A DNA stretch of 64,000 nt from contig NZ_DAOUQB010000008.1 of NCBI RefSeq assembly GCF_030625865.1, positions 1 to 64,000 of the forward strand, in the 5' to 3' direction. Below, piece after piece: positions 1-64,000 of this stretch. The notes beneath the pieces were generated by a model that saw nothing but the letters and a program-made list of their open reading frames with translations, ran no database searches and was not told where the DNA came from. Positions within the stretch are counted from its first letter, which is position 1. Each line of letters begins with the position of its first letter. The translations under genes and the position numbers were made by a program. The stretch is from Anaerotignum sp. Lineage in GTDB: Bacteria > Bacillota > Clostridia > Lachnospirales > Anaerotignaceae.

Positions 1-585
1 TGTCAAGGTGTCCAAATCTGTAAGAGTTACAAAATCTTGAAACTCCTCTGGTATTTCCGTTATAAATGGGTCATAAACCAAAACCTTCATGGAAAAGCCT
101 TTTGCTCGTCTGGCTACATTTTTTGCAATGGAACCAAAACCAATTAATCCTAAGTTTTTTTCAAAAACGTCTTTTCCGATAAAAGTTTTCCATTCCCCGT
201 TATGTACTCTTTCATTGGTAATAGAAATTCCCCGGGAAATATTTAAAATATGACCAAACGCCAGGTCGGCAACGGCGTTTGCGTTCATTGCAGGTACATT
301 GGTAACGCAAATTCCCAATCTCTTTGCATCCTCCAAGTAAATGTTATCCAGCCCGGCACCATGCTTGGCAATAATTTTCAAATTCTTACAACGCTCCATG
401 TCCAGAGGATAAAAGGGATGGGCACCAATAATCAAACCATCATATTGGGGAATTACTTCTTTGAACTTGTTTTCGTCAAAATCCGACCCCATCAAAGTGT
501 ATTCAATCCCGGCTTTCTCCAAAACTTCAAAGGGCTTAGGACTTGTTTTCCCAAAGGATCTGGATGTAACTAGTACCTTTTTCAT
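1..585 (-). CDS. D-2-hydroxyacid dehydrogenase, partial (C-terminus beyond left edge)
   Basis: The first 195 codons of an NAD-dependent D-2-hydroxyacid dehydrogenase of the SerA/phosphoglycerate dehydrogenase family are visible. The catalytic-domain N-terminus (MKKVLVTSRSFG) leads into the first nucleotide-binding half with the Rossmann segment GLIGFGSIAKNVARRAK near residue 145. The start ATG at 585 follows a GGGGGCGGAG ribosome-binding site. It lies 11 bp after eda in the same direction, so it is the last visible gene of the sugar-acid operon and probably acts on a hydroxy- or keto-acid made there. The substrate cannot be told from the sequence. The remaining C-terminal third lies outside the window. 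Confidence 0.85.
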   Translation of the reverse strand, partial: MKKVLVTSRSFGKTSPKPFEVLEKAGIEYTLMGSDFDENKFKEVIPQYDGLIIGAHPFYPLDMERCKNLKIIAKHGAGLDNIYLEDAKRLGICVTNVPAMNANAVADLAFGHILNISRGISITNERVHNGEWKTFIGKDVFEKNLGLIGFGSIAKNVARRAKGFSMKVLVYDPFITEIPEEFQDFVTLTDLDTLT

Positions 586-596
586 TTCTCCGCCCC

Positions 597-1235
597 CTAT
601 TTTAAGCCGTACTCCAAAGCCAATTTTTTGATTGCTGCAAAATCCCCTGCTTCAATCAGCTTTTTGTTTACCAGATTTCCGCCAACGCCAACGCCAACAC
701 AGCCAATATTGATAAAATCACCATAGTTGGATGCGTCTACGCCCCCTACAGCAGTCAAAGGAATGCCATCAATAGGCCCCATCATCGCCTTAATGTAGGG
801 AAGGCCCAAAGCTGCTGCCGGGAATAGCTTCACCATATCCGCACCCCAATTGTACGCCGTAATAACTTCTGTAGGGGTCACAGCACCTGGAATGGAAACT
901 AAGCCCAATCTTTTCGTTGCTTTGATAACCCCCTCGTCCACGTTGGGGGAAATAATATACTCCGCACCTGCCTCCTTTGCACGGTATACATTTTCCGGTG
1001 TCAAAACCGTTCCTGCTCCTACTGCAACCAAATCACCAAAATGCTCTTTAATCATGCGGATAGATTTTAATGTATCTAAGCTTTGTTCCTCACTTTTTAA
1101 ACTAAAAGTTACCTCTACGCAAGTAATCCCGCCGTCCTTTAACGCCTGTACTGTTTGAATCATATCCTTGGAGGAAATTCCCCTGACAATGGCAATCACC
1201 TTACCATCTAAAATTCTCTGCAATGTATCTGCCAT
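597..1235 (-). CDS. eda: KDPG/KDPGal aldolase
   Basis: A 212-residue class I aldolase that splits 2-keto-3-deoxy-6-phospho-gluconate or -galactonate into pyruvate and glyceraldehyde 3-phosphate. The family residues are visible: the catalytic Glu in CVEVTFS, the Schiff-base Lys in MVKLFPA, and GAVTPTE between them. I start it at MADTLQ because AAGGAG lies 9 nt upstream; the longer in-frame ATG overlaps dgoK and has no such site. With dgoD and dgoK in the same operon, the galactonate isomer (the DgoA role) is the likely substrate, but this family often handles both epimers. Confidence 0.92.
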   Translation of the reverse strand: MADTLQRILDGKVIAIVRGISSKDMIQTVQALKDGGITCVEVTFSLKSEEQSLDTLKSIRMIKEHFGDLVAVGAGTVLTPENVYRAKEAGAEYIISPNVDEGVIKATKRLGLVSIPGAVTPTEVITAYNWGADMVKLFPAAALGLPYIKAMMGPIDGIPLTAVGGVDASNYGDFINIGCVGVGVGGNLVNKKLIEAGDFAAIKKLALEYGLK

Positions 1236-1261
1236 AAAATCCATCTCCTTTTGCAAATTTC

Positions 1262-2260
1262 CTAGTCTTCCTCTACAATTCTGGCTAGCTCCAAATAACC
1301 ATACAACCCAAAGCTTTCCCCTGCTTTGCATGATACAATTTCCACTTCAATTTTCGGTAGAATATGTCTAGAGATCATCTCATAGCCCTTAATATAATTC
1401 TTTCCCCCGATAATGACCACTTTTTTCACGCCATTCCAATCTCTTTCAAGCTTATATTTCAGCATGTCAATGACGCCACCTGAAAGAATGCCGGAAAGAA
1501 GAGAATTTCTGATTTCATTTTCACAAACGCCAAAAACCTTTGTTGCATGAATGATATACAACGCCCTTGCCAAACCGTAGGTTTTCACCATATGATAGCC
1601 TTGAATCACATATTCTTCCGTTAAGAAAATATCTTCTTGGGTAAGCTCTCCGCCAAGAATGGTATCCTTTTGAATGGCATAATTTAACTCTCCCGTAAAA
1701 TTGGATACAATATCTGTAATTATGCCTTTTTTTACATAAAGCATATGGGTATGGGAACCGGGAGAAATCATAACGCAATCTTGCTCCTTCGGAATGACCC
1801 CACAGGCAATCATCCCAATGGCCTCAATTTCTTCCCCTCTGACATTATTCATTTTCTCGATATTTTCCATAGTCACCACCTGTCCCGGCTGGGCAGTTTT
1901 TACCCCCGGAATAAGATTCAACTTCCGTTGAAAATACCTTTCTTCAAAATGAATATATCTTTGCTCCAACAACTTTTTTCCGTCTACAGGTGTGCTGATA
2001 TGTTCTACCTCAATAATCCCAAAGGGATTTGTCACCATTCCGGAGAGCCATATGCTTTCAATATCCCTGTCCCGCAACTTGTTTTTTTCCAAAACACGCT
2101 CATAAATTCCCTTTAAACCGCTTAAAAGCACGTCATTACTCCCCGAAATAGCCGAATCCTTGGTACCCACATTTGCAATAACGGTATCAACAGGCTGCTT
2201 TCCCTTTACTAAGTAAAGCTTGGAGTTTGACGTGCCGGAGTCTATATAAATATGATACAT
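1262..2260 (-). CDS. dgoK: 2-dehydro-3-deoxygalactonokinase
   Basis: A 332-residue sugar-acid kinase of the DgoK family with an actin-like ATPase fold. The N-terminal phosphate loop is IYIDSGTSNSKLYLV, and GGELTQEDIF and a late VVIIGG ATP-site segment follow. It phosphorylates 2-dehydro-3-deoxy-D-galactonate, the product of DgoD, giving the substrate of the aldolase 26 bp downstream. A GGGGTG ribosome-binding site precedes the ATG. The hairpin between dctM and this gene may adjust its expression relative to the transporter. Confidence 0.88.
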   Translation of the reverse strand: MYHIYIDSGTSNSKLYLVKGKQPVDTVIANVGTKDSAISGSNDVLLSGLKGIYERVLEKNKLRDRDIESIWLSGMVTNPFGIIEVEHISTPVDGKKLLEQRYIHFEERYFQRKLNLIPGVKTAQPGQVVTMENIEKMNNVRGEEIEAIGMIACGVIPKEQDCVMISPGSHTHMLYVKKGIITDIVSNFTGELNYAIQKDTILGGELTQEDIFLTEEYVIQGYHMVKTYGLARALYIIHATKVFGVCENEIRNSLLSGILSGGVIDMLKYKLERDWNGVKKVVIIGGKNYIKGYEMISRHILPKIEVEIVSCKAGESFGLYGYLELARIVEED

Positions 2261-2280
2261 TTCTCACACCCCTTTTTATT

Positions 2281-2313
2281 TGTATTCCGCAATCATAATG
2301 ACTGCGGAATACA
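2281..2313 (-). promoter_or_regulatory. Intercistronic stem-loop between dctM and dgoK
   Basis: TGTATTCCGCA and TGCGGAATACA form an 11-bp perfect stem around an 11-nt loop in the 66-bp gap between the dctM stop and the dgoK start. It is followed on the coding strand by A/T sequence without a clean U-run. An mRNA-stabilising or partial-termination structure is more likely than a full terminator, because the operon continues. Confidence 0.5.
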
Positions 2314-2326
2314 TCATACAAATTAA

Positions 2327-3607
2327 TTATGAAAAAAGATTTGGTAGAAACATAGAAATCGGTGAGATATATGTAATCAAAAGAAGACATGCAATCATGA
2401 CCAAAATAAAAGGTATGATGCCCCTGGTGATTGTTTCCAAAGGCTCCGAACCCACACGTGAGGCAACAAAGAGGTTAATGCCCAAGGGCGGTGTAATAAA
2501 GCCGATGGCTAAGTTCACAACCATAATAATACCGAAGTGAATCGGGTTGATACCGATGGAAGTTGCCACTGGGAGCAAAATAGGGGAAAGCACCATGATT
2601 GCCGGTGTAGTATCCATAAAACAGCCCACAATTAACAACAAAATATTAATTAACATCAAAATCAAGAAAGTATTGTCTGTTGCATTGATAATTGCATTCG
2701 TAATCATATTTGGAATTTGCTGAATGGTAAGAATTTTGGTAAAAGCAGTTGCGCAACCCAGAATAACCATGGTCGTTGCCGTTGTGGAGCAAGCACTGCC
2801 TACCGTTGCAAACAGGTTTTTGAAATCCAATTCCTTGTGAATGAATACCCCGCAAACGAAAGCATAAACCGCAGCCACTGCTGCCGCTTCTGTTGGTGTA
2901 AAAACACCTGCATAAATGCCTCCAAGGATGATTACTGGGTTAATCAATGCCCATTTTGCTTCCCATACCGCTTCTAATTTTTCCTTTGTTGTATAAACCT
3001 TTTCATCCCCCTTCCAGCCCTGTTTTTTGGCATAGAAGTAACAAAAGAAAATTAACGCAAGACCGATTAATAAGCCGGGTAAAAATCCAGCCAAGAAAAG
3101 ACTAGAAATAGATGTACTGGTGGAAACACCATATATAACCATAGGAATACTGGGAGGAATGATAACACCAATGGAACCGGCACAAGCAACCAATGCCAGG
3201 GTGAATTTTTTACTGTATCCCTTTTCCAACATGGTGGGAATAACCATAGAACCAACGGCCGCAACGGTTGCAGGGCCGGAACCGGATACCGCAGCAAAAA
3301 ACATACATACAACTACGGTTACAATGGCAAGACCGCCTGTAATTCTTCCGAAGAAAACATTACATACGCTCAAAATTCTTTTGGAAACACCCCCGGCACC
3401 CATTAATTCCCCTGCCAAAATAAACAAAGGGATTGCCATAATCGGGAAGGAGTCACAACCTGTAAATAATGCCTGAGGTACATATCCGGGCGTAAGTCCT
3501 TTTGTAAACATAATGGCCAAAAGGGAAGCCGAACCAATGGCAATACCCACGGGTACATTTAAAATCAGGAATAAGGCAAGGCCGCCGAATAATGCTGTAA
3601 TTACCAT
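2327..3607 (-). CDS. dctM: TRAP transporter large permease
   Basis: A 426-residue DctM-type subunit of a tripartite ATP-independent periplasmic transporter, almost entirely hydrophobic with about a dozen membrane helices (VITALFGGLALFLILNVPVG at the N-terminus). Conserved family stretches include PLFILAGELMGAGGVSKR, SGSGPATVAAVGSMVIPTM and the late PPLGINLFVASRV. It carries the ion-coupled translocation path. The start overlaps dctQ by 7 bp and has AAAGGAGG upstream. The neighbouring dgo genes suggest that a sugar acid such as galactonate is the cargo. Confidence 0.95.
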   Translation of the reverse strand: MVITALFGGLALFLILNVPVGIAIGSASLLAIMFTKGLTPGYVPQALFTGCDSFPIMAIPLFILAGELMGAGGVSKRILSVCNVFFGRITGGLAIVTVVVCMFFAAVSGSGPATVAAVGSMVIPTMLEKGYSKKFTLALVACAGSIGVIIPPSIPMVIYGVSTSTSISSLFLAGFLPGLLIGLALIFFCYFYAKKQGWKGDEKVYTTKEKLEAVWEAKWALINPVIILGGIYAGVFTPTEAAAVAAVYAFVCGVFIHKELDFKNLFATVGSACSTTATTMVILGCATAFTKILTIQQIPNMITNAIINATDNTFLILMLINILLLIVGCFMDTTPAIMVLSPILLPVATSIGINPIHFGIIMVVNLAIGFITPPLGINLFVASRVGSEPLETITRGIIPFILVMIACLLLITYISPISMFLPNLFS

Positions 3608-4095
3608 TCTCGAGCCCCTCCTTTCATAACATCTTTTATCTTAAACACAATTACTTGAATCTGGCGGATTGCCGTCAAAGCAAAGCCAATCATGGGTGCG
3701 GAATACATAAACCACATGGGAATTTGCATTGCGGGAGATTTCTGATTTAATTTGATCTGCTGCATTACAACGCCATATGCTAAATAAACAATAATTACAG
3801 AGAATACAAAAAATAAAACATCACCTAAAATGATTACAAAAGGTCTGAGCTTTTTGGGAAACAACCCCAAGGCCGCCTCGATTTTGATATGCTTCATCAC
3901 GCGGGCACCATAACTGATCCCCAAATAAATCAGCCAAATAAAGAGATATCTTGCCATTTCTTCGGACCAAACCAAAGAACTGCCAAAAACATATCTCATG
4001 ATTACCTGAATAAAGATAAGTAAGGTCATTGCCACCATCAGAATTGAGCAAACGGCCAATTCAAACTCCTTATCCAGCCATTTTAAAAAGTTCAT
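3601..4095 (-). CDS. dctQ: TRAP transporter small permease
   Basis: A 164-residue DctQ subunit with four hydrophobic segments (near residues 15-35, 48-68, 87-107 and 130-148). It has the family pattern WSEEMARYLFIWLIYLG around residue 43. It pairs with DctM, which begins inside its last codons, and with the lipoprotein DctP upstream. A GTAGGTGG sequence 4 nt before the ATG serves as the ribosome-binding site. Confidence 0.93.
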   Translation of the reverse strand: MNFLKWLDKEFELAVCSILMVAMTLLIFIQVIMRYVFGSSLVWSEEMARYLFIWLIYLGISYGARVMKHIKIEAALGLFPKKLRPFVIILGDVLFFVFSVIIVYLAYGVVMQQIKLNQKSPAMQIPMWFMYSAPMIGFALTAIRQIQVIVFKIKDVMKGGAREW

Positions 4096-4141
4096 TGTTC
4101 CACCTACTTTTTCTCATAAAATTTGTATATATTGTAAATCG

Positions 4142-4177
4142 GGGCTTTGATAAGACCGTATTGTTTTACCAAAGCCC
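4142..4177 (-). promoter_or_regulatory. Stem-loop between dctP and dctQ
   Basis: GGGCTTTG and CAAAGCCC give an 8-bp stem with a 20-nt loop in the 142-bp gap after the binding-protein gene. Such structures often protect or enrich the upstream binding-protein message relative to the permease message. That role is inferred from position only. Confidence 0.4.
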
Positions 4178-4237
4178 TCCTTTTGTAAACTATCTCTCTA
4201 AAATCCCAATAAATAAATGAACTGTTTGAAGCTTTTA

Positions 4238-5281
4238 TTATTCGGCCAACATTTGATCCAAATAGTCAGGGTGTTCCATTTTTTCTTTCACCAAATCAAA
4301 AATATTGTTGTCTGTTACTACTTGCTGCCATTCGGCCTTTTCGTCATCTGTTAATTCAACAACTGTTGTTCCGCCTTCCGTAAATCTTCCAAGAATTTCT
4401 TTTTCTAATTCCTGAGAACGTTCTCTCTGATAAACAGTAGATTCTTCTGCCGCTTTTAAAATTGCATTCTGCTGATTTTCGGAAAGAGAGTTGAATTTGT
4501 CCAAGTTCATGCAAACGATATAAGGTGTATAAACGTGCTGTGTCAAGGATACATATTTCTGAACCTCTACAAACTTGTTCGCATCAATAATGCCCAAAGG
4601 ATTTTCCTGTGCATCTACGGTACCCTGTTGTAAAGCGGTAAATAACTCAGTAAATGCCATGGGTGTAGGGTTTGCACCGAATGCAGTCCAAGCTGCAATA
4701 TGCACTTCGTTTTCCATTGTTCTAACTTTAAAGCCTCTTACGTCAGCAGGCGTCTTTACTGCAACTTTGTTGTTTGTAAAGTTACGGAACCCGTTTTCCC
4801 AAAAAGCCAAGCCTTTCAATCCCATGCTTTCCATACCATCAAGAATTTTCTGGCCAACTTCACCATCTAATTTTGCATAAGCATCTTCCGTATTTAAGAA
4901 CAAATAAGGTGCATCAAATAGGTAGAAATCGGGATACATTGTAGCCAAGGGGCTGGTAGAAGATACACCGATGTCGATGTTCCCCATTGCTGTTGTTTCG
5001 ATAACTACGCGGTCATCCCCCAACATATTATCGGGGAACAGATTTACCACAACAGAACCTCCGGATTCTTCTTCCGCCACTCTTTTGAACACTTCTCCTG
5101 CGTCTTTACCGGAAACAGAGGTCACGTTGGAGAATACCAATTCTACAGTTTCTTCGCTTCCTTGTTTTGTGCCTTCCGCACTGCTGTCCTCTGCGGGAGC
5201 ACTGCCGCCGCAGCCTGTTACCATTGCAACTGTAAGTACAGATGCCAGTGCCATTGCTAAACCTTTTTTCAACTTAAACAT
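4238..5281 (-). CDS. dctP: TRAP transporter substrate-binding lipoprotein
   Basis: A 347-residue DctP-family extracytoplasmic solute receptor. It starts at MFKLKKGLAM, where AAGGAGG lies 9 nt upstream, rather than at an in-frame ATG 13 codons earlier. The signal peptide ends in the lipobox VTGC (Cys about residue 24), followed by an acidic Ser/Glu linker. The mature domain contains the family core GLKGLAFWENGFRNFTN, RTMENEVHIAAW and PLGII, with the conserved Arg expected to grip the ligand carboxylate. It would deliver an aldonate-like acid to DctQM. Confidence 0.93.
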   Translation of the reverse strand: MFKLKKGLAMALASVLTVAMVTGCGGSAPAEDSSAEGTKQGSEETVELVFSNVTSVSGKDAGEVFKRVAEEESGGSVVVNLFPDNMLGDDRVVIETTAMGNIDIGVSSTSPLATMYPDFYLFDAPYLFLNTEDAYAKLDGEVGQKILDGMESMGLKGLAFWENGFRNFTNNKVAVKTPADVRGFKVRTMENEVHIAAWTAFGANPTPMAFTELFTALQQGTVDAQENPLGIIDANKFVEVQKYVSLTQHVYTPYIVCMNLDKFNSLSENQQNAILKAAEESTVYQRERSQELEKEILGRFTEGGTTVVELTDDEKAEWQQVVTDNNIFDLVKEKMEHPDYLDQMLAE

Positions 5282-5339
5282 AGATTTTTCCCTCCTTGGA
5301 ATATAAAGCGTTTGTCTCATTTATTGGAATTTTTCCTAA

Positions 5340-6764
5340 TTAACCTTGTTCTTTTGTTATTTCGTACCAATATAAATATTTTTGGTACTTCTTACTGTAA
5401 AAATCTTTCATTTCCGGATTGGGTATAATTACCTGAGAATAATTACTCTTAAAATTTTTCGCATCAGGAATTACTCCCAAAAGTTCCATCCCCAACGCCA
5501 CCGAACCGATTAAAGAGCTATGCTCCACCTCGTCAATGGTCATTTTAATCTGGAATATATCTGCACACATTTGTGTCCAAACCTTAGATCTGATAATGCC
5601 GCCGGAAAGCATTACTTTTTTCGGCTTTCCGTTTAACTTAACCAATTCCTCGTAGCATTGATAGAGGTTAAATAACACTCCCTCTTGAATGGCACGATAA
5701 GAATCATATACGGTATGGCTTGGTTTTAAGCCATAGAAACCGCCATCTCTTTCATCGTTCCAACCGGGACATCTCTCGCCAAAAAGAAAGGGTAAAAATA
5801 CAGGTACATCCTCAATATTTTTGCATCCTGCCTCCATTTCCAAATAAGAAACGTCCTCTTGAAAATATTTTCCCTTAAACCAGTCAATGCAATTGCAGCA
5901 ACCGCTGGTTGCCGCCCCGCTTAACCAAGACTTTGGCGATAAATAGCACCATGTACTAGGTTGATCAGGTAGAATAGGCTCTGATGTACTTAGCCTTAAT
6001 GCTCCGCTGGTTCCCACGGAAAAACTCATAACCCCTTCCTCAACGGCACCCGCACCAACCTGATTCAAACCGCCGTCTGGATTGGTGGCAATCACAGGTG
6101 TTCCTACGGGAAGCCCTAAAAACGCTGCACCTTCATCGCTCAGCTTTAATGTATCCTTATATGTAATAATCTTTGGAAGCTGCTCCAGCCCAATACCATT
6201 TTCCTTCAAAATATCTTCATCATAGGTTTTGGTATGAATATTTAATAACCCTGTCCCCGAAGCAACGCTGTCTGTTACAGCCCACTGCCCCGTCAAACGA
6301 TACGTATTATATGTACCTTGCCCTACAAATCGGTAATCTTCCAGCTTATAACCCAACTGTCCTAAAAGCTTGATTTTAAACACAGGGTATATGGCATTTA
6401 CCATACAACCGGTTTTTTGATAAAAACGATTCACATATCCTTCGTCTTTTCTTAATTCCTTGCAAATATCAGCAGCACCCATATAAGACCATAAATAAAT
6501 GGGCGTCTGTGGCTCCATATTACAATTACAAAGCATTAAACTATGCCAAGTGCCACTAAGCGTAACCATATCAATTTTTTGATTTTCACACATTTTTTTT
6601 CCTAGGTATACCGTCTGCTCAAACACATCCTTTGCATCGTGTAATGTCACATCGGTATGCTTTAAAATGTATGGTATCGATTCCACATGGAATTTACCGG
6701 TATCTGTATCATATACCATAGCTTTTGCAGAGGTAGTGCTGGATTCTAATGCTAAAATCTTCAT
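5340..6764 (-). CDS. FGGY-family carbohydrate kinase
   Basis: A 474-residue sugar kinase of the FGGY family with two actin-like domains. It shows the N-terminal phosphate loop LALESSTTSAKAMVYD, the central NPDGGLNQVGAG and SFSVGTSGALR segments, LPFLFGERCPGWN before the C-terminal domain, and KKVMLSGGIIRS near the end. GERCPGWN resembles gluconokinase- and xylulokinase-type members. The operon already has dgoK for the deoxy-keto acid, so this enzyme probably phosphorylates a different sugar or aldonate. Its exact substrate cannot be assigned from sequence. Confidence 0.85.
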   Translation of the reverse strand: MKILALESSTTSAKAMVYDTDTGKFHVESIPYILKHTDVTLHDAKDVFEQTVYLGKKMCENQKIDMVTLSGTWHSLMLCNCNMEPQTPIYLWSYMGAADICKELRKDEGYVNRFYQKTGCMVNAIYPVFKIKLLGQLGYKLEDYRFVGQGTYNTYRLTGQWAVTDSVASGTGLLNIHTKTYDEDILKENGIGLEQLPKIITYKDTLKLSDEGAAFLGLPVGTPVIATNPDGGLNQVGAGAVEEGVMSFSVGTSGALRLSTSEPILPDQPSTWCYLSPKSWLSGAATSGCCNCIDWFKGKYFQEDVSYLEMEAGCKNIEDVPVFLPFLFGERCPGWNDERDGGFYGLKPSHTVYDSYRAIQEGVLFNLYQCYEELVKLNGKPKKVMLSGGIIRSKVWTQMCADIFQIKMTIDEVEHSSLIGSVALGMELLGVIPDAKNFKSNYSQVIIPNPEMKDFYSKKYQKYLYWYEITKEQG

Positions 6765-6787
6765 TTATCCTTACCCCCAACATTTTC

Positions 6788-7936
6788 TTACCATTCAGCA
6801 ACGGTTCCGTCGCTATTTCTCCAAACAGGATTTTTCCAGTTATGACCCGTTTCTGCCTGTTTTTTTACAAATTCTTCGTTGATTTCAATTCCCAAGCCCG
6901 GTTGGCTGGGAATTTTCACAACCCCATTGCCGTAATCAAATACACTGGGATTCACCAAATAGTCCAAAAGATCACTGCCTTGGTTATAATGAATTCCCAG
7001 GCTTTGCTCTTGAATGATGGCATTGGGCGTACACGCATCCATCTGTAAACATGCGGCTAATGCAATGGGTCCTAAGGGACAATGGGGTGCCACTGCCATA
7101 TCGTAAGCCTCCGCCATTGCAGAAATCTTTCTACACTCCAAGATGCCCCCGGCATGGGAAAGATCCGGTTGAATCACATCCACAATTCCTTGCTCAAAAA
7201 TCTTTTTAAAATCCCAACGGGTAAATAATCTTTCCCCCGTTGCAATAGGAGTGGAAGTATATTTGGCAACTTCTTTCAAAGCCTCATAATTTTCACTAAG
7301 CACAGGTTCCTCAATAAACATGAGGTGATAAGGCTCTAATTCTTTCGCCAAAACCTTCGCCATACTTTTATGTATCCTGCCATGGAAATCTACGGCAATC
7401 CCAAAATCTTTGCCACAGGTTTCTCTGATGGCTGCCACTCTCTCAATCACACCTTCTACTTTAGAAAAACTGTCAAGGTAATGCATTTCTTCCGTTGCAT
7501 TCATTTTGATTGCTTGAAAGCCCAAATTCTTTTGCTGTAATGCGGCTTTCCCTACGTCAGTAGGTCTGTCCCCTCCAATCCAGCAGTAAACGTCAATATT
7601 ATTTCGGCAAGCACCGCCTAACAATTCGTAGACAGGTGCATTATAATATTTCCCTTTGATATCCCATAAAGCTTGCTCAATGCCGGAGATGGCACTGGTA
7701 ATAATGGGGCCGCCACGGTAAAATGCACCCCGATACAGGGTTTGCCAAATATCCTCAATTTCCAATGGATTCCTTCCAATAAGATAATGGGACATTTCTT
7801 TTACACAAGCCGCTACCGTAGAAGCCTTTCCTTCCACAACAGGCTCACCCCAACCAAAAATACCTTCATCCGTTTCGATTTTCAAAAAAAGCCATCTGGG
7901 TGGAACTTGAAAAAGCTTTAAATCTGCAATTTTCAT
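6788..7936 (-). CDS. dgoD: D-galactonate dehydratase
   Basis: A 382-residue enolase-superfamily enzyme strongly resembling E. coli DgoD along its whole length (PPRWLFLKIETDEGIFGWGE at the start, VWRNSDGTVAEW at the end). The acid-sugar dehydratase features are visible: the metal-ligand Asp in VDFHGRIH, the Glu in FIEEPV and the Glu in TGERLF, then QPDLSHAGGI and the catalytic His in VAPHCPLGPIA. It removes water from D-galactonate to give 2-dehydro-3-deoxy-D-galactonate for DgoK. It sits 12 bp from the alcohol dehydrogenase gene in the same operon. Confidence 0.93.
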   Translation of the reverse strand: MKIADLKLFQVPPRWLFLKIETDEGIFGWGEPVVEGKASTVAACVKEMSHYLIGRNPLEIEDIWQTLYRGAFYRGGPIITSAISGIEQALWDIKGKYYNAPVYELLGGACRNNIDVYCWIGGDRPTDVGKAALQQKNLGFQAIKMNATEEMHYLDSFSKVEGVIERVAAIRETCGKDFGIAVDFHGRIHKSMAKVLAKELEPYHLMFIEEPVLSENYEALKEVAKYTSTPIATGERLFTRWDFKKIFEQGIVDVIQPDLSHAGGILECRKISAMAEAYDMAVAPHCPLGPIALAACLQMDACTPNAIIQEQSLGIHYNQGSDLLDYLVNPSVFDYGNGVVKIPSQPGLGIEINEEFVKKQAETGHNWKNPVWRNSDGTVAEW

Positions 7937-7948
7937 GCTGTCAACCCC

Positions 7949-8965
7949 TTAAAAATCCTGACAATCAATCAAAACCTTGCAAGTACCTGCCGAAGGGTCT
8001 GCAATCATGTCGAAAACCTTTGGGCTATCCTTTAAGGAAACAACATGGGAAACGATGTTTTCCAAGTCTTCATTTATTTTCTCTGAATAATCAACCGCTT
8101 GTCTAAATTCTTCCTTTGTATAAACACGGGTTCCAATTAAAGTTTGTTCTTTAAAGTTTAAATCTCTAAGGTTCACCATGTGAGGATGCTTGTGCACCGC
8201 TGTCATGCAAATCGTTCCGCTTACACGAGTAATATCCGTCATTTGCATTGCTGCAATTTCTGAACCGGAGCATTCAAATAATAAATCCGCACCTTCGCTA
8301 TCCGTTGCAGCCTTCACAACCTGTTCCAAATTTTCATTTTTTGCATTAACAGGAATCATGCCAAAAGCTTTTGCTTTTTCCAATTTCTTATCGTCCACAT
8401 CGGAAATGAAAACCTTCCCAGCACCCATATGTACTAACATCATGCCTGTAATCATTCCAATAGGGCCTGCACCAATTACCACACAGGTATCCAAAGCCTT
8501 CATTTTTGCCTGATGGATACTTCTTACAATGACTGCCAAAGGTTCAATGACCGTTGCCGCCTTGTCAGAAACACCATCAGGTACCTTAAACATAACGTCT
8601 TCGTCAACATAAGCATATTCACAAATGCCCCCGTCCACATCAATGCCAATTAATCCCAAGGTGTTACAAACATGCTCATTTCCAGTTCTACATGCAAGGC
8701 AATGTCCGCAAGTTAATAAAGGATACGCCACCACACGATCACCTTTTTTAAATTTCTTGCCATCTTCTTCCACCGTTCCCAAAAACTCATGCCCAAAAAT
8801 CAAAGGGGCTTTTGCTCTGGGATGTGTTCCTAAATAAATTCCCATGTCGGAACCACAAATGCCACAATACTTCATCCGTACCTTTACTGCACCTTCCTTT
8901 GCCAAAGGCTCTGCAACTTCCAAAACCTCAGCACCTTTCGGCCCAGTATAAACCAATGCTTTCAT
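7949..8965 (-). CDS. Zinc-dependent alcohol/polyol dehydrogenase
   Basis: A 338-residue medium-chain dehydrogenase. Catalytic zinc ligands appear in CGICGSD (Cys about 36) and GHEFLGTVEE (His/Glu about 59). Structural zinc cysteines are CGHCLACRTGNEHVC, and the NAD-binding fold is CVVIGAGPIGMITGMML. It is nearest to the threonine/sorbitol/L-iditol dehydrogenase branch. As the first gene of the sugar-acid operon it may oxidise a polyol or hexonate before dehydration. AAGGAG lies 9 nt before the ATG. Confidence 0.88.
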   Translation of the reverse strand: MKALVYTGPKGAEVLEVAEPLAKEGAVKVRMKYCGICGSDMGIYLGTHPRAKAPLIFGHEFLGTVEEDGKKFKKGDRVVAYPLLTCGHCLACRTGNEHVCNTLGLIGIDVDGGICEYAYVDEDVMFKVPDGVSDKAATVIEPLAVIVRSIHQAKMKALDTCVVIGAGPIGMITGMMLVHMGAGKVFISDVDDKKLEKAKAFGMIPVNAKNENLEQVVKAATDSEGADLLFECSGSEIAAMQMTDITRVSGTICMTAVHKHPHMVNLRDLNFKEQTLIGTRVYTKEEFRQAVDYSEKINEDLENIVSHVVSLKDSPKVFDMIADPSAGTCKVLIDCQDF

Positions 8966-9089
8966 TTGTTTTCAACTCCTTCATTTGGTTTTGATTAAAA
9001 TTTCAAAAAGCTATGAAATTATCGAGTTAAAATATTTTTATTTCTCTAAAAAATTTTTTTAGCATTTTTAAATATTTTATTAATACAAG

Positions 9090-9109
9090 TATATATTTTA
9101 AAATGTATA
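9090..9109. promoter_or_regulatory. 20-bp near-perfect palindrome, candidate operator
   Basis: The intergenic region 8966-9436 separates the divergently transcribed catabolic operon and its GntR-family regulator and is very A+T rich. At 9090-9109 a palindrome centred on TTTTAAAA pairs at 9 of 10 positions (TATATATTTT against AAAATGTATA). It is a plausible operator for the FCD regulator next door. In such AT-rich DNA chance is a real alternative. Confidence 0.3.
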
Positions 9110-9249
9110 TCGTCAATATTATTAATATACCAATAAATTTAATTTGTTTTTGTGCAAATCTTCCAAACTCAGCTTAAATTTTGTTTCATTGCCTTTTATT
9201 CTCAAACTAATTGCTAAAATAGTGTTGAAAATATTAGATAGAAATGATA

Positions 9250-9375
9250 TTGACAGATTGCAGTTTAAAATTTAAATTAAATATATCAAGTGGGTTAAAA
9301 AATTTTTTATATCAATAATAAAATCTAAATTTCTCCGTTTTTATTATTCCAAAATGCATTTATAATTGATATAAT
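9250..9375 (+). promoter_or_regulatory. Candidate promoters of the GntR regulator gene
   Basis: Two sigma-A-like elements face the regulator gene. TTGACA at 9250-9255 is followed after 17 nt by TAAATT (9273-9278). A perfect TATAAT at 9370-9375 has a weak TTCCAA 17 nt upstream. Either could drive transcription; the second leaves a leader of about 55 nt. Confidence 0.4.
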
Positions 9376-9436
9376 GGTAGAAAAAACAATTATCATGCAG
9401 TTTTTAACTTTAAATAAATTTTTACGGAGGATTGTC

Positions 9437-10129
9437 ATGGAAAAACAAACAACAAAACTCACATTGGCTGATACCATATACGCAAATATTCGTGAAGACA
9501 TCACCCAGCATATCATTAAGCCTGGAGAAAAAATCAACGTAAAGGAACTTTCAAAACGATACGGTGTGAGTGAAACCCCCGTAAAGTTTGCGTTAAATCG
9601 TTTAATTTCAGAAAAGATTATCGAAAACTTCCCAAGACAAGGCATGAAGGTGCATAGCGTTACCGCAGAAGAAGTCGATGAAATTTTTGATACTCGTTTA
9701 ATGTTGGATTTGTATTATATGAAACAAATTATTTTAACCGTTAGCTTTAACGATGCCCTTAAGGACGAATTTCAGAAAAATATCGACGAGCATTTACAGC
9801 TCGTAACGGATTTATCTCCCGATTCTCCAATAGAGGATTATCTTCGCAATTATGAATTGGATTATAAATTTCATGAGTTGTATTTGAAGTGTAGTGGCAA
9901 TCAAAAAATTGTTGAAATCTTTCATTATATCAATCCATTTTTATACTCCAACTTTATTTTCCGCAGACAATCTAAAGTAAAAGATATTAACGGAGTAAAA
10001 GAGCATTTAGCAATTCTTGATGCAATTCTTGCAGGAGATGAAATCACCCTGAAAGAGGCTTTGACCGTTCATATTATGAATGCCAAAACTGCCATCGGTT
10101 TGATTTTAAAGGTGGATAAAATTATTTAA
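9437..10129 (+). CDS. GntR/FadR-type (FCD) transcriptional regulator
   Basis: A 230-residue regulator with an N-terminal winged helix (residues about 10-75: INVKELSKRYGVSETPVKFALNRL in two adjoining stretches, then FPRQGMKV as the wing) and an all-helical FCD ligand domain. Probable metal/ligand residues are the Asp/His of DYKFHELYLKCSGN, the His of EHLAILDAI and the final His of TVHIMNA. FCD regulators commonly sense sugar acids. Its divergent position points to control of the dgo/TRAP operon, probably relieved by galactonate or a pathway intermediate. I chose the ATG that follows ACGGAGG by 6 nt. Confidence 0.88.
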   Translation: MEKQTTKLTLADTIYANIREDITQHIIKPGEKINVKELSKRYGVSETPVKFALNRLISEKIIENFPRQGMKVHSVTAEEVDEIFDTRLMLDLYYMKQIILTVSFNDALKDEFQKNIDEHLQLVTDLSPDSPIEDYLRNYELDYKFHELYLKCSGNQKIVEIFHYINPFLYSNFIFRRQSKVKDINGVKEHLAILDAILAGDEITLKEALTVHIMNAKTAIGLILKVDKII

Positions 10130-10268
10130 TATTTTTTTGTAAGTTTCCCTCTTTGGGTGTCTTGCAAACCACCCTTTGGCAAGAAAAAGACAGATTGCAC
10201 CTTTGGTGTGACATACAAATATTGCAATTTAGGGTTGCAGTTTAACACTTAGAGAGGAGCTTTACAGC

Positions 10269-11027
10269 ATGGTATCATTCGATTTAACAGGAAAAAAAGC
10301 AATTGTAACAGGTTCAACCAGAGGTCTTGGACGAGGTATGGCAGAAGGACTTATGGAAGCGGGTGCGGAAGTGGTCATTATGGGTACTTCCGAAAAAACA
10401 CTGGAGGTTGCCGCAGAATATACAGAAAAGGGCTTTCATTGTCATGGCGTTGCGGCTGATTTGAGCAACAGAGAAAGCCTAGAGAAAGGGTTTCAAGAAG
10501 CTTTGGAAAAATTAGACGGATCCCTGGATATTTTTGTAAATGCGGCCGGAATCCAAAGACGTCATTTTTGTGAAGAATTCCCCATGGAAGATTGGGATGC
10601 TGTCATTGATGTAAATTTAAATGCCGTATTTATGTTGTGTCAGTTGGCAGGAAGAGAAATGATTCACCAGGGCTATGGCAAAATTATTAATGTTGCTTCT
10701 ATGCTCAGCTTCTTCGGAGGTTATACCGTTCCCGCCTATGCAGCTTCCAAAGGTGCTGTGGCTCAGCTTACCAAAGCCCTCTCCAATGAATGGGCTTCAA
10801 AAGGAATTAATGTAAACGCCATTGCCCCCGGCTATATGGCAACAGATATGAACACTGCTTTGATCAATGATGAAGGCAGAAATAAAGAAATTTTAGGTCG
10901 TATTCCCGCAAAACGTTGGGGAAATGGGGAAGATATGAAGGGCATTACCATCTTTTTAGCCTCCCAAGCTTCTGACTACTTAAGCGGTGCAGTAATTCCC
11001 GTTGACGGCGGATACTTAAGCAAATAA
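10269..11027 (+). CDS. Short-chain dehydrogenase (gluconate 5-dehydrogenase/KduD-like)
   Basis: A 252-residue SDR oxidoreductase with the cofactor motif TGSTRGLGRGMA (residues about 15-26), VNAAGIQ, catalytic Ser in NVASMLSFFGG, and the YAASK catalytic Tyr-Lys pair. VNAIAPGYMATDMN and GAVIPVDGGYLSK complete the fold. Family resemblance is to gluconate 5-dehydrogenase and 2-deoxy-gluconate 3-dehydrogenase, which interconvert keto-sugar acids and sugar acids. It follows the regulator after 139 bp with its own GAGAGGAG site, so it may be cotranscribed or have its own promoter. Confidence 0.87.
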   Translation: MVSFDLTGKKAIVTGSTRGLGRGMAEGLMEAGAEVVIMGTSEKTLEVAAEYTEKGFHCHGVAADLSNRESLEKGFQEALEKLDGSLDIFVNAAGIQRRHFCEEFPMEDWDAVIDVNLNAVFMLCQLAGREMIHQGYGKIINVASMLSFFGGYTVPAYAASKGAVAQLTKALSNEWASKGINVNAIAPGYMATDMNTALINDEGRNKEILGRIPAKRWGNGEDMKGITIFLASQASDYLSGAVIPVDGGYLSK

Positions 11028-11070
11028 TCTGAAAAGATTTTTCTATACTTTGTCTCCTTTTTTATTCTTA

Positions 11071-11107
11071 TAAAAGTGGCGGTTCCACATTTAAACCGCC
11101 ACTTTTA
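11071..11107 (+). terminator. Intrinsic terminator after the SDR gene
   Basis: A 14-bp perfect stem (TAAAAGTGGCGGTT with AACCGCCACTTTTA) around a 9-nt loop sits 44 bp after the SDR stop. The flanking A- and T-rich arms would let it work in both directions. Confidence 0.75.
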
Positions 11108-11147
11108 CTTTCTGCAAAAAATCATATTTTATTTTTAAAACAGCCAA

Positions 11148-11173
11148 AAGTGGCAGCCTTTCGGCTGCCACTT
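11148..11173 (-). terminator. Intrinsic terminator of the nad operon
   Basis: An 11-bp stem (AAGTGGCAGCC with GGCTGCCACTT) with a 4-nt loop lies 53 bp beyond the nadC stop. It is followed on the nad coding strand by TTTTGGCTGTTTT. Confidence 0.7.
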
Positions 11174-11226
11174 CTACATTAAACCTATTGTTTGTTTACA
11201 ACGATTGACAAAGCATCCTTCTCTTA

Positions 11227-12084
11227 TCAATTTAAATTTTTTAAATTCTTAAGGGAAAAATCCAAAATGGGAGCAGAATGGGTAAGGGCTCCACTGGAAA
11301 TATAATCCACTCCAATTTCACAAAGTTCTTTCAAACGTTCTTTGGTTACATTCCCCGAGCATTCCGTTTTTGCTTTGTCTCCAATTCGATCAACTGATTT
11401 TTTCAATATTTCATTACTCATATTATCAAGCATAATAATATCTGCCCCGGCTTCTATCGCTTCATCAACCATTTCCAAGGTTTCTGCTTCAACTTCAATC
11501 TTACGGACAAACGGCGCATATTCCTTTGTCAGCCTTACAGCCTCAGAAATACTTCCTGCTGCCGCAATATGATTATCCTTTATCAGTATACCGTCTGAAA
11601 GGTTATATCTGTGATTATTGCCTCCACCAACCTTTACTGCATACTTCTCGAAAATACGCATATTGGGCGTTGTTTTTCTTGTATCCAGTAATTTCGTTTT
11701 ATAAGGTTTCATTACCTGAACACATTCATTGGTATATGTTGCGATCCCACTCATGCGCTGTAAAAAATTTAAAGCTGTACGTTCACAGGTTAATAAGGCT
11801 CTCACATTTCCATAAATAGTTCCTACGATTGTTCCCCTTTGGATGAAATCACCATCTTTATATTCCGTTTCAAAGCGAGCAGTGGAATCAATTAATTGAA
11901 AAACAAAAGCGAATATATCAAGTCCCGCAACAACACCTGTCTGTTTGCATATTAATTGTGCCAAGCCTTCCTTTGTAGGAGAGACAATTGCATTTGTTGT
12001 AATATCCTCGCTGGTGATATCTTCTTTCAGCGCAGCTTTAACGTAATCCTCTATGTTAACTTTCATGCTTGCACAATCTAGCAT
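11227..12084 (-). CDS. nadC: Nicotinate-nucleotide pyrophosphorylase (carboxylating)
   Basis: A 285-residue quinolinate phosphoribosyltransferase, making nicotinate mononucleotide from quinolinate and PRPP. Motifs are CERTALNFLQRMSGIAT, LDTRKTTPNMR, GGGNNHRYNLSDGILIKDNH and the C-terminal VDYISSGALTHSAP. I prefer the ATG at 12084 (MLDCASMKV), with GGGAG 8 nt upstream, over the GTG three codons earlier. It overlaps nadB by 29 bp, showing tight coupling in the nadA-nadB-nadC operon. Confidence 0.95.
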   Translation of the reverse strand: MLDCASMKVNIEDYVKAALKEDITSEDITTNAIVSPTKEGLAQLICKQTGVVAGLDIFAFVFQLIDSTARFETEYKDGDFIQRGTIVGTIYGNVRALLTCERTALNFLQRMSGIATYTNECVQVMKPYKTKLLDTRKTTPNMRIFEKYAVKVGGGNNHRYNLSDGILIKDNHIAAAGSISEAVRLTKEYAPFVRKIEVEAETLEMVDEAIEAGADIIMLDNMSNEILKKSVDRIGDKAKTECSGNVTKERLKELCEIGVDYISSGALTHSAPILDFSLKNLKNLN

Positions 12085-13369
12085 ATTTAACACTCCCTTT
12101 GTTTAATTCCTCCCAAACCAACTTATGGTACTCTTTTTCCAGTTGTTCTATGTTTTTATACCGATTATCCTCCTTTGTCACACCCATATTCTTAAACTGC
12201 ATATTTTTAAGCTTTTCACCAATAACATATGCCGCTCTTTTTGAAAAAACCAAGGCTTCTAAAAGAGAATTACTTGCCAAACGGTTGGCACCATGTACTC
12301 CATTACAGCTTGTCTCCCCCACGGCGAATAAATTCTCCATGGACGTTTGGCCATCAATATTAATCTCAACGCCACCCATAAAATAATGCTGTGCCGGCGT
12401 AACCGGAAGAATATCCATTGATAAATTATATCCTTCTTCTAAACATTTTTCGTATATGTTTGGGAATCTTTGTTTGATTTTCTCCTCTGGGATATGACGC
12501 ATGGACAAATAAACATAATCGGAATCATCCTTTTTCATTTGCTCAAAAATTGCAGCACTTACAACATCTCTTGGCAACAATTCATCAACAAACCGCTGAC
12601 CCTCTTTATTAAGAAGTATGGCTCCTTCCCCTCTGACAGCTTCTGAAATCAAAAAACTTCTACCCTTTCCCTTGGAAAAAAGTGTGGTAGGATGAATTTG
12701 AACATAGTTCATATCAAGCAATTTAACCCCATGTTTTATAGCAATGGCAATGGCATCTCCTGTAATATGTTCCATATTCGTGGAATGTTCAAACAAACCT
12801 CCAACCCCCCCAGTGGCCCAAACCACTCCACGAGAGGATATGTTATAAATTGCATCTTCCTTATCTTTTAAAACAACGCCTACGCAAGTACTGTTTTCTT
12901 CCAATATATCAATCATCGTAACAAAAGGAATGATGCTGATGTTAGATTTCTCTTTTACTTGCTCCAGCAATTTTTCAGTAATTTCTTTCCCAGTAATATC
13001 TTTATGGTGCAAAATTCTGTTAACAGAATGGGCACCCTCTCTTGTATATAAAAAATCAGCCCCTTCGCAATCAAAATTTACACCCAGTTTCACCAAATCC
13101 TCTATAATACTGCGTGATGAGCGAATGAGTACCTCAACGGATTTTTTGTTGTTTTTATATCTTCCCGCTTTTAATGTATCTTCAAAATATGCTTCATAAT
13201 CATCTTGATTCTTAAGTACAGAAATTCCGCCTTGGGCTAAAAACGAATCACTGTCCTCAGGCTGCTTTTTTGTAATCATAATAATCTTATAGTTTTCCGG
13301 TATATTTAAAGCACAAAATAAACCTGCTGCTCCTGTTCCAACAATTACAACATCAGCTTCTTTTATCAC
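12056..13369 (-). CDS. nadB: L-aspartate oxidase
   Basis: A flavoprotein of about 437 residues that oxidises L-aspartate to iminoaspartate for quinolinate synthesis. The FAD motif VVIVGTGAAGLFCAL is at the N-terminus. HHKDITGKEI, a glycine-rich VWATGGVGGLFEHSTN, and the catalytic-region HGANRLASNSLLEALVF follow. It is shorter than the roughly 530-residue enterobacterial enzyme, with a reduced C-terminal helical domain, as is common in Clostridia. The start is uncertain: a GTG at 13369 has AAGGAAGG 7 nt upstream, and a GTG at 13387 is also possible. Confidence 0.93.
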   Translation of the reverse strand: MIKEADVVIVGTGAAGLFCALNIPENYKIIMITKKQPEDSDSFLAQGGISVLKNQDDYEAYFEDTLKAGRYKNNKKSVEVLIRSSRSIIEDLVKLGVNFDCEGADFLYTREGAHSVNRILHHKDITGKEITEKLLEQVKEKSNISIIPFVTMIDILEENSTCVGVVLKDKEDAIYNISSRGVVWATGGVGGLFEHSTNMEHITGDAIAIAIKHGVKLLDMNYVQIHPTTLFSKGKGRSFLISEAVRGEGAILLNKEGQRFVDELLPRDVVSAAIFEQMKKDDSDYVYLSMRHIPEEKIKQRFPNIYEKCLEEGYNLSMDILPVTPAQHYFMGGVEINIDGQTSMENLFAVGETSCNGVHGANRLASNSLLEALVFSKRAAYVIGEKLKNMQFKNMGVTKEDNRYKNIEQLEKEYHKLVWEELNKGSVKYARLCKHES

Positions 13370-13426
13370 AACGATACCTTCCTTCACAATATCCTTTGCT
13401 ACCTGTCATATTTTTAGTGGTTTTCA

Positions 13427-14332
13427 TTATTTGGCCAGTTCATGCATTTTTGTTAAAGGAGCTTGGGCTTTTTGTCTTAAATCTTCATTTAAAATCATTT
13501 CATTCTCCATAGAATTTAAAATCTGATAGACCTTTTCAAGTGTATTCAGCTTCATTCCGAGACACTGTTGTTTTTCATTTACAAGATAAAAAATCTTATT
13601 TGGATTTTTGTTGCGAAGTTGGTGTAAAACACCGTCTTCCGTAGCAATAATAAAACTATGACCTTCACTTTTTGTAGCATAATCAATAATTTCCGAAGTA
13701 CTTCCGATAAAATGGGCTAAGCTTAAAACATCGATACTGCATTCCGGATGGGCTAAAACTTCAGACTCAGGATGTTCTTGTTTTGCCCTTTTTACATCTT
13801 CCATTCTGATGTCCTGATGAACAGGACAGTAACCATGATGAAAAACAAAATTTTTATTAGGCATCTTTGTGGACAAATAAGTCCCCAGATGATTATCAGG
13901 AATAAACAAAATATTTTTCTGTGGCAGTTTAGAAACAATCTTTAATGCATTGGATGATGTTACACATACATCGGAATGTGCTTTTATTTCTGCGCTGGAA
14001 TTAATATAACAAACAACAGCGATATCATCATACTTGGCTTTTATATTCTGTATTGTTTCTTCATCAATCATGTGTGCCATCGGACAGTCAGCTGTATCGT
14101 CAACCATAATCACACGTTTTTCAGGATTCAAAATTTTAGCACTCTCTCCCATAAATTTAACACCGCAAAACAATATGGTTTTTTGAGAAATTTCCGTTGC
14201 AATTTTGCTTAAATAGTAAGAATCCCCTACATAATCCGCAATATCCTGTACCTCTCCGTCTACGTAATAATGTGCTAAAATGGCCACATCATTCTTTGCC
14301 TTCAGCTTTCCTATTTCTTCCTGTAAATTCAT
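13427..14332 (-). CDS. nadA: Quinolinate synthase
   Basis: A 301-residue [4Fe-4S] enzyme that condenses iminoaspartate with dihydroxyacetone phosphate. The three cluster cysteines are visible in ILFCGVKFMGE, DVCVTSSNA and HPECSIDV. NHYY-like substrate residues appear as ILAHYYVDGEVQDIADYVGD near the start, and the TSE motif as IGSTSEIIDYA. It is the first gene of the nad operon and is preceded by a GGGGTG site. Confidence 0.95.
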   Translation of the reverse strand: MNLQEEIGKLKAKNDVAILAHYYVDGEVQDIADYVGDSYYLSKIATEISQKTILFCGVKFMGESAKILNPEKRVIMVDDTADCPMAHMIDEETIQNIKAKYDDIAVVCYINSSAEIKAHSDVCVTSSNALKIVSKLPQKNILFIPDNHLGTYLSTKMPNKNFVFHHGYCPVHQDIRMEDVKRAKQEHPESEVLAHPECSIDVLSLAHFIGSTSEIIDYATKSEGHSFIIATEDGVLHQLRNKNPNKIFYLVNEKQQCLGMKLNTLEKVYQILNSMENEMILNEDLRQKAQAPLTKMHELAK

Positions 14333-14413
14333 TCTTTCACCCCACTTAAGAAACTTTGATTATTCATGAAGCATTTCTTTTTCAATCAACACTATACAAT
14401 TTAGCATTGCTTC

Positions 14414-14461
14414 AAAATCCAAAAAAGCACATTTTTTATTAAATGCATTTTTTTGGATTTT
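14414..14461. promoter_or_regulatory. Long A/T-rich stem-loop upstream of nadA
   Basis: About 80 bp before the nadA start, AAAATCCAAAAAA pairs with TTTTTTGGATTTT around a 22-nt loop, and a T-run follows on the plus strand. It could be a leader structure of the nad message or a regulator-binding dyad. I see no recognisable NiaR/NadQ consensus. The rest of 14333-14743 is A+T-rich DNA without other obvious signals. Confidence 0.35.
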
Positions 14462-14743
14462 TTTGTATACATATTCACTACTATTATATAGATTATTCTG
14501 GAATTGTCAATAAACTGTCCATCAAATTTTCTTACTGTTGTATGGCATTGTATGAAATTCTTACTAAGTAAATATCTGAACAAATAAATGAATTTTAAAA
14601 ATTTTATTCGCATACATTTTTAATTTCCATTCATAAAATAATATTCAAGTCAAACGCAGTAATTTGTATTGAATTACTTATAATCCGTTTTACTCCTAAG
14701 GAAACACTGATTTAATAGAAGATGCACAGATGGTCGAGAAAAC

Positions 14744-14772
14744 TTGTAAATTTTTAGCTTTACAGTTATAAT
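14744..14772 (+). promoter_or_regulatory. Promoter of the small ORF-yibE/F unit
   Basis: TTGTAA (14744-14749) and TATAAT (14767-14772) are separated by exactly 17 nt and face the small ORF. This predicts a start of transcription near 14779 and a leader of about 100 nt. Confidence 0.45.
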
Positions 14773-14830
14773 TATAAGCAATGTTGGGATATTCTATTCA
14801 TTCTGTCACCACTGCGTTTGTCCATATTTT

Positions 14831-14854
14831 CTAGGTTTGTCCTAGTTTTTTTTT
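14831..14854 (+). terminator. Short hairpin with T-run in the leader of the yibE/F unit
   Basis: CTAGG and CCTAG enclose TTTGT and are followed by nine Ts, 25 nt before the small-ORF start. The 5-bp stem is weak. It has the shape of a leader attenuator or of a terminator for read-through from upstream. Confidence 0.35.
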
Positions 14855-14878
14855 CTGAAAAATAAAAGGAGGTCAAAA

Positions 14879-15022
14879 ATGAATTTTTTGAATTTATCTA
14901 TTACACAAGACAAAAAGATAATAATACAAATCACCAACACCTTAGAAAGTAATACAATGGAAAACAGATTCACATGTTATGAACTGATTTTTCTTGATAG
15001 AAAGTCCGGTGACGTCATATGA
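14879..15022 (+). CDS. Small hypothetical protein (47 aa) translationally coupled to YibE/F
   Basis: This short ORF begins at an ATG placed 6 nt after a perfect AAAGGAGG site and encodes 47 residues (MNFLNLSITQDK... to KSGDVI). Its TGA overlaps the ATG of the yibE/F gene in an ATGA arrangement, the signature of translational coupling. The product is mixed in charge, with one Cys and no evident membrane helix. I recognise no family. The strong site and exact coupling argue it is translated; it may be a small partner or only a leader peptide. Confidence 0.6.
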   Translation: MNFLNLSITQDKKIIIQITNTLESNTMENRFTCYELIFLDRKSGDVI

Positions 15023-16197
15023 ATTACAAAAATATTATTGTCTGGATAGTAACCGTATTTTTGTCTATTATCTACATATTTTTTGGTCATAATATTGCTT
15101 CAAAAAATCTTACGGTTATGGATAGCCAACAATCCTATTCCGCAAAAGCAATCGTTTTGAGTATTGAAGATGAAGTACAAGGGCAATCTTATGAGGGAAT
15201 TGCACCAATTGTGGCAGATACAACAACCCTATTTACTTGTAGGCTATTGGAAGGGGAGCATAAAGGGGAAGAAATCCTTGCTGCTCAGATAGGTGATTCT
15301 TCCTTTTCGGCTGCAAAACAGAAAATCATTTCCGTTGGTGACAAAATTATCGTATATAACTATCCCGCAGAAGAATATGGAACAGAGTGGATATTCGGTA
15401 ATTATGTACGTTTCGATACCTTGATGATCTTTGCTGCTACCTTTTTTGTTCTGTTATTGCTATTTGGATGGGGAAAAGGAATTAATACAATCATTTCGCT
15501 GACATTTACTTGTTTGGCGATTTTCCTCGTATATATTCCATCTATTTTAAGTGGTCAAAACATATACATAAGCACTTTAATTGCATGCGGCTTTATTACA
15601 ATCATGACCATTCTAATTACAAACGGATGGAGCAAAAAAACTTTAGCCACCATACTTGGCTGTCTGTTTGGTGTTTGTGTCGCTGCCTGTCTTTCCCTTA
15701 TCATGGACAGGGTTCTGCATTTGACTGGTGTTATAGATGAAAACTCCATTTATTTGACCGCACTGCCTTCTCCGGTAAATTTAAATGCAATTATTTTTGG
15801 CAGCATTGTTGTAGGTTCTTTAGGTGCAGTTATGGACGTGGCGATGGATATCGCATCCTCCCTCTACGAGATATGCCAACACTCAGATAGATTATCCTTT
15901 GCTAGACTAGTAAAAAGTGGTCTTACCATCGGGCGGGATATTATGGGCACCATGTCAAACACATTGGTGTTGGCCTATATTGGAAGCTCTCTTTCTGTTG
16001 TTTTATTGTTAATTACCTATGCTGATTCAATTTCTTCGTTGATAAATAGAGAAATGATTATTGTTGAATTTATCCAAGCACTCATCGGAAGCACTGCAAT
16101 TCTGCTTACTATTCCTCTTACTGCAATCATTTGCGGAATGATTTATATTGGGAAACAGAAGAAACCTCGCAGCGTGCGCAAACAAAGAATATATTAA
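15019..16197 (+). CDS. YibE/F family membrane protein
   Basis: A 392-residue YibE/F-like protein. It has an N-terminal hydrophobic anchor (residues 7-26), an extracytoplasmic beta-rich domain to about 125 (VLSIEDEVQGQ, LEGEHKGEEI, VGDKIIVYNYP), then about seven membrane helices. The family core is GSIVVGSLGAVMDVAMDIASS followed by GRDIMGTMSNTLVLAYIGSSL. The biochemical role of the family is not settled; a transporter function has been suggested. It depends for translation on the small ORF that ends in its start codon. Confidence 0.88.
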   Translation: MNYKNIIVWIVTVFLSIIYIFFGHNIASKNLTVMDSQQSYSAKAIVLSIEDEVQGQSYEGIAPIVADTTTLFTCRLLEGEHKGEEILAAQIGDSSFSAAKQKIISVGDKIIVYNYPAEEYGTEWIFGNYVRFDTLMIFAATFFVLLLLFGWGKGINTIISLTFTCLAIFLVYIPSILSGQNIYISTLIACGFITIMTILITNGWSKKTLATILGCLFGVCVAACLSLIMDRVLHLTGVIDENSIYLTALPSPVNLNAIIFGSIVVGSLGAVMDVAMDIASSLYEICQHSDRLSFARLVKSGLTIGRDIMGTMSNTLVLAYIGSSLSVVLLLITYADSISSLINREMIIVEFIQALIGSTAILLTIPLTAIICGMIYIGKQKKPRSVRKQRIY

Positions 16198-16218
16198 TTT
16201 CTTTTCACACCCAGACTG

Positions 16219-16368
16219 TAGACAAAGTCAAACCTTTGAGGGTTTTGTCCTCAAACATCCACAAAGGTTTTCAGATCAGCACTTTGCTACGCAAAAGCCA
16301 GCTTCACTGTCTACCTATCTTTGGCTTTGGCAGTAAGGGGGCAACACCCAAGGTTTGTCAACGGTCTA
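16219..16368. repeat. 150-bp element with imperfect terminal inverted repeats (MITE-like?)
   Basis: Between the convergent yibE/F and S-component-like genes, TAGACAAAGTCAAACCTTTG at the left end resembles the reverse complement of the right end, TAGACCGTTGACAAACCTT. A further internal pairing (AAAGCCA with TGGCTTT) suggests a folded unit. No ORF is convincing. It could be a small non-autonomous element or an unrelated structured 3' region. Confidence 0.3.
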
Positions 16369-16398
16369 AAAGGGTGTCGACTAAGTCGACACCCTTTT
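16368..16398. terminator. Bidirectional intrinsic terminator
   Basis: AAAAGGGTGTCGAC and GTCGACACCCTTTT make a 14-bp stem with a 3-nt loop, followed by T on the plus strand. It lies between convergent genes and can serve both. Confidence 0.8.
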
Positions 16399-16401
16399 TG
16401 C

Positions 16402-16926
16402 TTAATTTTTTTGTTCTGTTAAATATAAATACTTTATTCTTGCATGAACGATAAAGGCAATGGCACAACCAATTGCTGCAGTAATAAACTGCGTAATTGA
16501 GAACGTCGCTTTTACAACTCCCACCATCTTTTCGGGCACGCCTCCGCCAAAGAACGGAAGCACTGCGTACCATACCAACAACCATAGAACGACAGCCTTT
16601 AAGATTGCCCCAAGTGCTAACCATGCCAAAAGCTTCTCTTTTTTTCCTTTGCTTGCCAATAACACTAACGTTAAATTCCCCAACATAATCACAATGACCA
16701 TCATAGGAATTATTTGCAAAATGGGTGTCTGCCCCATAAAATAAGCAATCACAGGAGTAATGACAGCAATAAAAACGCCGCTGGAAGTTCCTACAGCCAA
16801 GGTTGCCATAACCAACAGTGCATTAACAGCAGAGCCCGTAAGATAAACAGAAATTCCTTTCAAACTCTGAAAAACAATACACATTGCCAGTAATAAAGCA
16901 GTTAATACCAATTGTTTTGATTTCAT
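16402..16926 (-). CDS. Small membrane protein, ECF transporter S-component-like
   Basis: A 174-residue protein with five to six hydrophobic segments (residues 6-22, 33-60, 70-90, 99-122, 145-165). Its start, KQLVLTALLLAMCIVFQSLK, resembles substrate-binding S components of energy-coupling-factor vitamin transporters. GAGGAGG precedes the ATG. It lies 23 bp downstream of the hydrogenase gene, so the two are probably cotranscribed. A ligand cannot be inferred; a role linked to the hydrogenase (metal or cofactor) is speculation from position. Confidence 0.65.
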   Translation of the reverse strand: MKSKQLVLTALLLAMCIVFQSLKGISVYLTGSAVNALLVMATLAVGTSSGVFIAVITPVIAYFMGQTPILQIIPMMVIVIMLGNLTLVLLASKGKKEKLLAWLALGAILKAVVLWLLVWYAVLPFFGGGVPEKMVGVVKATFSITQFITAAIGCAIAFIVHARIKYLYLTEQKN

Positions 16927-16949
16927 TTTGCCTCCTCGAGGTTCCCCTC

Positions 16950-18431
16950 TTATTTCTCTTCCAAACCAAATTCTCTTTCCATATTAATTGTGTTCATATC
17001 GTAACCAGCCATGCCTTCATAAGGATTTTCCGTTGCTGCCTCTTTGCCGTAGCGGTTCAAAAGAGCGATCCCCTTTTGATCATGAGACAAGGATGCCGCA
17101 CCACCGGTACAGCCATTCTTGCAAGCCATACCTTCCAATAAATTAGCATTCAGCTTGCCAAAAGACGCCAGTTTCATATTTTTAATACATTCATCAATTC
17201 CGTTGCAGTAGATAGGTTTGATTTCTTTTTCAATGCCTTCCAACTCCGCAACCTTTACAACGCTTTCTCCAACCCCGCCCGTTCTTCCGAAAATCCGTCC
17301 AAAATACGAGGGTGCGCCTGCGTCTCTTTCATCAAAATCTTCCAACACAAGACCTTTTGCATCAAACGTTGCCTTTAATTCTTCAAAAGTCAAAACATAA
17401 TCAACGATTCCCAGCAAATCTTCTTGCTTAATTTCAACCTTCTTTGCCACGCAAGGCCCAATAAAAATAATCTTGGCTTTTTTATCCTTTTCGTGAATTG
17501 CTCTGGCAAGGGCAATCATCGGTGATACCGTTGTAGAAACATGATCCATAAATTCCGGATAATTTCTACGGATATAATCCACAAAGGCAGGGCAGCAAGA
17601 AGTTGTTTTCCAGCCTTTTTCGTCAATAGTTTCTGCAAATTCCTTAGCCTCGGCAATGGCAACCATATCCCCGCCGATTGCCGCTTCAATTACATCATAA
17701 AAACCTAACTCTTTAATCGCCGCAAAAACTTGACCCATTTTCACCTCAGGGAACTGGCTGGCAATTGCAGGAGCCACAATGGCATAAACATGATAACTTG
17801 TATTGTTCCATGAATTTTGAATTAAATCCAAAATATTCAAAATAAAGGATTTATCCACAATTGCCCCAAAGGGACACTGATACACGCATGCTCCACAGGA
17901 AATACATTTTTCGTGATCAATGTATGCTTTTCTCTCTTCATTTATTTTAACCGCACCAACGGCACAAGAACGAATACAAGGTCTTTTTACTTCACTTATC
18001 GCATTAAAAGGACAAGCCTGCTTGCAGCGTCCGCATTCGATACAAAGCGCCTGATTGATATAGGATCTGTGGTTTACAATAGTAATTGCATTTCTTGGAC
18101 AAACCTCTTGACATTTGTGTCCTAAACAGCCACGGCACGCCTCCGTAACAACAAAACGGTCAATGGGACATTCGTCACAAGCAGAAGATAGCACATTAAT
18201 AACCCGATTATCCTTGGAAGGTTCCAGAACTAAACGAACACGCTCTTCTATAATATGACGTTCCTTATAAATACAACATCGAAACATTGCCTTGGGCCCC
18301 GGAATAATTGCCTCCGCAATCTCTCTATAAGAATTGATGGATTTATCCAGTGTTCCATGAAAAAAGCGCTGTGCAACTTCTTTATTTACCAAGTATTTGA
18401 TATATTGAACATTGCTTTCAAATTCCTTCAT
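16950..18431 (-). CDS. Monomeric [FeFe] hydrogenase with 4Fe-4S ferredoxin domains (group B-like)
   Basis: A 493-residue iron-sulfur protein. Cysteine-rich ferredoxin segments occupy residues about 84-190, including CRGCLGHKCQEVCP, CIECGRCKQACP and CISCGACVYQCP. The H-cluster domain follows, with TSCCPAF at 277-283, FIGPCVAKKVE near 325 and MACKNGCTGGAAS near 445. These are the three H-cluster signatures with the TSCCP and GPCxAKK variants typical of group B-like enzymes, which are less studied than group A. It would exchange electrons between ferredoxin and H2 in the cytoplasm. GAGGAG precedes the ATG. It heads a two-gene unit with the S-component-like gene. Confidence 0.88.
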   Translation of the reverse strand: MKEFESNVQYIKYLVNKEVAQRFFHGTLDKSINSYREIAEAIIPGPKAMFRCCIYKERHIIEERVRLVLEPSKDNRVINVLSSACDECPIDRFVVTEACRGCLGHKCQEVCPRNAITIVNHRSYINQALCIECGRCKQACPFNAISEVKRPCIRSCAVGAVKINEERKAYIDHEKCISCGACVYQCPFGAIVDKSFILNILDLIQNSWNNTSYHVYAIVAPAIASQFPEVKMGQVFAAIKELGFYDVIEAAIGGDMVAIAEAKEFAETIDEKGWKTTSCCPAFVDYIRRNYPEFMDHVSTTVSPMIALARAIHEKDKKAKIIFIGPCVAKKVEIKQEDLLGIVDYVLTFEELKATFDAKGLVLEDFDERDAGAPSYFGRIFGRTGGVGESVVKVAELEGIEKEIKPIYCNGIDECIKNMKLASFGKLNANLLEGMACKNGCTGGAASLSHDQKGIALLNRYGKEAATENPYEGMAGYDMNTINMEREFGLEEK

Positions 18432-18899
18432 TTTTTTGCTCCTCCTCTTAATAATAAAAATGCCCTGGCATTTAAGTCCATTTTTGATTACACAGATAAA
18501 AAATCCCCTTAATATTATGCAAACAAAAATTTCTATTTTTGAACATAACCCATAATTCGAAAGACTGATTAAAAGTTACTCTTTTTATAATGCTATAAAA
18601 ACGAAGCTCACTGTATACAGTATACCGCGTTACTTTTTTTTAAACATTTCCCAAAAATTTTTCGTAACTTTTTCGTAATCCCCTACTTATGGGCTAATTC
18701 TAACACAGTTTTATTTCGCATGCAAGCTAATTATCCTTGAAAACCATGTAATAGTGAACAAAATTTTAGTCCCATTTTAATGCTATCTGCCATGTAGTTG
18801 GAAAAGCATATTACTATAGACAATTATTCTCTTAAAAACCATTGCTCATAAGGCTTTTTCTTTGACCGATAAGTTTATATTTTAAAAAAAACAGCAAAA
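18432..18899. other. Intergenic region upstream of the hydrogenase
   Basis: This A+T-rich gap between the hydrogenase start and the phoR terminator has no convincing ORF. A perfect 12-bp palindrome ACTGTATACAGT lies at 18610-18621, about 180 bp before the hydrogenase start, immediately followed by a second GTATAC. It could be an operator. I see no recognisable riboswitch. Confidence 0.4.
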
Positions 18900-18956
18900 A
18901 AACCTCTTACCTGTTTCGTAAAAGGTCCAATTGTTAAAAACATGTTAAAGAGGTTT
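18900..18956 (-). terminator. Terminator of the pho/pst operon
   Basis: AAACCTCTT pairs with AAGAGGTTT. Reading leftward after phoR the stem is followed by a long T-rich run (GTTTTTTTGCTG). It ends the leftward pst-pho transcription unit. Confidence 0.65.
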
Positions 18957-18976
18957 AAGGATTAGAAAAACAAAAT

Positions 18977-20632
18977 TCAATTGGGAAACACCAGTGTAAT
19001 CTTCGTCCCTTTTTTCAGTTCACTGGTCAAATTAATTTTCGCATCATGAAGCATTGCCCCATGCTTCACAATAGAAAGCCCTAAGCCAGTTCCTTCCGTT
19101 TCCTTGGAACGACTTTCATTTGCCCGATAAAACCGTTCAAACACACGGGCCTGGTGCTTCGGATCAATTCCCATACCCGTATCGGATACGGTAACCAGAA
19201 TTTCATTTTCTTTATTTTCTAAAGAAATGGTAACCTTTCCATTCTCATAATTATAACGAATGGCGTTGTCACAAAGATTATAAATCATTTCCTGCAAAAC
19301 CTGTTTTACACCTGTAATCATTGCCGGCTCTACATTTACGGCAATGGCCACTCCCTTTTTATCAGCAATGGGTTCCAGCCTTCTCACCGTGTCTTGAATC
19401 AAAGATTCCAAGTCAACAGATTCTTTTTCCATGGTGTTCTGCTTTTCATCCAACTTAGAAAGACCAATAATATCCTGTACCATTTGAATTAATCTTTGTG
19501 CTTCATCGTATATTTTCCCTGCAAATCTAGGTACATCATCCCCATGTACCATTCCATTTTTCATAATTTCCGCAAAGCCCGAAATGGATGTTAAAGGGGT
19601 CTTCAGTTCATGGGAGACATTGGCTGTAAATTCTCTGCGAAGGCGTTCCCCTTCTTCCCGTTCCGTAACATCAAAAAGCAGTAAAATAGCTCCTGCAAGA
19701 GTATCCTCCTGGAGCACCGGATTTGCAAAAATCTGGCAAACCTTTCCCCCTATTTGAATCTTTTCTTCCCGATGGGCCCCCGCCAAAGCCGCCTCCACCG
19801 AGCAGCGAAATCCCTCGCTGCGGTTTAACTGAAAAACATTGGCTTTTTCCCTGGGCGCCTCAATTCCCATCAGATGAAGGGCACCGATATTATAGGACAG
19901 CACATCACCATGCGCATCCAAAACCAAAAGTCCTTCCTGCATATTTGAGGTAATTGTATCGAATTCTTGCTTTTGACATTGCAATTCCCGCACTTGTAAA
20001 TGAATCTGTTTTTTTTGAACGGCAATTCGCCTTAACAGCGGCGCCAATTCATCATATACAACGGCAAGTTCAGGCTGCTCTAAATCAATATCATTAATTG
20101 GCTTTGTGATTTTTTTTGCTGTTTGAAATGCCAAAAAAACAGAGAAGAGAATTGCTAAAAGCAAAATAATGGCCAATGGCTGTGTCATGGTAAAGAATAA
20201 AGCAATGGGGCTGATTGTCAAATCAGAGATGCGTAAAACGGTACCATCATCCAGCTTCAAGGCATAGTACACCGTTTTTTCAGAAAGGGTCTTGGAATAT
20301 CGAACACTGAAGCCTTCTCCTGTTTCAAATGCAGCAGCAACCTCCTCACGTTCTTTATGATTATCCATTTTTTGGGGATTAGCCTTGGAATCAAAAAGCA
20401 CTGTCCCACTTTCATCGATCCATGTAATACGCTGAGAAGGCTTTTGGATTTTTTCAAGGTATGCCAAACCACCGTCTTGAATTTCCGCCCCAATAAAAAC
20501 TGCTTGACTGCGTAAATCATCCCGCTGCTCTGAGGAAAAATATGCGTTCATCATCCCAAAAACCAGCCCAATTACTGCCAGCATCATAACCATCGTCAAT
20601 CCAAATATGGCTCGGAAAATACGCTTTGTCAC
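18977..20632 (-). CDS. phoR: Phosphate-sensing histidine kinase
   Basis: A 551-residue PhoR-type sensor kinase. It has an N-terminal membrane helix (10-30), an extracytoplasmic sensor region and a second helix (about 148-170). A PAS-like domain follows (about 230-330: MQEGLLVLDAHGDVLSYN), then HisKA with the phospho-acceptor His in NVSHELKTPLTSISGFAEIM. The ATPase domain shows NLCDNAIRYN, DTGMGID and GTGLGLSIVKHG. It overlaps phoP by 4 bp and closes the pst operon, so it probably responds to phosphate through PstSCAB/PhoU. Confidence 0.93.
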   Translation of the reverse strand: MTKRIFRAIFGLTMVMMLAVIGLVFGMMNAYFSSEQRDDLRSQAVFIGAEIQDGGLAYLEKIQKPSQRITWIDESGTVLFDSKANPQKMDNHKEREEVAAAFETGEGFSVRYSKTLSEKTVYYALKLDDGTVLRISDLTISPIALFFTMTQPLAIILLLAILFSVFLAFQTAKKITKPINDIDLEQPELAVVYDELAPLLRRIAVQKKQIHLQVRELQCQKQEFDTITSNMQEGLLVLDAHGDVLSYNIGALHLMGIEAPREKANVFQLNRSEGFRCSVEAALAGAHREEKIQIGGKVCQIFANPVLQEDTLAGAILLLFDVTEREEGERLRREFTANVSHELKTPLTSISGFAEIMKNGMVHGDDVPRFAGKIYDEAQRLIQMVQDIIGLSKLDEKQNTMEKESVDLESLIQDTVRRLEPIADKKGVAIAVNVEPAMITGVKQVLQEMIYNLCDNAIRYNYENGKVTISLENKENEILVTVSDTGMGIDPKHQARVFERFYRANESRSKETEGTGLGLSIVKHGAMLHDAKINLTSELKKGTKITLVFPN

Positions 20633-21303
20633 AAATTTCCTCCTATCTTATATCCAATTCCCCGCACCGTCTCAATATATTGTCCCCATTCCCCTAACTT
20701 CTGACGAAGGGTTCTTATATGCACATCAATGGTACGGTTTTCCCCGTCAAAACCATACCCCCAAATATGATTCAACAACTGATCTCTTGTCATAACCCTA
20801 CCTTTGTTTTCCAAAAGTAAACAAAGAAGCTCAAATTCTTTTAACGTAAGTATTACTTCTTTACCAGCTACCGCTACCTCATGACGGGATTGACTGACGG
20901 ATAATTCACCAAGTTCATATTCTGCCTTCTTCTCTTCTCCTTCTGCTCGACGCAAAAGGGCTTTCACCCGGGCAAGTAATTCCATCATGCCAAAAGGTTT
21001 TGCCACATAATCATCGGCTCCGCTGTCTAAGCCCATAACTTTATCATATTCGCTTCCCTTTGCTGTCAACAGTATAATAGGAATTTTTTTTGTTTTTGCG
21101 GAAGCCCTAATTTTTTTCAAAATGCTGATCCCATCCTCTTCAGGCAGCATCACATCTAACAGTATTAAGGAAGGTAACTCGTTTTCCATTGCATCCCAAA
21201 AAGCGGAGGGTTTTTCAAATCCTTCCGCAATAAACCCCGCACTATGTAATGTATAGGCAACTAACTCCCGAATACTGTTATCATCCTCAACCAAATAAAT
21301 CAA
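20629..21303 (-). CDS. phoP: Phosphate response regulator (OmpR/PhoB family)
   Basis: A 224-residue regulator: receiver domain with the acidic pair in IYLVEDDNS, phospho-acceptor Asp in LILLDVMLPEEDG and Lys in YVAKPFGM, then a winged-helix DNA-binding domain (residues about 130-224) ending in TVRGIGYKIG. I place the start at a TTG at 21303 (MIYLVEDD), which has AAAGGA 9 nt upstream; the longer frame adds only MKGCCV from another TTG. It would bind the Pho box found upstream of pstS. Confidence 0.92.
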   Translation of the reverse strand: MIYLVEDDNSIRELVAYTLHSAGFIAEGFEKPSAFWDAMENELPSLILLDVMLPEEDGISILKKIRASAKTKKIPIILLTAKGSEYDKVMGLDSGADDYVAKPFGMMELLARVKALLRRAEGEEKKAEYELGELSVSQSRHEVAVAGKEVILTLKEFELLCLLLENKGRVMTRDQLLNHIWGYGFDGENRTIDVHIRTLRQKLGEWGQYIETVRGIGYKIGGNL

Positions 21304-21317
21304 AACACAACATCCTT

Positions 21318-21977
21318 TCAAATCAAAGACTGCTCGTTAATCATCAGTTTAAAGTGTAATCCCAGCTTTTCTGCCGCCTTCCGACACAATATCATACGTC
21401 CTAAAAATATTTCAAAATAATCCATTACTGAGCCATAGCGGGTATCAACCGTCAGCTTTAGTTTAATGATAGTGTGTTCCTCATTAATTTTTAAAACAGA
21501 TTTTTTCACGGAATAATTCACCCTGTCATGAATATCGAAAGTGGTTTTATCTTGATTTCTCACACGGCTTCTGCGAACATCAGATTTATCTGCCAAAATG
21601 AGCGCTGCCGCAATAGCGTTAACAGGAATCCCTGTACCCTCATCATGATTGCCAATAGCCGTTACCACTGTTGCAATATCTTCCGGTGACATATCCAAAT
21701 TATCAAGAATACGAAAAGCCATAACCGCACCACTCTGGGAGTGATCCACACGGTTTACCAAATTCCCAATATCATGCAAAAATCCGGCAATTTGCCCTAA
21801 CTCAACCTCATGAGGTGTATACCCCAGTGTTGCCAAAATATATTTTACCGACTCTGCCACCTTAGTCACATGAGCAAAAGAATGCTCCGTATAGCCTAAT
21901 GCAGCCAAAGATTCATCCGCTTTTTTAATATAAGTACGAATCCCCTCATTCTGTCTAATTTCTTCAAATGTTATCAT
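21318..21977 (-). CDS. HD-domain phosphohydrolase within the pst-pho operon
   Basis: A 219-residue protein with an HD metal-dependent phosphohydrolase domain: His in HSFAHVTKVAES, the HD pair in GFLHDIGNL, His in GNHDEGTG and Asp in LILADKSDVRRSR. Its gene overlaps phoU by 4 bp and ends just before phoP, so it is embedded in the phosphate operon. Family members cut nucleotides, (p)ppGpp or cyclic dinucleotides. The substrate here is unknown. A link between phosphate status and a nucleotide signal is a reasonable inference, not a demonstrated one. Confidence 0.8.
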   Translation of the reverse strand: MITFEEIRQNEGIRTYIKKADESLAALGYTEHSFAHVTKVAESVKYILATLGYTPHEVELGQIAGFLHDIGNLVNRVDHSQSGAVMAFRILDNLDMSPEDIATVVTAIGNHDEGTGIPVNAIAAALILADKSDVRRSRVRNQDKTTFDIHDRVNYSVKKSVLKINEEHTIIKLKLTVDTRYGSVMDYFEIFLGRMILCRKAAEKLGLHFKLMINEQSLI

Positions 21978-22642
21978 TTATTCCCCTCTTCCAGTCCCAT
22001 TTTTACATGGCTTCCGGTTATAGAATATTCTACCCATTCCGCAATATTTGTGGCATGGTCACCAATACGCTCCAAGTATTTTGCAATCATAATTAAATCA
22101 ATGCAAAACTCACCGTTTGCCCTATCTTCACCGATTAAATCTATCAGTTCCTGTTTAACCTCAGTAAATAAATTATCCAAAACATCATCGTAGTCCATGA
22201 CGCTTTTTGCCAGCTTTAAATCCTTATTTACAAAAGAATCCACGCTTTCCGTTACCATTTTCACCGCCGCGGCAGCCATGTCTCGAAAATGCAGCTTACT
22301 TTTCGTTTCGTTATCCTTAACAAAAGCAGTAATTTCTGCAATATCTGCTGCCTGATCCCCAATACGTTCCATATCGGAAATCATTTTTAAAGCAGAAGAA
22401 ATGAGACGTAAATCCCTTGCAACGGGCTGCTGCTGAAGTAGAAGGCGCATACACAATGCCTCAATATCTCTTTCTTTACGATCAATTTCGCTTTCTTTAT
22501 CAAATGCCACCTTTGCTGCTGCATCATCGTTTTCTATGAAGGCCTTCATGGAAGCGGTAATGGCCTCTTCGCATAAAGCACCCATTTTTATCATCTCTAT
22601 ATCCAATTGTTCCAACTGTGAGTCAAAACGACTTCTAACCAT
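21974..22642 (-). CDS. phoU: Phosphate signalling regulator PhoU
   Basis: A 222-residue all-helical protein with the two PhoU repeats, each ending in a metal-binding signature (KMISDMERIGDQAADIAE and MIAKYLERIGDHATNIAEW). It couples the Pst transporter to PhoR and restrains phosphate uptake. It starts 2 bp after the pstB stop and overlaps the HD gene. Confidence 0.95.
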   Translation of the reverse strand: MVRSRFDSQLEQLDIEMIKMGALCEEAITASMKAFIENDDAAAKVAFDKESEIDRKERDIEALCMRLLLQQQPVARDLRLISSALKMISDMERIGDQAADIAEITAFVKDNETKSKLHFRDMAAAAVKMVTESVDSFVNKDLKLAKSVMDYDDVLDNLFTEVKQELIDLIGEDRANGEFCIDLIMIAKYLERIGDHATNIAEWVEYSITGSHVKMGLEEGNK

Positions 22643-22644
22643 AA

Positions 22645-23394
22645 TCAGCCAAACCTCCCTGTAATATAATCCTCTGTACGCTTATCCTTTGGCATTGAAA
22701 AAAGTTCTTCTGTCTTATCAAACTCAACTACATCCCCCAAGAGGAAGAACGCTGTGTTATCAGAGATACGTGCTGCTTGCTGCATATTATGTGTTACCAT
22801 AACAATAGTGTACTCCTTTTTCAATTCCAAAGCAAGGTCTTCTATACGGGAAGTAGAAATGGGATCTAAGGCACTGGTGGGCTCATCCATAAGCAATACT
22901 TCCGGCTGTACCGCCAGAGCACGGGCAATGCATAGCCTTTGCTGCTGTCCACCACTCATCCCCAACGCATTCTTTTTGAGCCTATCCTTTACCTCATCCC
23001 AAATTGCCGCATCATGAAGGGCCTTTTCAACGATTTCATCCAGTTTCACCTTAGAACGAACGCCATGGGTACGAGGCCCAAAGGCAACATTATCGTAAAT
23101 ACTCATGGGAAATGGATTTGGCTTTTGAAACACCATACCTACCCGTTTACGTAAAAGGTTAATGTCCATTCCGTTATAAATATTCTCTCCGTCCAGCAAA
23201 ACCGTTCCCGTAATCCTGCAACCCTCTATCAAATCGTTCATTCGGTTTAAGGATTTCAGTAATGTGGATTTACCGCAGCCCGAAGGCCCAATAAATGCAG
23301 TAATTTCATTCTCGGGAATCTCCAAATTTATATCTTTTAACGCTTTAAAATCACCATAGTATAATTCCAAATCGGAAATGGATATTTTACTCAT
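22645..23394 (-). CDS. pstB: Phosphate ABC transporter ATP-binding protein
   Basis: A 249-residue ABC ATPase with Walker [18 protein letters not shown], a Q-loop [13 protein letters not shown] typical of PstB, signature [15 protein letters not shown], Walker [14 protein letters not shown] and switch His in VTHNMQQA. It energises PstCA. Its ATG overlaps the pstA stop by 4 bp. Confidence 0.97.
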
Positions 23395-24260
23395 TCCTTC
23401 ACTCCTACTCTCTTTGCAATAAATGCGGAAAGCGCATTAATACCAATCACCAAAACCAATAGCACAACTGCTGTTGCATATGCTTGGTTAATATAAAATC
23501 CTTCATTGAGCAGTGCATACATATGTACCGCCAAAGTTCTGCCGGATTCCATTACGGTATGAGGAACCACCGTAGCAGTACCTGCCGGATACAAAAGCGC
23601 TGCGGTTTCACCAACAATACGTCCTATCGCCAAAATAACCCCGGATAAAATACCAGGTACCGCGGAAGGCAGAACAATACGGAAAACCGTGCGCAGTTTT
23701 CCAGCGCCAAGACCAAAGCTTCCCTCACGGTATGCATCGGAAACAGAAAGAAGGGCTTCCTCCGTGGTACGCATAATTAATGGCAAAATCATAATTGCCA
23801 ACGTGAAAGCGCCGCCTAAAAGGGTATATCCCCAGCCAAAATAAATATTAAATAAAAGATAGCCAAACAAACCGAATACAATAGACGGAATGCCCGCTAA
23901 GGTTTCTGTTGTCAAACGAACCACAGGGATAAAACGATTCCCTTTTTTCGCATACTCAACCAAATAAATTGCAGAAAAAATACCAATAGGTACCGCAAAA
24001 ACCAAAGAAAGCAAGGTTATGGTAATGGTATTAATAATCGCAGGCATCATAGAAACATTATCCGTGGTGTACTTCCAAGCAAACAGTTCCGGCGTTATAT
24101 TGGGCACGCCTCTGAATATGATGTAAGCAATCAATGAAATAAGAACCCCCACTGTGATAACTGCTGACAAAACCACCAAGAGTAAAAGAAAAGCAGAAAA
24201 AGGGTCTTTTTTGTAGCCTAATAATTTTTCTTTCCATGTAATTTTGTTCATTGTTTCCAT
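23391..24260 (-). CDS. pstA: Phosphate ABC transporter permease PstA
   Basis: A 289-residue permease with six membrane helices and the EAA-like loop [21 protein letters not shown], which contacts Pst[18 protein letters not shown] is shared with the partner PstC. AAGGAGG precedes the start, which overlaps the pstC stop by one base. Confidence 0.96.
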
Positions 24261-25099
24261 TACATATCCCTCCTTTTTAAGAAGGAAAAGCTAAGATTGA
24301 TAATTAAAATAAATACGAACAAAACAACCGCTGTACCTAACAGGGCCTCTCTGTGTAAATCTGTGGCATAACCCATTTCCATAACGATATTTGCTGTCAT
24401 CGTTCTTACCCCACTAAATAATCCCGTAGGAATCATTGCTTGATTGCCGGCAACCATAATAACCGCCATTGTTTCCCCAATGGCACGGCCAATTCCCAAA
24501 ACAATCCCTGCAAAGATACCTTGTTTTGCGGCAGGCAAAACCGTAAAAAACACACTTTTTTCATGGGTAATTCCCAACGCCAGTGCCCCTTCATAGTAGG
24601 AGCTGGGTACAGCACGAATGGCCGCCTCAGTCACCCCAATAACCGTAGGTAAAATCATAATACCCAACAGGATGGATGCCGTTAGAACCCCCTTGCCGCT
24701 TCCGCCAAACAAATTTTGCATAATGGGCACCATCACAACCAAGCCAAAGAAACCATATACAATAGAGGGGATACCAGCCAAAAGTTCAATAGCAGGCTTA
24801 ATCATTTTATATAGTTTTTTGGGGCAAAAATGCGCCAAAAAAGTTGCGCAAAGAATCCCCATGGGTACACCACAAATGATTGCCCCCGCCGTAACATAAA
24901 TACTTCCTATAATCATAGGAAAAATGCCGTATAATTCATTGGAGGGTTTCCATTTTGTTCCTGTAAGGAATTGAAAAACACCAATTTCCTGAATTGCCGG
25001 CACGCCGTTTGCAAACAGGAAAAAGCAAATCAATGCCACTGCAAATATGGAGATACTGGCAGCAGCCAAAAAAACCCATTGCATTGCCTTTTCTTTCAT
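24260..25099 (-). CDS. pstC: Phosphate ABC transporter permease PstC
   Basis: A 279-residue permease with six membrane helices. It has the EAA-like segment AAIRAVPSSYYEGALALGIT and the shared [15 protein letters not shown]. The start at MKEKAMQW has AAGGAGG 6 nt upstream, so the longer in-frame version from 25120 is not used. It is separated from pstS by a 339-bp gap holding a hairpin. Confidence 0.95.
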   Translation of the reverse strand: MKEKAMQWVFLAAASISIFAVALICFFLFANGVPAIQEIGVFQFLTGTKWKPSNELYGIFPMIIGSIYVTAGAIICGVPMGILCATFLAHFCPKKLYKMIKPAIELLAGIPSIVYGFFGLVVMVPIMQNLFGGSGKGVLTASILLGIMILPTVIGVTEAAIRAVPSSYYEGALALGITHEKSVFFTVLPAAKQGIFAGIVLGIGRAIGETMAVIMVAGNQAMIPTGLFSGVRTMTANIVMEMGYATDLHREALLGTAVVLFVFILIINLSFSFLKRRDM

Positions 25100-25258
25100 A
25101 CAAGTCCTCCTTGAGCACAAAAGGGATTGCGTCTTTTTGTAAATCCGACGAAACAGCCATTCATTTCATACGAACTTCCCTTCTTTATCCTTTGATACAT
25201 TTTTATTTATCTATACAAAATGACGGTTCCTTCATTGAGGCCCGTCGTATAAAAACAA

Positions 25259-25372
25259 GATCTAAAAGCTTTTTAAAAGATATAGAGCAATATGGGAATT
25301 TCATGCTTCAAAGTTTAAGGGAAAAAGAGTTGTGAGCTCCAGATGCTTCCATTCCTAAAATGCTTTTAGATC
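25259..25372 (-). promoter_or_regulatory. Inverted repeat between pstS and pstC
   Basis: GATCTAAAAGC (25259-25269) and GCTTTTAGATC (25362-25372) form an 11-bp perfect stem with a long loop. Reading leftward the stem is followed by TTGTTTTTATAC. It may end part of the pstS transcripts, which would give the usual excess of binding protein over permease. The gap 25100-25438 shows no reliable gene. Confidence 0.4.
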
Positions 25373-25438
25373 CTGAAACTATCTAACCATCCTTTATCTT
25401 ACAGGTTTCTCAAATTATTTTTCACTATGCTTGTTTGC

Positions 25439-26341
25439 TTATTCAGCAATACTCCAATCTGTTGCAGCACCTGTAAAGACATCTTTTACCTGTGCGGCAG
25501 TCAAACCGTTTACAGAGTTATCTTTATTTACAATGACTGCAATACCATCCATTGCAATAACTGTAGGAGTAAGACCTTTTTCAATTTCGCTGTCTTTCAA
25601 TTCTCTGGAAGCCATACCGATATCGCAAATTCCTTCAATTGCTGATGTCATACCCGTTGTTGAATCACTCTGCTGAACTTCTACATTTGCATTGGAATTT
25701 ACTGCAACATAAGCTTCTTTTAATTTTTCCATTACAGGTGTTACAGAAGAAGAACCTGCAACCGTCACCTTACCTTCAGCACCGGATGCCGCATATGCGC
25801 CTGTGTTACCCTGGCTGATATACCCATTTTCTTCCACAACTGCCTGACCTTCTTCACTCATGATAAAGCTAATAAAATCCTGTGCCGCAGGGGAAATATC
25901 TCCTGTTGTTGCAATATTGAAAGGTCTTGCAATTTTGTAAGTACCGCTTTTAATATCTTCCACCGTCGCTGCCGCACCGTCAATTTCCAATGCTTTAACG
26001 GAGTCATTCATGGAACCTAAAGAAGTATATCCAATCGCATCTTTGTTCCCTGCAACCGTCTGCATCATAACTGCGGTACTATTTGTAATTTCTGCTGTAT
26101 CAGCAGTATAGTCAACTTTATTGCCATTTGCATCTTTTTCTTCAATGCCGAATAATTCAATAAAAGCGCCTCTGGTACCGGAACCATCTTCTCTAGAAAC
26201 AACAGTAATTGCCGCATTATTTGCCGCTGCCTCCCCAGCGTCACCATTGTTCTCTGCTGCGCTGTCACCAGAACCGCCGCAACCTGCCAGTGCACCTGTT
26301 AGCATTAACATTATCAAGCCTAAGCCTATTTTTCTCTTCAT
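25439..26341 (-). CDS. pstS: Phosphate ABC transporter substrate-binding lipoprotein
   Basis: A 300-residue PstS. The signal peptide ends in the lipobox LAGC (Cys about 21) and is followed by an acidic linker. Phosphate-binding segments are SREDGSGTRGAF near residue 50, IGYTSLGSMN, VAGSSSVTPVMEKLKEAY and QQSDSTTGMTSAIEGICDIG. The order of halves is that of the Clostridia-type protein, with the SGSSTVxP-like loop late in the chain. It is the first gene of the pst operon and carries the Pho box in its promoter. Confidence 0.95.
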   Translation of the reverse strand: MKRKIGLGLIMLMLTGALAGCGGSGDSAAENNGDAGEAAANNAAITVVSREDGSGTRGAFIELFGIEEKDANGNKVDYTADTAEITNSTAVMMQTVAGNKDAIGYTSLGSMNDSVKALEIDGAAATVEDIKSGTYKIARPFNIATTGDISPAAQDFISFIMSEEGQAVVEENGYISQGNTGAYAASGAEGKVTVAGSSSVTPVMEKLKEAYVAVNSNANVEVQQSDSTTGMTSAIEGICDIGMASRELKDSEIEKGLTPTVIAMDGIAVIVNKDNSVNGLTAAQVKDVFTGAATDWSIAE

Positions 26342-26385
26342 TGTTTTCCTCTCCTTTTAATAATCATCATTTTAGATACAAGCAA

Positions 26386-26441
26386 AGTATACCGAAGCTA
26401 TGTTAAATGAAAAATCACTCCCACGTTAAATCTATGTTAAA
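26386..26441 (-). promoter_or_regulatory. Pho box and -10 element of the pst operon
   Basis: On the minus strand three TTTAAC(A/G) repeats occur: at 26435-26441, at 26424-26430 (11-bp spacing) and at 26401-26407 (23 bp further, close to two turns). A TATACT -10 element at 26386-26391 follows. This layout of TTAACA-type repeats on one face of the helix just before the -10 is what PhoP-family regulators use in Gram-positives. Confidence 0.65.
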
Positions 26442-26552
26442 TTCCATTTTTTGAGGGATTTTTATTTTTGTAATAGATAATCAAAAATTTTTCATTTAAA
26501 CCTCCTTTACACTACTAATATTTGTATTTGAGGAGAAAAACATACAAAAAAA

Positions 26553-26575
26553 AGCAGATGGATCATCCATCTGCT
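26553..26575 (-). terminator. ftsZ terminator
   Basis: AGCAGATGGA and TCCATCTGCT form a stem with a 3-nt loop. Reading leftward it is followed by TTTTTTTG. It lies 63 bp beyond the ftsZ stop. Confidence 0.85.
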
Positions 26576-26637
26576 CCGATAAAACAAAAATCAAATTTTA
26601 ATAAAACATTTCAATCAATTCACCTAAATTGTATGTA

Positions 26638-27753
26638 TTAGAATTTTTTTCTTGTCAAGAAATCTGGTATTTTGATTTCCGACTCAAAATCATCTAAATC
26701 TGCAAATCTTCTGGGACGTGCTTCTTCTTCCTGTTCCTCTTTTGCTTCTTCTTCTGGTTCAGGAACAGCTTCAGGCTTTTTCACTTCAGGTACTGGCATT
26801 TCGCCGTCAAGCCCTGTTGCAATCACTGTAACAATTACCTCATCCTCAAGTTCTTCATTAATTGTTGTACCGAAGATGATTTCCGCATCCGGATCAATTG
26901 CTTCTCTGATCAAATCAGCCGCTTCTTCTGTTTCCAATAATCCAAGGTTCATATCACCGCTGAAATTAATCAATACACTCTTCGCACCTTCAATGGTTGT
27001 TTCCAAAAGAGGGCTTTGAATTGCCATTTTTGCAGCAATTTCCGCCTTGTTTTCACCACTGGCATGACCAATACCCATATGGGCAACGCCTTTATTTGCC
27101 ATAACTGTACGAACATCCGCAAAGTCAAGGTTAATAACACCTGGCTTGGAAATCAAATCAGCAATACCTTGAACACCTTGGCGTAAAATTTCGTCAGCTT
27201 TTTTAAATGCTTCGGTAAGCGTGGTCTTTTTATCAATAATACTCAGTAACCTTTGGTTTGGAATAATAACCAAAGTATCCACATTTTTCTTCAATTCCAT
27301 AATACCTTTTTCGGCGTTGCTCATTCTTTTTTTGCCTTCAAAGTTAAAGGGCTTTGTAACAACACCAACGGTCAAAATACCTAATTCTTTGGAAATGGAC
27401 GCAATTCTTGGGGCTGCCCCTGTACCGGTGCCGCCTCCCATACCTGCGGTAATAAATACCATATCAGAACCACGAAGCGCTTGGGCAATGTCATCCTGGG
27501 TTTCTTCAACAGATTTTTCACCGATTTCCGGATTTCCACCTGCCCCAAGACCTTTTGTCAGCTTTTCACCGATCTGAATTTTTGTTGTCGCTCTAGCCTT
27601 TGATAAAGCTTGTCCATCTGTATTAATTGAAATAAATTCAACACCGTCTAAACCGTCTTCAATCATTCTGTCAACAGCATTGTTGCCACCGCCACCAACG
27701 CCGATTACTTTTATTTGTGCCATACTGCTCATTGGGATATCAAACTCGAGCAA
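26638..27753 (-). CDS. ftsZ: Cell division protein FtsZ
   Basis: A 371-residue tubulin-like GTPase. It shows the N-terminal [13 protein letters not shown], the tubulin signature [23 protein letters not shown] and the T7 loop region. A Glu-rich spacer (about 318-345) and the C-terminal membrane-tether peptide [10 protein letters not shown], which binds FtsA/SepF/ZapA, follow. It probably starts at a TTG after AGGAGGGG. Unlike in many Firmicutes, ftsA is not adjacent here. Confidence 0.97.
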
Positions 27754-27870
27754 AAAAATCCCCTCCTAATTATCAAGAAATACATAATAATATATAATTA
27801 TACACGAAAACAAGTTTACTTACCATAGTAAAAGAAAACAATTCAGAAAAATTTTGGCTTTTTTACCGCA

Positions 27871-28239
27871 TTATTCTTCTTTTTCCGTTACTACTATAAT
27901 CTGTTTTTGCGTTTTATTCAATAAAAATCTTCGAATCTGACTAAAATTATTAAAAATGCGAGATCCATACACTACTACCGCAGCAATGGAAAGATTGATA
28001 TTAAGCTGATTTCCCAGTAATACCAAACCTACAGCAAGAATACCGTTGCAAAAAAATCCACTAATAAAAATCTTCAAATCAAATTGTTTTTGAGAAATGG
28101 CGTAAATCCCTCCCAAAACAGAATCAAGGCAAGCCAAAATTGCTATAGCCACATAACCCGAATAGCCATAGGGAATCACCACTTTACTGGCAACACCAAT
28201 GAATACACCACATATCAAACCTAAGATAGGCGCAATCAT
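27871..28239 (-). CDS. sbp: Small basic protein (DUF1290 family)
   Basis: A 122-residue membrane protein with three to four hydrophobic segments (MIAPILGLICGVFIGVASKV start, YVAIAILACLDSVLGGIYA, a central segment NGILAVGLVLLGNQL). This is the small basic protein found between ftsQ and ftsZ in Bacillus and Clostridia; its function is not settled. The start at 28239 has GGAGG 10 nt upstream and overlaps the DUF881 stop by one base. A longer in-frame version is less likely. Confidence 0.85.
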   Translation of the reverse strand: MIAPILGLICGVFIGVASKVVIPYGYSGYVAIAILACLDSVLGGIYAISQKQFDLKIFISGFFCNGILAVGLVLLGNQLNINLSIAAVVVYGSRIFNNFSQIRRFLLNKTQKQIIVVTEKEE

Positions 28240-28955
28240 CACCCAACAACCTCCTGTTCCAAAGCCGGCGCTTTCCAAAGCACTGTTTGTGTATAAGGAA
28301 GAACCACTACGTCCGATTCCTTTTTAATAGTAATTTCAATGCCCCACGGCGCCAAATTATCCACAACCCCTCCCGGAAACCTCAATGCAGATTGTAAAAT
28401 ATCGCTGTCACCCACCGCCAATATTTCAAACGGTGCAGCAACTCGCTCTCCATTAACCATAACAATGGAGCCCGCACAGCTTATACTGCTTGTTCCCACA
28501 ATGCGTTTTCCATTGATGGAAACTGCTTCGGCTCCGGCCAAATTCAACTCGTTGATTACCCCCAAAATATCCTCAGCATGTACCAAGTAAGCGTTACTGT
28601 CGCCACCATTTTTTGTACTGCTGTCATTCATCGTTACGATAACCCCGGAACCATGAACCTCTGTCAGCCCTGCAAATATACGCAGTTGCTCCATTTCTCT
28701 TTGCAAATTCTCAATGGTTGCGCCATAATTCTGTCCACTTTCATAGTCTTTAATTATCTTTTCTTTTTCATCCAGATGAACCTGCAACGCTTCATTTTCC
28801 TCCTGCACTTTCTTTAAAGTTGCTGTCAGTTCTGTCAAGCGCTGATTCTCCGCCAAGTCATTTTGCTTTTTTACGGTATTATATTGAATGCCGATAATCA
28901 TACCCAAAAGCACACAAATTAACGTCAGTGCAAATAAATAATGATTTTTTCTCAT
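28239..28955 (-). CDS. DUF881 family protein (YlxX/YlxW-like)
   Basis: A 238-residue protein with an N-terminal membrane anchor (residues 5-23), a coiled coil (about 30-85, rich in Glu/Lys/Leu heptads) and a DUF881 domain containing GSGVIVTMNDSS and LNLAGAEAVSINGKRI. DUF881 genes are habitual members of Gram-positive division clusters, placed between ftsQ and ftsZ as here. Its molecular role is not known. Confidence 0.88.
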   Translation of the reverse strand: MRKNHYLFALTLICVLLGMIIGIQYNTVKKQNDLAENQRLTELTATLKKVQEENEALQVHLDEKEKIIKDYESGQNYGATIENLQREMEQLRIFAGLTEVHGSGVIVTMNDSSTKNGGDSNAYLVHAEDILGVINELNLAGAEAVSINGKRIVGTSSISCAGSIVMVNGERVAAPFEILAVGDSDILQSALRFPGGVVDNLAPWGIEITIKKESDVVVLPYTQTVLWKAPALEQEVVG

Positions 28956-28979
28956 AGCCTGTCCCCTTTTTTTAAGAGC

Positions 28980-29774
28980 TTATGTGAGGTACTGAAAAAT
29001 TATGGGTTTATGCAAGTCCCTTAAGTCTAAGGTTCCTCTGTCCTGGGAGGGAATGGTTTTCATAATTTCACCAATAATACGAATTTTTTGATCTGCATCC
29101 CGCATATCACCCAAATGAATCTCAACTTGATTCACAAATGCATAAACATCCTTAGGATCCGTTACATCAATTTTTACTACAAGATTCAATAAATTATATT
29201 TTTTCATTAATTGCGACATTTGCAAAACCACTTGAAGGGAGTCTTTATTTTCAACGGGCAATACCTCCCCTAAAAGGAAACTATCAAATTTAAGACCTGT
29301 TACAATTGGCAACGCTTCTTGACAGGCTTTCTGGGTTTCCAAAACCCGCCCTTCTTCATCTATGTAAAGGTATGCACCCATATAAGGTACATATCCTCTC
29401 ACCTTACGCTCCTTCACTCGAATCACCATAGTGTTAGGCAGCTCAGCCGCCACCTTGGCCTGGGAGATATAAGGATCTTGTTCCAATACTTCCTCAGCAC
29501 GGCCCTTTCCGAATAAAATCAAATTATCCCCATGGGAAAGGGAAATCCGCTCTGCTAACTCGCTTGTAGTAAAATGTTGGGCCCCTTCCGAACGAATTTC
29601 TTTCACCGCAAAAAGCGGTGAAAACAATATACCAGCAATAATAATCAAAACCAAAAGAAACCCGATAATAAATTTAGAATTTATCTTTCTTTTGGGTTTC
29701 TCATAATAATCAAGCTCTTCCATTAAATCCACATTGTTTGTCTGCTTTTTTTTTCTTCTTGCCATTTTTTTCAC
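28980..29774 (-). CDS. ftsQ: Cell division protein FtsQ/DivIB
   Basis: A 264-residue bitopic membrane protein: a Lys/Arg-rich cytoplasmic tail (MARRKKKQ...), one membrane helix (about 35-55), then the POTRA domain (FAVKEIRSEGAQHFTTSELA) and the FtsQ beta domain (VRGYVPYMGAYLYIDEEGRV). It bridges divisome assembly and septal peptidoglycan synthesis with FtsB and FtsL. It overlaps murA by 4 bp. Confidence 0.92.
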   Translation of the reverse strand: MKKMARRKKKQTNNVDLMEELDYYEKPKRKINSKFIIGFLLVLIIIAGILFSPLFAVKEIRSEGAQHFTTSELAERISLSHGDNLILFGKGRAEEVLEQDPYISQAKVAAELPNTMVIRVKERKVRGYVPYMGAYLYIDEEGRVLETQKACQEALPIVTGLKFDSFLLGEVLPVENKDSLQVVLQMSQLMKKYNLLNLVVKIDVTDPKDVYAFVNQVEIHLGDMRDADQKIRIIGEIMKTIPSQDRGTLDLRDLHKPIIFQYLT

Positions 29775-31024
29775 TCCATTAGCCGTACATTGCCGCCCAA
29801 TAAAGAAAAGGCGTCCTCAATCTTCTCATACCCTCGCTCCACATATTCTGAGCCGTATACTGTACTTTTCCCCTCAGCTGCCAGGGCCGCAATCAAAAGT
29901 GCCGCCCCCCCACGCAAATCACGGCCAAAAACTTCCGCACCATGAAGCCCTGGGGAACCTTTAATTTTTGCAACTCTATCCGCAATCACAATATCCGCAC
30001 CCATGCGACAAAGTTCTTCTGCATGGCGGAATCGAGCCTCAAATACTGTTTCACTAATCATACAAGTTCCCTTTGCCAATGTCAATAGACTCATGATTAA
30101 GGGCTGCATATCCGTAGGAAATCCCGGATATGGTCCGGTAACCAATGATAATTCGGCTTTTAATTGTTTGGGCGGCATCATTCGAAGGCGTTCCGTCTCA
30201 AAAGTAAACCTGCACCCTGTCTTTTGTAAGACATCCAGAGTTGTTTCAATATCATTTTTTTCAACGCCCAATAAAGAAAGCTCTCCTCCCGTCATCGCCG
30301 ATGCACAGAGGAATGTACCTGCCTCAATACGGTCAAAAGGTATGGAAAAATACGCACCGTGCAGTTTTTTTACCCCTTCTATCATAATAGATGGCGTGCC
30401 CTCACCGTAAATTTCAGCTCCGCAAGCACGCAAAAAATGAACCAATGCAACAATTTCCGGTTCTCTTGCTGCATTGTGAATCACTGTAACCCCCTCGGCT
30501 TTTGCAGCCAAAAGCAAAAGATTTTCTGTGGCACCAACACTTGGATACTTCAAATAAATATGGTATCCCAAAATATGGGGCGCAGAACAATAAAAAAGTC
30601 CGTCTTCCTCATTGATCTCCACACCCATTTTTTCAAAAGAACTCAAATGAATATCAATGGGGCGTTTCCCAATGGCACAGCCTCCCGGATGGCCTAAAAT
30701 TGCCCGTTTCTCCCTCCCTAAAAGAGCGCCTAAAAAAAGGATGGAGGAACGCATTTTTTGCACCGTTTCCTCCTGAATCTTTACATCTTTGATTTGCCTT
30801 GTATCAATGACTGCCGTCCTGCCTGTAAGCTCCGCCTTACAGCCTAACGTTCTTAAGATATCCAACGTTAGATAAAAGTCACGAATCAGCGGGCAATTTT
30901 CCAGCACCACTTCATCCTCTGCAAGAAGTGTTGCCGCTAAAATAGGTAATGCTGCATTTTTACTCCCTCTTACCGCAAACTCTCCGCCTATGGGTTTTCC
31001 GCCCTCAATCAAGTAGTACCCCAT
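29771..31024 (-). CDS. murA: UDP-N-acetylglucosamine 1-carboxyvinyltransferase
   Basis: A 417-residue enolpyruvyl transferase for the first committed step of peptidoglycan synthesis. The Lys-Asn pair in FAVRGSKNAALPILAATLL and the fosfomycin-target Cys in HPGGCAIGKRPIDIHL are visible, as are the late FPTDMQP and EARFRHAEEL. I start at MGYYLIEGG, which has GGAGGG 6 nt upstream; the upstream frame extension of 48 codons has no family resemblance. It leads the ftsQ-DUF881-sbp-ftsZ series. Confidence 0.95.
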   Translation of the reverse strand: MGYYLIEGGKPIGGEFAVRGSKNAALPILAATLLAEDEVVLENCPLIRDFYLTLDILRTLGCKAELTGRTAVIDTRQIKDVKIQEETVQKMRSSILFLGALLGREKRAILGHPGGCAIGKRPIDIHLSSFEKMGVEINEEDGLFYCSAPHILGYHIYLKYPSVGATENLLLLAAKAEGVTVIHNAAREPEIVALVHFLRACGAEIYGEGTPSIMIEGVKKLHGAYFSIPFDRIEAGTFLCASAMTGGELSLLGVEKNDIETTLDVLQKTGCRFTFETERLRMMPPKQLKAELSLVTGPYPGFPTDMQPLIMSLLTLAKGTCMISETVFEARFRHAEELCRMGADIVIADRVAKIKGSPGLHGAEVFGRDLRGGAALLIAALAAEGKSTVYGSEYVERGYEKIEDAFSLLGGNVRLME

Positions 31025-31159
31025 GCCGTTCCCTCCAAAAAGCATCTTACTCCCATAGTATAATAGGACATTTTTTCTGGTGCATATCCAAATGCAATGA
31101 TATTTACAAAAACTTGAATTCCATGTAATATGAAAGAAAAAACAACGGAGGACAAACCG

Positions 31160-32089
31160 ATGAAGCATAATATTTTAGACATTAAGGGAATTAAAGTTGG
31201 GCACGCACAAAATTCTGAAGGTAAAACAGGCGTAACCGTCATTATTGCTGAAAAAGGGGCCGTTTGTGGGGTAGATGTACGGGGGGCCGCCCCGGGAACA
31301 AGGGAAACTGACTTATTAAACCCCATAAACGCCATGGAAAAAGTAAATGCCGTTGTGCTTTCCGGTGGCTCCGCCTTTGGTTTGGAAGCCTCCTGTGGGG
31401 TAATGAATTATTTGGAAGAACAAGGAATCGGCTTCGATGTGGGTGTTACCAAAGTTCCTATTATCCCAGCAGCAGTCCTCTATGATCTGGAAAACGGAAA
31501 TATTTTTTGCCGTCCCGATAAAAATATGGGAAGACAGGCCTGCGAAAACGCTTACACCGAAACGTTGCCCGAAGGCGATGTTGGGGCAGGTTGCGGTGCA
31601 ACGGTGGGCAAACTACGGGGCACATTGGGCTGGTGCAACAGCGGCATCGGCTCTTGGGCAGAAACAACGGAAAACGGCATTACCGTTGCTGCTTTGATTG
31701 CCGTAAACGCCTTTGGAGATATATTGGAAAATGGGAAAATCATTGCCGGAACTAAAGATGAAGAGGGAAACTTCTTGGATACTGCCCGGGGAATTATTCA
31801 CCACGCTTCCACCCTTTCCTTCAGCGGTAAAAATACCACCATCGGGGTTATCGCAACCAATGTGAAGCTCACAAAAGCCCAGGCGGCAAAAGTCGCAGGG
31901 ATGGCTCATGATGGCCTTGCCAGATGTATTTCTCCTGTCCATACCACTTTAGATGGAGATACCCTATTTTGCCTTTCCACAGAAGAAATTGAGCTTCCTA
32001 CTGCCCCCGTGGATTTGGTGGGAATCATGGCGGCAAAGGTAACAGAACAAGCTGTACTCCGAGGTGTGAAGGCTGCAAAACCATTTTAA
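31160..32089 (+). CDS. P1-family peptidase (DmpA/S58-like)
   Basis: A 309-residue protein of the DmpA/P1 family of self-cleaving N-terminal-nucleophile aminopeptidases. Family segments are IKVGHAQNSEGKTGVTVI, VDVRGAAPGTRETDLL, LSGGSAFGLEASCGVM and GAGCGATVGKLRG. The later GITVAALIAVNAFGDI precedes the self-processing region. I start it at MKHNILD, which follows CGGAGG by 8 nt. It is divergent from murA and monocistronic, followed by a strong terminator. The peptide substrate is unknown. Confidence 0.85.
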   Translation: MKHNILDIKGIKVGHAQNSEGKTGVTVIIAEKGAVCGVDVRGAAPGTRETDLLNPINAMEKVNAVVLSGGSAFGLEASCGVMNYLEEQGIGFDVGVTKVPIIPAAVLYDLENGNIFCRPDKNMGRQACENAYTETLPEGDVGAGCGATVGKLRGTLGWCNSGIGSWAETTENGITVAALIAVNAFGDILENGKIIAGTKDEEGNFLDTARGIIHHASTLSFSGKNTTIGVIATNVKLTKAQAAKVAGMAHDGLARCISPVHTTLDGDTLFCLSTEEIELPTAPVDLVGIMAAKVTEQAVLRGVKAAKPF

Positions 32090-32124
32090 TTCCTAGCCAA
32101 GAATATACGCAATCCATTAAATAT

Positions 32125-32161
32125 TTTAGGGTGTCATCGATTAAAATAATGACACCCTAAA
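32125..32161 (+). terminator. Intrinsic terminator after the P1 peptidase gene
   Basis: TTTAGGGTGTCAT pairs with ATGACACCCTAAA (13 bp) around an 11-nt loop, between convergent genes. It probably serves both. Confidence 0.8.
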
Positions 32162-32181
32162 TATTATTAAAAGATTTTCAA

Positions 32182-32751
32182 TTAACAGTATCTATCTCCG
32201 TATTTCTCTTTTGCTCTTTGTGTATACGCCAAGACAAATTCCGTCTTAGCCTTGGTATATCCGTCCCGATCATGTTCATACCTTTTCCATAAACATAATT
32301 TTAATGTCTCATATTCTTTTGCCGTAACAGGATTTTCATTTAAGAAGTCTCTAAAATATAATTCGTGATTGTCTCCAACATATCTTAAATGCAAATGATA
32401 TACTTTTTCTGCAAATCCGTCTTCTGTATACCCCTTGTTAAACGAAATGCGACTTTCACTTTCAGACATACAAATATAACCCTTTTGGATAAGAATCCTT
32501 TTCACCTCATCCATATCACAGGATACCGGTACCTCAACGAGAATATCAACAATGGGTTTCGCCCATATTGCACTTATTGCGGTGCTTCCCACATGGCCAA
32601 TTCTTATTCCCTGCTCGTTTGCCAATATTTTATGGAGAAAAGCAGCTTCTTCCTTAAACCAATCTTCCCATTGTTCCTGATGTTCTGTCAAAAAAATGGG
32701 GAATAACCGCCATAATTCTTGTAAACTCATTTCAGATAAAGATTTTCCCAC
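32182..32751 (-). CDS. GrpB family protein (nucleotidyltransferase fold)
   Basis: A protein of about 189 residues of the GrpB/UPF0157 family, which has a nucleotidyltransferase-like fold. Visible motifs are IGHVGSTAISAIWAKPIVDILVE in two adjoining pieces (GSTA and the acidic D-I-L-V-E), YHLHLRYVGDNHELYFRDFL and AKEYETLKLCLWKRY. A GTG at 32751 lies 8 nt after GAGGAGG and is the best start; an ATG 18 codons earlier has no such site. The cellular role of the family is uncertain. Confidence 0.8.
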   Translation of the reverse strand: MGKSLSEMSLQELWRLFPIFLTEHQEQWEDWFKEEAAFLHKILANEQGIRIGHVGSTAISAIWAKPIVDILVEVPVSCDMDEVKRILIQKGYICMSESESRISFNKGYTEDGFAEKVYHLHLRYVGDNHELYFRDFLNENPVTAKEYETLKLCLWKRYEHDRDGYTKAKTEFVLAYTQRAKEKYGDRYC

Positions 32752-33101
32752 ACCCTTTTCCTCCTCATTAGGAAAACATATTTTAATGCCCTCATTGTAA
32801 CACAATAAATGTTTTTCACAAAAGAATCATAGCAATTTAGGTAAAGAAAAACCGTCTCCCTGAAATTAAAACAAATCCCATTTGATTTTCATTAACACCC
32901 TTGAAGATGTTTTAGAGTACTATGATTTTATCTCCGCCATTATAATAACTAATTTGAACCAAAATAAAATCTGTTTTATTGCTAAGAATATCCCTTAAAT
33001 AAAAAATAAAAAGGTAACCCCTTGTTTAGGATTACCTCTTGATTCATACCCTATTAGAGCCTTTGTCTTTTATTTCTGGCAACAAAGCTATCCCTTTTTA
33101 A
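32752..33101. other. Intergenic region with leftward terminator
   Basis: No gene is seen here. At 33012-33037 AGGTAA pairs with TTACCT with additional CC/GG pairs. Reading leftward it runs into TTTTTATTTTTTA, a terminator for the NifX-like operon. The rest is A+T-rich promoter sequence for the GrpB gene. Confidence 0.55.
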
Positions 33102-33461
33102 TTAGTGATTTCCGCATTCATCAGCGTGCATATGTTCATGACAAACAGAGCCTGTAGATTTTAATTCGCCTTTCAAATAGCTTTCTACCGCCTGCTGTGC
33201 ATTGCCTTCCGCGCCAACAATAACCTCAATATTTCTCTCATTGAAAATTTCAATGGCACCGCCGCCCATTCCACCGGAAATAATTACCTTTGCACCCATA
33301 TCGCCTAAAAAATTAGGTAAAAATCCAGGTCTATGTCCAGGATTGGCAACACTTTTTACCTCTGTTATTTTACCATTTTCTGTTTCAAACAGGTAGAAGT
33401 TCTCACAATGACCAAAGTGTTGTGCCACCAAATCACCCATACATGCTACTGCTATTTTCAT
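33102..33461 (-). CDS. NifX/NifB-type dinitrogenase cofactor-family protein with His/Cys tail
   Basis: A 119-residue single-domain member of the dinitrogenase iron-molybdenum cofactor biosynthesis family (KIAVACMGD start, QHFGHCENFYLFE, ISGGMGGGAIEIFN). The C-terminus adds a metal-ligand-rich tail, CHEHMHADECGNH. The start at 33461 has AAGGAG 7 nt upstream. No nitrogenase genes are nearby, so the role is probably small-molecule Fe-S or metal-cluster handling together with the two ATPases upstream in the same direction. Confidence 0.83.
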   Translation of the reverse strand: MKIAVACMGDLVAQHFGHCENFYLFETENGKITEVKSVANPGHRPGFLPNFLGDMGAKVIISGGMGGGAIEIFNERNIEVIVGAEGNAQQAVESYLKGELKSTGSVCHEHMHADECGNH

Positions 33462-33555
33462 ACTCATTCTCCTTTTTATATTAATTTTATTTTTATTAAC
33501 ATTCAAACTTAGCTTTCACCTTAATTATTCCATCAGATCTCAGCGTATAACCCCT

Positions 33556-34434
33556 TTATCTTTCTCCCGTTTCCTCTGCAAAGCACTCCTTTACCTTTTC
33601 ATAAACCTGATACAATGCATCACTTGCAGGGCAATCCACTTTTGCTAAGCTATGTCCTTCATTGATGGCAACCGATGCCTGCTTATCATAGGGAATACGT
33701 CCCAAAAAAGGGATTCCCTCCTGCAAGCACAGCTTTTCAATTTTCTCTGTATTCTCAACGCAAGTGTCAAATTTATTTACGCAAACTGCAGACCTTGTCT
33801 GAAATATTGCGGCAGTTTTTAAAATACGTTCCATATCACTGATTCCCGAAAGAGAGGGCTCAGCCACAATCAAAACCATGTCTACTCCGCTTATGGAAGC
33901 AATGACAGGGCATCCAATTCCAGGAGATCCATCAATAATTGCAAACTTTGCAGTGTCAACAGCTTTTTCTAACTGATTTTTCACTTCCGTTACCAGCTTG
34001 CCTGAGGTTCCCCTTCCCATTTTTAGCTTTGCAGTGGAAAATACACGGTCTTCATGATAGAGCATTAATTCCCCCGCAATATCTTCCTCCATAGTCACAG
34101 CTCCCCCAGGGCAAGTATACATACAAACGCCACATCCTTCACAGGCATAGGGGTTTACGGAAAACTTCGTGCCTTCCTTTATAATAGCATCAAAACGACA
34201 ATTTTCATAGCAAATTCCACAACCCTTACACTTTTCAGGGTGAATAACTGCCTTTTCAGAACCATAATAATCCATTCTTATAGGCTCGCTTTTTATACCC
34301 CCAACAAGATGTAAATTCGGCGCATCTACGTCACAATCGGCAAAAGCCTGGGCTTTTGAAAAATCTATGAAGGCAGCGGCCGTTGTGGTTTTTCCTGTAC
34401 CGCCCTTGCCACTTAAAATCAGCAGCTTTTTCAT
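33556..34434 (-). CDS. MinD/NifH-like ATPase with two 4Fe-4S motifs (second copy)
   Basis: A 292-residue P-loop protein with the deviant Walker A SGKGGTGKTTTAAAF at residues 7-21. A ferredoxin insert at about 62-115 has KCKGCGICYENCRFDA and ACEGCGVCMYTCPGG. Late sections (FAIIDGSPGIGCPVIASISG) match MinD/Mrp-type ATPases. It resembles the partner gene that overlaps it by 4 bp upstream, and the two probably form a heterodimer. Proposed roles of the family are assembly or delivery of Fe-S clusters; that is inference here. Confidence 0.85.
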   Translation of the reverse strand: MKKLLILSGKGGTGKTTTAAAFIDFSKAQAFADCDVDAPNLHLVGGIKSEPIRMDYYGSEKAVIHPEKCKGCGICYENCRFDAIIKEGTKFSVNPYACEGCGVCMYTCPGGAVTMEEDIAGELMLYHEDRVFSTAKLKMGRGTSGKLVTEVKNQLEKAVDTAKFAIIDGSPGIGCPVIASISGVDMVLIVAEPSLSGISDMERILKTAAIFQTRSAVCVNKFDTCVENTEKIEKLCLQEGIPFLGRIPYDKQASVAINEGHSLAKVDCPASDALYQVYEKVKECFAEETGER

Positions 34435-35270
34435 TTTTCCACCTCCATTTTAATTGTATCCAAAAGCGTGGAAAATAATTTTTTTGTTTCTTCATCCTCT
34501 TCACAAGCAACCCCCGCCTTGGCTCCAATTTGTGCCAATTTTTCCTTATAAGGAATTCGACAAAGCACAGGAATCTTGTTTTCTTTACAAAAGCTTTCTA
34601 ACTGAGCATATGCATGATCTTCTTTATTTATCACAACACCGCAAGGCTTTTGCAAGAGTGATACCAACTCGTACACCATCTTAAAATTATGCAGCCCGAA
34701 AGCAGTTGGTTCCACCACGAGAATACAGTAATCCACCGATTGCACGCTTTCCATTACTGTACAAGCACTTCCCGGGGGACAATCAATTACCATTATCCCT
34801 CCACTCAATGTTTTTGTTTCTAACGCCTTATGAATAACAGGAACCCCGCTGGCCTCACCAATGTTTAAAATTCCCGTTACGACCTCAACCGACCCACGAT
34901 TACCTCTTTCCACAACGCCAATGGGACGTTTTACCTCATAAATTGCCTGGGTAGGACAGACACGGGAACAAGCGCCACAAGAATGGCAAACTTCAGGAAA
35001 AACGAAAGGCTTATTTTTGATAAAACTTAAGGCGTTAAATCTGCATAACTCCACACATTCACGGCAACCTACACATTTTTCCTCAAGAACATGGGGCAAC
35101 AGCGTAAAAATTTCTTCTGCTTTAATATTTTTTGGTTTTAAAAATAGCCGGCCATTGGGCTCCTCCACATCACAGTCTATATAAGCTGCATTTTTTGCTG
35201 TAACAGCAAGGTTTACCGAAACGAAGGTTTTTCCGGTTCCGCCTTTTCCGCTTAAAACCGCAATTTTCAT
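34431..35270 (-). CDS. MinD/NifH-like ATPase with two 4Fe-4S motifs (first copy)
   Basis: A 279-residue paralogue of the next gene: deviant Walker A LSGKGGTGKTFVSVNLA, ferredoxin motifs CVGCRECVELCRF and VCHSCGACSRVCPTQA at about 62-105, and Walker B-like GIMVIDCPPGSACTVMESVQ. Its start overlaps the NifX-like gene upstream by 4 bp and its end overlaps the second ATPase, so all four genes form one operon behind the promoter at 35804-35832. Confidence 0.85.
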   Translation of the reverse strand: MKIAVLSGKGGTGKTFVSVNLAVTAKNAAYIDCDVEEPNGRLFLKPKNIKAEEIFTLLPHVLEEKCVGCRECVELCRFNALSFIKNKPFVFPEVCHSCGACSRVCPTQAIYEVKRPIGVVERGNRGSVEVVTGILNIGEASGVPVIHKALETKTLSGGIMVIDCPPGSACTVMESVQSVDYCILVVEPTAFGLHNFKMVYELVSLLQKPCGVVINKEDHAYAQLESFCKENKIPVLCRIPYKEKLAQIGAKAGVACEEDEETKKLFSTLLDTIKMEVEK

Positions 35271-35629
35271 ACTTTTCCGTGAAAGCCCGCATGAAAATGA
35301 GTCATCAGTGCAAGCTCTCCCTTCTCAAAAGCTTCCATATTTTCTTTTGCAGTTACCTTCGTTGTTTTGTAAATTTTGATTTCTGCTGCTTTGAAAACCT
35401 CTGCCGCATTTTCACCACACCGAACGGTAAGCAACGCCTGAGCATTTTCATCAACAAGTGCCTGAGCCGCTTTGATTCCTGCACCGCCTTGAGCCGCTGC
35501 TGCTGGATTTTCCATAAAATTTGTTTCCCTGCTTTCCGTATCATAGAACAAAAAATAAGGCGCTCTGCCAAAAGACACACAAACCTCCCCATCTACACGA
35601 CTTTCATTCATGGGAATAGCAATTTTCAT
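35267..35629 (-). CDS. NifX/NifB-type dinitrogenase cofactor-family protein
   Basis: A 120-residue protein of the same fold as the last gene of the operon (MKIAIPMNESRVDGEVCVSFGRAPYFLFYD, seen in two pieces). It has a GGAGIKAAQALVDENAQALL segment and ends in HFHAGFHGKV. It heads the operon and overlaps the first ATPase gene. It lacks the Cys-rich tail of its distant sister, so the two NifX-like proteins may not be interchangeable. Confidence 0.82.
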   Translation of the reverse strand: MKIAIPMNESRVDGEVCVSFGRAPYFLFYDTESRETNFMENPAAAAQGGAGIKAAQALVDENAQALLTVRCGENAAEVFKAAEIKIYKTTKVTAKENMEAFEKGELALMTHFHAGFHGKV

Positions 35630-35803
35630 AAATAAAAAACTCCTTTCGTCTGAATTCGTTCCAAATTAAACTATAAATTGGCATAATACATGCTTTGGAA
35701 TTTCCAACTAAATTTCCAAACCCACAAAATAAGATGCTATCCTTCTCCTATAAATTAAACAAGTGATAAGCAAAACTTTTTTTCGTCATATGCCATTTAT
35801 CCT

Positions 35804-35832
35804 ATTGTACGGCAGTTAATGTCATATGTCAA
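35804..35832 (-). promoter_or_regulatory. Strong promoter of the NifX-ATPase operon
   Basis: On the minus strand a perfect TTGACA (35827-35832) is followed after exactly 17 nt by TACAAT (35804-35809). Transcription would start near 35797, leaving a leader of about 170 nt. The remainder of 35630-36090 is A+T-rich with no other signal I can support. Confidence 0.6.
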
Positions 35833-36090
35833 TAATAGTTTTTTAATTCTTCGTGTTTTTATCATAAACAGCAATTTTTCTTTCTATTCTACCCAACAAT
35901 GCTATTTCAAAACTTTGCAAATCAACTTTATTATCTTCATACAATTGCCTTTTTATAGGGAGAGAACAAATGCATAATTTAATTGAAATTCTTTATGTTC
36001 CAAAAAAATGCAGTTTATTAACAAAATTATGATATTGTAATAAATTGACATGTTCAGAATTTATTCAGTCTGCTATACTTTTCGCTTTAG

Positions 36091-36333
36091 ATGAAATTAG
36101 GAGATATGGAAATAAATCATAACAAAAAAGATGCAAGGGTTCCCATAATAAAGTTAGCTATAGAAATTTTGAGCGACGTCTCAGATATAGACAAAATAAC
36201 GGTACGGCAAATTGCGGAACGAACAAAAGTAGAAGTTGGTTTCATAAACTATCCCTTTGTTTCAAAGGACACTTTATTAAGTATCGCAGTTGGAACTGTT
36301 CTTGCTGAAACCACAACCGCTTGTTATCGGTAA
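36091..36333 (+). pseudogene. Truncated TetR/AcrR-family regulator
   Basis: An 80-codon frame encodes a TetR-type helix-turn-helix N-terminus (ITVRQIAERTKVEVGFINYPFVSKDTLL), then stops at CYR where the ligand-binding domain of about 120 residues should begin. Downstream, 36430-36540 carries short peptide-like stretches (KPADDRLKDYIKDW) but no continuous frame. A TATACT sequence precedes it. It is most likely the broken end of a regulator gene at the border of the accessory region. Confidence 0.6.
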
Positions 36334-36350
36334 AGTATCTAAAATGATTA

Positions 36351-36385
36351 ACTGAATTGTCTTTTCGGTATCTGCTTTTATCATT
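36351..36385 (+). repeat. Left copy of 35-bp direct repeat
   Basis: The sequence beginning ACTGAATTGTCTTTTCGG is repeated at 40695-40729 with 30 of 35 identical bases and the same orientation. The two copies bracket the two-component/ABC transporter module. Both would encode, on the minus strand, a peptide like (I/V)K(A/T)DTEK(T/A)IQ, so they may be 3' ends of related decayed genes. Confidence 0.55.
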
Positions 36386-36565
36386 TTAAAAATTTATTCT
36401 CATAATTTTATTCGTTTCGATCATGCATGGACAGTTCCAAACAATGCCAAAAAACCAGCAGATGACAGACTAAAAGATTATATAAAAGATTGGACGATTT
36501 CATACAGATTCCATACTGTTAAATTAAAATTATCTACACATTAACAATGAAGGAGGTTCCTAATA

Positions 36566-37231
36566 TTGGCAAAACTATTAATAGTTGAAGATGATAAAAA
36601 AACCAATGAAGCGGTTTGCGAATATCTGCGCTCGGCAAAGCATGAAGCAATTCCTGCCTATGACGGACAACAAGCCCTTACCGTCTTGGGTCATACGCAG
36701 TTTGATTTGGTTGTTTTGGATATTATGCTTCCGAAGATTACAGGCATTTCAGTATTACATAAAATCAGACAAAGCAAAAATATACCTGTACTTATGTTGA
36801 CCGCCGTTGAAGATGAATATACACAAATCATAAGTTTCGACGAGCAGGCGGACGATTATATGACAAAGCCCTTCTCAATGGTTTTACTTGGCAAACGGAT
36901 TACTGCACTTCTGCGCCGAGCAGGGAAAAGTCCATCCCCGTCCGTAGTTAGCTTTGGCAACGTTATAGTGGATTTCGCCGGATACACAGCAAATGATCAA
37001 AACGGAAAAATTGATATTACCCCAAAAGAGATAGAATTACTCCGACTCCTTGTGAAGCATAGCGGGCTGGTGCTGACGAGGGCGCAAATACTTGATGATT
37101 TGTGGGGTTATGACTACCCCATCATTGATAGGACAATTGACACCTACATCAAGAATATTCGCAAGAAACTTCGGTTGGACTGCATCGTAACGGTCAAAGG
37201 GGTAGGTTATAAATACGAGGTAAAAAAATGA
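36566..37231 (+). CDS. OmpR-family response regulator
   Basis: A 221-residue regulator with receiver domain (LLIVEDDKKTNEAV, phospho-acceptor in VVLDIMLPKITG, Lys in YMTKPFSM) and C-terminal winged helix ending VTVKGVGYKYEVKK. The start is a TTG after GGAGG. It overlaps the kinase gene by 4 bp, and an ABC transporter follows, the arrangement of VanR/BceR-like peptide or antibiotic response modules. Base composition is less A+T-rich than the flanks, in keeping with transfer. Confidence 0.9.
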   Translation: MAKLLIVEDDKKTNEAVCEYLRSAKHEAIPAYDGQQALTVLGHTQFDLVVLDIMLPKITGISVLHKIRQSKNIPVLMLTAVEDEYTQIISFDEQADDYMTKPFSMVLLGKRITALLRRAGKSPSPSVVSFGNVIVDFAGYTANDQNGKIDITPKEIELLRLLVKHSGLVLTRAQILDDLWGYDYPIIDRTIDTYIKNIRKKLRLDCIVTVKGVGYKYEVKK

Positions 37232-38349
37232 AACGATTAAAAATTTTCCCAAAAACCTTTGCCTATACTTTGGTGCTAATGTTATTTATCGTGATTGTTG
37301 CCCATGCTCTGCTTTTTATTCTCGCTCCCAAAATGGCAATGGAGACTGCACCAATTAACAACATGACATCTTACATTATAATTAGTACTGTTATAGACCC
37401 TACACAATTTGTAACCCAAACGGTGCAACGTGCGTTGCCTATTTCTCTTATCTGCTGCATTTTGCTTTCTATCGGCTGCTCTCTGCTTTTTTCCAGAGAT
37501 ACAACCATACCCATTCGGCAGATTTCCAAGGTAACAAAACGCATGGCACAGATGGATAAATCGGCGGCCTGTATGGTACATTCTCAGGATGAAATAGGGA
37601 TCTTGGCAAATAATATTAATTGCTTATACCAAAATCTCCTATCCACCATTGAAAATCTCGAGATCGAAAAACAACGGGTAAGCGAAAGTGAGCAGTCAAA
37701 AGTTAATTTTCTAAGAGCAGCTTCGCATGAACTGAAAACGCCTGTAACAGCCCTTAACGCTACACTTGAGAACATGATACTCGGTGTCGGCAAATATAAG
37801 GATTATGAAACCTATTTGCCGGAGTGTAAAGAAATGGTTGAGCAGATTTCAGATATGATACATGAAATTATTGAATCTTCAAAAGCTGGCTTGTCCGTGG
37901 AAAATGAACCCACCACAGAAATAAATATATCAGAATTGTTGCTGCCTTTGTGTGAACCTTATCAGTTAATCACAAAGGCGCATGGGATAGTATTTCATGT
38001 TGAACTATCGGAGAATTTCACTACCATCCTTCCCTCAAAGCTATTCTGTAAAGCTGTATCGAATGTGCTTGCAAATGCTGTTTCTTATACTGAACGAGGG
38101 AAAATGGTAGCAGTATATTTAGACAATCACAGAATTATCATTGAAAACGAATGTATCCCTATTCCGGAAAAAGACCTCAAACACCTTTTTGAACCTTTTT
38201 ATCGCCCCGACTTTGCACGTGACCGGGATAACGGCGGCAATGGACTTGGATTATACATTGTGGATACACTGTTACATGCTATGAACATCCCATATACCTT
38301 CTGTCCCATGCAGAAACCGTATGGAATGCGTTTCACCATTGAGCTTTGA
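37228..38349 (+). CDS. Sensor histidine kinase
   Basis: A 373-residue kinase with two membrane helices (about 9-30 and 68-90) around a short outer loop, a HAMP-like linker, HisKA (FLRAASHELKTPVTALNATL) and an ATPase domain ending GGNGLGLYIVDTLLHAM. The short extracellular loop suggests sensing through the membrane or via the partner transporter, as in BceS-like kinases. It is followed by its own terminator. Confidence 0.9.
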   Translation: MKRLKIFPKTFAYTLVLMLFIVIVAHALLFILAPKMAMETAPINNMTSYIIISTVIDPTQFVTQTVQRALPISLICCILLSIGCSLLFSRDTTIPIRQISKVTKRMAQMDKSAACMVHSQDEIGILANNINCLYQNLLSTIENLEIEKQRVSESEQSKVNFLRAASHELKTPVTALNATLENMILGVGKYKDYETYLPECKEMVEQISDMIHEIIESSKAGLSVENEPTTEINISELLLPLCEPYQLITKAHGIVFHVELSENFTTILPSKLFCKAVSNVLANAVSYTERGKMVAVYLDNHRIIIENECIPIPEKDLKHLFEPFYRPDFARDRDNGGNGLGLYIVDTLLHAMNIPYTFCPMQKPYGMRFTIEL

Positions 38350-38361
38350 ACAACGCTAAGT

Positions 38362-38391
38362 AAGCACTCCGAGAAATCGGAGTGCTTTTTT
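38362..38391 (+). terminator. Intrinsic terminator after the histidine kinase
   Basis: AAGCACTCCGA and TCGGAGTGCTT form an 11-bp stem closed by a GAAA tetraloop, with a T-run after it. Confidence 0.88.
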
Positions 38392-38487
38392 ATGTGATTC
38401 CATCTACGTTTCATATACGCTCCATATGCAGACGTTATCCTGTTACTATGTTCAACAAAACAAATTAACGAACTGGAGGTAACGATT

Positions 38488-39873
38488 ATGAACTTTGTAA
38501 AACGAGCGATGCTATATGTCACCCGAAAACGTGGGAAAAGCATCCTGCTTCTTGTCATCCTGCTGATCATGTCATCTTTTGTTTTAACGGGGCTTGCGAT
38601 TGGAAAGGCATCGGAAAACACACAGGAGGATTTGCGGAAAGCCCTTGGCGGTGAATTTCAAGTAAACGTCAGCTATTCAGAAGATAACCCTTATTTCAAA
38701 ACAGAGCCAGTAGACGACGGCATAATTATGTATTCAGAAATGCCCATTACCCAGAAGGTCATTTCCTCAATTATGAATGTTCCGGGGATTGAAAGCAATG
38801 ATGCAACATCCGAACTTTTGCTTTCTGTCGATGATGTTGATTTTATTCCCGGTAATATTCCCATTGAAAATGCATTCAAAAGCATGGCAAACACAATGAT
38901 TGTCGGGAATTCCCAAAATAATAGCTATTTCACTTCCGGACAAATAAAACTTATTGAAGGCAAACACATCGGTGGCACAGACAGTCACGTTGCAATCATC
39001 AGCAAAGAATTAGCCATACGGAACGGTCTTTCTATTGGAAATACACTGACTTTGCAATCTGATAATTCTGTTGACGTGAAAATTATCGGCTTGTTTGAAA
39101 TGAAAAGCGACGATAGTATACTTGCGCAGGTAACATCTTATGACAAGCTGAAAAACAAAATCTTTTTTGACCTCAATACCCTGCAACAACTGTCTCCCGA
39201 TAGAACAGCTGGCTTTGATACAGTGACATTCAAAGCCACAGATCCTGCTGAGCTGGAAAGGATTATGGAACAGGTCAAAAACCTCTCTGATATAGATTGG
39301 AAAGCGTTTTCTCTCAGCGCAGACAATCAAACATATATGCAAGCTGCCGCCCCACTGGAAAAACTGAATGGCTTGGTGGTAACAATGTTGATTGTAACTG
39401 TTGTTGTAAGTGCCATTATCCTGTCGCTTATTTTGACTATGTGGGCTAAAAACCGTATCCATGAAACAGGGGTGCTCCTGGCTGTAGGAATCGGAAAAGC
39501 ATCTATACTGGGACAATATTTTGTTGAAGTGCTTCTGATCGCAGTATTAGCTTTTGGATTTTCATTTTTTACAAGTAATATCATTGCCAACGATGTCTGC
39601 AATGGCCTGTTACAAAAGAATACACAAAACACCGTCCAGAATGAAATTTCTTCGGATGATAATAAAGTGACGGCAGCAGTTCCTGAAGGTGCAGGCGGTA
39701 CTGATGCTCTAGCGCAAACGCCGAAGGCGGAAAGCATCCATGTATCAGTTGACATCGACAGCCTGATTCAGCTTTGTTTCATTGGCTTTGCCGTTATTAT
39801 TCTCTCGGTTGGTATTTCCGGTGCAACAATTATGCGCTTGAAGCCACGAGAAATCTTATCAAAAATGAGCTAA
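38488..39873 (+). CDS. FtsX-family ABC transporter permease
   Basis: A 461-residue permease. It has an N-terminal helix (about 16-36), a large extracytoplasmic MacB-like domain (about 45-285), then three helices (about 293-315, 340-362 and 430-450) typical of FtsX/MacB transporters. It ends RLKPREILSKMS. A Thr/Gln/Ser-rich insertion of about 50 residues lies between the last two helices. It pairs with the ATPase 16 bp downstream to export, or detach from, a peptide-like compound sensed by the two-component system upstream. Confidence 0.88.
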   Translation: MNFVKRAMLYVTRKRGKSILLLVILLIMSSFVLTGLAIGKASENTQEDLRKALGGEFQVNVSYSEDNPYFKTEPVDDGIIMYSEMPITQKVISSIMNVPGIESNDATSELLLSVDDVDFIPGNIPIENAFKSMANTMIVGNSQNNSYFTSGQIKLIEGKHIGGTDSHVAIISKELAIRNGLSIGNTLTLQSDNSVDVKIIGLFEMKSDDSILAQVTSYDKLKNKIFFDLNTLQQLSPDRTAGFDTVTFKATDPAELERIMEQVKNLSDIDWKAFSLSADNQTYMQAAAPLEKLNGLVVTMLIVTVVVSAIILSLILTMWAKNRIHETGVLLAVGIGKASILGQYFVEVLLIAVLAFGFSFFTSNIIANDVCNGLLQKNTQNTVQNEISSDDNKVTAAVPEGAGGTDALAQTPKAESIHVSVDIDSLIQLCFIGFAVIILSVGISGATIMRLKPREILSKMS

Positions 39874-39889
39874 GAAAGGTGATATTGAA

Positions 39890-40528
39890 ATGGCTATTTT
39901 AGAAATGAAAGGTGTTTCTTACACCTACGATAAAAAAACAAAAATATTGAGTGATGTAACAGCAGAACTGGAAATAGGTAAGTTGTACGCTATACTTGGT
40001 CCTTCGGGTTCCGGCAAAACTACATTGCTTTCATTACTTGGCGGTCTTGATGTTCCTACAAGGGGAGAAGTCCTTTTTGACGGGGAAGATATTGGCAAGC
40101 GGGGACTAGCCTATCATCGGCGCAATCATGTAGCTCTGATATTTCAGAACTATAACCTTATTGACTACATGACACCCGTTGAAAATACCAAGCTTACTGC
40201 ACGACAAGACGCAGCACCGATTTTGGAGCGGCTGGGCTTGACAACAGCAGAAATCAAGCGCAATATTTTGAAGCTATCCGGAGGTCAACAGCAAAGGGTT
40301 GCCATTGCCCGTGCGCTGGCTTCCGACGCGGCAATCATACTAGCCGATGAACCTACAGGAAATCTGGATGAAGATACGGCGGCTGAAATCACCACACTCC
40401 TTAAGGAAAGCGCCCATCAACTTCAAAAATGTGTGGTTGTAGTAACCCACTCTAACAATGTTGCACGGCAGGCAGATGTTATCTTGAAATTGAAACACAA
40501 AAACATACAAATAACTGAGCAAACCTGA
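39890..40528 (+). CDS. ABC transporter ATP-binding protein (MacB/LolD-like)
   Basis: A 212-residue ATPase: Walker A GPSGSGKTTLLSLLGG, signature LSGGQQQRVAIARAL, Walker B AIILADEPTGNLDED, switch His in VVTHSNNVARQ. It belongs to the MacB/LolD-type ATPases that work with FtsX permeases and drive a mechanical cycle rather than classic transport. AAAGG precedes the ATG. Confidence 0.92.
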   Translation: MAILEMKGVSYTYDKKTKILSDVTAELEIGKLYAILGPSGSGKTTLLSLLGGLDVPTRGEVLFDGEDIGKRGLAYHRRNHVALIFQNYNLIDYMTPVENTKLTARQDAAPILERLGLTTAEIKRNILKLSGGQQQRVAIARALASDAAIILADEPTGNLDEDTAAEITTLLKESAHQLQKCVVVVTHSNNVARQADVILKLKHKNIQITEQT

Positions 40529-40621
40529 CTTACTGTGTACCTTCACTTCTAAATCAAATTTAGTATCGCCGACCAAATAAAAAACCGTGATTTAGTAGGA
40601 ATTCTCCATACCTCAATTTTC

Positions 40622-40670
40622 TAAAGCAACCCTCTAAAGCCGTAATTTTGGTGGGTTGCTTTATCTTTTT
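40622..40670 (+). terminator. Terminator after the ABC transporter
   Basis: TAAAGCAACCC pairs with GGGTTGCTTTA (11 bp), followed by TCTTTTTG. It lies about 95 bp beyond the ATPase stop. Confidence 0.75.
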
Positions 40671-40689
40671 GTAGAAAAGACAGACTAAA

Positions 40690-40920
40690 TTATTACTGAA
40701 TCGCCTTTTCGGTATCTGTTTTTACCGTTAAACGTATGTATTTAAGTGAATCAGATAGTTTTCCAGTTTACACTCAATCTGATATTTCACATCGGAATCT
40801 GTGTTTTGATAGAGCGTCCTTATCTGGTTTCATAATCCCTAAAGAAATCTGTTCTCCTGCATGAGGTAAAATACGCGTTTGGAAAATAGCAAAGACATAA
40901 TCCGTTTGCACCTTTCCCCT
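40690..40920 (-). pseudogene. Decayed gene fragment carrying the right copy of the 35-bp repeat
   Basis: On the minus strand, peptide-like stretches can be read in shifting frames: ILPHAGEQISLGIMKPDK, then VKYQIECKLENYLIHLNTYV, then LTVKTDTEKAIQ before a stop. The last one is the right copy (40695-40729) of the repeat found at 36351. I do not recognise the family. The remainder of the gap to 41263 holds a GC-richer stretch and a weak hairpin (AAAGCC with GGCTTT near 41203-41237). Confidence 0.4.
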
Positions 40921-41263
40921 CTTTTATCAAGACTGTCTCCCCAGCGGGCTATGTGAGAACCATGAGGAAACGGCGGTCATTCATTGAATATCCGAGGAAA
41001 CAGCATTGACAATTGTAGTCATCTTTCACTGCATCTGAAAATTGCGCTTGCCCTCTTCGTTAAAGTACCGTTTTATATATTGCTGAAGTCATGACATGTG
41101 ATACAGCCGTTGCACCAGTACTCAGTATCAATTGATCTGAAATAACTTTCGGAATACCCCCATTGGAGAATGGAACAGCCCACTATATCATGCTAAACTA
41201 TGTGTAAAGCCAAGCCTATTTGCAAAGGTTCGGCTTTTTGCGTCTGCAGTCTTTTTCAGGATT

Positions 41264-41288
41264 TACTTGTAAGGCGAATTTACAAGTA
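41264..41288 (+). promoter_or_regulatory. Dyad upstream of the first serine recombinase
   Basis: TACTTGTAA and TTACAAGTA are a perfect 9-bp inverted repeat with a 7-nt spacer, about 35 bp before the recombinase start. It could be a repressor or recombinase binding site, or a leader hairpin. Confidence 0.4.
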
Positions 41289-41321
41289 TCCATATCATGC
41301 TGTTGAAGAGGAGGTGGTTAT

Positions 41322-42497
41322 ATAAGAAAAAAATTAGAGACAGGCAAAATTACTTACTGGAAGAAGTCTGCACAAACCGAAAGTAAGCGGCAGCAAAAGA
41401 AAGAGCGCATTCAGCAGGCTTTTTCCAATGCAGCAAGTGTGGAGGTTATCCCGGCTACGGAATCAAATTTGACAGATGATAACACCATACTGCGTGTTGC
41501 CGCCTACTGCCGTGTCAGCACCTATGAAGAAGCTCAGGCCGGGAGTTTTGAACTACAGGTGCAGCATTACAAGGAGGTGATTGAACAAAACCCGAAATGG
41601 GAGTTGGCTGGAATCTATGCGGATGAAGGCGTTTCTGCAACTTCTATGCACAGACGTATGCAGTTTCTGCGCATGATTGAAGATTGCCGTTCCGGGAAAA
41701 TAGACTTCATTATTACCAAGGGCGTAAACCGTTTTGCACGTAACACACGAGATTGTCTTGATGTAGTCAGGCTGCTCAAAATGTTAAGTCCACCTGTGGG
41801 TGTCCTATTTGAAACTGAAAACCTCAATACCCTTGAAAGTAAAAACGAATTTACTCTGGGGGTTATGAGTTTGGTAGCTCAAGGTGAGAGCGAGCAGAAA
41901 AGTGCTGCAATCACATGGTCTATTATCGAACGTTTTAAAAAAGGTATTCCCATTATTTCTACGCACAATCTTCTCGGTTTTGACAAAGATTCTTTTGGAC
42001 AGGTTGTGATCGTTGAAGAAGAAGCAAATATTATACGCTATATTTATGACAACTATATGGATGGATCTAATGCTCGTGAAATTGCGCAGTCTCTTACAGA
42101 TGCCCGCATTCCTACTGTGCTGGGAAACCCCGTGTGGAAAAGCAGTACCATTCTTCGTATTTTAAAAAATGAGAAGTACTGCGGTGATGTTTTGATGCAA
42201 AAAACATTTACCGTAGATTGTTTTACCCACAAAAAGATGAGGAACACAGGTCAGAGGCCTCAATATCTTTTAAAGGGTGGTATTCCAGCCATCATACCGA
42301 AAGACAGATGGCTGGCAGTACAAAATCTTCTAAAATCCCGTCGTTTTTCAAAAAAGCTGAATGCGAAACCAGATATCGGTATATTTGTCAGACGAGTGAA
42401 AACTGGCGCTTTGCAAGGATTTGTTTATATTAATCCAAGCTGGAACAAAAAAGAAGTTGCTCAGGTGCTTGAAAAATTATTACATGAAAGGAATTGA
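41322..42497 (+). CDS. Serine recombinase with probable ATA start
   Basis: A 391-codon site-specific serine recombinase. The resolvase domain carries the catalytic Ser in AAYCRVSTYEEAQAG, and a recombinase domain follows (GKVNRFAR-like KGVNRFARNTRDCLDV, then VWKSSTILRILKNEKYCGD). The frame is open upstream of the GTG at 41439 and reads KLETGKITYWKKSAQTESK. The only good ribosome-binding site (AGAGGAGGT) lies 7 nt before an ATA codon at 41322, with no ATG, GTG or TTG between. The start is therefore ATA, or an ATG lost by one base change. It is shorter than TnpX-type enzymes. Confidence 0.82.
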   Translation: MRKKLETGKITYWKKSAQTESKRQQKKERIQQAFSNAASVEVIPATESNLTDDNTILRVAAYCRVSTYEEAQAGSFELQVQHYKEVIEQNPKWELAGIYADEGVSATSMHRRMQFLRMIEDCRSGKIDFIITKGVNRFARNTRDCLDVVRLLKMLSPPVGVLFETENLNTLESKNEFTLGVMSLVAQGESEQKSAAITWSIIERFKKGIPIISTHNLLGFDKDSFGQVVIVEEEANIIRYIYDNYMDGSNAREIAQSLTDARIPTVLGNPVWKSSTILRILKNEKYCGDVLMQKTFTVDCFTHKKMRNTGQRPQYLLKGGIPAIIPKDRWLAVQNLLKSRRFSKKLNAKPDIGIFVRRVKTGALQGFVYINPSWNKKEVAQVLEKLLHERN

Positions 42498-42501
42498 TAA
42501 A

Positions 42502-42942
42502 ATGTTTGATCAAATGAATTTTGAAGATTTTTGTTTCGAGGTTATTGATGTTTCCGTAACTGGCACTCCCGATGTACATATCACGCAAAATGGCATCACA
42601 TTTACCCTCAAGTGCATTGAAGATATGGGTTATCCTCAGTACATAACCCCCATGATTGATGTCAAAAATAAGGCATTTGCTATCAAGGCCTGCAAAGCGG
42701 ACAATGAACATTCTATACGTTTTTCTAAGCCAAAGGGCGAGCAAAAGAAGGCCATTGCCACATCTTTCAGTGCTATCCGTAGAATGATACGTGGTGTCAT
42801 GGGTGAACAATGGCAACAGAAAAACCGTTATCACATTACGGGAATTTGGTATGCAGAGGCTAAAGCTATGGTGTTTAATTTGAACGCCGCTAAGGAATTG
42901 CCTCCATTTTTAAAACCGGGATCTGCCCCGGCAAAAAAATAA
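42502..42942 (+). CDS. Recombinase-linked hypothetical protein
   Basis: A 146-residue protein that begins 4 bp after the recombinase stop (AAAGGA, then ATG at 42502), so the two are cotranscribed. It is basic in its middle (KPKGEQKKAIATSFSAIRRMIRG) with a compact alpha/beta look and no membrane helix. I do not recognise the family. Its constant neighbour suggests an accessory DNA-binding or directionality role, which is inference. Confidence 0.6.
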   Translation: MFDQMNFEDFCFEVIDVSVTGTPDVHITQNGITFTLKCIEDMGYPQYITPMIDVKNKAFAIKACKADNEHSIRFSKPKGEQKKAIATSFSAIRRMIRGVMGEQWQQKNRYHITGIWYAEAKAMVFNLNAAKELPPFLKPGSAPAKK

Positions 42943-43579
42943 ACAACCGAATTTGATTGAGAATGGCGGTAAATATCTTCCAGTACCAGCTGATTCATAG
43001 TAACCCAACCAATGGCATGTGAAATACAGCGTTCTTTTCCATAGTTCTTGTAAACCCAGCAAGAAAAGCCGATATACTTTCCTTACGGCTTGCTGTACGA
43101 AGCGTTCAGGGAAGAACCACCGTCGGAGCATTTCACCAATCCAGCAAACATCTGAACCTCTCCGCTGCTGTTTTCTCTTGCGCCTACTTTTCATAATCTG
43201 ATCACCGTATCCCACGCTTCCTGCGAGATACTCAGCTCATGGGTGTTGTCTCCCACTATCCAGTTCTAATCTGGAACATCCACGATTCTCTCTCTTATCA
43301 AAGAAATCCCTCTGTGTGGCGGCGCTCCAACACCGCTTTGCCAAGATATACCGGATTATTGATGATGGAGCATATGGAAGTAGCATGCCAATCAGAGGGT
43401 TTTCGCCAGTATTCGCTCTGGAAATAGTCCTGTTTATTCTGATTAAAATAGGCCTGCGGGTTGAGAATTCGCCTCTCCCGCAGGATTTTTGTTATACGGA
43501 CATAGCCTACCCCCTCGGCGAATTCTCCATCATTCTCTGGACTAAGGCCGCAGTAGATCACTGTGTTTGTTTGTGCCAT
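42943..43579 (-). pseudogene. Decayed TnpX-type serine recombinase
   Basis: It starts well (GGAGG then ATG at 43579, MAQTNTVIYC) but the next residues join ENDGE directly to FAEGVGYVRITKILRER. Most of the catalytic domain is therefore deleted, and the usual YCRLS is YCGLS. After NNPVYLGKAVLERR the frame stops. Further pieces matching SRRRE, the zinc-ribbon region and GFSCWVYKNYGKERC can be read in other frames down to 42943. It is clearly related to the intact recombinase at 49014-50693. Confidence 0.75.
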
Positions 43580-43694
43580 AGTCGCACCTCCTTTAGCACG
43601 ACAGGATCTCATCAATCTTCATTGATCGCTATACCATTATCCACTAAAGATTCGGACGGAATCTCGACCTCTTTGGATGCTTCACAAGAGTGAA

Positions 43695-43715
43695 GATAAG
43701 GTTTCCAACCTTATC
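43695..43715. promoter_or_regulatory. Hairpin upstream of the decayed recombinase
   Basis: GATAAGGTT and AACCTTATC form a perfect 9-bp stem with a TCC loop. It lies 116 bp before the decayed recombinase start. It may be a terminator or an old operator. Confidence 0.35.
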
Positions 43716-44006
43716 AAAACAGTAATTTCTCCTTTAAAAAAGCTGATGCGATGGTCTGCTTGCTAGGATAGCATCCGTTTTTCTTGTTTCTGCATTTGCA
43801 GAAATAGCAGTACACAAAAAATGCAATTGGTGACAATCAAAATCAAAAATCTGATTTTGTACGGCAAAAAAATTCCCTCATTTCATATTTACGAACACAC
43901 TCCTTTCCAACAAAAGAGAAGTCAGAAAAATGCCTCTCATTTCCAGTAAGGAAAAAATAAGGGGGTTGAGCAGGTTTGTGCACCAGCAGCAACATAAGTA
44001 TAAGAC

Positions 44007-44050
44007 TTGACAATCAAGTTTGAGTCTGATATATTGTTAGTAAACACTGT
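44007..44050 (+). promoter_or_regulatory. tetR promoter with overlapping operator
   Basis: TTGACA (44007-44012) and TATATT (44030-44035) are 17 nt apart. Directly after the -10 box lies TTAGTAAACACT (44037-44048), which matches the core of the palindrome upstream of the ECF genes (TTAGTTAACACT). Binding there would block the tetR promoter, so autoregulation is likely. Confidence 0.6.
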
Positions 44051-44074
44051 AATCTTATTTTGATGGAGTTCATT

Positions 44075-44716
44075 ATGCCACGTAATAAAACAGATACACA
44101 TAAAAAAATTGTAACAAGCGCAAAAAAAGAATTCTTGGAGCAAGGTTTTGAGAAAGCATCTATGCGAAAAATTGCGGCTCAGGCTGGGATTACAGCAGGA
44201 GGATTATACAAGCATTTCCCCACAAAGGAAGCGATGTTTGAGGCACTGGTTGAGCCAACTTTAAAAGAATATTTTAGGCGCGATATAGCGTTAACAAATA
44301 TTGCTATCCAGCAGATTGCAAATCGAAATTTCGATTTGTTTCGGATGGCTTCCGATAATAGCAACCGTGAAGTGCTGGACTATATTTATCATCACTTTGA
44401 TGAATTTCAGCTGATGTTTAATCGTTCTTCTGGTACAAAGTATGAAACAATCCGGCACGATTTAGTAATGTTAGAAGTAAGCGGTGCAAAACGTTTGATC
44501 GAAGCATTACAACAACAAGGAATTCCCATTCAGAAATTTAATGATGAACAGCTTCACATTTTATACAGTACAGCACTGACCCCGCTGTTTGAGATTATCA
44601 CGCACAGTTATCCTTATGAAAAAGCGCTTACGTTCATAGATTTAATGGCTGATGCGATGAATTTCGGCTGGGAAAAAATTATGAATCCACAAAAACTGAA
44701 TCATCTTTTATTTTAA
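44075..44716 (+). CDS. TetR/AcrR-family regulator of the ECF cassette
   Basis: A 213-residue regulator with an N-terminal helix-turn-helix (IVTSAKKEFLEQGFEKASMR in the first helices, then AAQAGITAGGLYKHFPTKEAMF) and an all-helical ligand domain. The start ATG at 44075 follows GGAG by 6 nt. It sits directly before the ECF transporter genes, separated by its own terminator and an operator-like palindrome. It is therefore the likely repressor of both itself and the transporter. Confidence 0.9.
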   Translation: MPRNKTDTHKKIVTSAKKEFLEQGFEKASMRKIAAQAGITAGGLYKHFPTKEAMFEALVEPTLKEYFRRDIALTNIAIQQIANRNFDLFRMASDNSNREVLDYIYHHFDEFQLMFNRSSGTKYETIRHDLVMLEVSGAKRLIEALQQQGIPIQKFNDEQLHILYSTALTPLFEIITHSYPYEKALTFIDLMADAMNFGWEKIMNPQKLNHLLF

Positions 44717-44739
44717 AAATCGGGCAGAAACCCGATTTT
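44716..44739 (+). terminator. tetR terminator
   Basis: AAAATCGGG and CCCGATTTT form a 9-bp stem overlapping the tetR stop codon, followed by CTCTGTTTT. Confidence 0.75.
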
Positions 44740-44749
44740 CTCTGTTTTA

Positions 44750-44771
44750 TTAGTTAGTTAACACTAACTAA
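44750..44771. promoter_or_regulatory. Operator-like palindrome before the ECF operon
   Basis: TTAGTTAG and CTAACTAA form a perfect 8-bp inverted repeat around TTAACA, 83 bp before the S-component start. Its centre matches the sequence overlapping the tetR promoter, so it is the best candidate for the TetR binding site controlling the importer. Confidence 0.6.
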
Positions 44772-44853
44772 AATTGTTTACTTACTGCTTCCACCTAGTT
44801 TTATGCGGCTGCATCAGAACTATTGGAAAATATATTTTCAAGGAGAAATTAAC

Positions 44854-45447
44854 ATGGAAGAAAAAAGTTTAAAGGTAAAAGATTTGGTAAACATAGGTGT
44901 GTTTTCAGCTATCTACATGATCCTTTCATTCATCTTCATGGTACCATCCATGGCCTCACCGATTATTTGGCTCTTATGGCCTGCAATATGCGGTGTGGTA
45001 TGCGGATCAATTTATATGTTACTGGTGGCGAAGGTACCCAAAAAGGGAACCGCTCTTTTGGTTGCACTGATTAATGGTATTATCTATTTTGCCATTGGGG
45101 AATGCACATGGACGATTATTTTATCCTTTGCAATTGCCGGTATTGTCGCTGAAATTGCGCGCGGAGCATTAGGATATCAAACCACAAAGAGTGCTTTGGT
45201 ATCTTGCGGAATCCTTGCTTCCGGATTTATGGGTTCTCCGCTTCCTATGTGGCTGTTTCAAAATAGTTATGTTGATTCCATCATCAAAATGGGTATGGAT
45301 CCTACTTACGTCGCCAATATGCAAAAGATGATTTCAGTCGGTTCCCTGTTTGGATTTATTGCAGTTGCTTTTGTAGGTGGATTGATTGGAGGCTTTATTG
45401 GCAAAGTTCTCTTCAAAAAGCATTTCGAAAAGGCAGGCATTATTTAA
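44854..45447 (+). CDS. ECF transporter S component (MptE/Trep_Strep family)
   Basis: A 197-residue membrane protein with six hydrophobic segments and family features SLKVKDLVNIGVFSAIY at the start and GFIGKVLFKKHFEKAGI at the end. It belongs to the Trep_Strep (MptE-like) substrate-specific subunits of energy-coupling-factor importers. AAGGAG lies 8 nt before the ATG. Its stop overlaps the T-component start by one base. The substrate is not known; the DtxR/MntR remnant downstream hints at a metal or metal-chelate. Confidence 0.85.
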   Translation: MEEKSLKVKDLVNIGVFSAIYMILSFIFMVPSMASPIIWLLWPAICGVVCGSIYMLLVAKVPKKGTALLVALINGIIYFAIGECTWTIILSFAIAGIVAEIARGALGYQTTKSALVSCGILASGFMGSPLPMWLFQNSYVDSIIKMGMDPTYVANMQKMISVGSLFGFIAVAFVGGLIGGFIGKVLFKKHFEKAGII

Positions 45448-46136
45448 TGGGCGCAATTCCAAAAGGGGTTATCTCTTTAGACCCACGAACAAAAATGCTC
45501 TTGCTTATTGCTGTCAGCAGCTTTATTTTTACCAACACCAGTTATCTGGCAGAAGCTTCGATTTTGGTAGTACTGATGCTGATAGCGGTTGGGCTTGGCA
45601 TCCCAAAAACTGCGCTGAAAGGGATAATCATTTACATAACGTTAAGCGCCGTTAAGTATGGGTTGTTGCCAATTCTCCCAAATATGATTGCCGCCAATTT
45701 TAACATTGTAGCTGTTACATTCCGCAAGCTCCTTCCCTGCTTTTTAGCGGGGGAAATTTTGGTACAAACGACTTCCATTCGTTTGTTGATGTTTACGCTA
45801 CAAAAACTGCACATTCCCCAAACTTTAATTATCCCGCTGACAATTACCGTTCGTTATTTTCCGGCACTTTCTGAAGAGCGGCAGGCTATTTCCAATGCAA
45901 TGAAAATGAGAGATGTAAAAGGAATTGCAAAAAAACTGGAATACATATATGTGCCCCTCATGATCACTGCATCGAATACTGCCGATGAATTAAGTCAGGC
46001 AATCACAGCACGTGGAATTGATAACCCAGTTCCCAAAACCTGTGCCATAGATATTCGTCTGAGAAGCCTTGATATTTTTATGATAGTGGCTTCTATCAGT
46101 CTTCTTGGCTGGACAATTACAAAAATGTTCCTATAA
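45447..46136 (+). CDS. ECF transporter T component (EcfT/CbiQ-like)
   Basis: A 229-residue energy-coupling transmembrane protein with the N-terminal SLDPRTKMLLLIAVS typical of CbiQ/EcfT, several membrane helices, and the coupling-helix region (ISNAMKMRDV, then DELSQAITARGI). Its Ala-Arg-Gly motifs contact the ATPase. It lies between the S component and the fused ATPase in one operon. Confidence 0.9.
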   Translation: MGAIPKGVISLDPRTKMLLLIAVSSFIFTNTSYLAEASILVVLMLIAVGLGIPKTALKGIIIYITLSAVKYGLLPILPNMIAANFNIVAVTFRKLLPCFLAGEILVQTTSIRLLMFTLQKLHIPQTLIIPLTITVRYFPALSEERQAISNAMKMRDVKGIAKKLEYIYVPLMITASNTADELSQAITARGIDNPVPKTCAIDIRLRSLDIFMIVASISLLGWTITKMFL

Positions 46137-46142
46137 GGGGGG

Positions 46143-47555
46143 ATGACAATGATTCAAATAGATGATGTATCATTTGCATATAAACAACAAAAAAAAGAAC
46201 AGCTTTCTCATATTACCCTTGCCATACAGCCCGGAGAATTTATCTTGCTCTGCGGAAAGAGCGGATGCGGAAAAACAACGATGACAAAGCTGATCAACGG
46301 ATTAATTCCTCATTTCGCAGAAGGTAAGTACAACGGCAAGGTGCTTCTTTCTCAGCAGGATACTCGTAATTTGAAAACCTATCAGATTGCAGAACGCGTA
46401 GGTTCCATCTTTCAAAATCCCAAAACACAGTTTTTTAATCTGGATACGGACAGTGAACTGGCTTTTGGTTTAGAGAATATGGGGACTGATCCGGTCAAAA
46501 TCAGAACAAGAGTTAGCAAAGTGGTACAGGAGCTTGAAATTGAAGGGTTACTAAACAGAGGAGTGTTCGAGCTTTCCGGCGGAGAAAAACAATCTTTGGC
46601 AGTTGCTTCGGTTTATGCAGCCGATCCGCAGATTTATGTTTTCGATGAACCCTCTGCAAATATTGATGAACAGGGAATTGAGCGTATTCGTCAGATCCTT
46701 TTCAAGCTGAAGAAACGGGGAAAGACCATTCTCATAGCAGAGCACAGATTATACTATCTAATGGATCTGCTGGATCAAGCCGTATATTTGAAGGACGGTA
46801 ATATTGAGTTTGTTTATTCAAATAAGGAATTTAAAAATATCTCAGATACCCAAAGGCGTGAATTGGGACTCAGAACATTTTATCCCATTGATATGGCTGT
46901 TTGGCAAAACAAGAAGCCAAAGCCCTCAGAGGCTCTTCTTACGATTGCAAACCTTACCTGTTGTTATAGAAACGAACCGGTTGTACACCGGGCAACATTT
47001 TCTGCAGCTAAGGGAGATGTTATTGCTGTTACCGGGACAAATGGAACCGGAAAATCCACCTTTATGCGCTGTTTATGCGGACTAATAAAAGAATCGGGCG
47101 GAACCGTTACTTATCAAAATAAGACTTATAACCATAAGCAACGCCGCAGTCTATGCTATATGATTATGCAGGATGTGGTACATCAGCTTTTTGCAGAAAG
47201 TGTAAAGCAGGAATTTCAGCTTCTCAATCATACCGTACCTGATGATAAAATAACAGAAATATTGACGGAGCTTGACTTAAAACCGTTGATGGACAAGCAT
47301 CCCATGACCCTTTCGGGAGGTCAGATGCAAAGATTAGCAATAGCAGTTGCCTTCCTATCGGATCGGGACATTATTGTGTTTGATGAACCAACCAGCGGAT
47401 TGGATTATACGAATATGCTGGTGGTAAGCCGAATGGTGAAAAAGCTGGCTGAAAACAAAATTGTTTTTATCATAACACATGATAAAGAATTGGTTCAGGA
47501 ATCGTGCTCAAGAATCCTCCGACTTGCAGATGGAGAAATAACCGAGGTCAATTAA
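46143..47555 (+). CDS. Fused ECF ATPase with two ABC domains (EcfA-EcfA')
   Basis: A 470-residue protein with two complete ABC domains in one chain. Domain 1 has Walker A GKSGCGKTTMTKL (about residue 36), LSGGEKQSLAVAS and IYVFDEPSANID. Domain 2 starts near 265 with GTNGTGKSTFMRCL, LSGGQMQRLAIAVAF and IIVFDEPTSGLD. It supplies both nucleotide sites of the importer. GGGGGG lies 6 nt before the ATG. Confidence 0.92.
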   Translation: MTMIQIDDVSFAYKQQKKEQLSHITLAIQPGEFILLCGKSGCGKTTMTKLINGLIPHFAEGKYNGKVLLSQQDTRNLKTYQIAERVGSIFQNPKTQFFNLDTDSELAFGLENMGTDPVKIRTRVSKVVQELEIEGLLNRGVFELSGGEKQSLAVASVYAADPQIYVFDEPSANIDEQGIERIRQILFKLKKRGKTILIAEHRLYYLMDLLDQAVYLKDGNIEFVYSNKEFKNISDTQRRELGLRTFYPIDMAVWQNKKPKPSEALLTIANLTCCYRNEPVVHRATFSAAKGDVIAVTGTNGTGKSTFMRCLCGLIKESGGTVTYQNKTYNHKQRRSLCYMIMQDVVHQLFAESVKQEFQLLNHTVPDDKITEILTELDLKPLMDKHPMTLSGGQMQRLAIAVAFLSDRDIIVFDEPTSGLDYTNMLVVSRMVKKLAENKIVFIITHDKELVQESCSRILRLADGEITEVN

Positions 47556-47579
47556 AAACAGTCTTCGCATTTAAAAAAG

Positions 47580-47606
47580 CGGCTAACAAGATTAGTCGTT
47601 TTTTTT
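47580..47606 (+). terminator. Terminator of the ECF operon
   Basis: CGGCTAA and TTAGTCG (one G-T pair) form a 7-bp stem followed by eight Ts, 24 bp after the ATPase stop. Confidence 0.7.
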
Positions 47607-47619
47607 CGGAGATGTTGTC

Positions 47620-47972
47620 GTGAAACAGAAAGAAAACCCCCGGTGGAAAGTGCTTTTCAGCTTTGCATCTGAATGTACAGGAAAACTGAGTGTATCTGTA
47701 TTTTGTGCAGTTCTCAGTGCAACAGGATGCCTTGCACCCTACTTGGGAGTTTATCAAATTATAAAACGGTTCATTGAAAAAAATGTCGATTGGCACGCTG
47801 TACTTATATAAAATGGTTTTTGTATTACCAAATATCTGATAAGAATCGTAAGCTATAGAATCGCAACATCACTTTCTCATACAGCTGCCTGCACTATTTT
47901 AGAAAGTATCCGCAAAACACTGCGATTGTCGGCCCATCTGGTAGCAGGAAAAGTAAATTTGCAGCTTACTGA
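47620..47972 (+). pseudogene. Decayed ABC exporter (fused permease-ATPase)
   Basis: A GTG start after GGAG begins a frame of 63 codons resembling the first membrane helices of an ABC exporter (VLFSFASECTGKLSVSVF), which then stops. Further on, in other frames, one reads SYRIATSLSHTAACTILESI from the permease core and then AIVGPSGSRKSKF, a Walker A with Gly-to-Arg and Thr-to-Lys changes. Several hundred codons between and after are missing. It was probably part of the same transport cassette as the ECF importer. Confidence 0.65.
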
Positions 47973-48125
47973 CCAAATTTTACCACCTCCAAAATGGAGT
48001 TTACGAGAGGTTTGCATCCATTCAACAGGCCTCTAAAGGTTGGAAATTCACATAATTCATTTTACGAAGGTGAAAGTTGCTGCTGCATAAATCTTGTGGA
48101 TTAGACAGGTTATTCAAACGCCAGG

Positions 48126-48374
48126 ATTAGACACGCTGTTTCTACACTTGGAAGGTGGGGTTTTCTGAAAAAGGATCAAAATGAATATCTTTGATTGACT
48201 CCTATGGGAAAAGAAGTCGCAAAGGGAATATATGAGAAACACTGCGTTTTATCAGAACTCCTTATACAAATCAGTGTCAGTCAAGAAAGCGCTCAGAAGG
48301 GTCTTACCGAATTGAGCACGTTATTAGTAATAAATCATATCAAATCAAAGGAATGGAGCAAAATAAAACTATAG
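48126..48374 (+). pseudogene. Decayed DtxR/MntR-type metal-dependent repressor
   Basis: One frame reads IRHAVSTLGRWGFLKKDQNEYL, a stop at 48192, then LTPMGKEVAKGIYEKHCVLSELLI. Near 48290 the sequence switches frame to give YRIEHVIS. This order (winged-helix end, LTxxGxxxAxxIYxRH helix, CRIEHVIS) is that of DtxR/MntR regulators. An in-frame stop and a frameshift show it is dead. It suggests that the transporter cassette once included a metal-responsive regulator. Confidence 0.65.
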
Positions 48375-48670
48375 TTCCTGAATACCCGCCAAATAAAAAA
48401 AAGCACTTTGGTGGGTCATTCTTTATGCCTGAATATCTATATCATCCCTCAAAGCCCGTAAAGTTTATAGAGATTTTTTTCCATGAGTGAAATGGTACAT
48501 TTTCTTGCATTTGTTACCCAAGGTCATTTAAGGGGGGCGTGTTTTCTCTGGTACACGAACTGTCCCACTCTTGTTGTATAGCTGAGTTTTAGAGGCAAAG
48601 CAAAAAAGTCTGCGAACACATATGTTTACAGGCTTCTTACTTTACTCCATTAGATTAAATAAACGTGAAA
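48375..48670. other. Intergenic remnant DNA
   Basis: No gene can be supported here. The sequence has short AT-rich and moderately GC-rich stretches after the dead repressor gene, likely leftover mobile-element DNA. Confidence 0.4.
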
Positions 48671-48838
48671 CTAATTGTGACCACAGCCTCTTTTTTCACA
48701 AGTAACAGTTTCTGTTGTTTCCACCCAGTCTTCCGGATTATCGTCAATAATAGCCCCGCACCCAGTTTTGTGACTGGATTCCTTGATATGAACTTTGCCA
48801 TTATCCGGCCCATTTCCAATGTACTTAATGTTTGGCAT
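48671..48838 (-). CDS. Small cysteine-containing protein (55 aa)
   Basis: A 55-residue ORF starting at MPNIKYIGNG with an AAAGGAG site 6 nt upstream. It contains HIKESSHKTGCGAI, an acidic middle, and a C-terminal VTCEKRGCGHN. Three Cys and several His could bind a metal. I recognise no named family. The good ribosome-binding site and protein-like composition support it as real. It lies outside any clear operon, just left of the recombinase end. Confidence 0.55.
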   Translation of the reverse strand: MPNIKYIGNGPDNGKVHIKESSHKTGCGAIIDDNPEDWVETTETVTCEKRGCGHN

Positions 48839-48910
48839 AACGTTCTCCTTTCAACTTTTTTAAATCATAATTTTATAAAATACACTATGACAAGTATAGA
48901 ACAAAAACAA

Positions 48911-48944
48911 GAAAGATGTCGATATAAACATATCGACATCTTTC
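48911..48944 (-). terminator. 15-bp perfect hairpin beside the tRNA fragment
   Basis: GAAAGATGTCGATAT pairs with ATATCGACATCTTTC (15 of 15) around AAAC. Reading leftward it is followed by TTGTTTTTGTTC. It lies 15 bp downstream of the tRNA-like fragment on the same strand, as a native tRNA terminator would, and also ends the recombinase message. Confidence 0.7.
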
Positions 48945-48959
48945 GACAAAACATTTGAA

Positions 48960-48983
48960 GCTACTGGTCAGAATCGAACTGAC
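48960..48983 (-). other. tRNA 3'-end fragment (T-arm plus acceptor strand)
   Basis: On the minus strand GTCAG-TTCGATT-CTGAC is a perfect T-arm (5-bp stem, 7-nt TTC loop), directly followed by CAGTAGC, a plausible 3' acceptor strand of 7 nt. No matching 5' half (GCTACTG and the D-arm) occurs upstream, where the recombinase stop codon lies only 30 nt away. It looks like the tRNA end left at the border of an integrated element. Confidence 0.45.
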
Positions 48984-49013
48984 AACCCATGGTTGTTTTT
49001 AAGGGCGACTATT

Positions 49014-50693
49014 TCACGCTGTTCTTTTACCTTCAGCATCGTTCGATTTTTCTAACTTAACTGCCTGTTTCATTTCTCCAAGTGAGATGTATCCGACAAA
49101 CTTATAGTAAATATCCACCCTCTGGCATTTGCTACCATCTGAGTTTTCAGTTTTCTCATGCACTACAATACGGTCGATTAATTCGTTGAGTATCTTCGTA
49201 TTAAGTTCTTTTACATCTGTATAACTTTCTATTAGTTTAACAAAGTTTTCAGCATTTGTAAATATTTCGTCGGCTTTTTCAATCTCAGAGAGGAGCAATT
49301 TACTTTGCTCTTGTAATCGTTCCTGTTCATTTTCATAATCTTTTGACATGGTTGCATACCGCTCATCGCTGATTTTATCCAATGCGTTATCCTCATAGAG
49401 CTTATTTAAAATCTTATCCAATTCACTTAATCGCTTCTCTATGGAAGTAAGTTCACGTCTATACTTGGCAACTTCTTTCTTTTGCTTTTCAGTTTTAAGG
49501 GCAATTAGACCCTCCATATATTTTTGTGAAGCTTTCTTTGCAATTTGAGCATTACGTTGAATATCCTCAAGTACAAGCTGATTCAACGTTTTCCAACCGA
49601 TAGCATGGGATGTACAACGCTGTTTACCGTAGTTTTTATAAACCCAGCAGGAAAAACCAGTGTATTTGCCCTTGTGCCTGTCGTAGGAAACATTCAGAGA
49701 AGAACCACAATCTGAGCATTTTACTAGCCCGGCAAAATATTGAATTTCTTCTTTAGCAACTGTTTCCCGGCGTCTAGACTGCATTAACTTTTGCACAGTA
49801 TCCCATGTTTGCTGGGTGATGAGTGGCTCGTGCATATTCTCCACCAGAATCCAGTCTTCCTCTCCTGTTTTAACTCGTGTTTTATCATAGAATCCTTTAA
49901 TTTTAGTTCTGCCAAACACGATATGTCCTAAATATACGGGGTTTGAGATAATGGAACGGATGGAGGTTGCATGCCAATCAAAGGGCTGTCTCCAGTAATC
50001 ACTCTTATAAAAATCGGGATTGTTTCGGTTGAAGTATGCCTGAGGATTTAAGATATTACGTTCTCGGAGAATCTTCGTGATACGAACATAGCCGATACCT
50101 TCGCTGAACATTTTAAAGATTTCTCTTACCACTTCAGCCGCTTCAGTATCTACAATTAAATGGTGACGATCGCTAGGATCTTTTAAGTAACCAAAAGGTG
50201 CATGACTACCAAGGTATTTACCATCCATTGCTCTGGTGCGATGACCTACCTTAGTTTTGCGTGAACAGTCACGAACATACATAGAATTTATAACATTAGT
50301 AATTGGCATTAAAATATTATCCACACCATTTAGGGTGTCAATATTTTCTCCCAGTGCCATAAATCGTACGCTCTTTTCCTCAAAGTAATGTTCGATGTAC
50401 AGACCCATTTGAGCGTATTCTCTACCAAATCGGGAGAGGTCTTTAACTATTACCATGTTGACCTTTCCATCGTCAATTGCCTTTATCATTCGCTTAAATG
50501 CAGGCCGCTCAAAATTAGTTCCGCTGAAGCCATCGTCACAGAAGCAGTCAAAAATTTCATATCCGTTTGCCTTTGCATAACTTGTAAGCAATGTTTTTTG
50601 TGTTTGTATACTGCCACTTTCGCCAACTTGCCCATCATCTTGACTGAGCCTGCAATAAAGTGCAGCCATATATTTATCTTGCTTCGCTAGCAT
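49014..50693 (-). CDS. Large serine recombinase (TnpX-like)
   Basis: A 559-residue large serine recombinase. The resolvase domain has catalytic Ser in ALYCRLSQDDG and the SRFGREYAQMG helix. A recombinase domain (GYVRITKILRERNILNP, DWHATSIRSIISNPVYLG) and a zinc ribbon (KCSDCGSSLN, then GFSCWVYKNYGKQRC) follow, with a Glu/Lys-rich coiled coil near 405-470. It catalyses excision and insertion of Clostridia-type transposons such as Tn4451 relatives. It lies at the edge of its element, next to the tRNA fragment. Confidence 0.93.
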   Translation of the reverse strand: MLAKQDKYMAALYCRLSQDDGQVGESGSIQTQKTLLTSYAKANGYEIFDCFCDDGFSGTNFERPAFKRMIKAIDDGKVNMVIVKDLSRFGREYAQMGLYIEHYFEEKSVRFMALGENIDTLNGVDNILMPITNVINSMYVRDCSRKTKVGHRTRAMDGKYLGSHAPFGYLKDPSDRHHLIVDTEAAEVVREIFKMFSEGIGYVRITKILRERNILNPQAYFNRNNPDFYKSDYWRQPFDWHATSIRSIISNPVYLGHIVFGRTKIKGFYDKTRVKTGEEDWILVENMHEPLITQQTWDTVQKLMQSRRRETVAKEEIQYFAGLVKCSDCGSSLNVSYDRHKGKYTGFSCWVYKNYGKQRCTSHAIGWKTLNQLVLEDIQRNAQIAKKASQKYMEGLIALKTEKQKKEVAKYRRELTSIEKRLSELDKILNKLYEDNALDKISDERYATMSKDYENEQERLQEQSKLLLSEIEKADEIFTNAENFVKLIESYTDVKELNTKILNELIDRIVVHEKTENSDGSKCQRVDIYYKFVGYISLGEMKQAVKLEKSNDAEGKRTA

Positions 50694-50720
50694 AGTTTAC
50701 CCCTTTCTCATGGCAGATTT

Positions 50721-50741
50721 GTTTACATATTAAATGTAAAC
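50721..50741. promoter_or_regulatory. Operator-like dyad upstream of the large recombinase
   Basis: GTTTACAT and ATGTAAAC are perfect 8-bp arms with a 5-nt spacer, 28 bp before the recombinase start. It could bind one of the ribbon-helix-helix proteins encoded next to it, or the recombinase itself. Confidence 0.45.
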
Positions 50742-50792
50742 CTACCTTATAATAACGAAGCGGTTTATGACAGTAATAATATATCCTAATTG

Positions 50793-50990
50793 CTATGCAA
50801 TAGCTATAGCATTATCTACTGAAAAACCGTTCGTAATTTCGTCCGTGTCTGCTGTTTCAAAGGAGTTTTCTATCAGCTTACCAATATGATCAAACACTAA
50901 ATCCTCACCCTCAAAAAAACTAAAGGTAACATAATTAACTCCTCTAATCTCGGTAGCATTCACACGCATTGAATCTTTATTTAAAATCAT
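50793..50990 (-). CDS. Small hypothetical protein of the mobile element (65 aa)
   Basis: A 65-residue protein that starts inside the last codons of the preceding RHH gene (GAGGAGG then ATG at 50990, MILNKDSMRV). It ends ITNGFSVDNAIAIA. It is slightly acidic with no membrane helix. I do not recognise the family. The overlap indicates coupled translation with the RHH gene. Confidence 0.55.
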   Translation of the reverse strand: MILNKDSMRVNATEIRGVNYVTFSFFEGEDLVFDHIGKLIENSFETADTDEITNGFSVDNAIAIA

Positions 50991-51441
50991 ACTCATCCTC
51001 CTCCAGCTCAATCTTCCCACTGAAATTCTCAAAAAAATCATCATTTAACGGATAGCCGTTCTGATATTTAACAGCATTTTCGAAACTGCACCGCCTTTTT
51101 GTTGCATAAATTGCCTTTACACAATCAGTGCGAAGTCTTTTTAACTGCTCCGGAGTTACATCAATAGCAGAGGCAAGAACATTCATAAGCATGGATAGTT
51201 CCACCGAAAGTCTAAAAATATTGGGCATCGTTTGTTTCTCAATATCATTTATTCCTTGTCTTACGCCCGCCGCTACAGATTTATTTAGATACTCCTTGCT
51301 GTTGCCTGTTTCAAGATATCCTATGTAAAACTGTAACGCTTTTTCAATAAACTCACTGCGACTTTTGCATTTTTCTTTTCCTAAGTGATAGTCCATATCT
51401 TCAAGCAGTTCGCTGTTTATATTAATATTTAGTCTAGCCAT
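50977..51441 (-). CDS. Ribbon-helix-helix protein, second of two paralogues
   Basis: A 154-residue protein with an N-terminal ribbon-helix-helix DNA-binding fold (ARLNININSELLEDMDYH, then KSRSEFIEKALQFYIGYL) and a helical C-terminal part with IFRLSVELSMLMNVLASAI. The last motif is shared with the gene 34 bp upstream (YAVELSMIMHILAAQI), so the pair are diverged tandem copies. A role as regulator or plasmid-type maintenance protein of the element is likely. Confidence 0.72.
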   Translation of the reverse strand: MARLNININSELLEDMDYHLGKEKCKSRSEFIEKALQFYIGYLETGNSKEYLNKSVAAGVRQGINDIEKQTMPNIFRLSVELSMLMNVLASAIDVTPEQLKRLRTDCVKAIYATKRRCSFENAVKYQNGYPLNDDFFENFSGKIELEEDEYDFK

Positions 51442-51475
51442 TAGCCATCAACCCTTTCTTTATAGTAGGGATTAT

Positions 51476-51877
51476 CTATTCCATTTTGTGATCCGCAATT
51501 GCTTCAAGGCAGAGTTTACCACGCAAGCCTTTAACCTCGCGCATGGCTCTTCCTCTTAAAATTTTTATTGTTTCATCATCTAATTCGATTTGTGCCGCTA
51601 AGATGTGCATAATCATTGAGAGTTCCACCGCATAGCGATAGAGACCTTTCGAAACTCTTTTGGATAGAGTATCTGTTTGCTTTTGAATTGCATCCGCCAG
51701 CTTTTCAGCAAAAATATCGCTTTCGTTTTCCAAAGTTTTAGTTGCAATGTGATCTTTAAGTGCCTCAATTATAAACTCGTTTTTAGATTTATAGCCGTAG
51801 GTTTCACTGAATTTTTCAAGCTGTTCCTGTAAGTCTTTGTCCATATAAATGGTTGTTTTTACTTTTTCGCTTTTCAT
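51476..51877 (-). CDS. Ribbon-helix-helix protein, first of two paralogues
   Basis: A 133-residue protein: N-terminal ribbon and helices (KVKTTIYMDKDLQEQLEKF, SKNEFIIEALKDHI), a coiled middle, and the shared YRYAVELSMIMHILAAQIEL segment. GGGAG precedes the ATG. Together with its neighbour it probably forms a DNA-binding hetero- or homodimer set regulating the mobile element. Confidence 0.72.
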   Translation of the reverse strand: MKSEKVKTTIYMDKDLQEQLEKFSETYGYKSKNEFIIEALKDHIATKTLENESDIFAEKLADAIQKQTDTLSKRVSKGLYRYAVELSMIMHILAAQIELDDETIKILRGRAMREVKGLRGKLCLEAIADHKME

Positions 51878-52270
51878 CTGCTACATCTCCCTTTTCTTCT
51901 TGACACCACTACCTGTGCTTGTGGAAACGCTGTGTACTGGGGTTTATCGAGGTTTTATCATCACATTCAAACTCGATTATGACACCAAAGTCGGAAATAC
52001 GGCGGGGTTTAATATCATCCCGTTACCTCCCACAAATCCCCTAACGGTGGGACTTTGCGGTGGGCATTGCCCTCCGCTGTGACTGCGGCGACACCGCCGC
52101 TTTATCCTGCAACTTTATCGAGTGGTGGGTTCACCTACCGTTTTGAGAACATCTTGAGCACAGTCCTAAGATGGGAATCTTTTAGATAATGCTATGAAAC
52201 ATCCCCTCATCTAAAACATTGGCACACCTTGTCAAATTTGCTCTCAAACTATAGCTTTGGCAGTATTACT
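51878..52270. other. Non-coding region with GC-rich hairpins (candidate oriT/origin)
   Basis: Unlike the A+T-rich surroundings, 52020-52110 is GC-rich. It holds two adjacent hairpins: GCGGTGGGC with GCCCTCCGC (52057-52077, one mismatch) and GCGGCG with CGCCGC (52085-52100). A TCCC/GGGA pairing sits just upstream. It lies between RHH genes and a RepA-like ATPase gene, where a transfer or replication origin would fit. No relaxase gene is visible, so this is tentative. Confidence 0.35.
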
Positions 52271-53386
52271 CTACCTCCTTGTTACAATGGCACACAGGGG
52301 CGAACAGGGGGCAACGTTGGCAGAATTGCTTCTCACTGACAGTGCTGACGGCAAAGACGGTAAATTTATGGGGAGGTTTTCAACCGTCATACCGTCATTT
52401 TCACTTTTACCGTCATAAGAAAGTGTAAATTCTCGCCTTTCAAAGGTTCTGTTTTCTGAATAACTGATGCCGTTTTCCAATAAATAGCTCATATGCTTAA
52501 TAATTTTCTTTTTTAGAATTGCTGGCGTAAATTCTGTTCCTTCATATTCTTTTAGCTTCTCTGCTAACTCTGTTGCTGTACCAGTAAAACCTTTAACCGA
52601 CTTCATAAATTCAGAGAGAAGAATAATCACCTCATCAACTTTTTTCTGCTCCACTTCAATGGGTTGACGCAGTTCCCAAAGAAAAGTATCTTTGTTAAAT
52701 TCTAAAAACAATTCTCGCTGTTCAATGTCACGGCCTGTACATATGAGTATCCCTCGGTTTTCAATTCTTTTTTCTTTCTGCAAGATGAAGTTAGTATCAG
52801 CTCCGCCAGCAATTCCACTTGTTCCGGAAATCATGTTCAGTGGATCGGTGTCACCAGTTTTTCTTAGGTGGTGAACTAAAACGATTGCAATTTTATATTT
52901 ATCAGCTATTTGTTTTAGAGCATTGATATCATCATAGTCGGCTGCGTATAGATTTACATTTGTAGAAATATTGCTTCGAACTTTTTGCAGAGTATCAATT
53001 ACGATTAAACCTGTTTCAGGATATTCTTTAATGAAGTTTTCAATCTGATTTTCTAAGCCGTTGCCGATGGTGTCGCTCATAATTGCAAAGTGCAAAGTGT
53101 GCGGTGCATCATCAGTAATTTCAAACAGTCTATTTTGGATTCGAGCAAAGCTGTCTTCAAGACAGAGATACAAAACCTCACTTTTCAGTGTTTCAAACTC
53201 CCAGATTTTTTCACCTTTCGCAACCTGTAAACAAATCCATAGAGATAACCAACTCTTACCGATTTTCGGTGAGCCCGCTAAAATATGCAGTCCTTGTGGA
53301 ATCAGCCCTTCTACAATAAATCTCAGTTGTTGGAGCGGAGTGGTCATTAAGGTTTCGGCATCTATGGTTTCCAATTTTTTTGACAT
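52271..53386 (-). CDS. RepA-like AAA/RecA-fold ATPase of the mobile element
   Basis: A 371-residue protein with a RecA/DnaB-type ATPase core: Walker A AGSPKIGKSWLSLWI (about residue 38), LCLEDSFARIQNRL, Walker B GLIVIDTLQKVRS and sensor VLVHHLRKTGD with GTSGIAGGAD. It resembles RepA-type hexameric helicases and related ATPases of plasmids and integrative elements, with a winged-helix-like C-terminus. AGGAGG precedes the ATG. It probably supports replication or maintenance of the element. Confidence 0.8.
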   Translation of the reverse strand: MSKKLETIDAETLMTTPLQQLRFIVEGLIPQGLHILAGSPKIGKSWLSLWICLQVAKGEKIWEFETLKSEVLYLCLEDSFARIQNRLFEITDDAPHTLHFAIMSDTIGNGLENQIENFIKEYPETGLIVIDTLQKVRSNISTNVNLYAADYDDINALKQIADKYKIAIVLVHHLRKTGDTDPLNMISGTSGIAGGADTNFILQKEKRIENRGILICTGRDIEQRELFLEFNKDTFLWELRQPIEVEQKKVDEVIILLSEFMKSVKGFTGTATELAEKLKEYEGTEFTPAILKKKIIKHMSYLLENGISYSENRTFERREFTLSYDGKSENDGMTVENLPINLPSLPSALSVRSNSANVAPCSPLCAIVTRR

Positions 53387-53560
53387 TTCTAACGCCTCCT
53401 AAATATAAATTAATTTTTGACCGTCTGTTCTAAAGTAGTTCCTGACCGGGAATCTCACCCCATCGTATTGCCTGCTCACTTTTTCAAGGTCGTTGCAAAC
53501 ATATCATCTTTAGCCGGTTCATTTACTTTTCAAGGTTCAAAAGTCACTGATTGATATTTT

Positions 53561-53664
53561 AAAATTTATCTGATACAATAATGGTAACAGATTAAAATAA
53601 CTTTTCAATATCTTTTAGGCTTGTACCATAAGGTCAGGTACAACTGAAAAATTCATCTGATACA
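53561..53664 (+). repeat. Two 18-bp direct repeats before the DUF6076-like gene
   Basis: AAAATTTATCTGATACAA (53561-53578) and AAAATTCATCTGATACAA (53647-53664) differ at one base and start 86 bp apart. The second ends just before the AAAGGAAG ribosome-binding site. They may be binding sites for autoregulation or copies left by a small duplication. The rest of 53387-53679 shows nothing else. Confidence 0.5.
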
Positions 53665-53679
53665 AAGGAAGCGAAATAT

Positions 53680-54792
53680 ATGATTGATGGAACAAAGAGA
53701 ACAAACGAAAAAATAAATACCATCCAAGAATTCACCTTGATGTTTTGGCAAAACCAAATATTAATAGATAAGATTAAAATTCCTTTGGGACAGTGCACGA
53801 CCGATATTTTAAATTTAAGCGATGACTATTTAACCCAGATGAATAACAGTCGCAATGAACTTGCTTTGGCTACCCAAACATTATTTAATCCAAACATAAA
53901 TAAAGACCTTGCAAATGTTACTGAAATACAGAACAAGTTAAACAAGGTTTTAGACTTGGTACTTGCTTTACCACCATTTCATTATTTAATTGATAAAGAC
54001 TTCGGTCACTCCATGCTTATAGATATTTTTAATGTTCAGCCAAATGAATTTCTGATATTAACAAATAGAGAAAGCCATCAGGGTCAGGTTCTAAATTACT
54101 TAATTTTTAAGCTGATTTCTATTATTGATGAAACCATAGCCTTTAAACAGTATATTTCGGCAATGCTTGAACTCTATTTTGAAAAACTAAAAAAACGTAA
54201 TGAAGAGCATTACGCTGTTGGAGTTTACAGCTTTTTCGCAAATACAAAGCTTTTAAATGAAATCCGTATAACCTTGCCACCTTTGCCAAGCTTTGATTTT
54301 TCTCAAGCAAGAGAAGTAGGCATAGAATATGCTCCTATGCACAACCCCGATAACAAAAAACAATATTTGATCGCTGAGCGCATTGTTTTTAAAAGCATGG
54401 GCGGATTTTTGCACTTAGATTTCTTTCGAGGGTTAATGAAAGGGCATTGTCCCCGCCAATGTCATAACTGCGGTAAATACTTTTTGTTGCTTTCCGGGCA
54501 TAACACTTGTTATTGTGCAAATGTTGCACCCAACCAGAAAAAAGAAGGTGATACAAAAACTTGTCGGGATATTGGCGCCCATATTAAAGAAACACAGAAA
54601 AAAGAAAAGCGTACCCCGGCACAGCAGGAGTACGCTAAGGTTTATAACCGATTGAAAACAAGAAAGAATCGTGGCAAGCTATCCATTGATGAATGGAACA
54701 AGCAAGTGGCACAAGCGATTTCTTATATGGAACAAAATATGCGAGGAGAACTGTCTGATTTTGAATTTAAGGAGATAATGAAAAAGTTTTGA
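53680..54792 (+). CDS. DUF6076-like zinc-finger protein
   Basis: A 370-residue protein of mostly helical, charged sequence with a Cys cluster near residues 257-285 (CPRQCHNCGKYFLLLSGH, then TCYC and a later TCRDIG). A basic C-terminal helix region with KRTPAQQEYAKVYNRLKTRK follows. The layout is that of CGNR-like/DUF6076 proteins common in Clostridia mobile elements. The zinc ribbon and basic tail suggest nucleic-acid binding. It is the only rightward gene in this stretch and has the direct repeats in its promoter. Confidence 0.65.
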   Translation: MIDGTKRTNEKINTIQEFTLMFWQNQILIDKIKIPLGQCTTDILNLSDDYLTQMNNSRNELALATQTLFNPNINKDLANVTEIQNKLNKVLDLVLALPPFHYLIDKDFGHSMLIDIFNVQPNEFLILTNRESHQGQVLNYLIFKLISIIDETIAFKQYISAMLELYFEKLKKRNEEHYAVGVYSFFANTKLLNEIRITLPPLPSFDFSQAREVGIEYAPMHNPDNKKQYLIAERIVFKSMGGFLHLDFFRGLMKGHCPRQCHNCGKYFLLLSGHNTCYCANVAPNQKKEGDTKTCRDIGAHIKETQKKEKRTPAQQEYAKVYNRLKTRKNRGKLSIDEWNKQVAQAISYMEQNMRGELSDFEFKEIMKKF

Positions 54793-54835
54793 TTGTATGG
54801 GTGCCATGTTTCAAGGCACCCATATTTGCTTAACA

Positions 54836-55390
54836 TCAGTCCATTACTCCCACCATTTTATTAATGTCACCATCACTCTCACCGATGATTGCACCACCCA
54901 TACTTCCGATTTTATCGCCATTCTCATACATATCATCGCAGTAGATGCTCTCATTTGGCTCGTCATCGTCGTCTATCCAACCGAATCCTAAGAAGTAAAC
55001 TTGTTTTTGACCTTCAATAACTCGTGTGTCACCCATTTTAGGATTGGATAGCTCAGTGAGTGTTGATTTAGTCCAATTAGTAGCAGTTTGTGTGGTAGCT
55101 GGCGGAGGTACGTTTGATTCTTCGTTTTCTGCCGGTTGCGTGGATGGTAATTCGAGAGATGGTTGTTTTGAATTCGCAATTCGATTTTTAATATGAGGTA
55201 TTTCTTCCCCAACAGTGTTGTGTACCTGTGAGGATGAGGGATTATCTCTATGGATTTTTACGAACTCGGACTCAGGACAAATTCCAATGGAATTCGCATA
55301 TTGTTTGGGGGTTTGCAGTGCTGCCATTGGCAGAGAAGCAATAATCAAGATAGTTGTAGAAGTTATTTTAACTTTAGTTTTCTTTTTCAT
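54836..55390 (-). CDS. DUF6550-like secreted protein of the mobile element
   Basis: A 184-residue protein with an N-terminal signal or anchor (MKKKTKVKITSTTILIIASL), a Pro/Ser/Thr/Glu-rich middle, and a C-terminal segment VYFLGFGWIDDDDEPNE rich in Asp ending in MGGAIIGESDGDINKMVG. This matches the DUF6550 type found in integrative elements. The start at 55390 has AGGAG 6-7 nt upstream and overlaps the preceding gene. Its function is unknown. Confidence 0.65.
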   Translation of the reverse strand: MKKKTKVKITSTTILIIASLPMAALQTPKQYANSIGICPESEFVKIHRDNPSSSQVHNTVGEEIPHIKNRIANSKQPSLELPSTQPAENEESNVPPPATTQTATNWTKSTLTELSNPKMGDTRVIEGQKQVYFLGFGWIDDDDEPNESIYCDDMYENGDKIGSMGGAIIGESDGDINKMVGVMD

Positions 55391-55700
55391 CATGCTCTCC
55401 TTTTGGCATAAAAAAATGACCATGGTCATTGAGATTTCTTTTCTCACAACTATGGTCATAATAATTTTGTAATTCTGTTATAAGCTCTACACCAAGCATA
55501 AATCCTTGTATGAAACTTGCCTTGCTTTGATAGTTGCAAATCATTTCTTCAGCATCAATAATCCTAAGAACCATTTTTCTATCTCCCTCAGAGAGATTTT
55601 CAATCAGTAACTTATGATTTTCTTCAATCGAAGATTTTAACTCTGTCAACTCTTGTGGCTTATAAAAGCAGTGGTATAGATCGTCTAATCGTTTTGGCAT
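55374..55700 (-). CDS. DUF6809-like small protein
   Basis: A 108-residue helical protein (MPKRLDDLYHCFYKP start, FIQGFMLGVELITELQNY later). The ATG at 55700 has AGGAGG 7 nt upstream. It overlaps the DUF6550-like gene by 17 bp. This kind of protein recurs in Clostridia mobile elements; function unknown. Confidence 0.65.
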   Translation of the reverse strand: MPKRLDDLYHCFYKPQELTELKSSIEENHKLLIENLSEGDRKMVLRIIDAEEMICNYQSKASFIQGFMLGVELITELQNYYDHSCEKRNLNDHGHFFMPKGEHDEKEN

Positions 55701-55917
55701 TGTAGCACCTCCTTTGTTAGTTACAAAGGATATCACAAAGAATTGTTAATAGCTACTGAAATATTATAATTAGAACTTTCAAATATCCGTATCCATCAAG
55801 CTTTAAATTTCTAAAGCGACAAAACGACAGATTGCTTGTGTGAGAAGGGAGCATGCCCAACATCGTGCAATAAGCATGCATACTTAAATATATTTACTTC
55901 AGGGGTTATAGGGACTA

Positions 55918-56076
55918 CTCAAGGGAAACCAAATCAAGGCAAGTCCATTCCCCCCCAAAACCTGATTTCCACCCTCACTTTCCCCTAAGATTTCTAAATA
56001 AAACATATTCCTCTATGGTTGAAATGACAACCAATCCTTAAAATTAACTGGACAATAGGACATTTCCTACTGTCAA
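55918..56076 (+). repeat. Left flanking repeat of the type I RM cassette
   Basis: It begins CTCAAGGGAAA and contains TATGGTTGAAATGACAACCAAT (as TATGGTTG...CAACCAAT, 56014-56035). It ends in the palindrome GACAATAGGA-CATT-TCCTACTGTC (56051-56074, 9 of 10 pairs), only 36 bp beyond the hsdR stop. The same ordered blocks recur in the same orientation at 63068-63253. The rest of 55701-55917 has no gene. Confidence 0.65.
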
Positions 56077-56111
56077 ACATAAAACTATATATGCCCACTT
56101 TTTTTTCTTCT

Positions 56112-59100
56112 TTATACTGCCATAACCCTATCAGTCCAAAGTTCACATTGGGTCATAACTGTCTGAACAGCATCTTCCATTCCCTCAGGCGGGTATTTAT
56201 GTTTCTTTAATAACTTTTTAATGAGCATACGCATTCTGGCTCTTGCAGAATCTTTCTTTTGCCAGTCAATGGTTTTGTTCTTTTTCAGTGTATCAGTCAA
56301 TTCCTTTGTAATAGCAATAAGTTCTGCATTTTCATAGAAATCCTTAATTGCTTGTGGTTTTGTCAGCGCATCATAAAATGCTAACTCATCCTCGGATAAA
56401 CCGAGGGAATCTCCTTCAGCCTTTGCGGCTGCTATTTGTTTTGCCAAATTCATTAATTCTTCTATAACTTCTTCATTAGTAAGCATCCCATTGAGGTAAG
56501 CATTCATAGCACGCTGAATAATATCTGAAAACTTCTCTGACTTAACCACATTGGTTCTGCGATAAACTTGTATCTGTTCTGCGATAAGTTTTTTAAGTAG
56601 TTCAACCGCTAAATTTCTTTCCTTCATATTTGCAACTTCTTCTAAGAACTTAGGGTCGAATAGAGAAAACTCTTGCTGAACGTCTGAAAATAGATTGATA
56701 ACTCCGTCGCTTTGAATGCTCTGTTTCAATAATTCGTTGATATGAGCGTTCATCTCCGGTAGTGAAATTTTCTTACCTGTGCCTTGATTTGTCAGTCTCA
56801 TAACGAGAACACGGACAGATTCAAAAAAGGCTGCTTCCAGACGCATAGATTTTTCTACCAATGACGAACAAAGAGATAATGCCTGGTGTAGCATAAGTGC
56901 TTCCTTGACAAAAATATCTTTCTCCGCTTCTTTTTCACGAGCAATAATAAAGTTCACTGCACCACTAATGGTCTTTGCTCGCTCTAAATTCGTTCCATCC
57001 ATAAACTTTGAATAGTCAAATCCATGAAACATATCCTGACAAACGGATAGTTTTTCAAGGAACTTTGGATAAGCAACCTTGCTAACATCCGTATCACCGT
57101 AATTCTTTTTATCCCGCTTAGTGTAGTCATTCATGGCTTGCTTTAGGGCAGAGGCTATACCAACATAGTCTACAACCAAGCCGCCCTCTTTATCACCAAA
57201 TACACGGTTTACTCTTGCTATGGCCTGCATAAGGTTATGACCGCTCATAGGCTTGTACACATACATAGTAGCAAGAGAAGGAACGTCAAACCCTGTCAAC
57301 CACATATCCACCACAATGGCTATTTTGAGTGGACTGCTGTTGTCCTTAAACTTCTTGGCAAGTTCGTCTTTATGAGATTTATTACCGATAATCTCTCGCC
57401 AGTCTTCTGGGTCTTTATTACTAGATGTCATAACCACAGCAATTTTCTCTGTCCAGTCGGGGTGAATGGCAAGGATTTTTCTATATATCTGAAGTGCTAT
57501 ACCTCTTGAATAAGCGACTATCATTGCCTTACCTGTTAACTCATTGGCTCTGTAATTCTCGTAGTGGTCAAGGATATCTGCCACCAACGAATCCAAGGTA
57601 GAATCCGCCCCTAATATGGCTTCCATTTTACCTAGTGTTTGCTTGCTTTTTTGAATAACATCAGAATCAGCATTTTCAGCCATAAGGTCATATTCACTAT
57701 CAATCAGTTGTAGGGTTTCTTTGTCTAGGTTAAGTTTAATGACACGGCTTTCGTAGTAAACAGGTCTTGTCGCTCCGTCCTCTACCGCTTGGGTCATATC
57801 ATAAACGTCTATGTAATCACCAAATACTTCCCGAGTGCTGCGGTCTTTTGATGAAATGGGGGTCCCTGTGAATCCGATATAAGTAGCATTTGGTAGGCTG
57901 TTTCTGATAATACGAGCCGTTCCAATTACCACCTTTGCTTCTTCTTCGCCTTGTTCATTAGTCACCAGTTTGACCTTTTCATCCAAGCCATACTGTCCTC
58001 TGTGTGCCTCGTCCGCCATGACGATAATATTTCTGCGCTTGGATAGTGGCTCTTGGGATTCTTCAAACTTCTGCATAGTGGTGAAGAATATACCGTTTGC
58101 TTTTCTTCCTGCAAGTAGGGTCTTCAAATGCTCTCTGCTTTGGGCTTGTACTGGGTCTTGACGCAGAAAATCCTTGCACTTTGCAAACTGCCCAAACAGT
58201 TGGTCATCCAAGTCATTTCTATCTGTCAGCACAACAATAGTGGGGCTATCCAATGCCTCTTGCAGCAGATGTGCATAGAACACCATAGACAAGGATTTAC
58301 CGCTACCTTGTGTATGCCAGAACACACCACCTTTTCCGTCTGTCACTGTTGCATGTTTGGTTGATTCAACGGCTTTTTTTACCGCAAAATACTGGTGGTA
58401 TCCTGCTAATATCTTAATCATAGAAGAACCGTCATTTGAAAAACAGATAAAATTCTTGATTAAATCGAGTAACCGCTCTTTTGAAAACATGCCTTCAAAA
58501 AACGTGTCAAACTGGGCATACTGCGTGTTTTCATAATCCCCGTCTTTGGTTTTCCACTCCATAAACCTATCTTCACCCGAGGTGATAGTGCCAGACTTTG
58601 AGGTCAGTTGGTCGCTCAACACACAGACAACATTATAGATAAACATAGAAGGTATCTCATGCATATAGTTGCGTAGTTGCAAATACGCCTCTGACGCATC
58701 CGTTTCTTCACGAGATGGGGATTTTAACTCTACTAAAACCACAGGCAGACCATTTAAGAACAAAATAACATCAGGTCTTTTCTCACTGTTCTCAACAAAG
58801 GTCCATTGGTTGGTAATGATAAAGGAATTGTTGTCTATGTTCTCAAAATCCACCAGATAGATAAGCATCGAGCGTTCTTCACCTTTTTCAAGATAGCGAA
58901 CCTCTACGCCATTTTGGAGATAGTCCATAAACACAGCGTTTTTCTGTACAAGCTCGCCATTTTCAAAGTTCTTAATCTTGAAGATAGCGTCCTGTATTGC
59001 GTCATAGGGTGCCCCTTTGTTAATCCGTCTCAGGCTTTCTTCCAACACTTCATCATAAAGAGGGCTTGCAAAATCACGCTCCACATTAGGGCCATAAGCA

Positions 59101-59174
59101 TAAGTGTAGCCAAGGTCACGGAATAATTCTAATATTGAGTTTTCGTAATCTGCCTCGGTGTAAAATGCTGACAT
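56112..59174 (-). CDS. hsdR: Type I restriction enzyme, R subunit
   Basis: A 1020-residue restriction and translocation subunit. It has an N-terminal PD-(D/E)xK nuclease (PDVILFLNGLP, then VVLVELKSP near residue 150), a superfamily 2 helicase motor with Walker A FWHTQGSGKSLSMVF (about 285), the DEAH box MADEAHRGQYG, TGTPI, and motif VI region MQAIARVNRVFG. A C-terminal helical domain binds the methylase core. It starts 12 bp after the DUF3644-like gene as the last gene of the operon and appears intact. Confidence 0.96.
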   Translation of the reverse strand: MSAFYTEADYENSILELFRDLGYTYAYGPNVERDFASPLYDEVLEESLRRINKGAPYDAIQDAIFKIKNFENGELVQKNAVFMDYLQNGVEVRYLEKGEERSMLIYLVDFENIDNNSFIITNQWTFVENSEKRPDVILFLNGLPVVLVELKSPSREETDASEAYLQLRNYMHEIPSMFIYNVVCVLSDQLTSKSGTITSGEDRFMEWKTKDGDYENTQYAQFDTFFEGMFSKERLLDLIKNFICFSNDGSSMIKILAGYHQYFAVKKAVESTKHATVTDGKGGVFWHTQGSGKSLSMVFYAHLLQEALDSPTIVVLTDRNDLDDQLFGQFAKCKDFLRQDPVQAQSREHLKTLLAGRKANGIFFTTMQKFEESQEPLSKRRNIIVMADEAHRGQYGLDEKVKLVTNEQGEEEAKVVIGTARIIRNSLPNATYIGFTGTPISSKDRSTREVFGDYIDVYDMTQAVEDGATRPVYYESRVIKLNLDKETLQLIDSEYDLMAENADSDVIQKSKQTLGKMEAILGADSTLDSLVADILDHYENYRANELTGKAMIVAYSRGIALQIYRKILAIHPDWTEKIAVVMTSSNKDPEDWREIIGNKSHKDELAKKFKDNSSPLKIAIVVDMWLTGFDVPSLATMYVYKPMSGHNLMQAIARVNRVFGDKEGGLVVDYVGIASALKQAMNDYTKRDKKNYGDTDVSKVAYPKFLEKLSVCQDMFHGFDYSKFMDGTNLERAKTISGAVNFIIAREKEAEKDIFVKEALMLHQALSLCSSLVEKSMRLEAAFFESVRVLVMRLTNQGTGKKISLPEMNAHINELLKQSIQSDGVINLFSDVQQEFSLFDPKFLEEVANMKERNLAVELLKKLIAEQIQVYRRTNVVKSEKFSDIIQRAMNAYLNGMLTNEEVIEELMNLAKQIAAAKAEGDSLGLSEDELAFYDALTKPQAIKDFYENAELIAITKELTDTLKKNKTIDWQKKDSARARMRMLIKKLLKKHKYPPEGMEDAVQTVMTQCELWTDRVMAV

Positions 59175-59186
59175 ATCAAATCCCCC

Positions 59187-60158
59187 CTATATAAATACAG
59201 TGCGATTCTCTTCGCAATATTTTAGAACATATTGTAGCCAAGAATCATACCAATACCATGTATTAGCCACCATTACCCCATAACCATTGCCTTTATCTTT
59301 TGCGTTTTTAGATTTCCAAAGTACGGTATGCTTTGTCATTGAGAATTTACTATATCCCTTCGATTTAACATTCGCAACAATTTGACTCGGCAAATACTTT
59401 GTTCGCTCAGTTTCCTTAATTAACGCATAGGTTTTCTCTAATCCCTCAGCCAAAGGTGAATCACTTTTAATAAACTCAACCACTTTATCCGCTTGACCTT
59501 TCCTGTTAACGTTTACAGGAAGAAAAACAACCCTGTATGCATACCGAGAATTCTTTAACGAATCTTCTGAAAGTTCATTTTCAAAATCCACTATAAAATT
59601 TTGGATATTGGTAGTTATATGAGTATTGACTCTTAATTCTTGCTGTTGCTCAGGTGATAGTGGTGAAAATTGAATGGCTAAGGACAGTTCTTTACTCAGA
59701 TTGTATTTATCTCCAAATAGATTGGTAATGTAATAATCAAAATTGATTGCACAGGCTTGGAGTTTAGCACTAAGGTACTCATCAATTTTATCTGTCATTT
59801 GGTGCTCTATTTCGTGTCGTATGCCTATCAAAAACCGCAAATTTGCAATAGTATCTTTATCAAGTGGGCATTCATCACAATTAAGGCAACGTTCTAGTTC
59901 CCAGTGCTTATAAGCACCGTATTTCGTTTTATCATAATTTTTCTTTTTTCCGTTTGAGTGATAATACCTGTAATCTATTTTCTTATCTCGATAATACGCA
60001 TGTAATAAATAAGTCCAACCTATGACGGCAAGAGAAATAAAGGACTCTGCCTTAAATGTGACCTGTGGATTATTATAAATTTGCACTGCTGCAAGAACCG
60101 CTTCTCTAGATTTCTTTACAAGTTCATTCTTAACAGATTTTATACGTCTTTTAGCCAC
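59187..60158 (-). CDS. DUF3644-like protein inside the type I RM operon
   Basis: A 323-residue protein. The N-terminal half (about 1-150) is helical with IGWTYLLHAYYRDK, a CLNCDECP pair and the motif RHEIEHQM near residue 115, matching the R-x4-H pattern of HEPN ribonucleases. The C-terminal part resembles a DNA-binding unit (SKFSMTKHTVLWK). I identify it as DUF3644-like. It starts at a GTG after AAAGGAGGG, 24 bp after hsdS, and runs straight into hsdR. A defence or RM-guard role is inferred from the motif and position. Confidence 0.7.
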   Translation of the reverse strand: MAKRRIKSVKNELVKKSREAVLAAVQIYNNPQVTFKAESFISLAVIGWTYLLHAYYRDKKIDYRYYHSNGKKKNYDKTKYGAYKHWELERCLNCDECPLDKDTIANLRFLIGIRHEIEHQMTDKIDEYLSAKLQACAINFDYYITNLFGDKYNLSKELSLAIQFSPLSPEQQQELRVNTHITTNIQNFIVDFENELSEDSLKNSRYAYRVVFLPVNVNRKGQADKVVEFIKSDSPLAEGLEKTYALIKETERTKYLPSQIVANVKSKGYSKFSMTKHTVLWKSKNAKDKGNGYGVMVANTWYWYDSWLQYVLKYCEENRTVFI

Positions 60159-60182
60159 TTAAAACAGCCCTCCTTTATTAGA

Positions 60183-61388
60183 TTATATTTGTATATCAGA
60201 CACGTCTATCTCGCCAGACATGAGTTTTGGGAGTAGGGTGTCACGAAGTGAAGATAGTCTAAAATTCTCAATCTTATTAGATATAATCATTTCATAAATG
60301 GGTTCTAGAAGTCCCCCAATTTTAGCATAATCTCTTTCCGACGGAATTAAGACTTCGGCTTTTTTCAACTCGTCCCGTTTTATGTGTCCCATAGTTGTTG
60401 CTTTATCAGCGGCAACAGCAATAAATCGCTCAAGGTGAAATTCAGTCCAAGAATAATAAAACCACTTGTCATACTTATTTGATGTCACTTTAAATAAATG
60501 CTGATTTAGCCCACAAGTTCCACCACACCAAAAATCTACAAGCAAACTTCCTGACCAAGAGAAAATAACGTCACCATTATTGATAATATATTCCGATTTA
60601 ATACTTGAAGAGCATAAGTCACTACTATCATCACATGAGCCTCGCCTTAATTCTTTAATCTTCAAAACAGGCATTCCAACCTCATTATCAAGCGGACGAT
60701 ATTTTTGCATAGCCAATCCATTCAAATAGTCGGCAATATCCAAAAGACACCCCTGTTCCCAATCTTCAGGGCAAACACCACCCCATGGCTCAAAATCCAC
60801 AAACCAAGACTTGAAAATAGCCTGTGCCTGCTGCTCCAAGTTTTCATTTATCTTGTTGTTGAGTTCAATTTTTTCATCAAAGGCAGAGATAATTGAGGAT
60901 ATTTTTTGCTGTGTTTCTATATTTGGAATTGGTACGCTTAAAATGCGAAGTGTTTTCATTGGAATTGTTGGTTGTCCGCTACCTACTATATGACTTGTCA
61001 TCTGTTGATAAAATAAATAGCTACGAACATAGGCGTATAAATAGTATGCATCGACAAGTTCAGCATTAGGCGTTATTTTGCATATATTGGGAGCTAAATG
61101 ATATTTGTCGTTTTCAGAAATAATTGCACAATCGCCATAGCCATTTCCTGTATAGGTTAATAAGATGTCATTAATATATAACTTGCTACGCACTAAACTA
61201 TCAGATACATTCCGATGTATTCTTTTTATATCTGTCAAATCTAGTTTGCCGTTACGAAGATTTAATGCTCTTAGCGCAATTATTTCTCCTTCTTTTGTAT
61301 ATTCAATGTATTTTGTAAATTCAAAGCCAGCCAGTTTAGTAACCTCTGCAATATCACCTAAATCTTTTGTTGTCCACTTAGACCTCAT
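60183..61388 (-). CDS. hsdS: Type I restriction enzyme, specificity subunit
   Basis: A 401-residue S subunit with two target-recognition domains. The first spans about 5-150 and the second about 200-345, each followed by a conserved helix (NIETQQKISSIISAFDEKIE and the C-terminal AKIGGLLEPIYEMIISNKIE region, ending in LRDTLLPKLMSGEIDV). It chooses the DNA site for HsdM and HsdR. The ATG at 61388 has GGGGGCG 7 nt upstream and overlaps hsdM by 11 bp. Confidence 0.93.
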   Translation of the reverse strand: MRSKWTTKDLGDIAEVTKLAGFEFTKYIEYTKEGEIIALRALNLRNGKLDLTDIKRIHRNVSDSLVRSKLYINDILLTYTGNGYGDCAIISENDKYHLAPNICKITPNAELVDAYYLYAYVRSYLFYQQMTSHIVGSGQPTIPMKTLRILSVPIPNIETQQKISSIISAFDEKIELNNKINENLEQQAQAIFKSWFVDFEPWGGVCPEDWEQGCLLDIADYLNGLAMQKYRPLDNEVGMPVLKIKELRRGSCDDSSDLCSSSIKSEYIINNGDVIFSWSGSLLVDFWCGGTCGLNQHLFKVTSNKYDKWFYYSWTEFHLERFIAVAADKATTMGHIKRDELKKAEVLIPSERDYAKIGGLLEPIYEMIISNKIENFRLSSLRDTLLPKLMSGEIDVSDIQI

Positions 61389-62880
61389 ACCCAATCGCCC
61401 CCAGTTTCTCTCTTATCTGCTGCTCTAGGGCATGGGATTTACTAAACATTTCAGACAGTTCAGCGATAAGGCGGGGCATTTTCTCCTCAAATGGTTCTCC
61501 GTCTTCCTCTTGTTCCTCTATGCCCACATAGCGTCCAGGGGTTAGGATATAGTCCTGCTTTGCAATATCGGCAGTTTCCACCACAGCACAAAATCCCTTT
61601 ACATCCTCCAAAGTTCCTTCTTGGAATGTCGTAAAGGTGTCTGCCAAGGTGTTAATATCTTCTTCAGTAAAATCTCTGTGTTTACGGTCTACCATATAGC
61701 CCATTTTGCGAGCATCAATAAATAAGGTCTTTCCCTTTTGCTGCTTGTTCTTACTGATAAACCATAAGGTAACAGGAATAGTTACACTATAAAAAAGTTG
61801 AGTAGGCATGGCAACAATGCCCTCTACCAAGTCGTCCTCAATAATACGCTTGCGAATTTCACCCTCACCGCTAGTTTGCGAGGACAAAGCACCATTTGCC
61901 AGCACAAGACCTATTTTACCATTAGGGCCTAAGTGGTGAATCATATGTTGAATCCATGCGTAGTTGGCATTACCAGAAGGTGGTGTACCATATTTCCAAC
62001 GCACGTCATCCTTTAATTTATCTTGTCCCCAGTTAGAGAGGTTAAAGGGCGGGTTAGCCATAATAAAATCAGCCTTTAAGGACTTGTGCAGGTCATTAAA
62101 GAAAGTATCTGCTTGATATGGCCCAAAGTCTGCGTCAATTCCACGAATCGCCATATTCATTTTTGCCATTTTCCAAGTGTCAGCATTGGATTCTTGACCA
62201 TAGACAGAGATGCGATTGCGATTTCCGTTATGTGCTTGCAGAAACTTGACTGACTGAACAAACATACCACCAGAGCCACAGCAAGGGTCATATACTCGGC
62301 AATCCTCAAAAGGCTTTAGGATAGATACAATGGTTTTTACAATACTTGCAGGGGTGTAGAACTCACCGCCTTTAACACCTTCATAAGCGGCAAATTGACC
62401 GATGCAGTATTCATAGGTTCTACCAAGTAAATCTTGGCTTTCTTCAGTACCGTCCATATCCATATTAGTAAACAGGTCAACAACATCACCCAAAACACGC
62501 TTGTCCAAATCTGGGCTTGCATAGTTCTTAGGTAATACATTTTTAAGTGTTTTATTTTCAGCCTCAATGGCTCTCATTGCGTTGTCAATGACAGTTCCAA
62601 TTTCAGGGGTATGAGCAGCAGCGGAAATGTAAGACCAACGTGCTTCTTCCGGAACAAAGAAAATATTATCTTCTGCATACGCGTCTCTGTCATCCTCAAA
62701 GCCGTCCCCCTCAGCAACTAGAACTTCATATTTCTTCTCAAATGCACTAGAGATATAGCGTAGGAAGATAAGTCCTACAATTACTTTTCTATATTCAGCC
62801 GCCGGGATATGCCCCCACAGTACGCAGGCAGCGTCCCAAATTTGCTTTTCAAATCCTATTTTAATGCTGTTATCAGCCAT
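61378..62880 (-). CDS. hsdM: Type I restriction enzyme, methylase subunit
   Basis: A 500-residue N6-adenine methyltransferase. It has an N-terminal helical HsdM domain, SAM motif VYDPCCGSGGMFVQS (about 195), catalytic motif IMANPPFNLSNWG, and a C-terminal region ending in a coiled coil that contacts HsdS. GGGGG lies 7 nt before the ATG. It heads the operon behind a clear promoter. Confidence 0.96.
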   Translation of the reverse strand: MADNSIKIGFEKQIWDAACVLWGHIPAAEYRKVIVGLIFLRYISSAFEKKYEVLVAEGDGFEDDRDAYAEDNIFFVPEEARWSYISAAAHTPEIGTVIDNAMRAIEAENKTLKNVLPKNYASPDLDKRVLGDVVDLFTNMDMDGTEESQDLLGRTYEYCIGQFAAYEGVKGGEFYTPASIVKTIVSILKPFEDCRVYDPCCGSGGMFVQSVKFLQAHNGNRNRISVYGQESNADTWKMAKMNMAIRGIDADFGPYQADTFFNDLHKSLKADFIMANPPFNLSNWGQDKLKDDVRWKYGTPPSGNANYAWIQHMIHHLGPNGKIGLVLANGALSSQTSGEGEIRKRIIEDDLVEGIVAMPTQLFYSVTIPVTLWFISKNKQQKGKTLFIDARKMGYMVDRKHRDFTEEDINTLADTFTTFQEGTLEDVKGFCAVVETADIAKQDYILTPGRYVGIEEQEEDGEPFEEKMPRLIAELSEMFSKSHALEQQIREKLGAIGYEV

Positions 62881-62922
62881 GAGATTTCCCCCTAAGAGTA
62901 TATAATTCTACATATTTCTTCC

Positions 62923-62951
62923 ATTATATCACAGCGAACCTTTGGACACAA
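62923..62951 (-). promoter_or_regulatory. Promoter of the RM operon
   Basis: On the minus strand TTGTGT (62946-62951) and TATAAT (62923-62928) are separated by 17 nt. The -10 is perfect and GAT precedes it. Transcription would start about 35 bp before hsdM. Confidence 0.6.
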
Positions 62952-63067
62952 TTACAACATAAACCCTATTTTTTGTAAGTGTATTTTCAAAAATAGTTGT
63001 CTGTTTAGCATAATTGGGAAAGAAAAAATCCCCTCAAACCCTTATGGCTCTAGAGCTAGAGAGGTGT

Positions 63068-63253
63068 CTCAAGGGAAAAGAACTCTTGGGAAGGGGATTT
63101 TTGACCCTGAATTGACTGATTTTTCCCTTCAAATTCCCTTGAGATTTTCAAAAACGTATTTTTCAGTATGGTTGAAACTACAACCAATTCACCAAATTAA
63201 TCCATGAACATAAATACAAAACCCCTTGACAATAGGACGTTTCCTACTGTCAA
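63068..63253 (+). repeat. Right flanking repeat of the type I RM cassette
   Basis: Same ordered blocks as 55918-56076: CTCAAGGGAAA (63068-63078), TATGGTTGAAAC...CAACCAATT (63167-63190) and the palindrome GACAATAGGA-CGTT-TCCTACTGTC (63228-63251). Here the palindrome is extended by CCCCTT/AAGGGG to a 16-position stem with 15 pairs. It lies upstream of the hsdM promoter. The remaining gap to 63413 shows no gene. Confidence 0.65.
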
Positions 63254-63413
63254 GGGGCTTAATTTGTTGGTACTACTTGTTTCCGAAGTATTTTTATTCA
63301 AATATAGGCAACACCATTTAGTTCATCCTAGTTATTACCACCAATATCAATTTGGGTCACGATAACTATCCTCAGAGGGAGTTTTTGAAGGCCAATTCAA
63401 GCAAAAACTGATT

Positions 63414-64000
63414 TTAAATTAAAAAATCATATATATTGGTTTGAGTTCTGTCTACCAATATTTTAGGGTCTGTAAGGACTGAATACAATGTTTCCTTCAC
63501 TAGCTTATAGTCTTCTGCTTGAAACTTATAATAATCAGTATCATTATCGGCCTCTCCAATTTGCAGATGAACTCTATTTCTTAATTTTCTTAAAGCACTT
63601 ATTTTGGAGAAATACTCACTTTTAATTTCAAGTAGTCCTTTATCTTTTATCTTATTTATAATACTTTTAAAATCCATTTCCTTTTCAGATTTACTCCCTT
63701 TTTCAAATATATGTATCTCCATTTTTCGTTTTTGTTCTTCTTCTGAGTATTCAGTAGTTTTAACTATGCCAATATTATTCCATCCATCTGTCATAGACCA
63801 CTGCCCACTCTTTTTTAATACTTGATAAAATATAGCCTCGACAATTGACATAGCGGTTATGATATAAGTTTTATATATTAGACATTTGACAATGCTATGA
63901 AAGTCTATTTCATTAATTTGTAATTGTAGATATTGAAGATATTGCAAATTATATGAAATGTTATTCTTTATATGAGTGTCTATATCCTCTAAAATCCCTT
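63414..64000 (-). CDS. HEPN-like hypothetical protein, partial (start beyond right edge)
   Basis: The frame is open from the right edge (GILEDIDTHIKNN...) to a stop at 63414, so the visible part is about 194 codons and the true start is probably outside. The sequence is helical and Lys/Glu-rich, with ISALRKLRNRVHLQIGEAD near the end, matching the R-x(4-6)-H motif of HEPN proteins, and GWNNIGIVKTTEY before it. HEPN proteins are often RNases in defence or toxin systems. Its place beside the RM cassette fits that, but no partner is visible. Confidence 0.6.
   Translation of the reverse strand, partial: GILEDIDTHIKNNISYNLQYLQYLQLQINEIDFHSIVKCLIYKTYIITAMSIVEAIFYQVLKKSGQWSMTDGWNNIGIVKTTEYSEEEQKRKMEIHIFEKGSKSEKEMDFKSIINKIKDKGLLEIKSEYFSKISALRKLRNRVHLQIGEADNDTDYYKFQAEDYKLVKETLYSVLTDPKILVDRTQTNIYDFLI

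Follow-up and report, generated by a model that had tools for sequence, protein, structure and literature searches.

A gene of the DUF3644 family is embedded between hsdS and hsdR in a type I restriction-modification (R-M) operon of Anaerotignum sp., in the window analysed here, which is the whole stretch of 64,000 nucleotides at positions 1 to 64,000 of contig NZ_DAOUQB010000008.1. Its product is predicted to adopt an HEPN fold and carries an R-x4-H motif that is invariant among its aligned relatives, and placement of the family in hsd operons is recurrent. The gene probably encodes an HEPN-type endoribonuclease effector of the DUF3644/PDC-S19 family, which would act as a toxin plugged into the slot between hsdS and hsdR and provide a second line of defence. 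It belongs to an already catalogued family (Pfam DUF3644, PADLOC candidate PDC-S19), of which it is a good but ordinary example, and with four genes in about 7 kb and one small effector the operon represents a compact test case.

The gene is located at positions 59,187 to 60,158 on the minus strand and codes for 323 amino acids from a GTG start, the stop codon being included in these coordinates, while the plus strand of the same interval contains many stops. The operon order is hsdM, hsdS, DUF3644 gene, hsdR, all open frames on the minus strand according to the ORF list and Pfam. The type I methyltransferase gene hsdM (61,378 to 62,880) was recognised by N6_Mtase (E 1.3e-108) and HsdM_N, the specificity subunit gene hsdS (60,183 to 61,394) by Methylase_S in two stretches (E 8.5e-33), and the restriction subunit gene hsdR (56,112 to 59,174) by HSDR_N, SWI2_SNF2 and T1RH-like_C, with TIGR00348 above its cut-off. 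Only 24 bp separate the end of hsdS (60,183) from the start of the DUF3644 gene (60,158), and 12 bp its stop (59,187) from the start of hsdR (59,174). Shine-Dalgarno-like stretches were seen by eye ahead of the DUF3644 gene (AAAGGAGGG) and ahead of hsdR (GGGGGG). The location and both gaps confirm what the sequence-only reading had described, which gave no strand. Matches of hsdS and hsdM to MADS models are weak and fall far below the cut-offs, and a MADS identity was rejected for this reason.

The protein matches PF12358 (DUF3644) at residues 12-196 (E 7.8e-56; 189 bits against a curated cut-off of 27.6), and shares with that family the R-x4-H motif and the occurrence in an R-M operon. Its match to the PADLOC model PDLC04948 of PDC-S19, a candidate defence family, is nearly full-length (residues 3-319 of 323, E 1.8e-155), so that a single family model spans the protein; the original preprint on the PDCs is reportedly that of Payne (2024, bioRxiv). 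The window gene is the sole DUF3644 match in the 2.75-Mb genome and the family is uncommon, being above the Pfam cut-off in eight of 398 genomes of the same phylum, the window's own genome counted. As far as the available sections of the papers on them go, the PDCs were drawn from a guilt-by-embedding screen inside other defence systems and mostly await validation (PMC12988326, PMC10855318). DUF3644 was listed among new HEPN families in 2013, and the same paper, in its available sections, lists the overlapping EC042_2821 group in R-M operons and reports at least 16 R-M-linked HEPN clades (PMC3710099). A literature search, whose scope leaves out preprints and many subscription papers, found DUF3644 named in that paper only and did not find PDC-S19 by name.

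Predicted fold and conserved motif

The AlphaFold2 model of the protein, built on 78 aligned sequences (alignment A1, which excludes L016, L019 and L049), is of middling quality, with a mean pLDDT of 72.6 and a pTM of 0.57; residues 160-250 are poorly modelled, whereas the C-terminal domain is confident. An HEPN bundle is predicted at residues 9-148 (59,715 to 60,134, minus strand), with long helices at 9-29, 36-58, 101-120 and 126-148, and RHEIEH (residues 114-119; 59,802 to 59,819, minus strand) at the end of the third long helix marks the predicted active site on the basis of model and conservation. When Foldseek candidates were re-aligned with VIA-align, the best 12 of the 50 rows listed were all HEPN proteins (Z 8.1-9.8), although helical bundles can score such Z values without kinship. 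The best is 2hsb (Z 9.8, rmsd 2.6, 120 residues aligned), with HepT toxins at about 9.3 and Csm6 at 8.8. Six of these 12 rows say HEPN in their titles and two HepT; the other four, 7bxo, 5yep, Csm6 and 1ufb, are HEPN proteins as well. AbiV scored Z 6.7 only, level with a designed protein, and MtlR and YggD stand low among the rows at Z 5.1. By Foldseek alone the top PDB match is again the HEPN protein 2hsb (E 0.32, probability 0.98), with no match at E 0.001 for either the full-length or the C-terminal model. Sequence searches of the PDB were without a significant match, phmmer giving nothing usable and the profile search a best E of 0.54. Because unrelated helical bundles can reach similar scores, the HEPN call rests on the uniformity of the list together with the motif, and on prediction the window protein is assigned the HEPN fold.

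Residues R114, H115, E116, I117, E118 and H119 are identical in all 78 aligned rows. RHEIEH is also present in 80 of 80 fetched close relatives, a count that is biased since HEIEHQMT, one of the six seed peptides of the genome scan, covers the motif. The test was consequently repeated on relatives found independently of the motif, namely 17 loci obtained through the Pfam profile, HsdR neighbourhood and whole-protein tblastn, of which 15 gave an alignable DUF3644 protein and two (L010 and L011, both below the Pfam cut-off) did not. The arginine and histidine are kept in 15 of these 15 proteins, down to matches of 13 bits, with H, N or D following the arginine. A single R-x4-H proves nothing, as shuffled copies of the window protein contain it by composition in 27% of cases (R[NHDK]-x3-H in 7%), and it is the family-wide invariance that constitutes evidence. 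The suggestion of the sequence-only reading that RHEIEH fits the HEPN motif withstood both of the checks it had named, conservation of R and H among homologues and a four-helix HEPN bundle in the predicted fold, the latter at the level of structure prediction.

The C-terminal domain (residues 250-323; 59,190 to 59,411, minus strand) is strongly conserved, with W281, W301, W303, Y304 and W307 present in at least 75 of the 78 sequences. Its modelled topology is helix-helix-wing-helix, weakly resembling a MerR-type winged helix. In a separate model of residues 197-323, based on 70 sequences (alignment A3, which takes in 70 of 78 slices), pLDDT exceeds 90 over the last 70 residues. This model is matched best by HiNmlR, a MerR-type regulator in complex with DNA (5d90; rmsd 1.9, 57 residues aligned) at Z 7.6, which is below the level at which VIA-align advises trust, followed by Xrn1 (7.0, rmsd 5.8) and SoxR (6.4); with the full-length model the C-terminal match is 5c8d (Z 6.1). 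It is a reasonable but weak inference that the domain is winged-helix-like and possibly a nucleic-acid-binding sensor. Proteins of the EC042_2821 group are described, in the available part of PMC3710099, with wHTH, REase and Zn-ribbon fusions, whereas only the winged-helix-like C-terminus was seen in the window protein; the Pfam search for an REase fusion returned only the DUF3644 domain, residues 160-250 being the poorly modelled part.

Genomic settings of the family

A scan of genome contigs yielded 178 relatives, and the best 80 of these, from bacteria and archaea, were kept (51-74% identity). The survey of hsd operons suggested by the sequence-only reading gave 39 loci of the 80 in which same-strand hsd genes lie no more than six genes from the DUF3644 gene, which may be an undercount because 14 of the 33 loci classed as 'other' lie on contigs too short to tell; eight are of the BREX type and 19 are found elsewhere. 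Three loci with hsd-like genes on the opposite strand only (L039, L049 and L058) were counted as 'other', and L034 was counted as type I though it falls within the BREX clade of the tree. Within four genes, the DUF3644 gene shares its strand with HsdS-cluster genes in 35 of 35 cases, HsdR-cluster genes in 36 of 37 and HsdM-cluster genes in 27 of 28. The DUF3644 gene follows immediately after hsdS in 22 of the 39 type I loci and immediately precedes hsdR in 20, and 15 loci show both arrangements; gaps between hsdS and the DUF3644 gene in the 22 loci range from -29 to 32 bp, these being rough sizes since genes were called as the longest non-overlapping ORFs. Relatives of HsdR at E 1e-100 were counted in 48 of the 391 genomes of the class. 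By rough arithmetic, a 17-kb stretch picked at random from a 3-Mb genome would therefore include one less than once in 1000; other HsdR families would lift this figure, though they would not bring it to one half.

In the BREX loci the usual gene order is BrxC, PglX, a 431-aa gene, DUF3644, PglZ and BrxL. The 431-aa gene had no match in Pfam, PADLOC or the PDB and is not HsdS-like by profile; it overlaps the start of DUF3644 by 1-4 bp (L024:6694-7989, L053:3321-4619, L060:6694-7986), and by eye its D...QYK stretch could be part of a PD-(D/E)XK nuclease. Stand-alone HEPN back-up effectors have been reported next to or within BREX core genes, a placement like that seen here, and by text search the main text of that paper does not name DUF3644 (PMC12839542). 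RhuM, SoFic and HepT-like genes adjoin some of the type I copies. Of the proteins on the tree, that of L013 is the most similar to the window protein (72% identity), and no hsd gene lies within six genes of its own gene. At loci without same-strand hsd or BREX genes the neighbours are a mix of defence families, none of the 25 families listed, out of 192, having more than two members (PADLOC, 70 of 99 selected neighbours).

Matches were also found in 27 plasmid and six phage records, for five and one of which gene tables were examined. No R-M gene is listed within about 6 kb of the relatives on a 14-kb Flavobacterium plasmid (55% identity), a Phaeobacter piscinae plasmid and a Sinorhizobium plasmid, which is not proof of absence because the PLSDB gene tables are incomplete. 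A type ISP enzyme is encoded about 5 kb away on a Phaeobacter gallaeciensis plasmid, and in Gordonia pGOR1 an N-6 DNA methylase gene is followed by a hypothetical gene and then the DUF3644 gene. The more distant DUF3644 protein gp31 of the Corynebacterium phage Poushou (L165:3953-4993) adjoins the integrase, and again the listed genes up to about 6 kb away include none for R-M; such places next to an integrase often carry phage-borne defence genes. Since some plasmid and phage copies have no R-M gene among their listed neighbours, the R-M enzyme is hardly the sole or universal antitoxin of the family.

On the tree of the 80 proteins the type I label has to change 16 times, and well-supported branches force at least 11 of these changes; the average for shuffled labels is 26.9. 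The label is therefore clustered yet often exchanged, although the 16 may be an overcount owing to the short contigs classed as 'other'. The eight BREX copies fall into one well-supported group of ten, together with L034 (type I) and L038 ('other', with the BREX-type 431-aa gene), and require two changes in all. Distances among DUF3644 and HsdR proteins at 34 type I loci including the window are weakly correlated (Mantel rho 0.31, with 3 of 2000 permutations as high), and rho drops to 0.19 (42 of 2000) when the window's clade is left out; the corresponding values for HsdM at 29 loci are 0.29 (16 of 2000) and 0.26 (7 of 2000). A specific, long-lasting interface between DUF3644 and HsdR is not favoured by such weak correlation, and the co-variation fits an operon-hopping module better than a subunit in tight co-evolution.

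The gene directly upstream of hsdR was also surveyed among HsdR relatives of the same class. The tally comprises 16 loci, the window included, with readable upstream DNA and an HsdR identity of 62% or more, hsd loci below that value being excluded and L129 (no readable upstream DNA) and L159 (partial hsdR) dropped. The slot is occupied in ten of the 16, by genes from at least five families, empty in five (L127, L131, L132, L134 and L135) and ambiguous in L125; L135 has a 120-codon open frame inside its 0.5-kb gap, which was dropped by the gene caller. DUF3644 is found in three slots, those of the window, L124 (with an extra 176-aa gene before hsdR) and L130 (another subgroup), where L124 is not independent of L012 among the 80 relatives as both are apparently the same record of 17431 bases. 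Other slots hold a pEK499_p136 HEPN gene (L126), an FRG-domain PDC-S15 gene (L123), a DUF4238 gene (L104) and a PIN-domain gene (L137), while those of L128 and L133 had no clear family match and that of L136 lay outside the family scan; the contigs of L104, L123 and L128 end upstream before hsdS appears. More distant hsd loci contain RhuM (L144) and another DUF3644 (L151) in this place. The same hsdS-hsdR gap holds DarTG2 in the RptR island, which differs in being a toxin-antitoxin pair rather than a single DUF3644 gene, and the available text of that report makes no mention of DUF3644 (PMC12255303). In L126, L127 and L131 an hsdS-like piece lies on the opposite strand near a gene of 329-331 aa, as in invertible hsdS systems, and at a guess this gene codes for a recombinase.

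Proposed mode of action and alternatives

In the favoured scheme the effector would be co-produced with the type I enzyme and would stay silent in healthy uninfected cells. Phage attack would then lead to cutting of RNA at the R114/H119 site, probably by a dimer, and RNA cutting would stop the cell. The trigger, which might be DNA of phage origin, damaged DNA or an enzyme complex sitting on DNA, would probably be read in part by the protein's own winged-helix-like C-terminal domain. By analogy with EcoprrI and PrrC, the R-M enzyme may add a layer of control where both are present. Since the same family occurs in type I, BREX and other settings, a model in which the trigger is R-M-only is probably too narrow.

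A rather less probable alternative is that the protein is an autonomous, single-gene abortive-infection RNase that merely hitchhikes, the slot being a landing site for defence genes and the enzyme exerting no control over it. The Flavobacterium, Phaeobacter, Sinorhizobium and Poushou copies, the variety of slot occupants and of empty slots, and the frequent label changes with weak Mantel correlation would all fit such an arrangement. Against it, type I and BREX, which are both methylation-based, together account for 47 of the 80 loci and the hsd neighbours share the strand of the gene, which is probably more than a random defence island would show, and the number of label changes is inflated by the short contigs.

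The notion of R-M-linked HEPN RNases as back-up nucleases was already published in 2013, and the available sections of that paper propose that R-M subunits keep them inhibited until R-M is neutralised (PMC3710099). The sequence-only reading likewise took the window gene for a candidate back-up abortive-infection arm that fires when restriction fails. In its strictest form, a PrrC-like latent nuclease held on HsdMSR and released solely by anti-restriction proteins, this is a doubtful explanation of the present operon. The gene prrC sits exactly between hsdS and hsdR, and the window gene occupies the same kind of place. PrrC of EcoprrI is likewise an HEPN nuclease embedded in a type IC locus (PMC3874165, PMC12707154) and sequestered within the enzyme complex (PMC3874165), according to the available sections of these reports. 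PrrC, however, combines a C-terminal HEPN domain, as given in the part of PMC3710099 available, with an N-terminal ABC ATPase, whereas the HEPN-like bundle of the window protein is N-terminal and, along its 323 residues, Pfam gave no match to an ATPase with an E-value of 1 or lower. The weak co-variation with HsdR and HsdM and the relatives with no R-M gene listed beside them also argue against a strict dependence. The predicted fold, invariant R and H, recurrent hsd placement and defence context support the sequence-only reading in part. The BREX copies (eight of 80), locus L013, where hsd is absent from the nearest six genes, and the plasmid and phage copies speak against a strict R-M back-up role.

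A non-catalytic, MtlR-like HEPN protein binding RNA or tuning hsdR expression through its C-terminal domain is very unlikely. In its favour are the likeness of that domain to MerR-type winged helices and the presence of MtlR and YggD among the structural matches. Against it, R-x4-H is invariant here, and it is the HEPN domains without an R-x4-6H motif that are regarded as non-catalytic in the available account of PMC3710099.

The effector reading favoured above could be extended to a broader scheme, in which type I R-M and BREX share a single HEPN module that responds, through a winged-helix-like sensor of its own, to a feature found with both systems, for example foreign DNA that is unmodified or stalled, and in which the hsdS-hsdR junction is a general plug-in port for interchangeable RNA-cutting or cell-killing effectors; this is speculative and on balance improbable. 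For the effector reading itself, the operon offers a case for testing the 2013 proposal of R-M-linked HEPN proteins as back-up suicide nucleases, and DUF3644 is a clean family in which to ask if the trigger is read by the R-M enzyme, by the C-terminal domain or by both.

Flanks of the operon

Within 55,992-56,074 and 63,145-63,251 the hsd operon is bracketed by imperfect direct repeats (56 nt, 71%, 7153 bp from start to start), and the palindrome GACAGTAGGAAANGTCCTATTGTC comes after each of them. One copy of the palindrome (56,051 to 56,074, no strand assigned) lies 37 bp past the hsdR stop, and the second (63,228 to 63,251, no strand assigned) lies upstream of hsdM inside a terminator-like stem. 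With up to two mismatches allowed, the 2.75-Mb genome has no further copy, and the exact palindrome is absent from the fetched loci except for four that overlap the two window copies. The repeats and palindromes may represent a cassette boundary or a shared terminator.

Upstream of hsdM and on the same strand, a gene for 235 amino acids (63,414-64,000, continuing at L092:915-1622) contains an RNRVH motif that appears HEPN-like by eye and had no convincing match in Pfam, PADLOC or NCBIfam; a 334-aa gene without a match is located further upstream. A tRNA-Thr gene (L092:3045-3117) lies about 2.7 kb upstream of hsdM, and a large serine recombinase ORF, recognised by eye, is found about 5 kb past hsdR (49,014-50,693). 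As these two flank the operon, it may lie on an integrated island. A DUF6076 gene is encoded on the opposite strand about 1.3 kb past hsdR (53,680-54,792).
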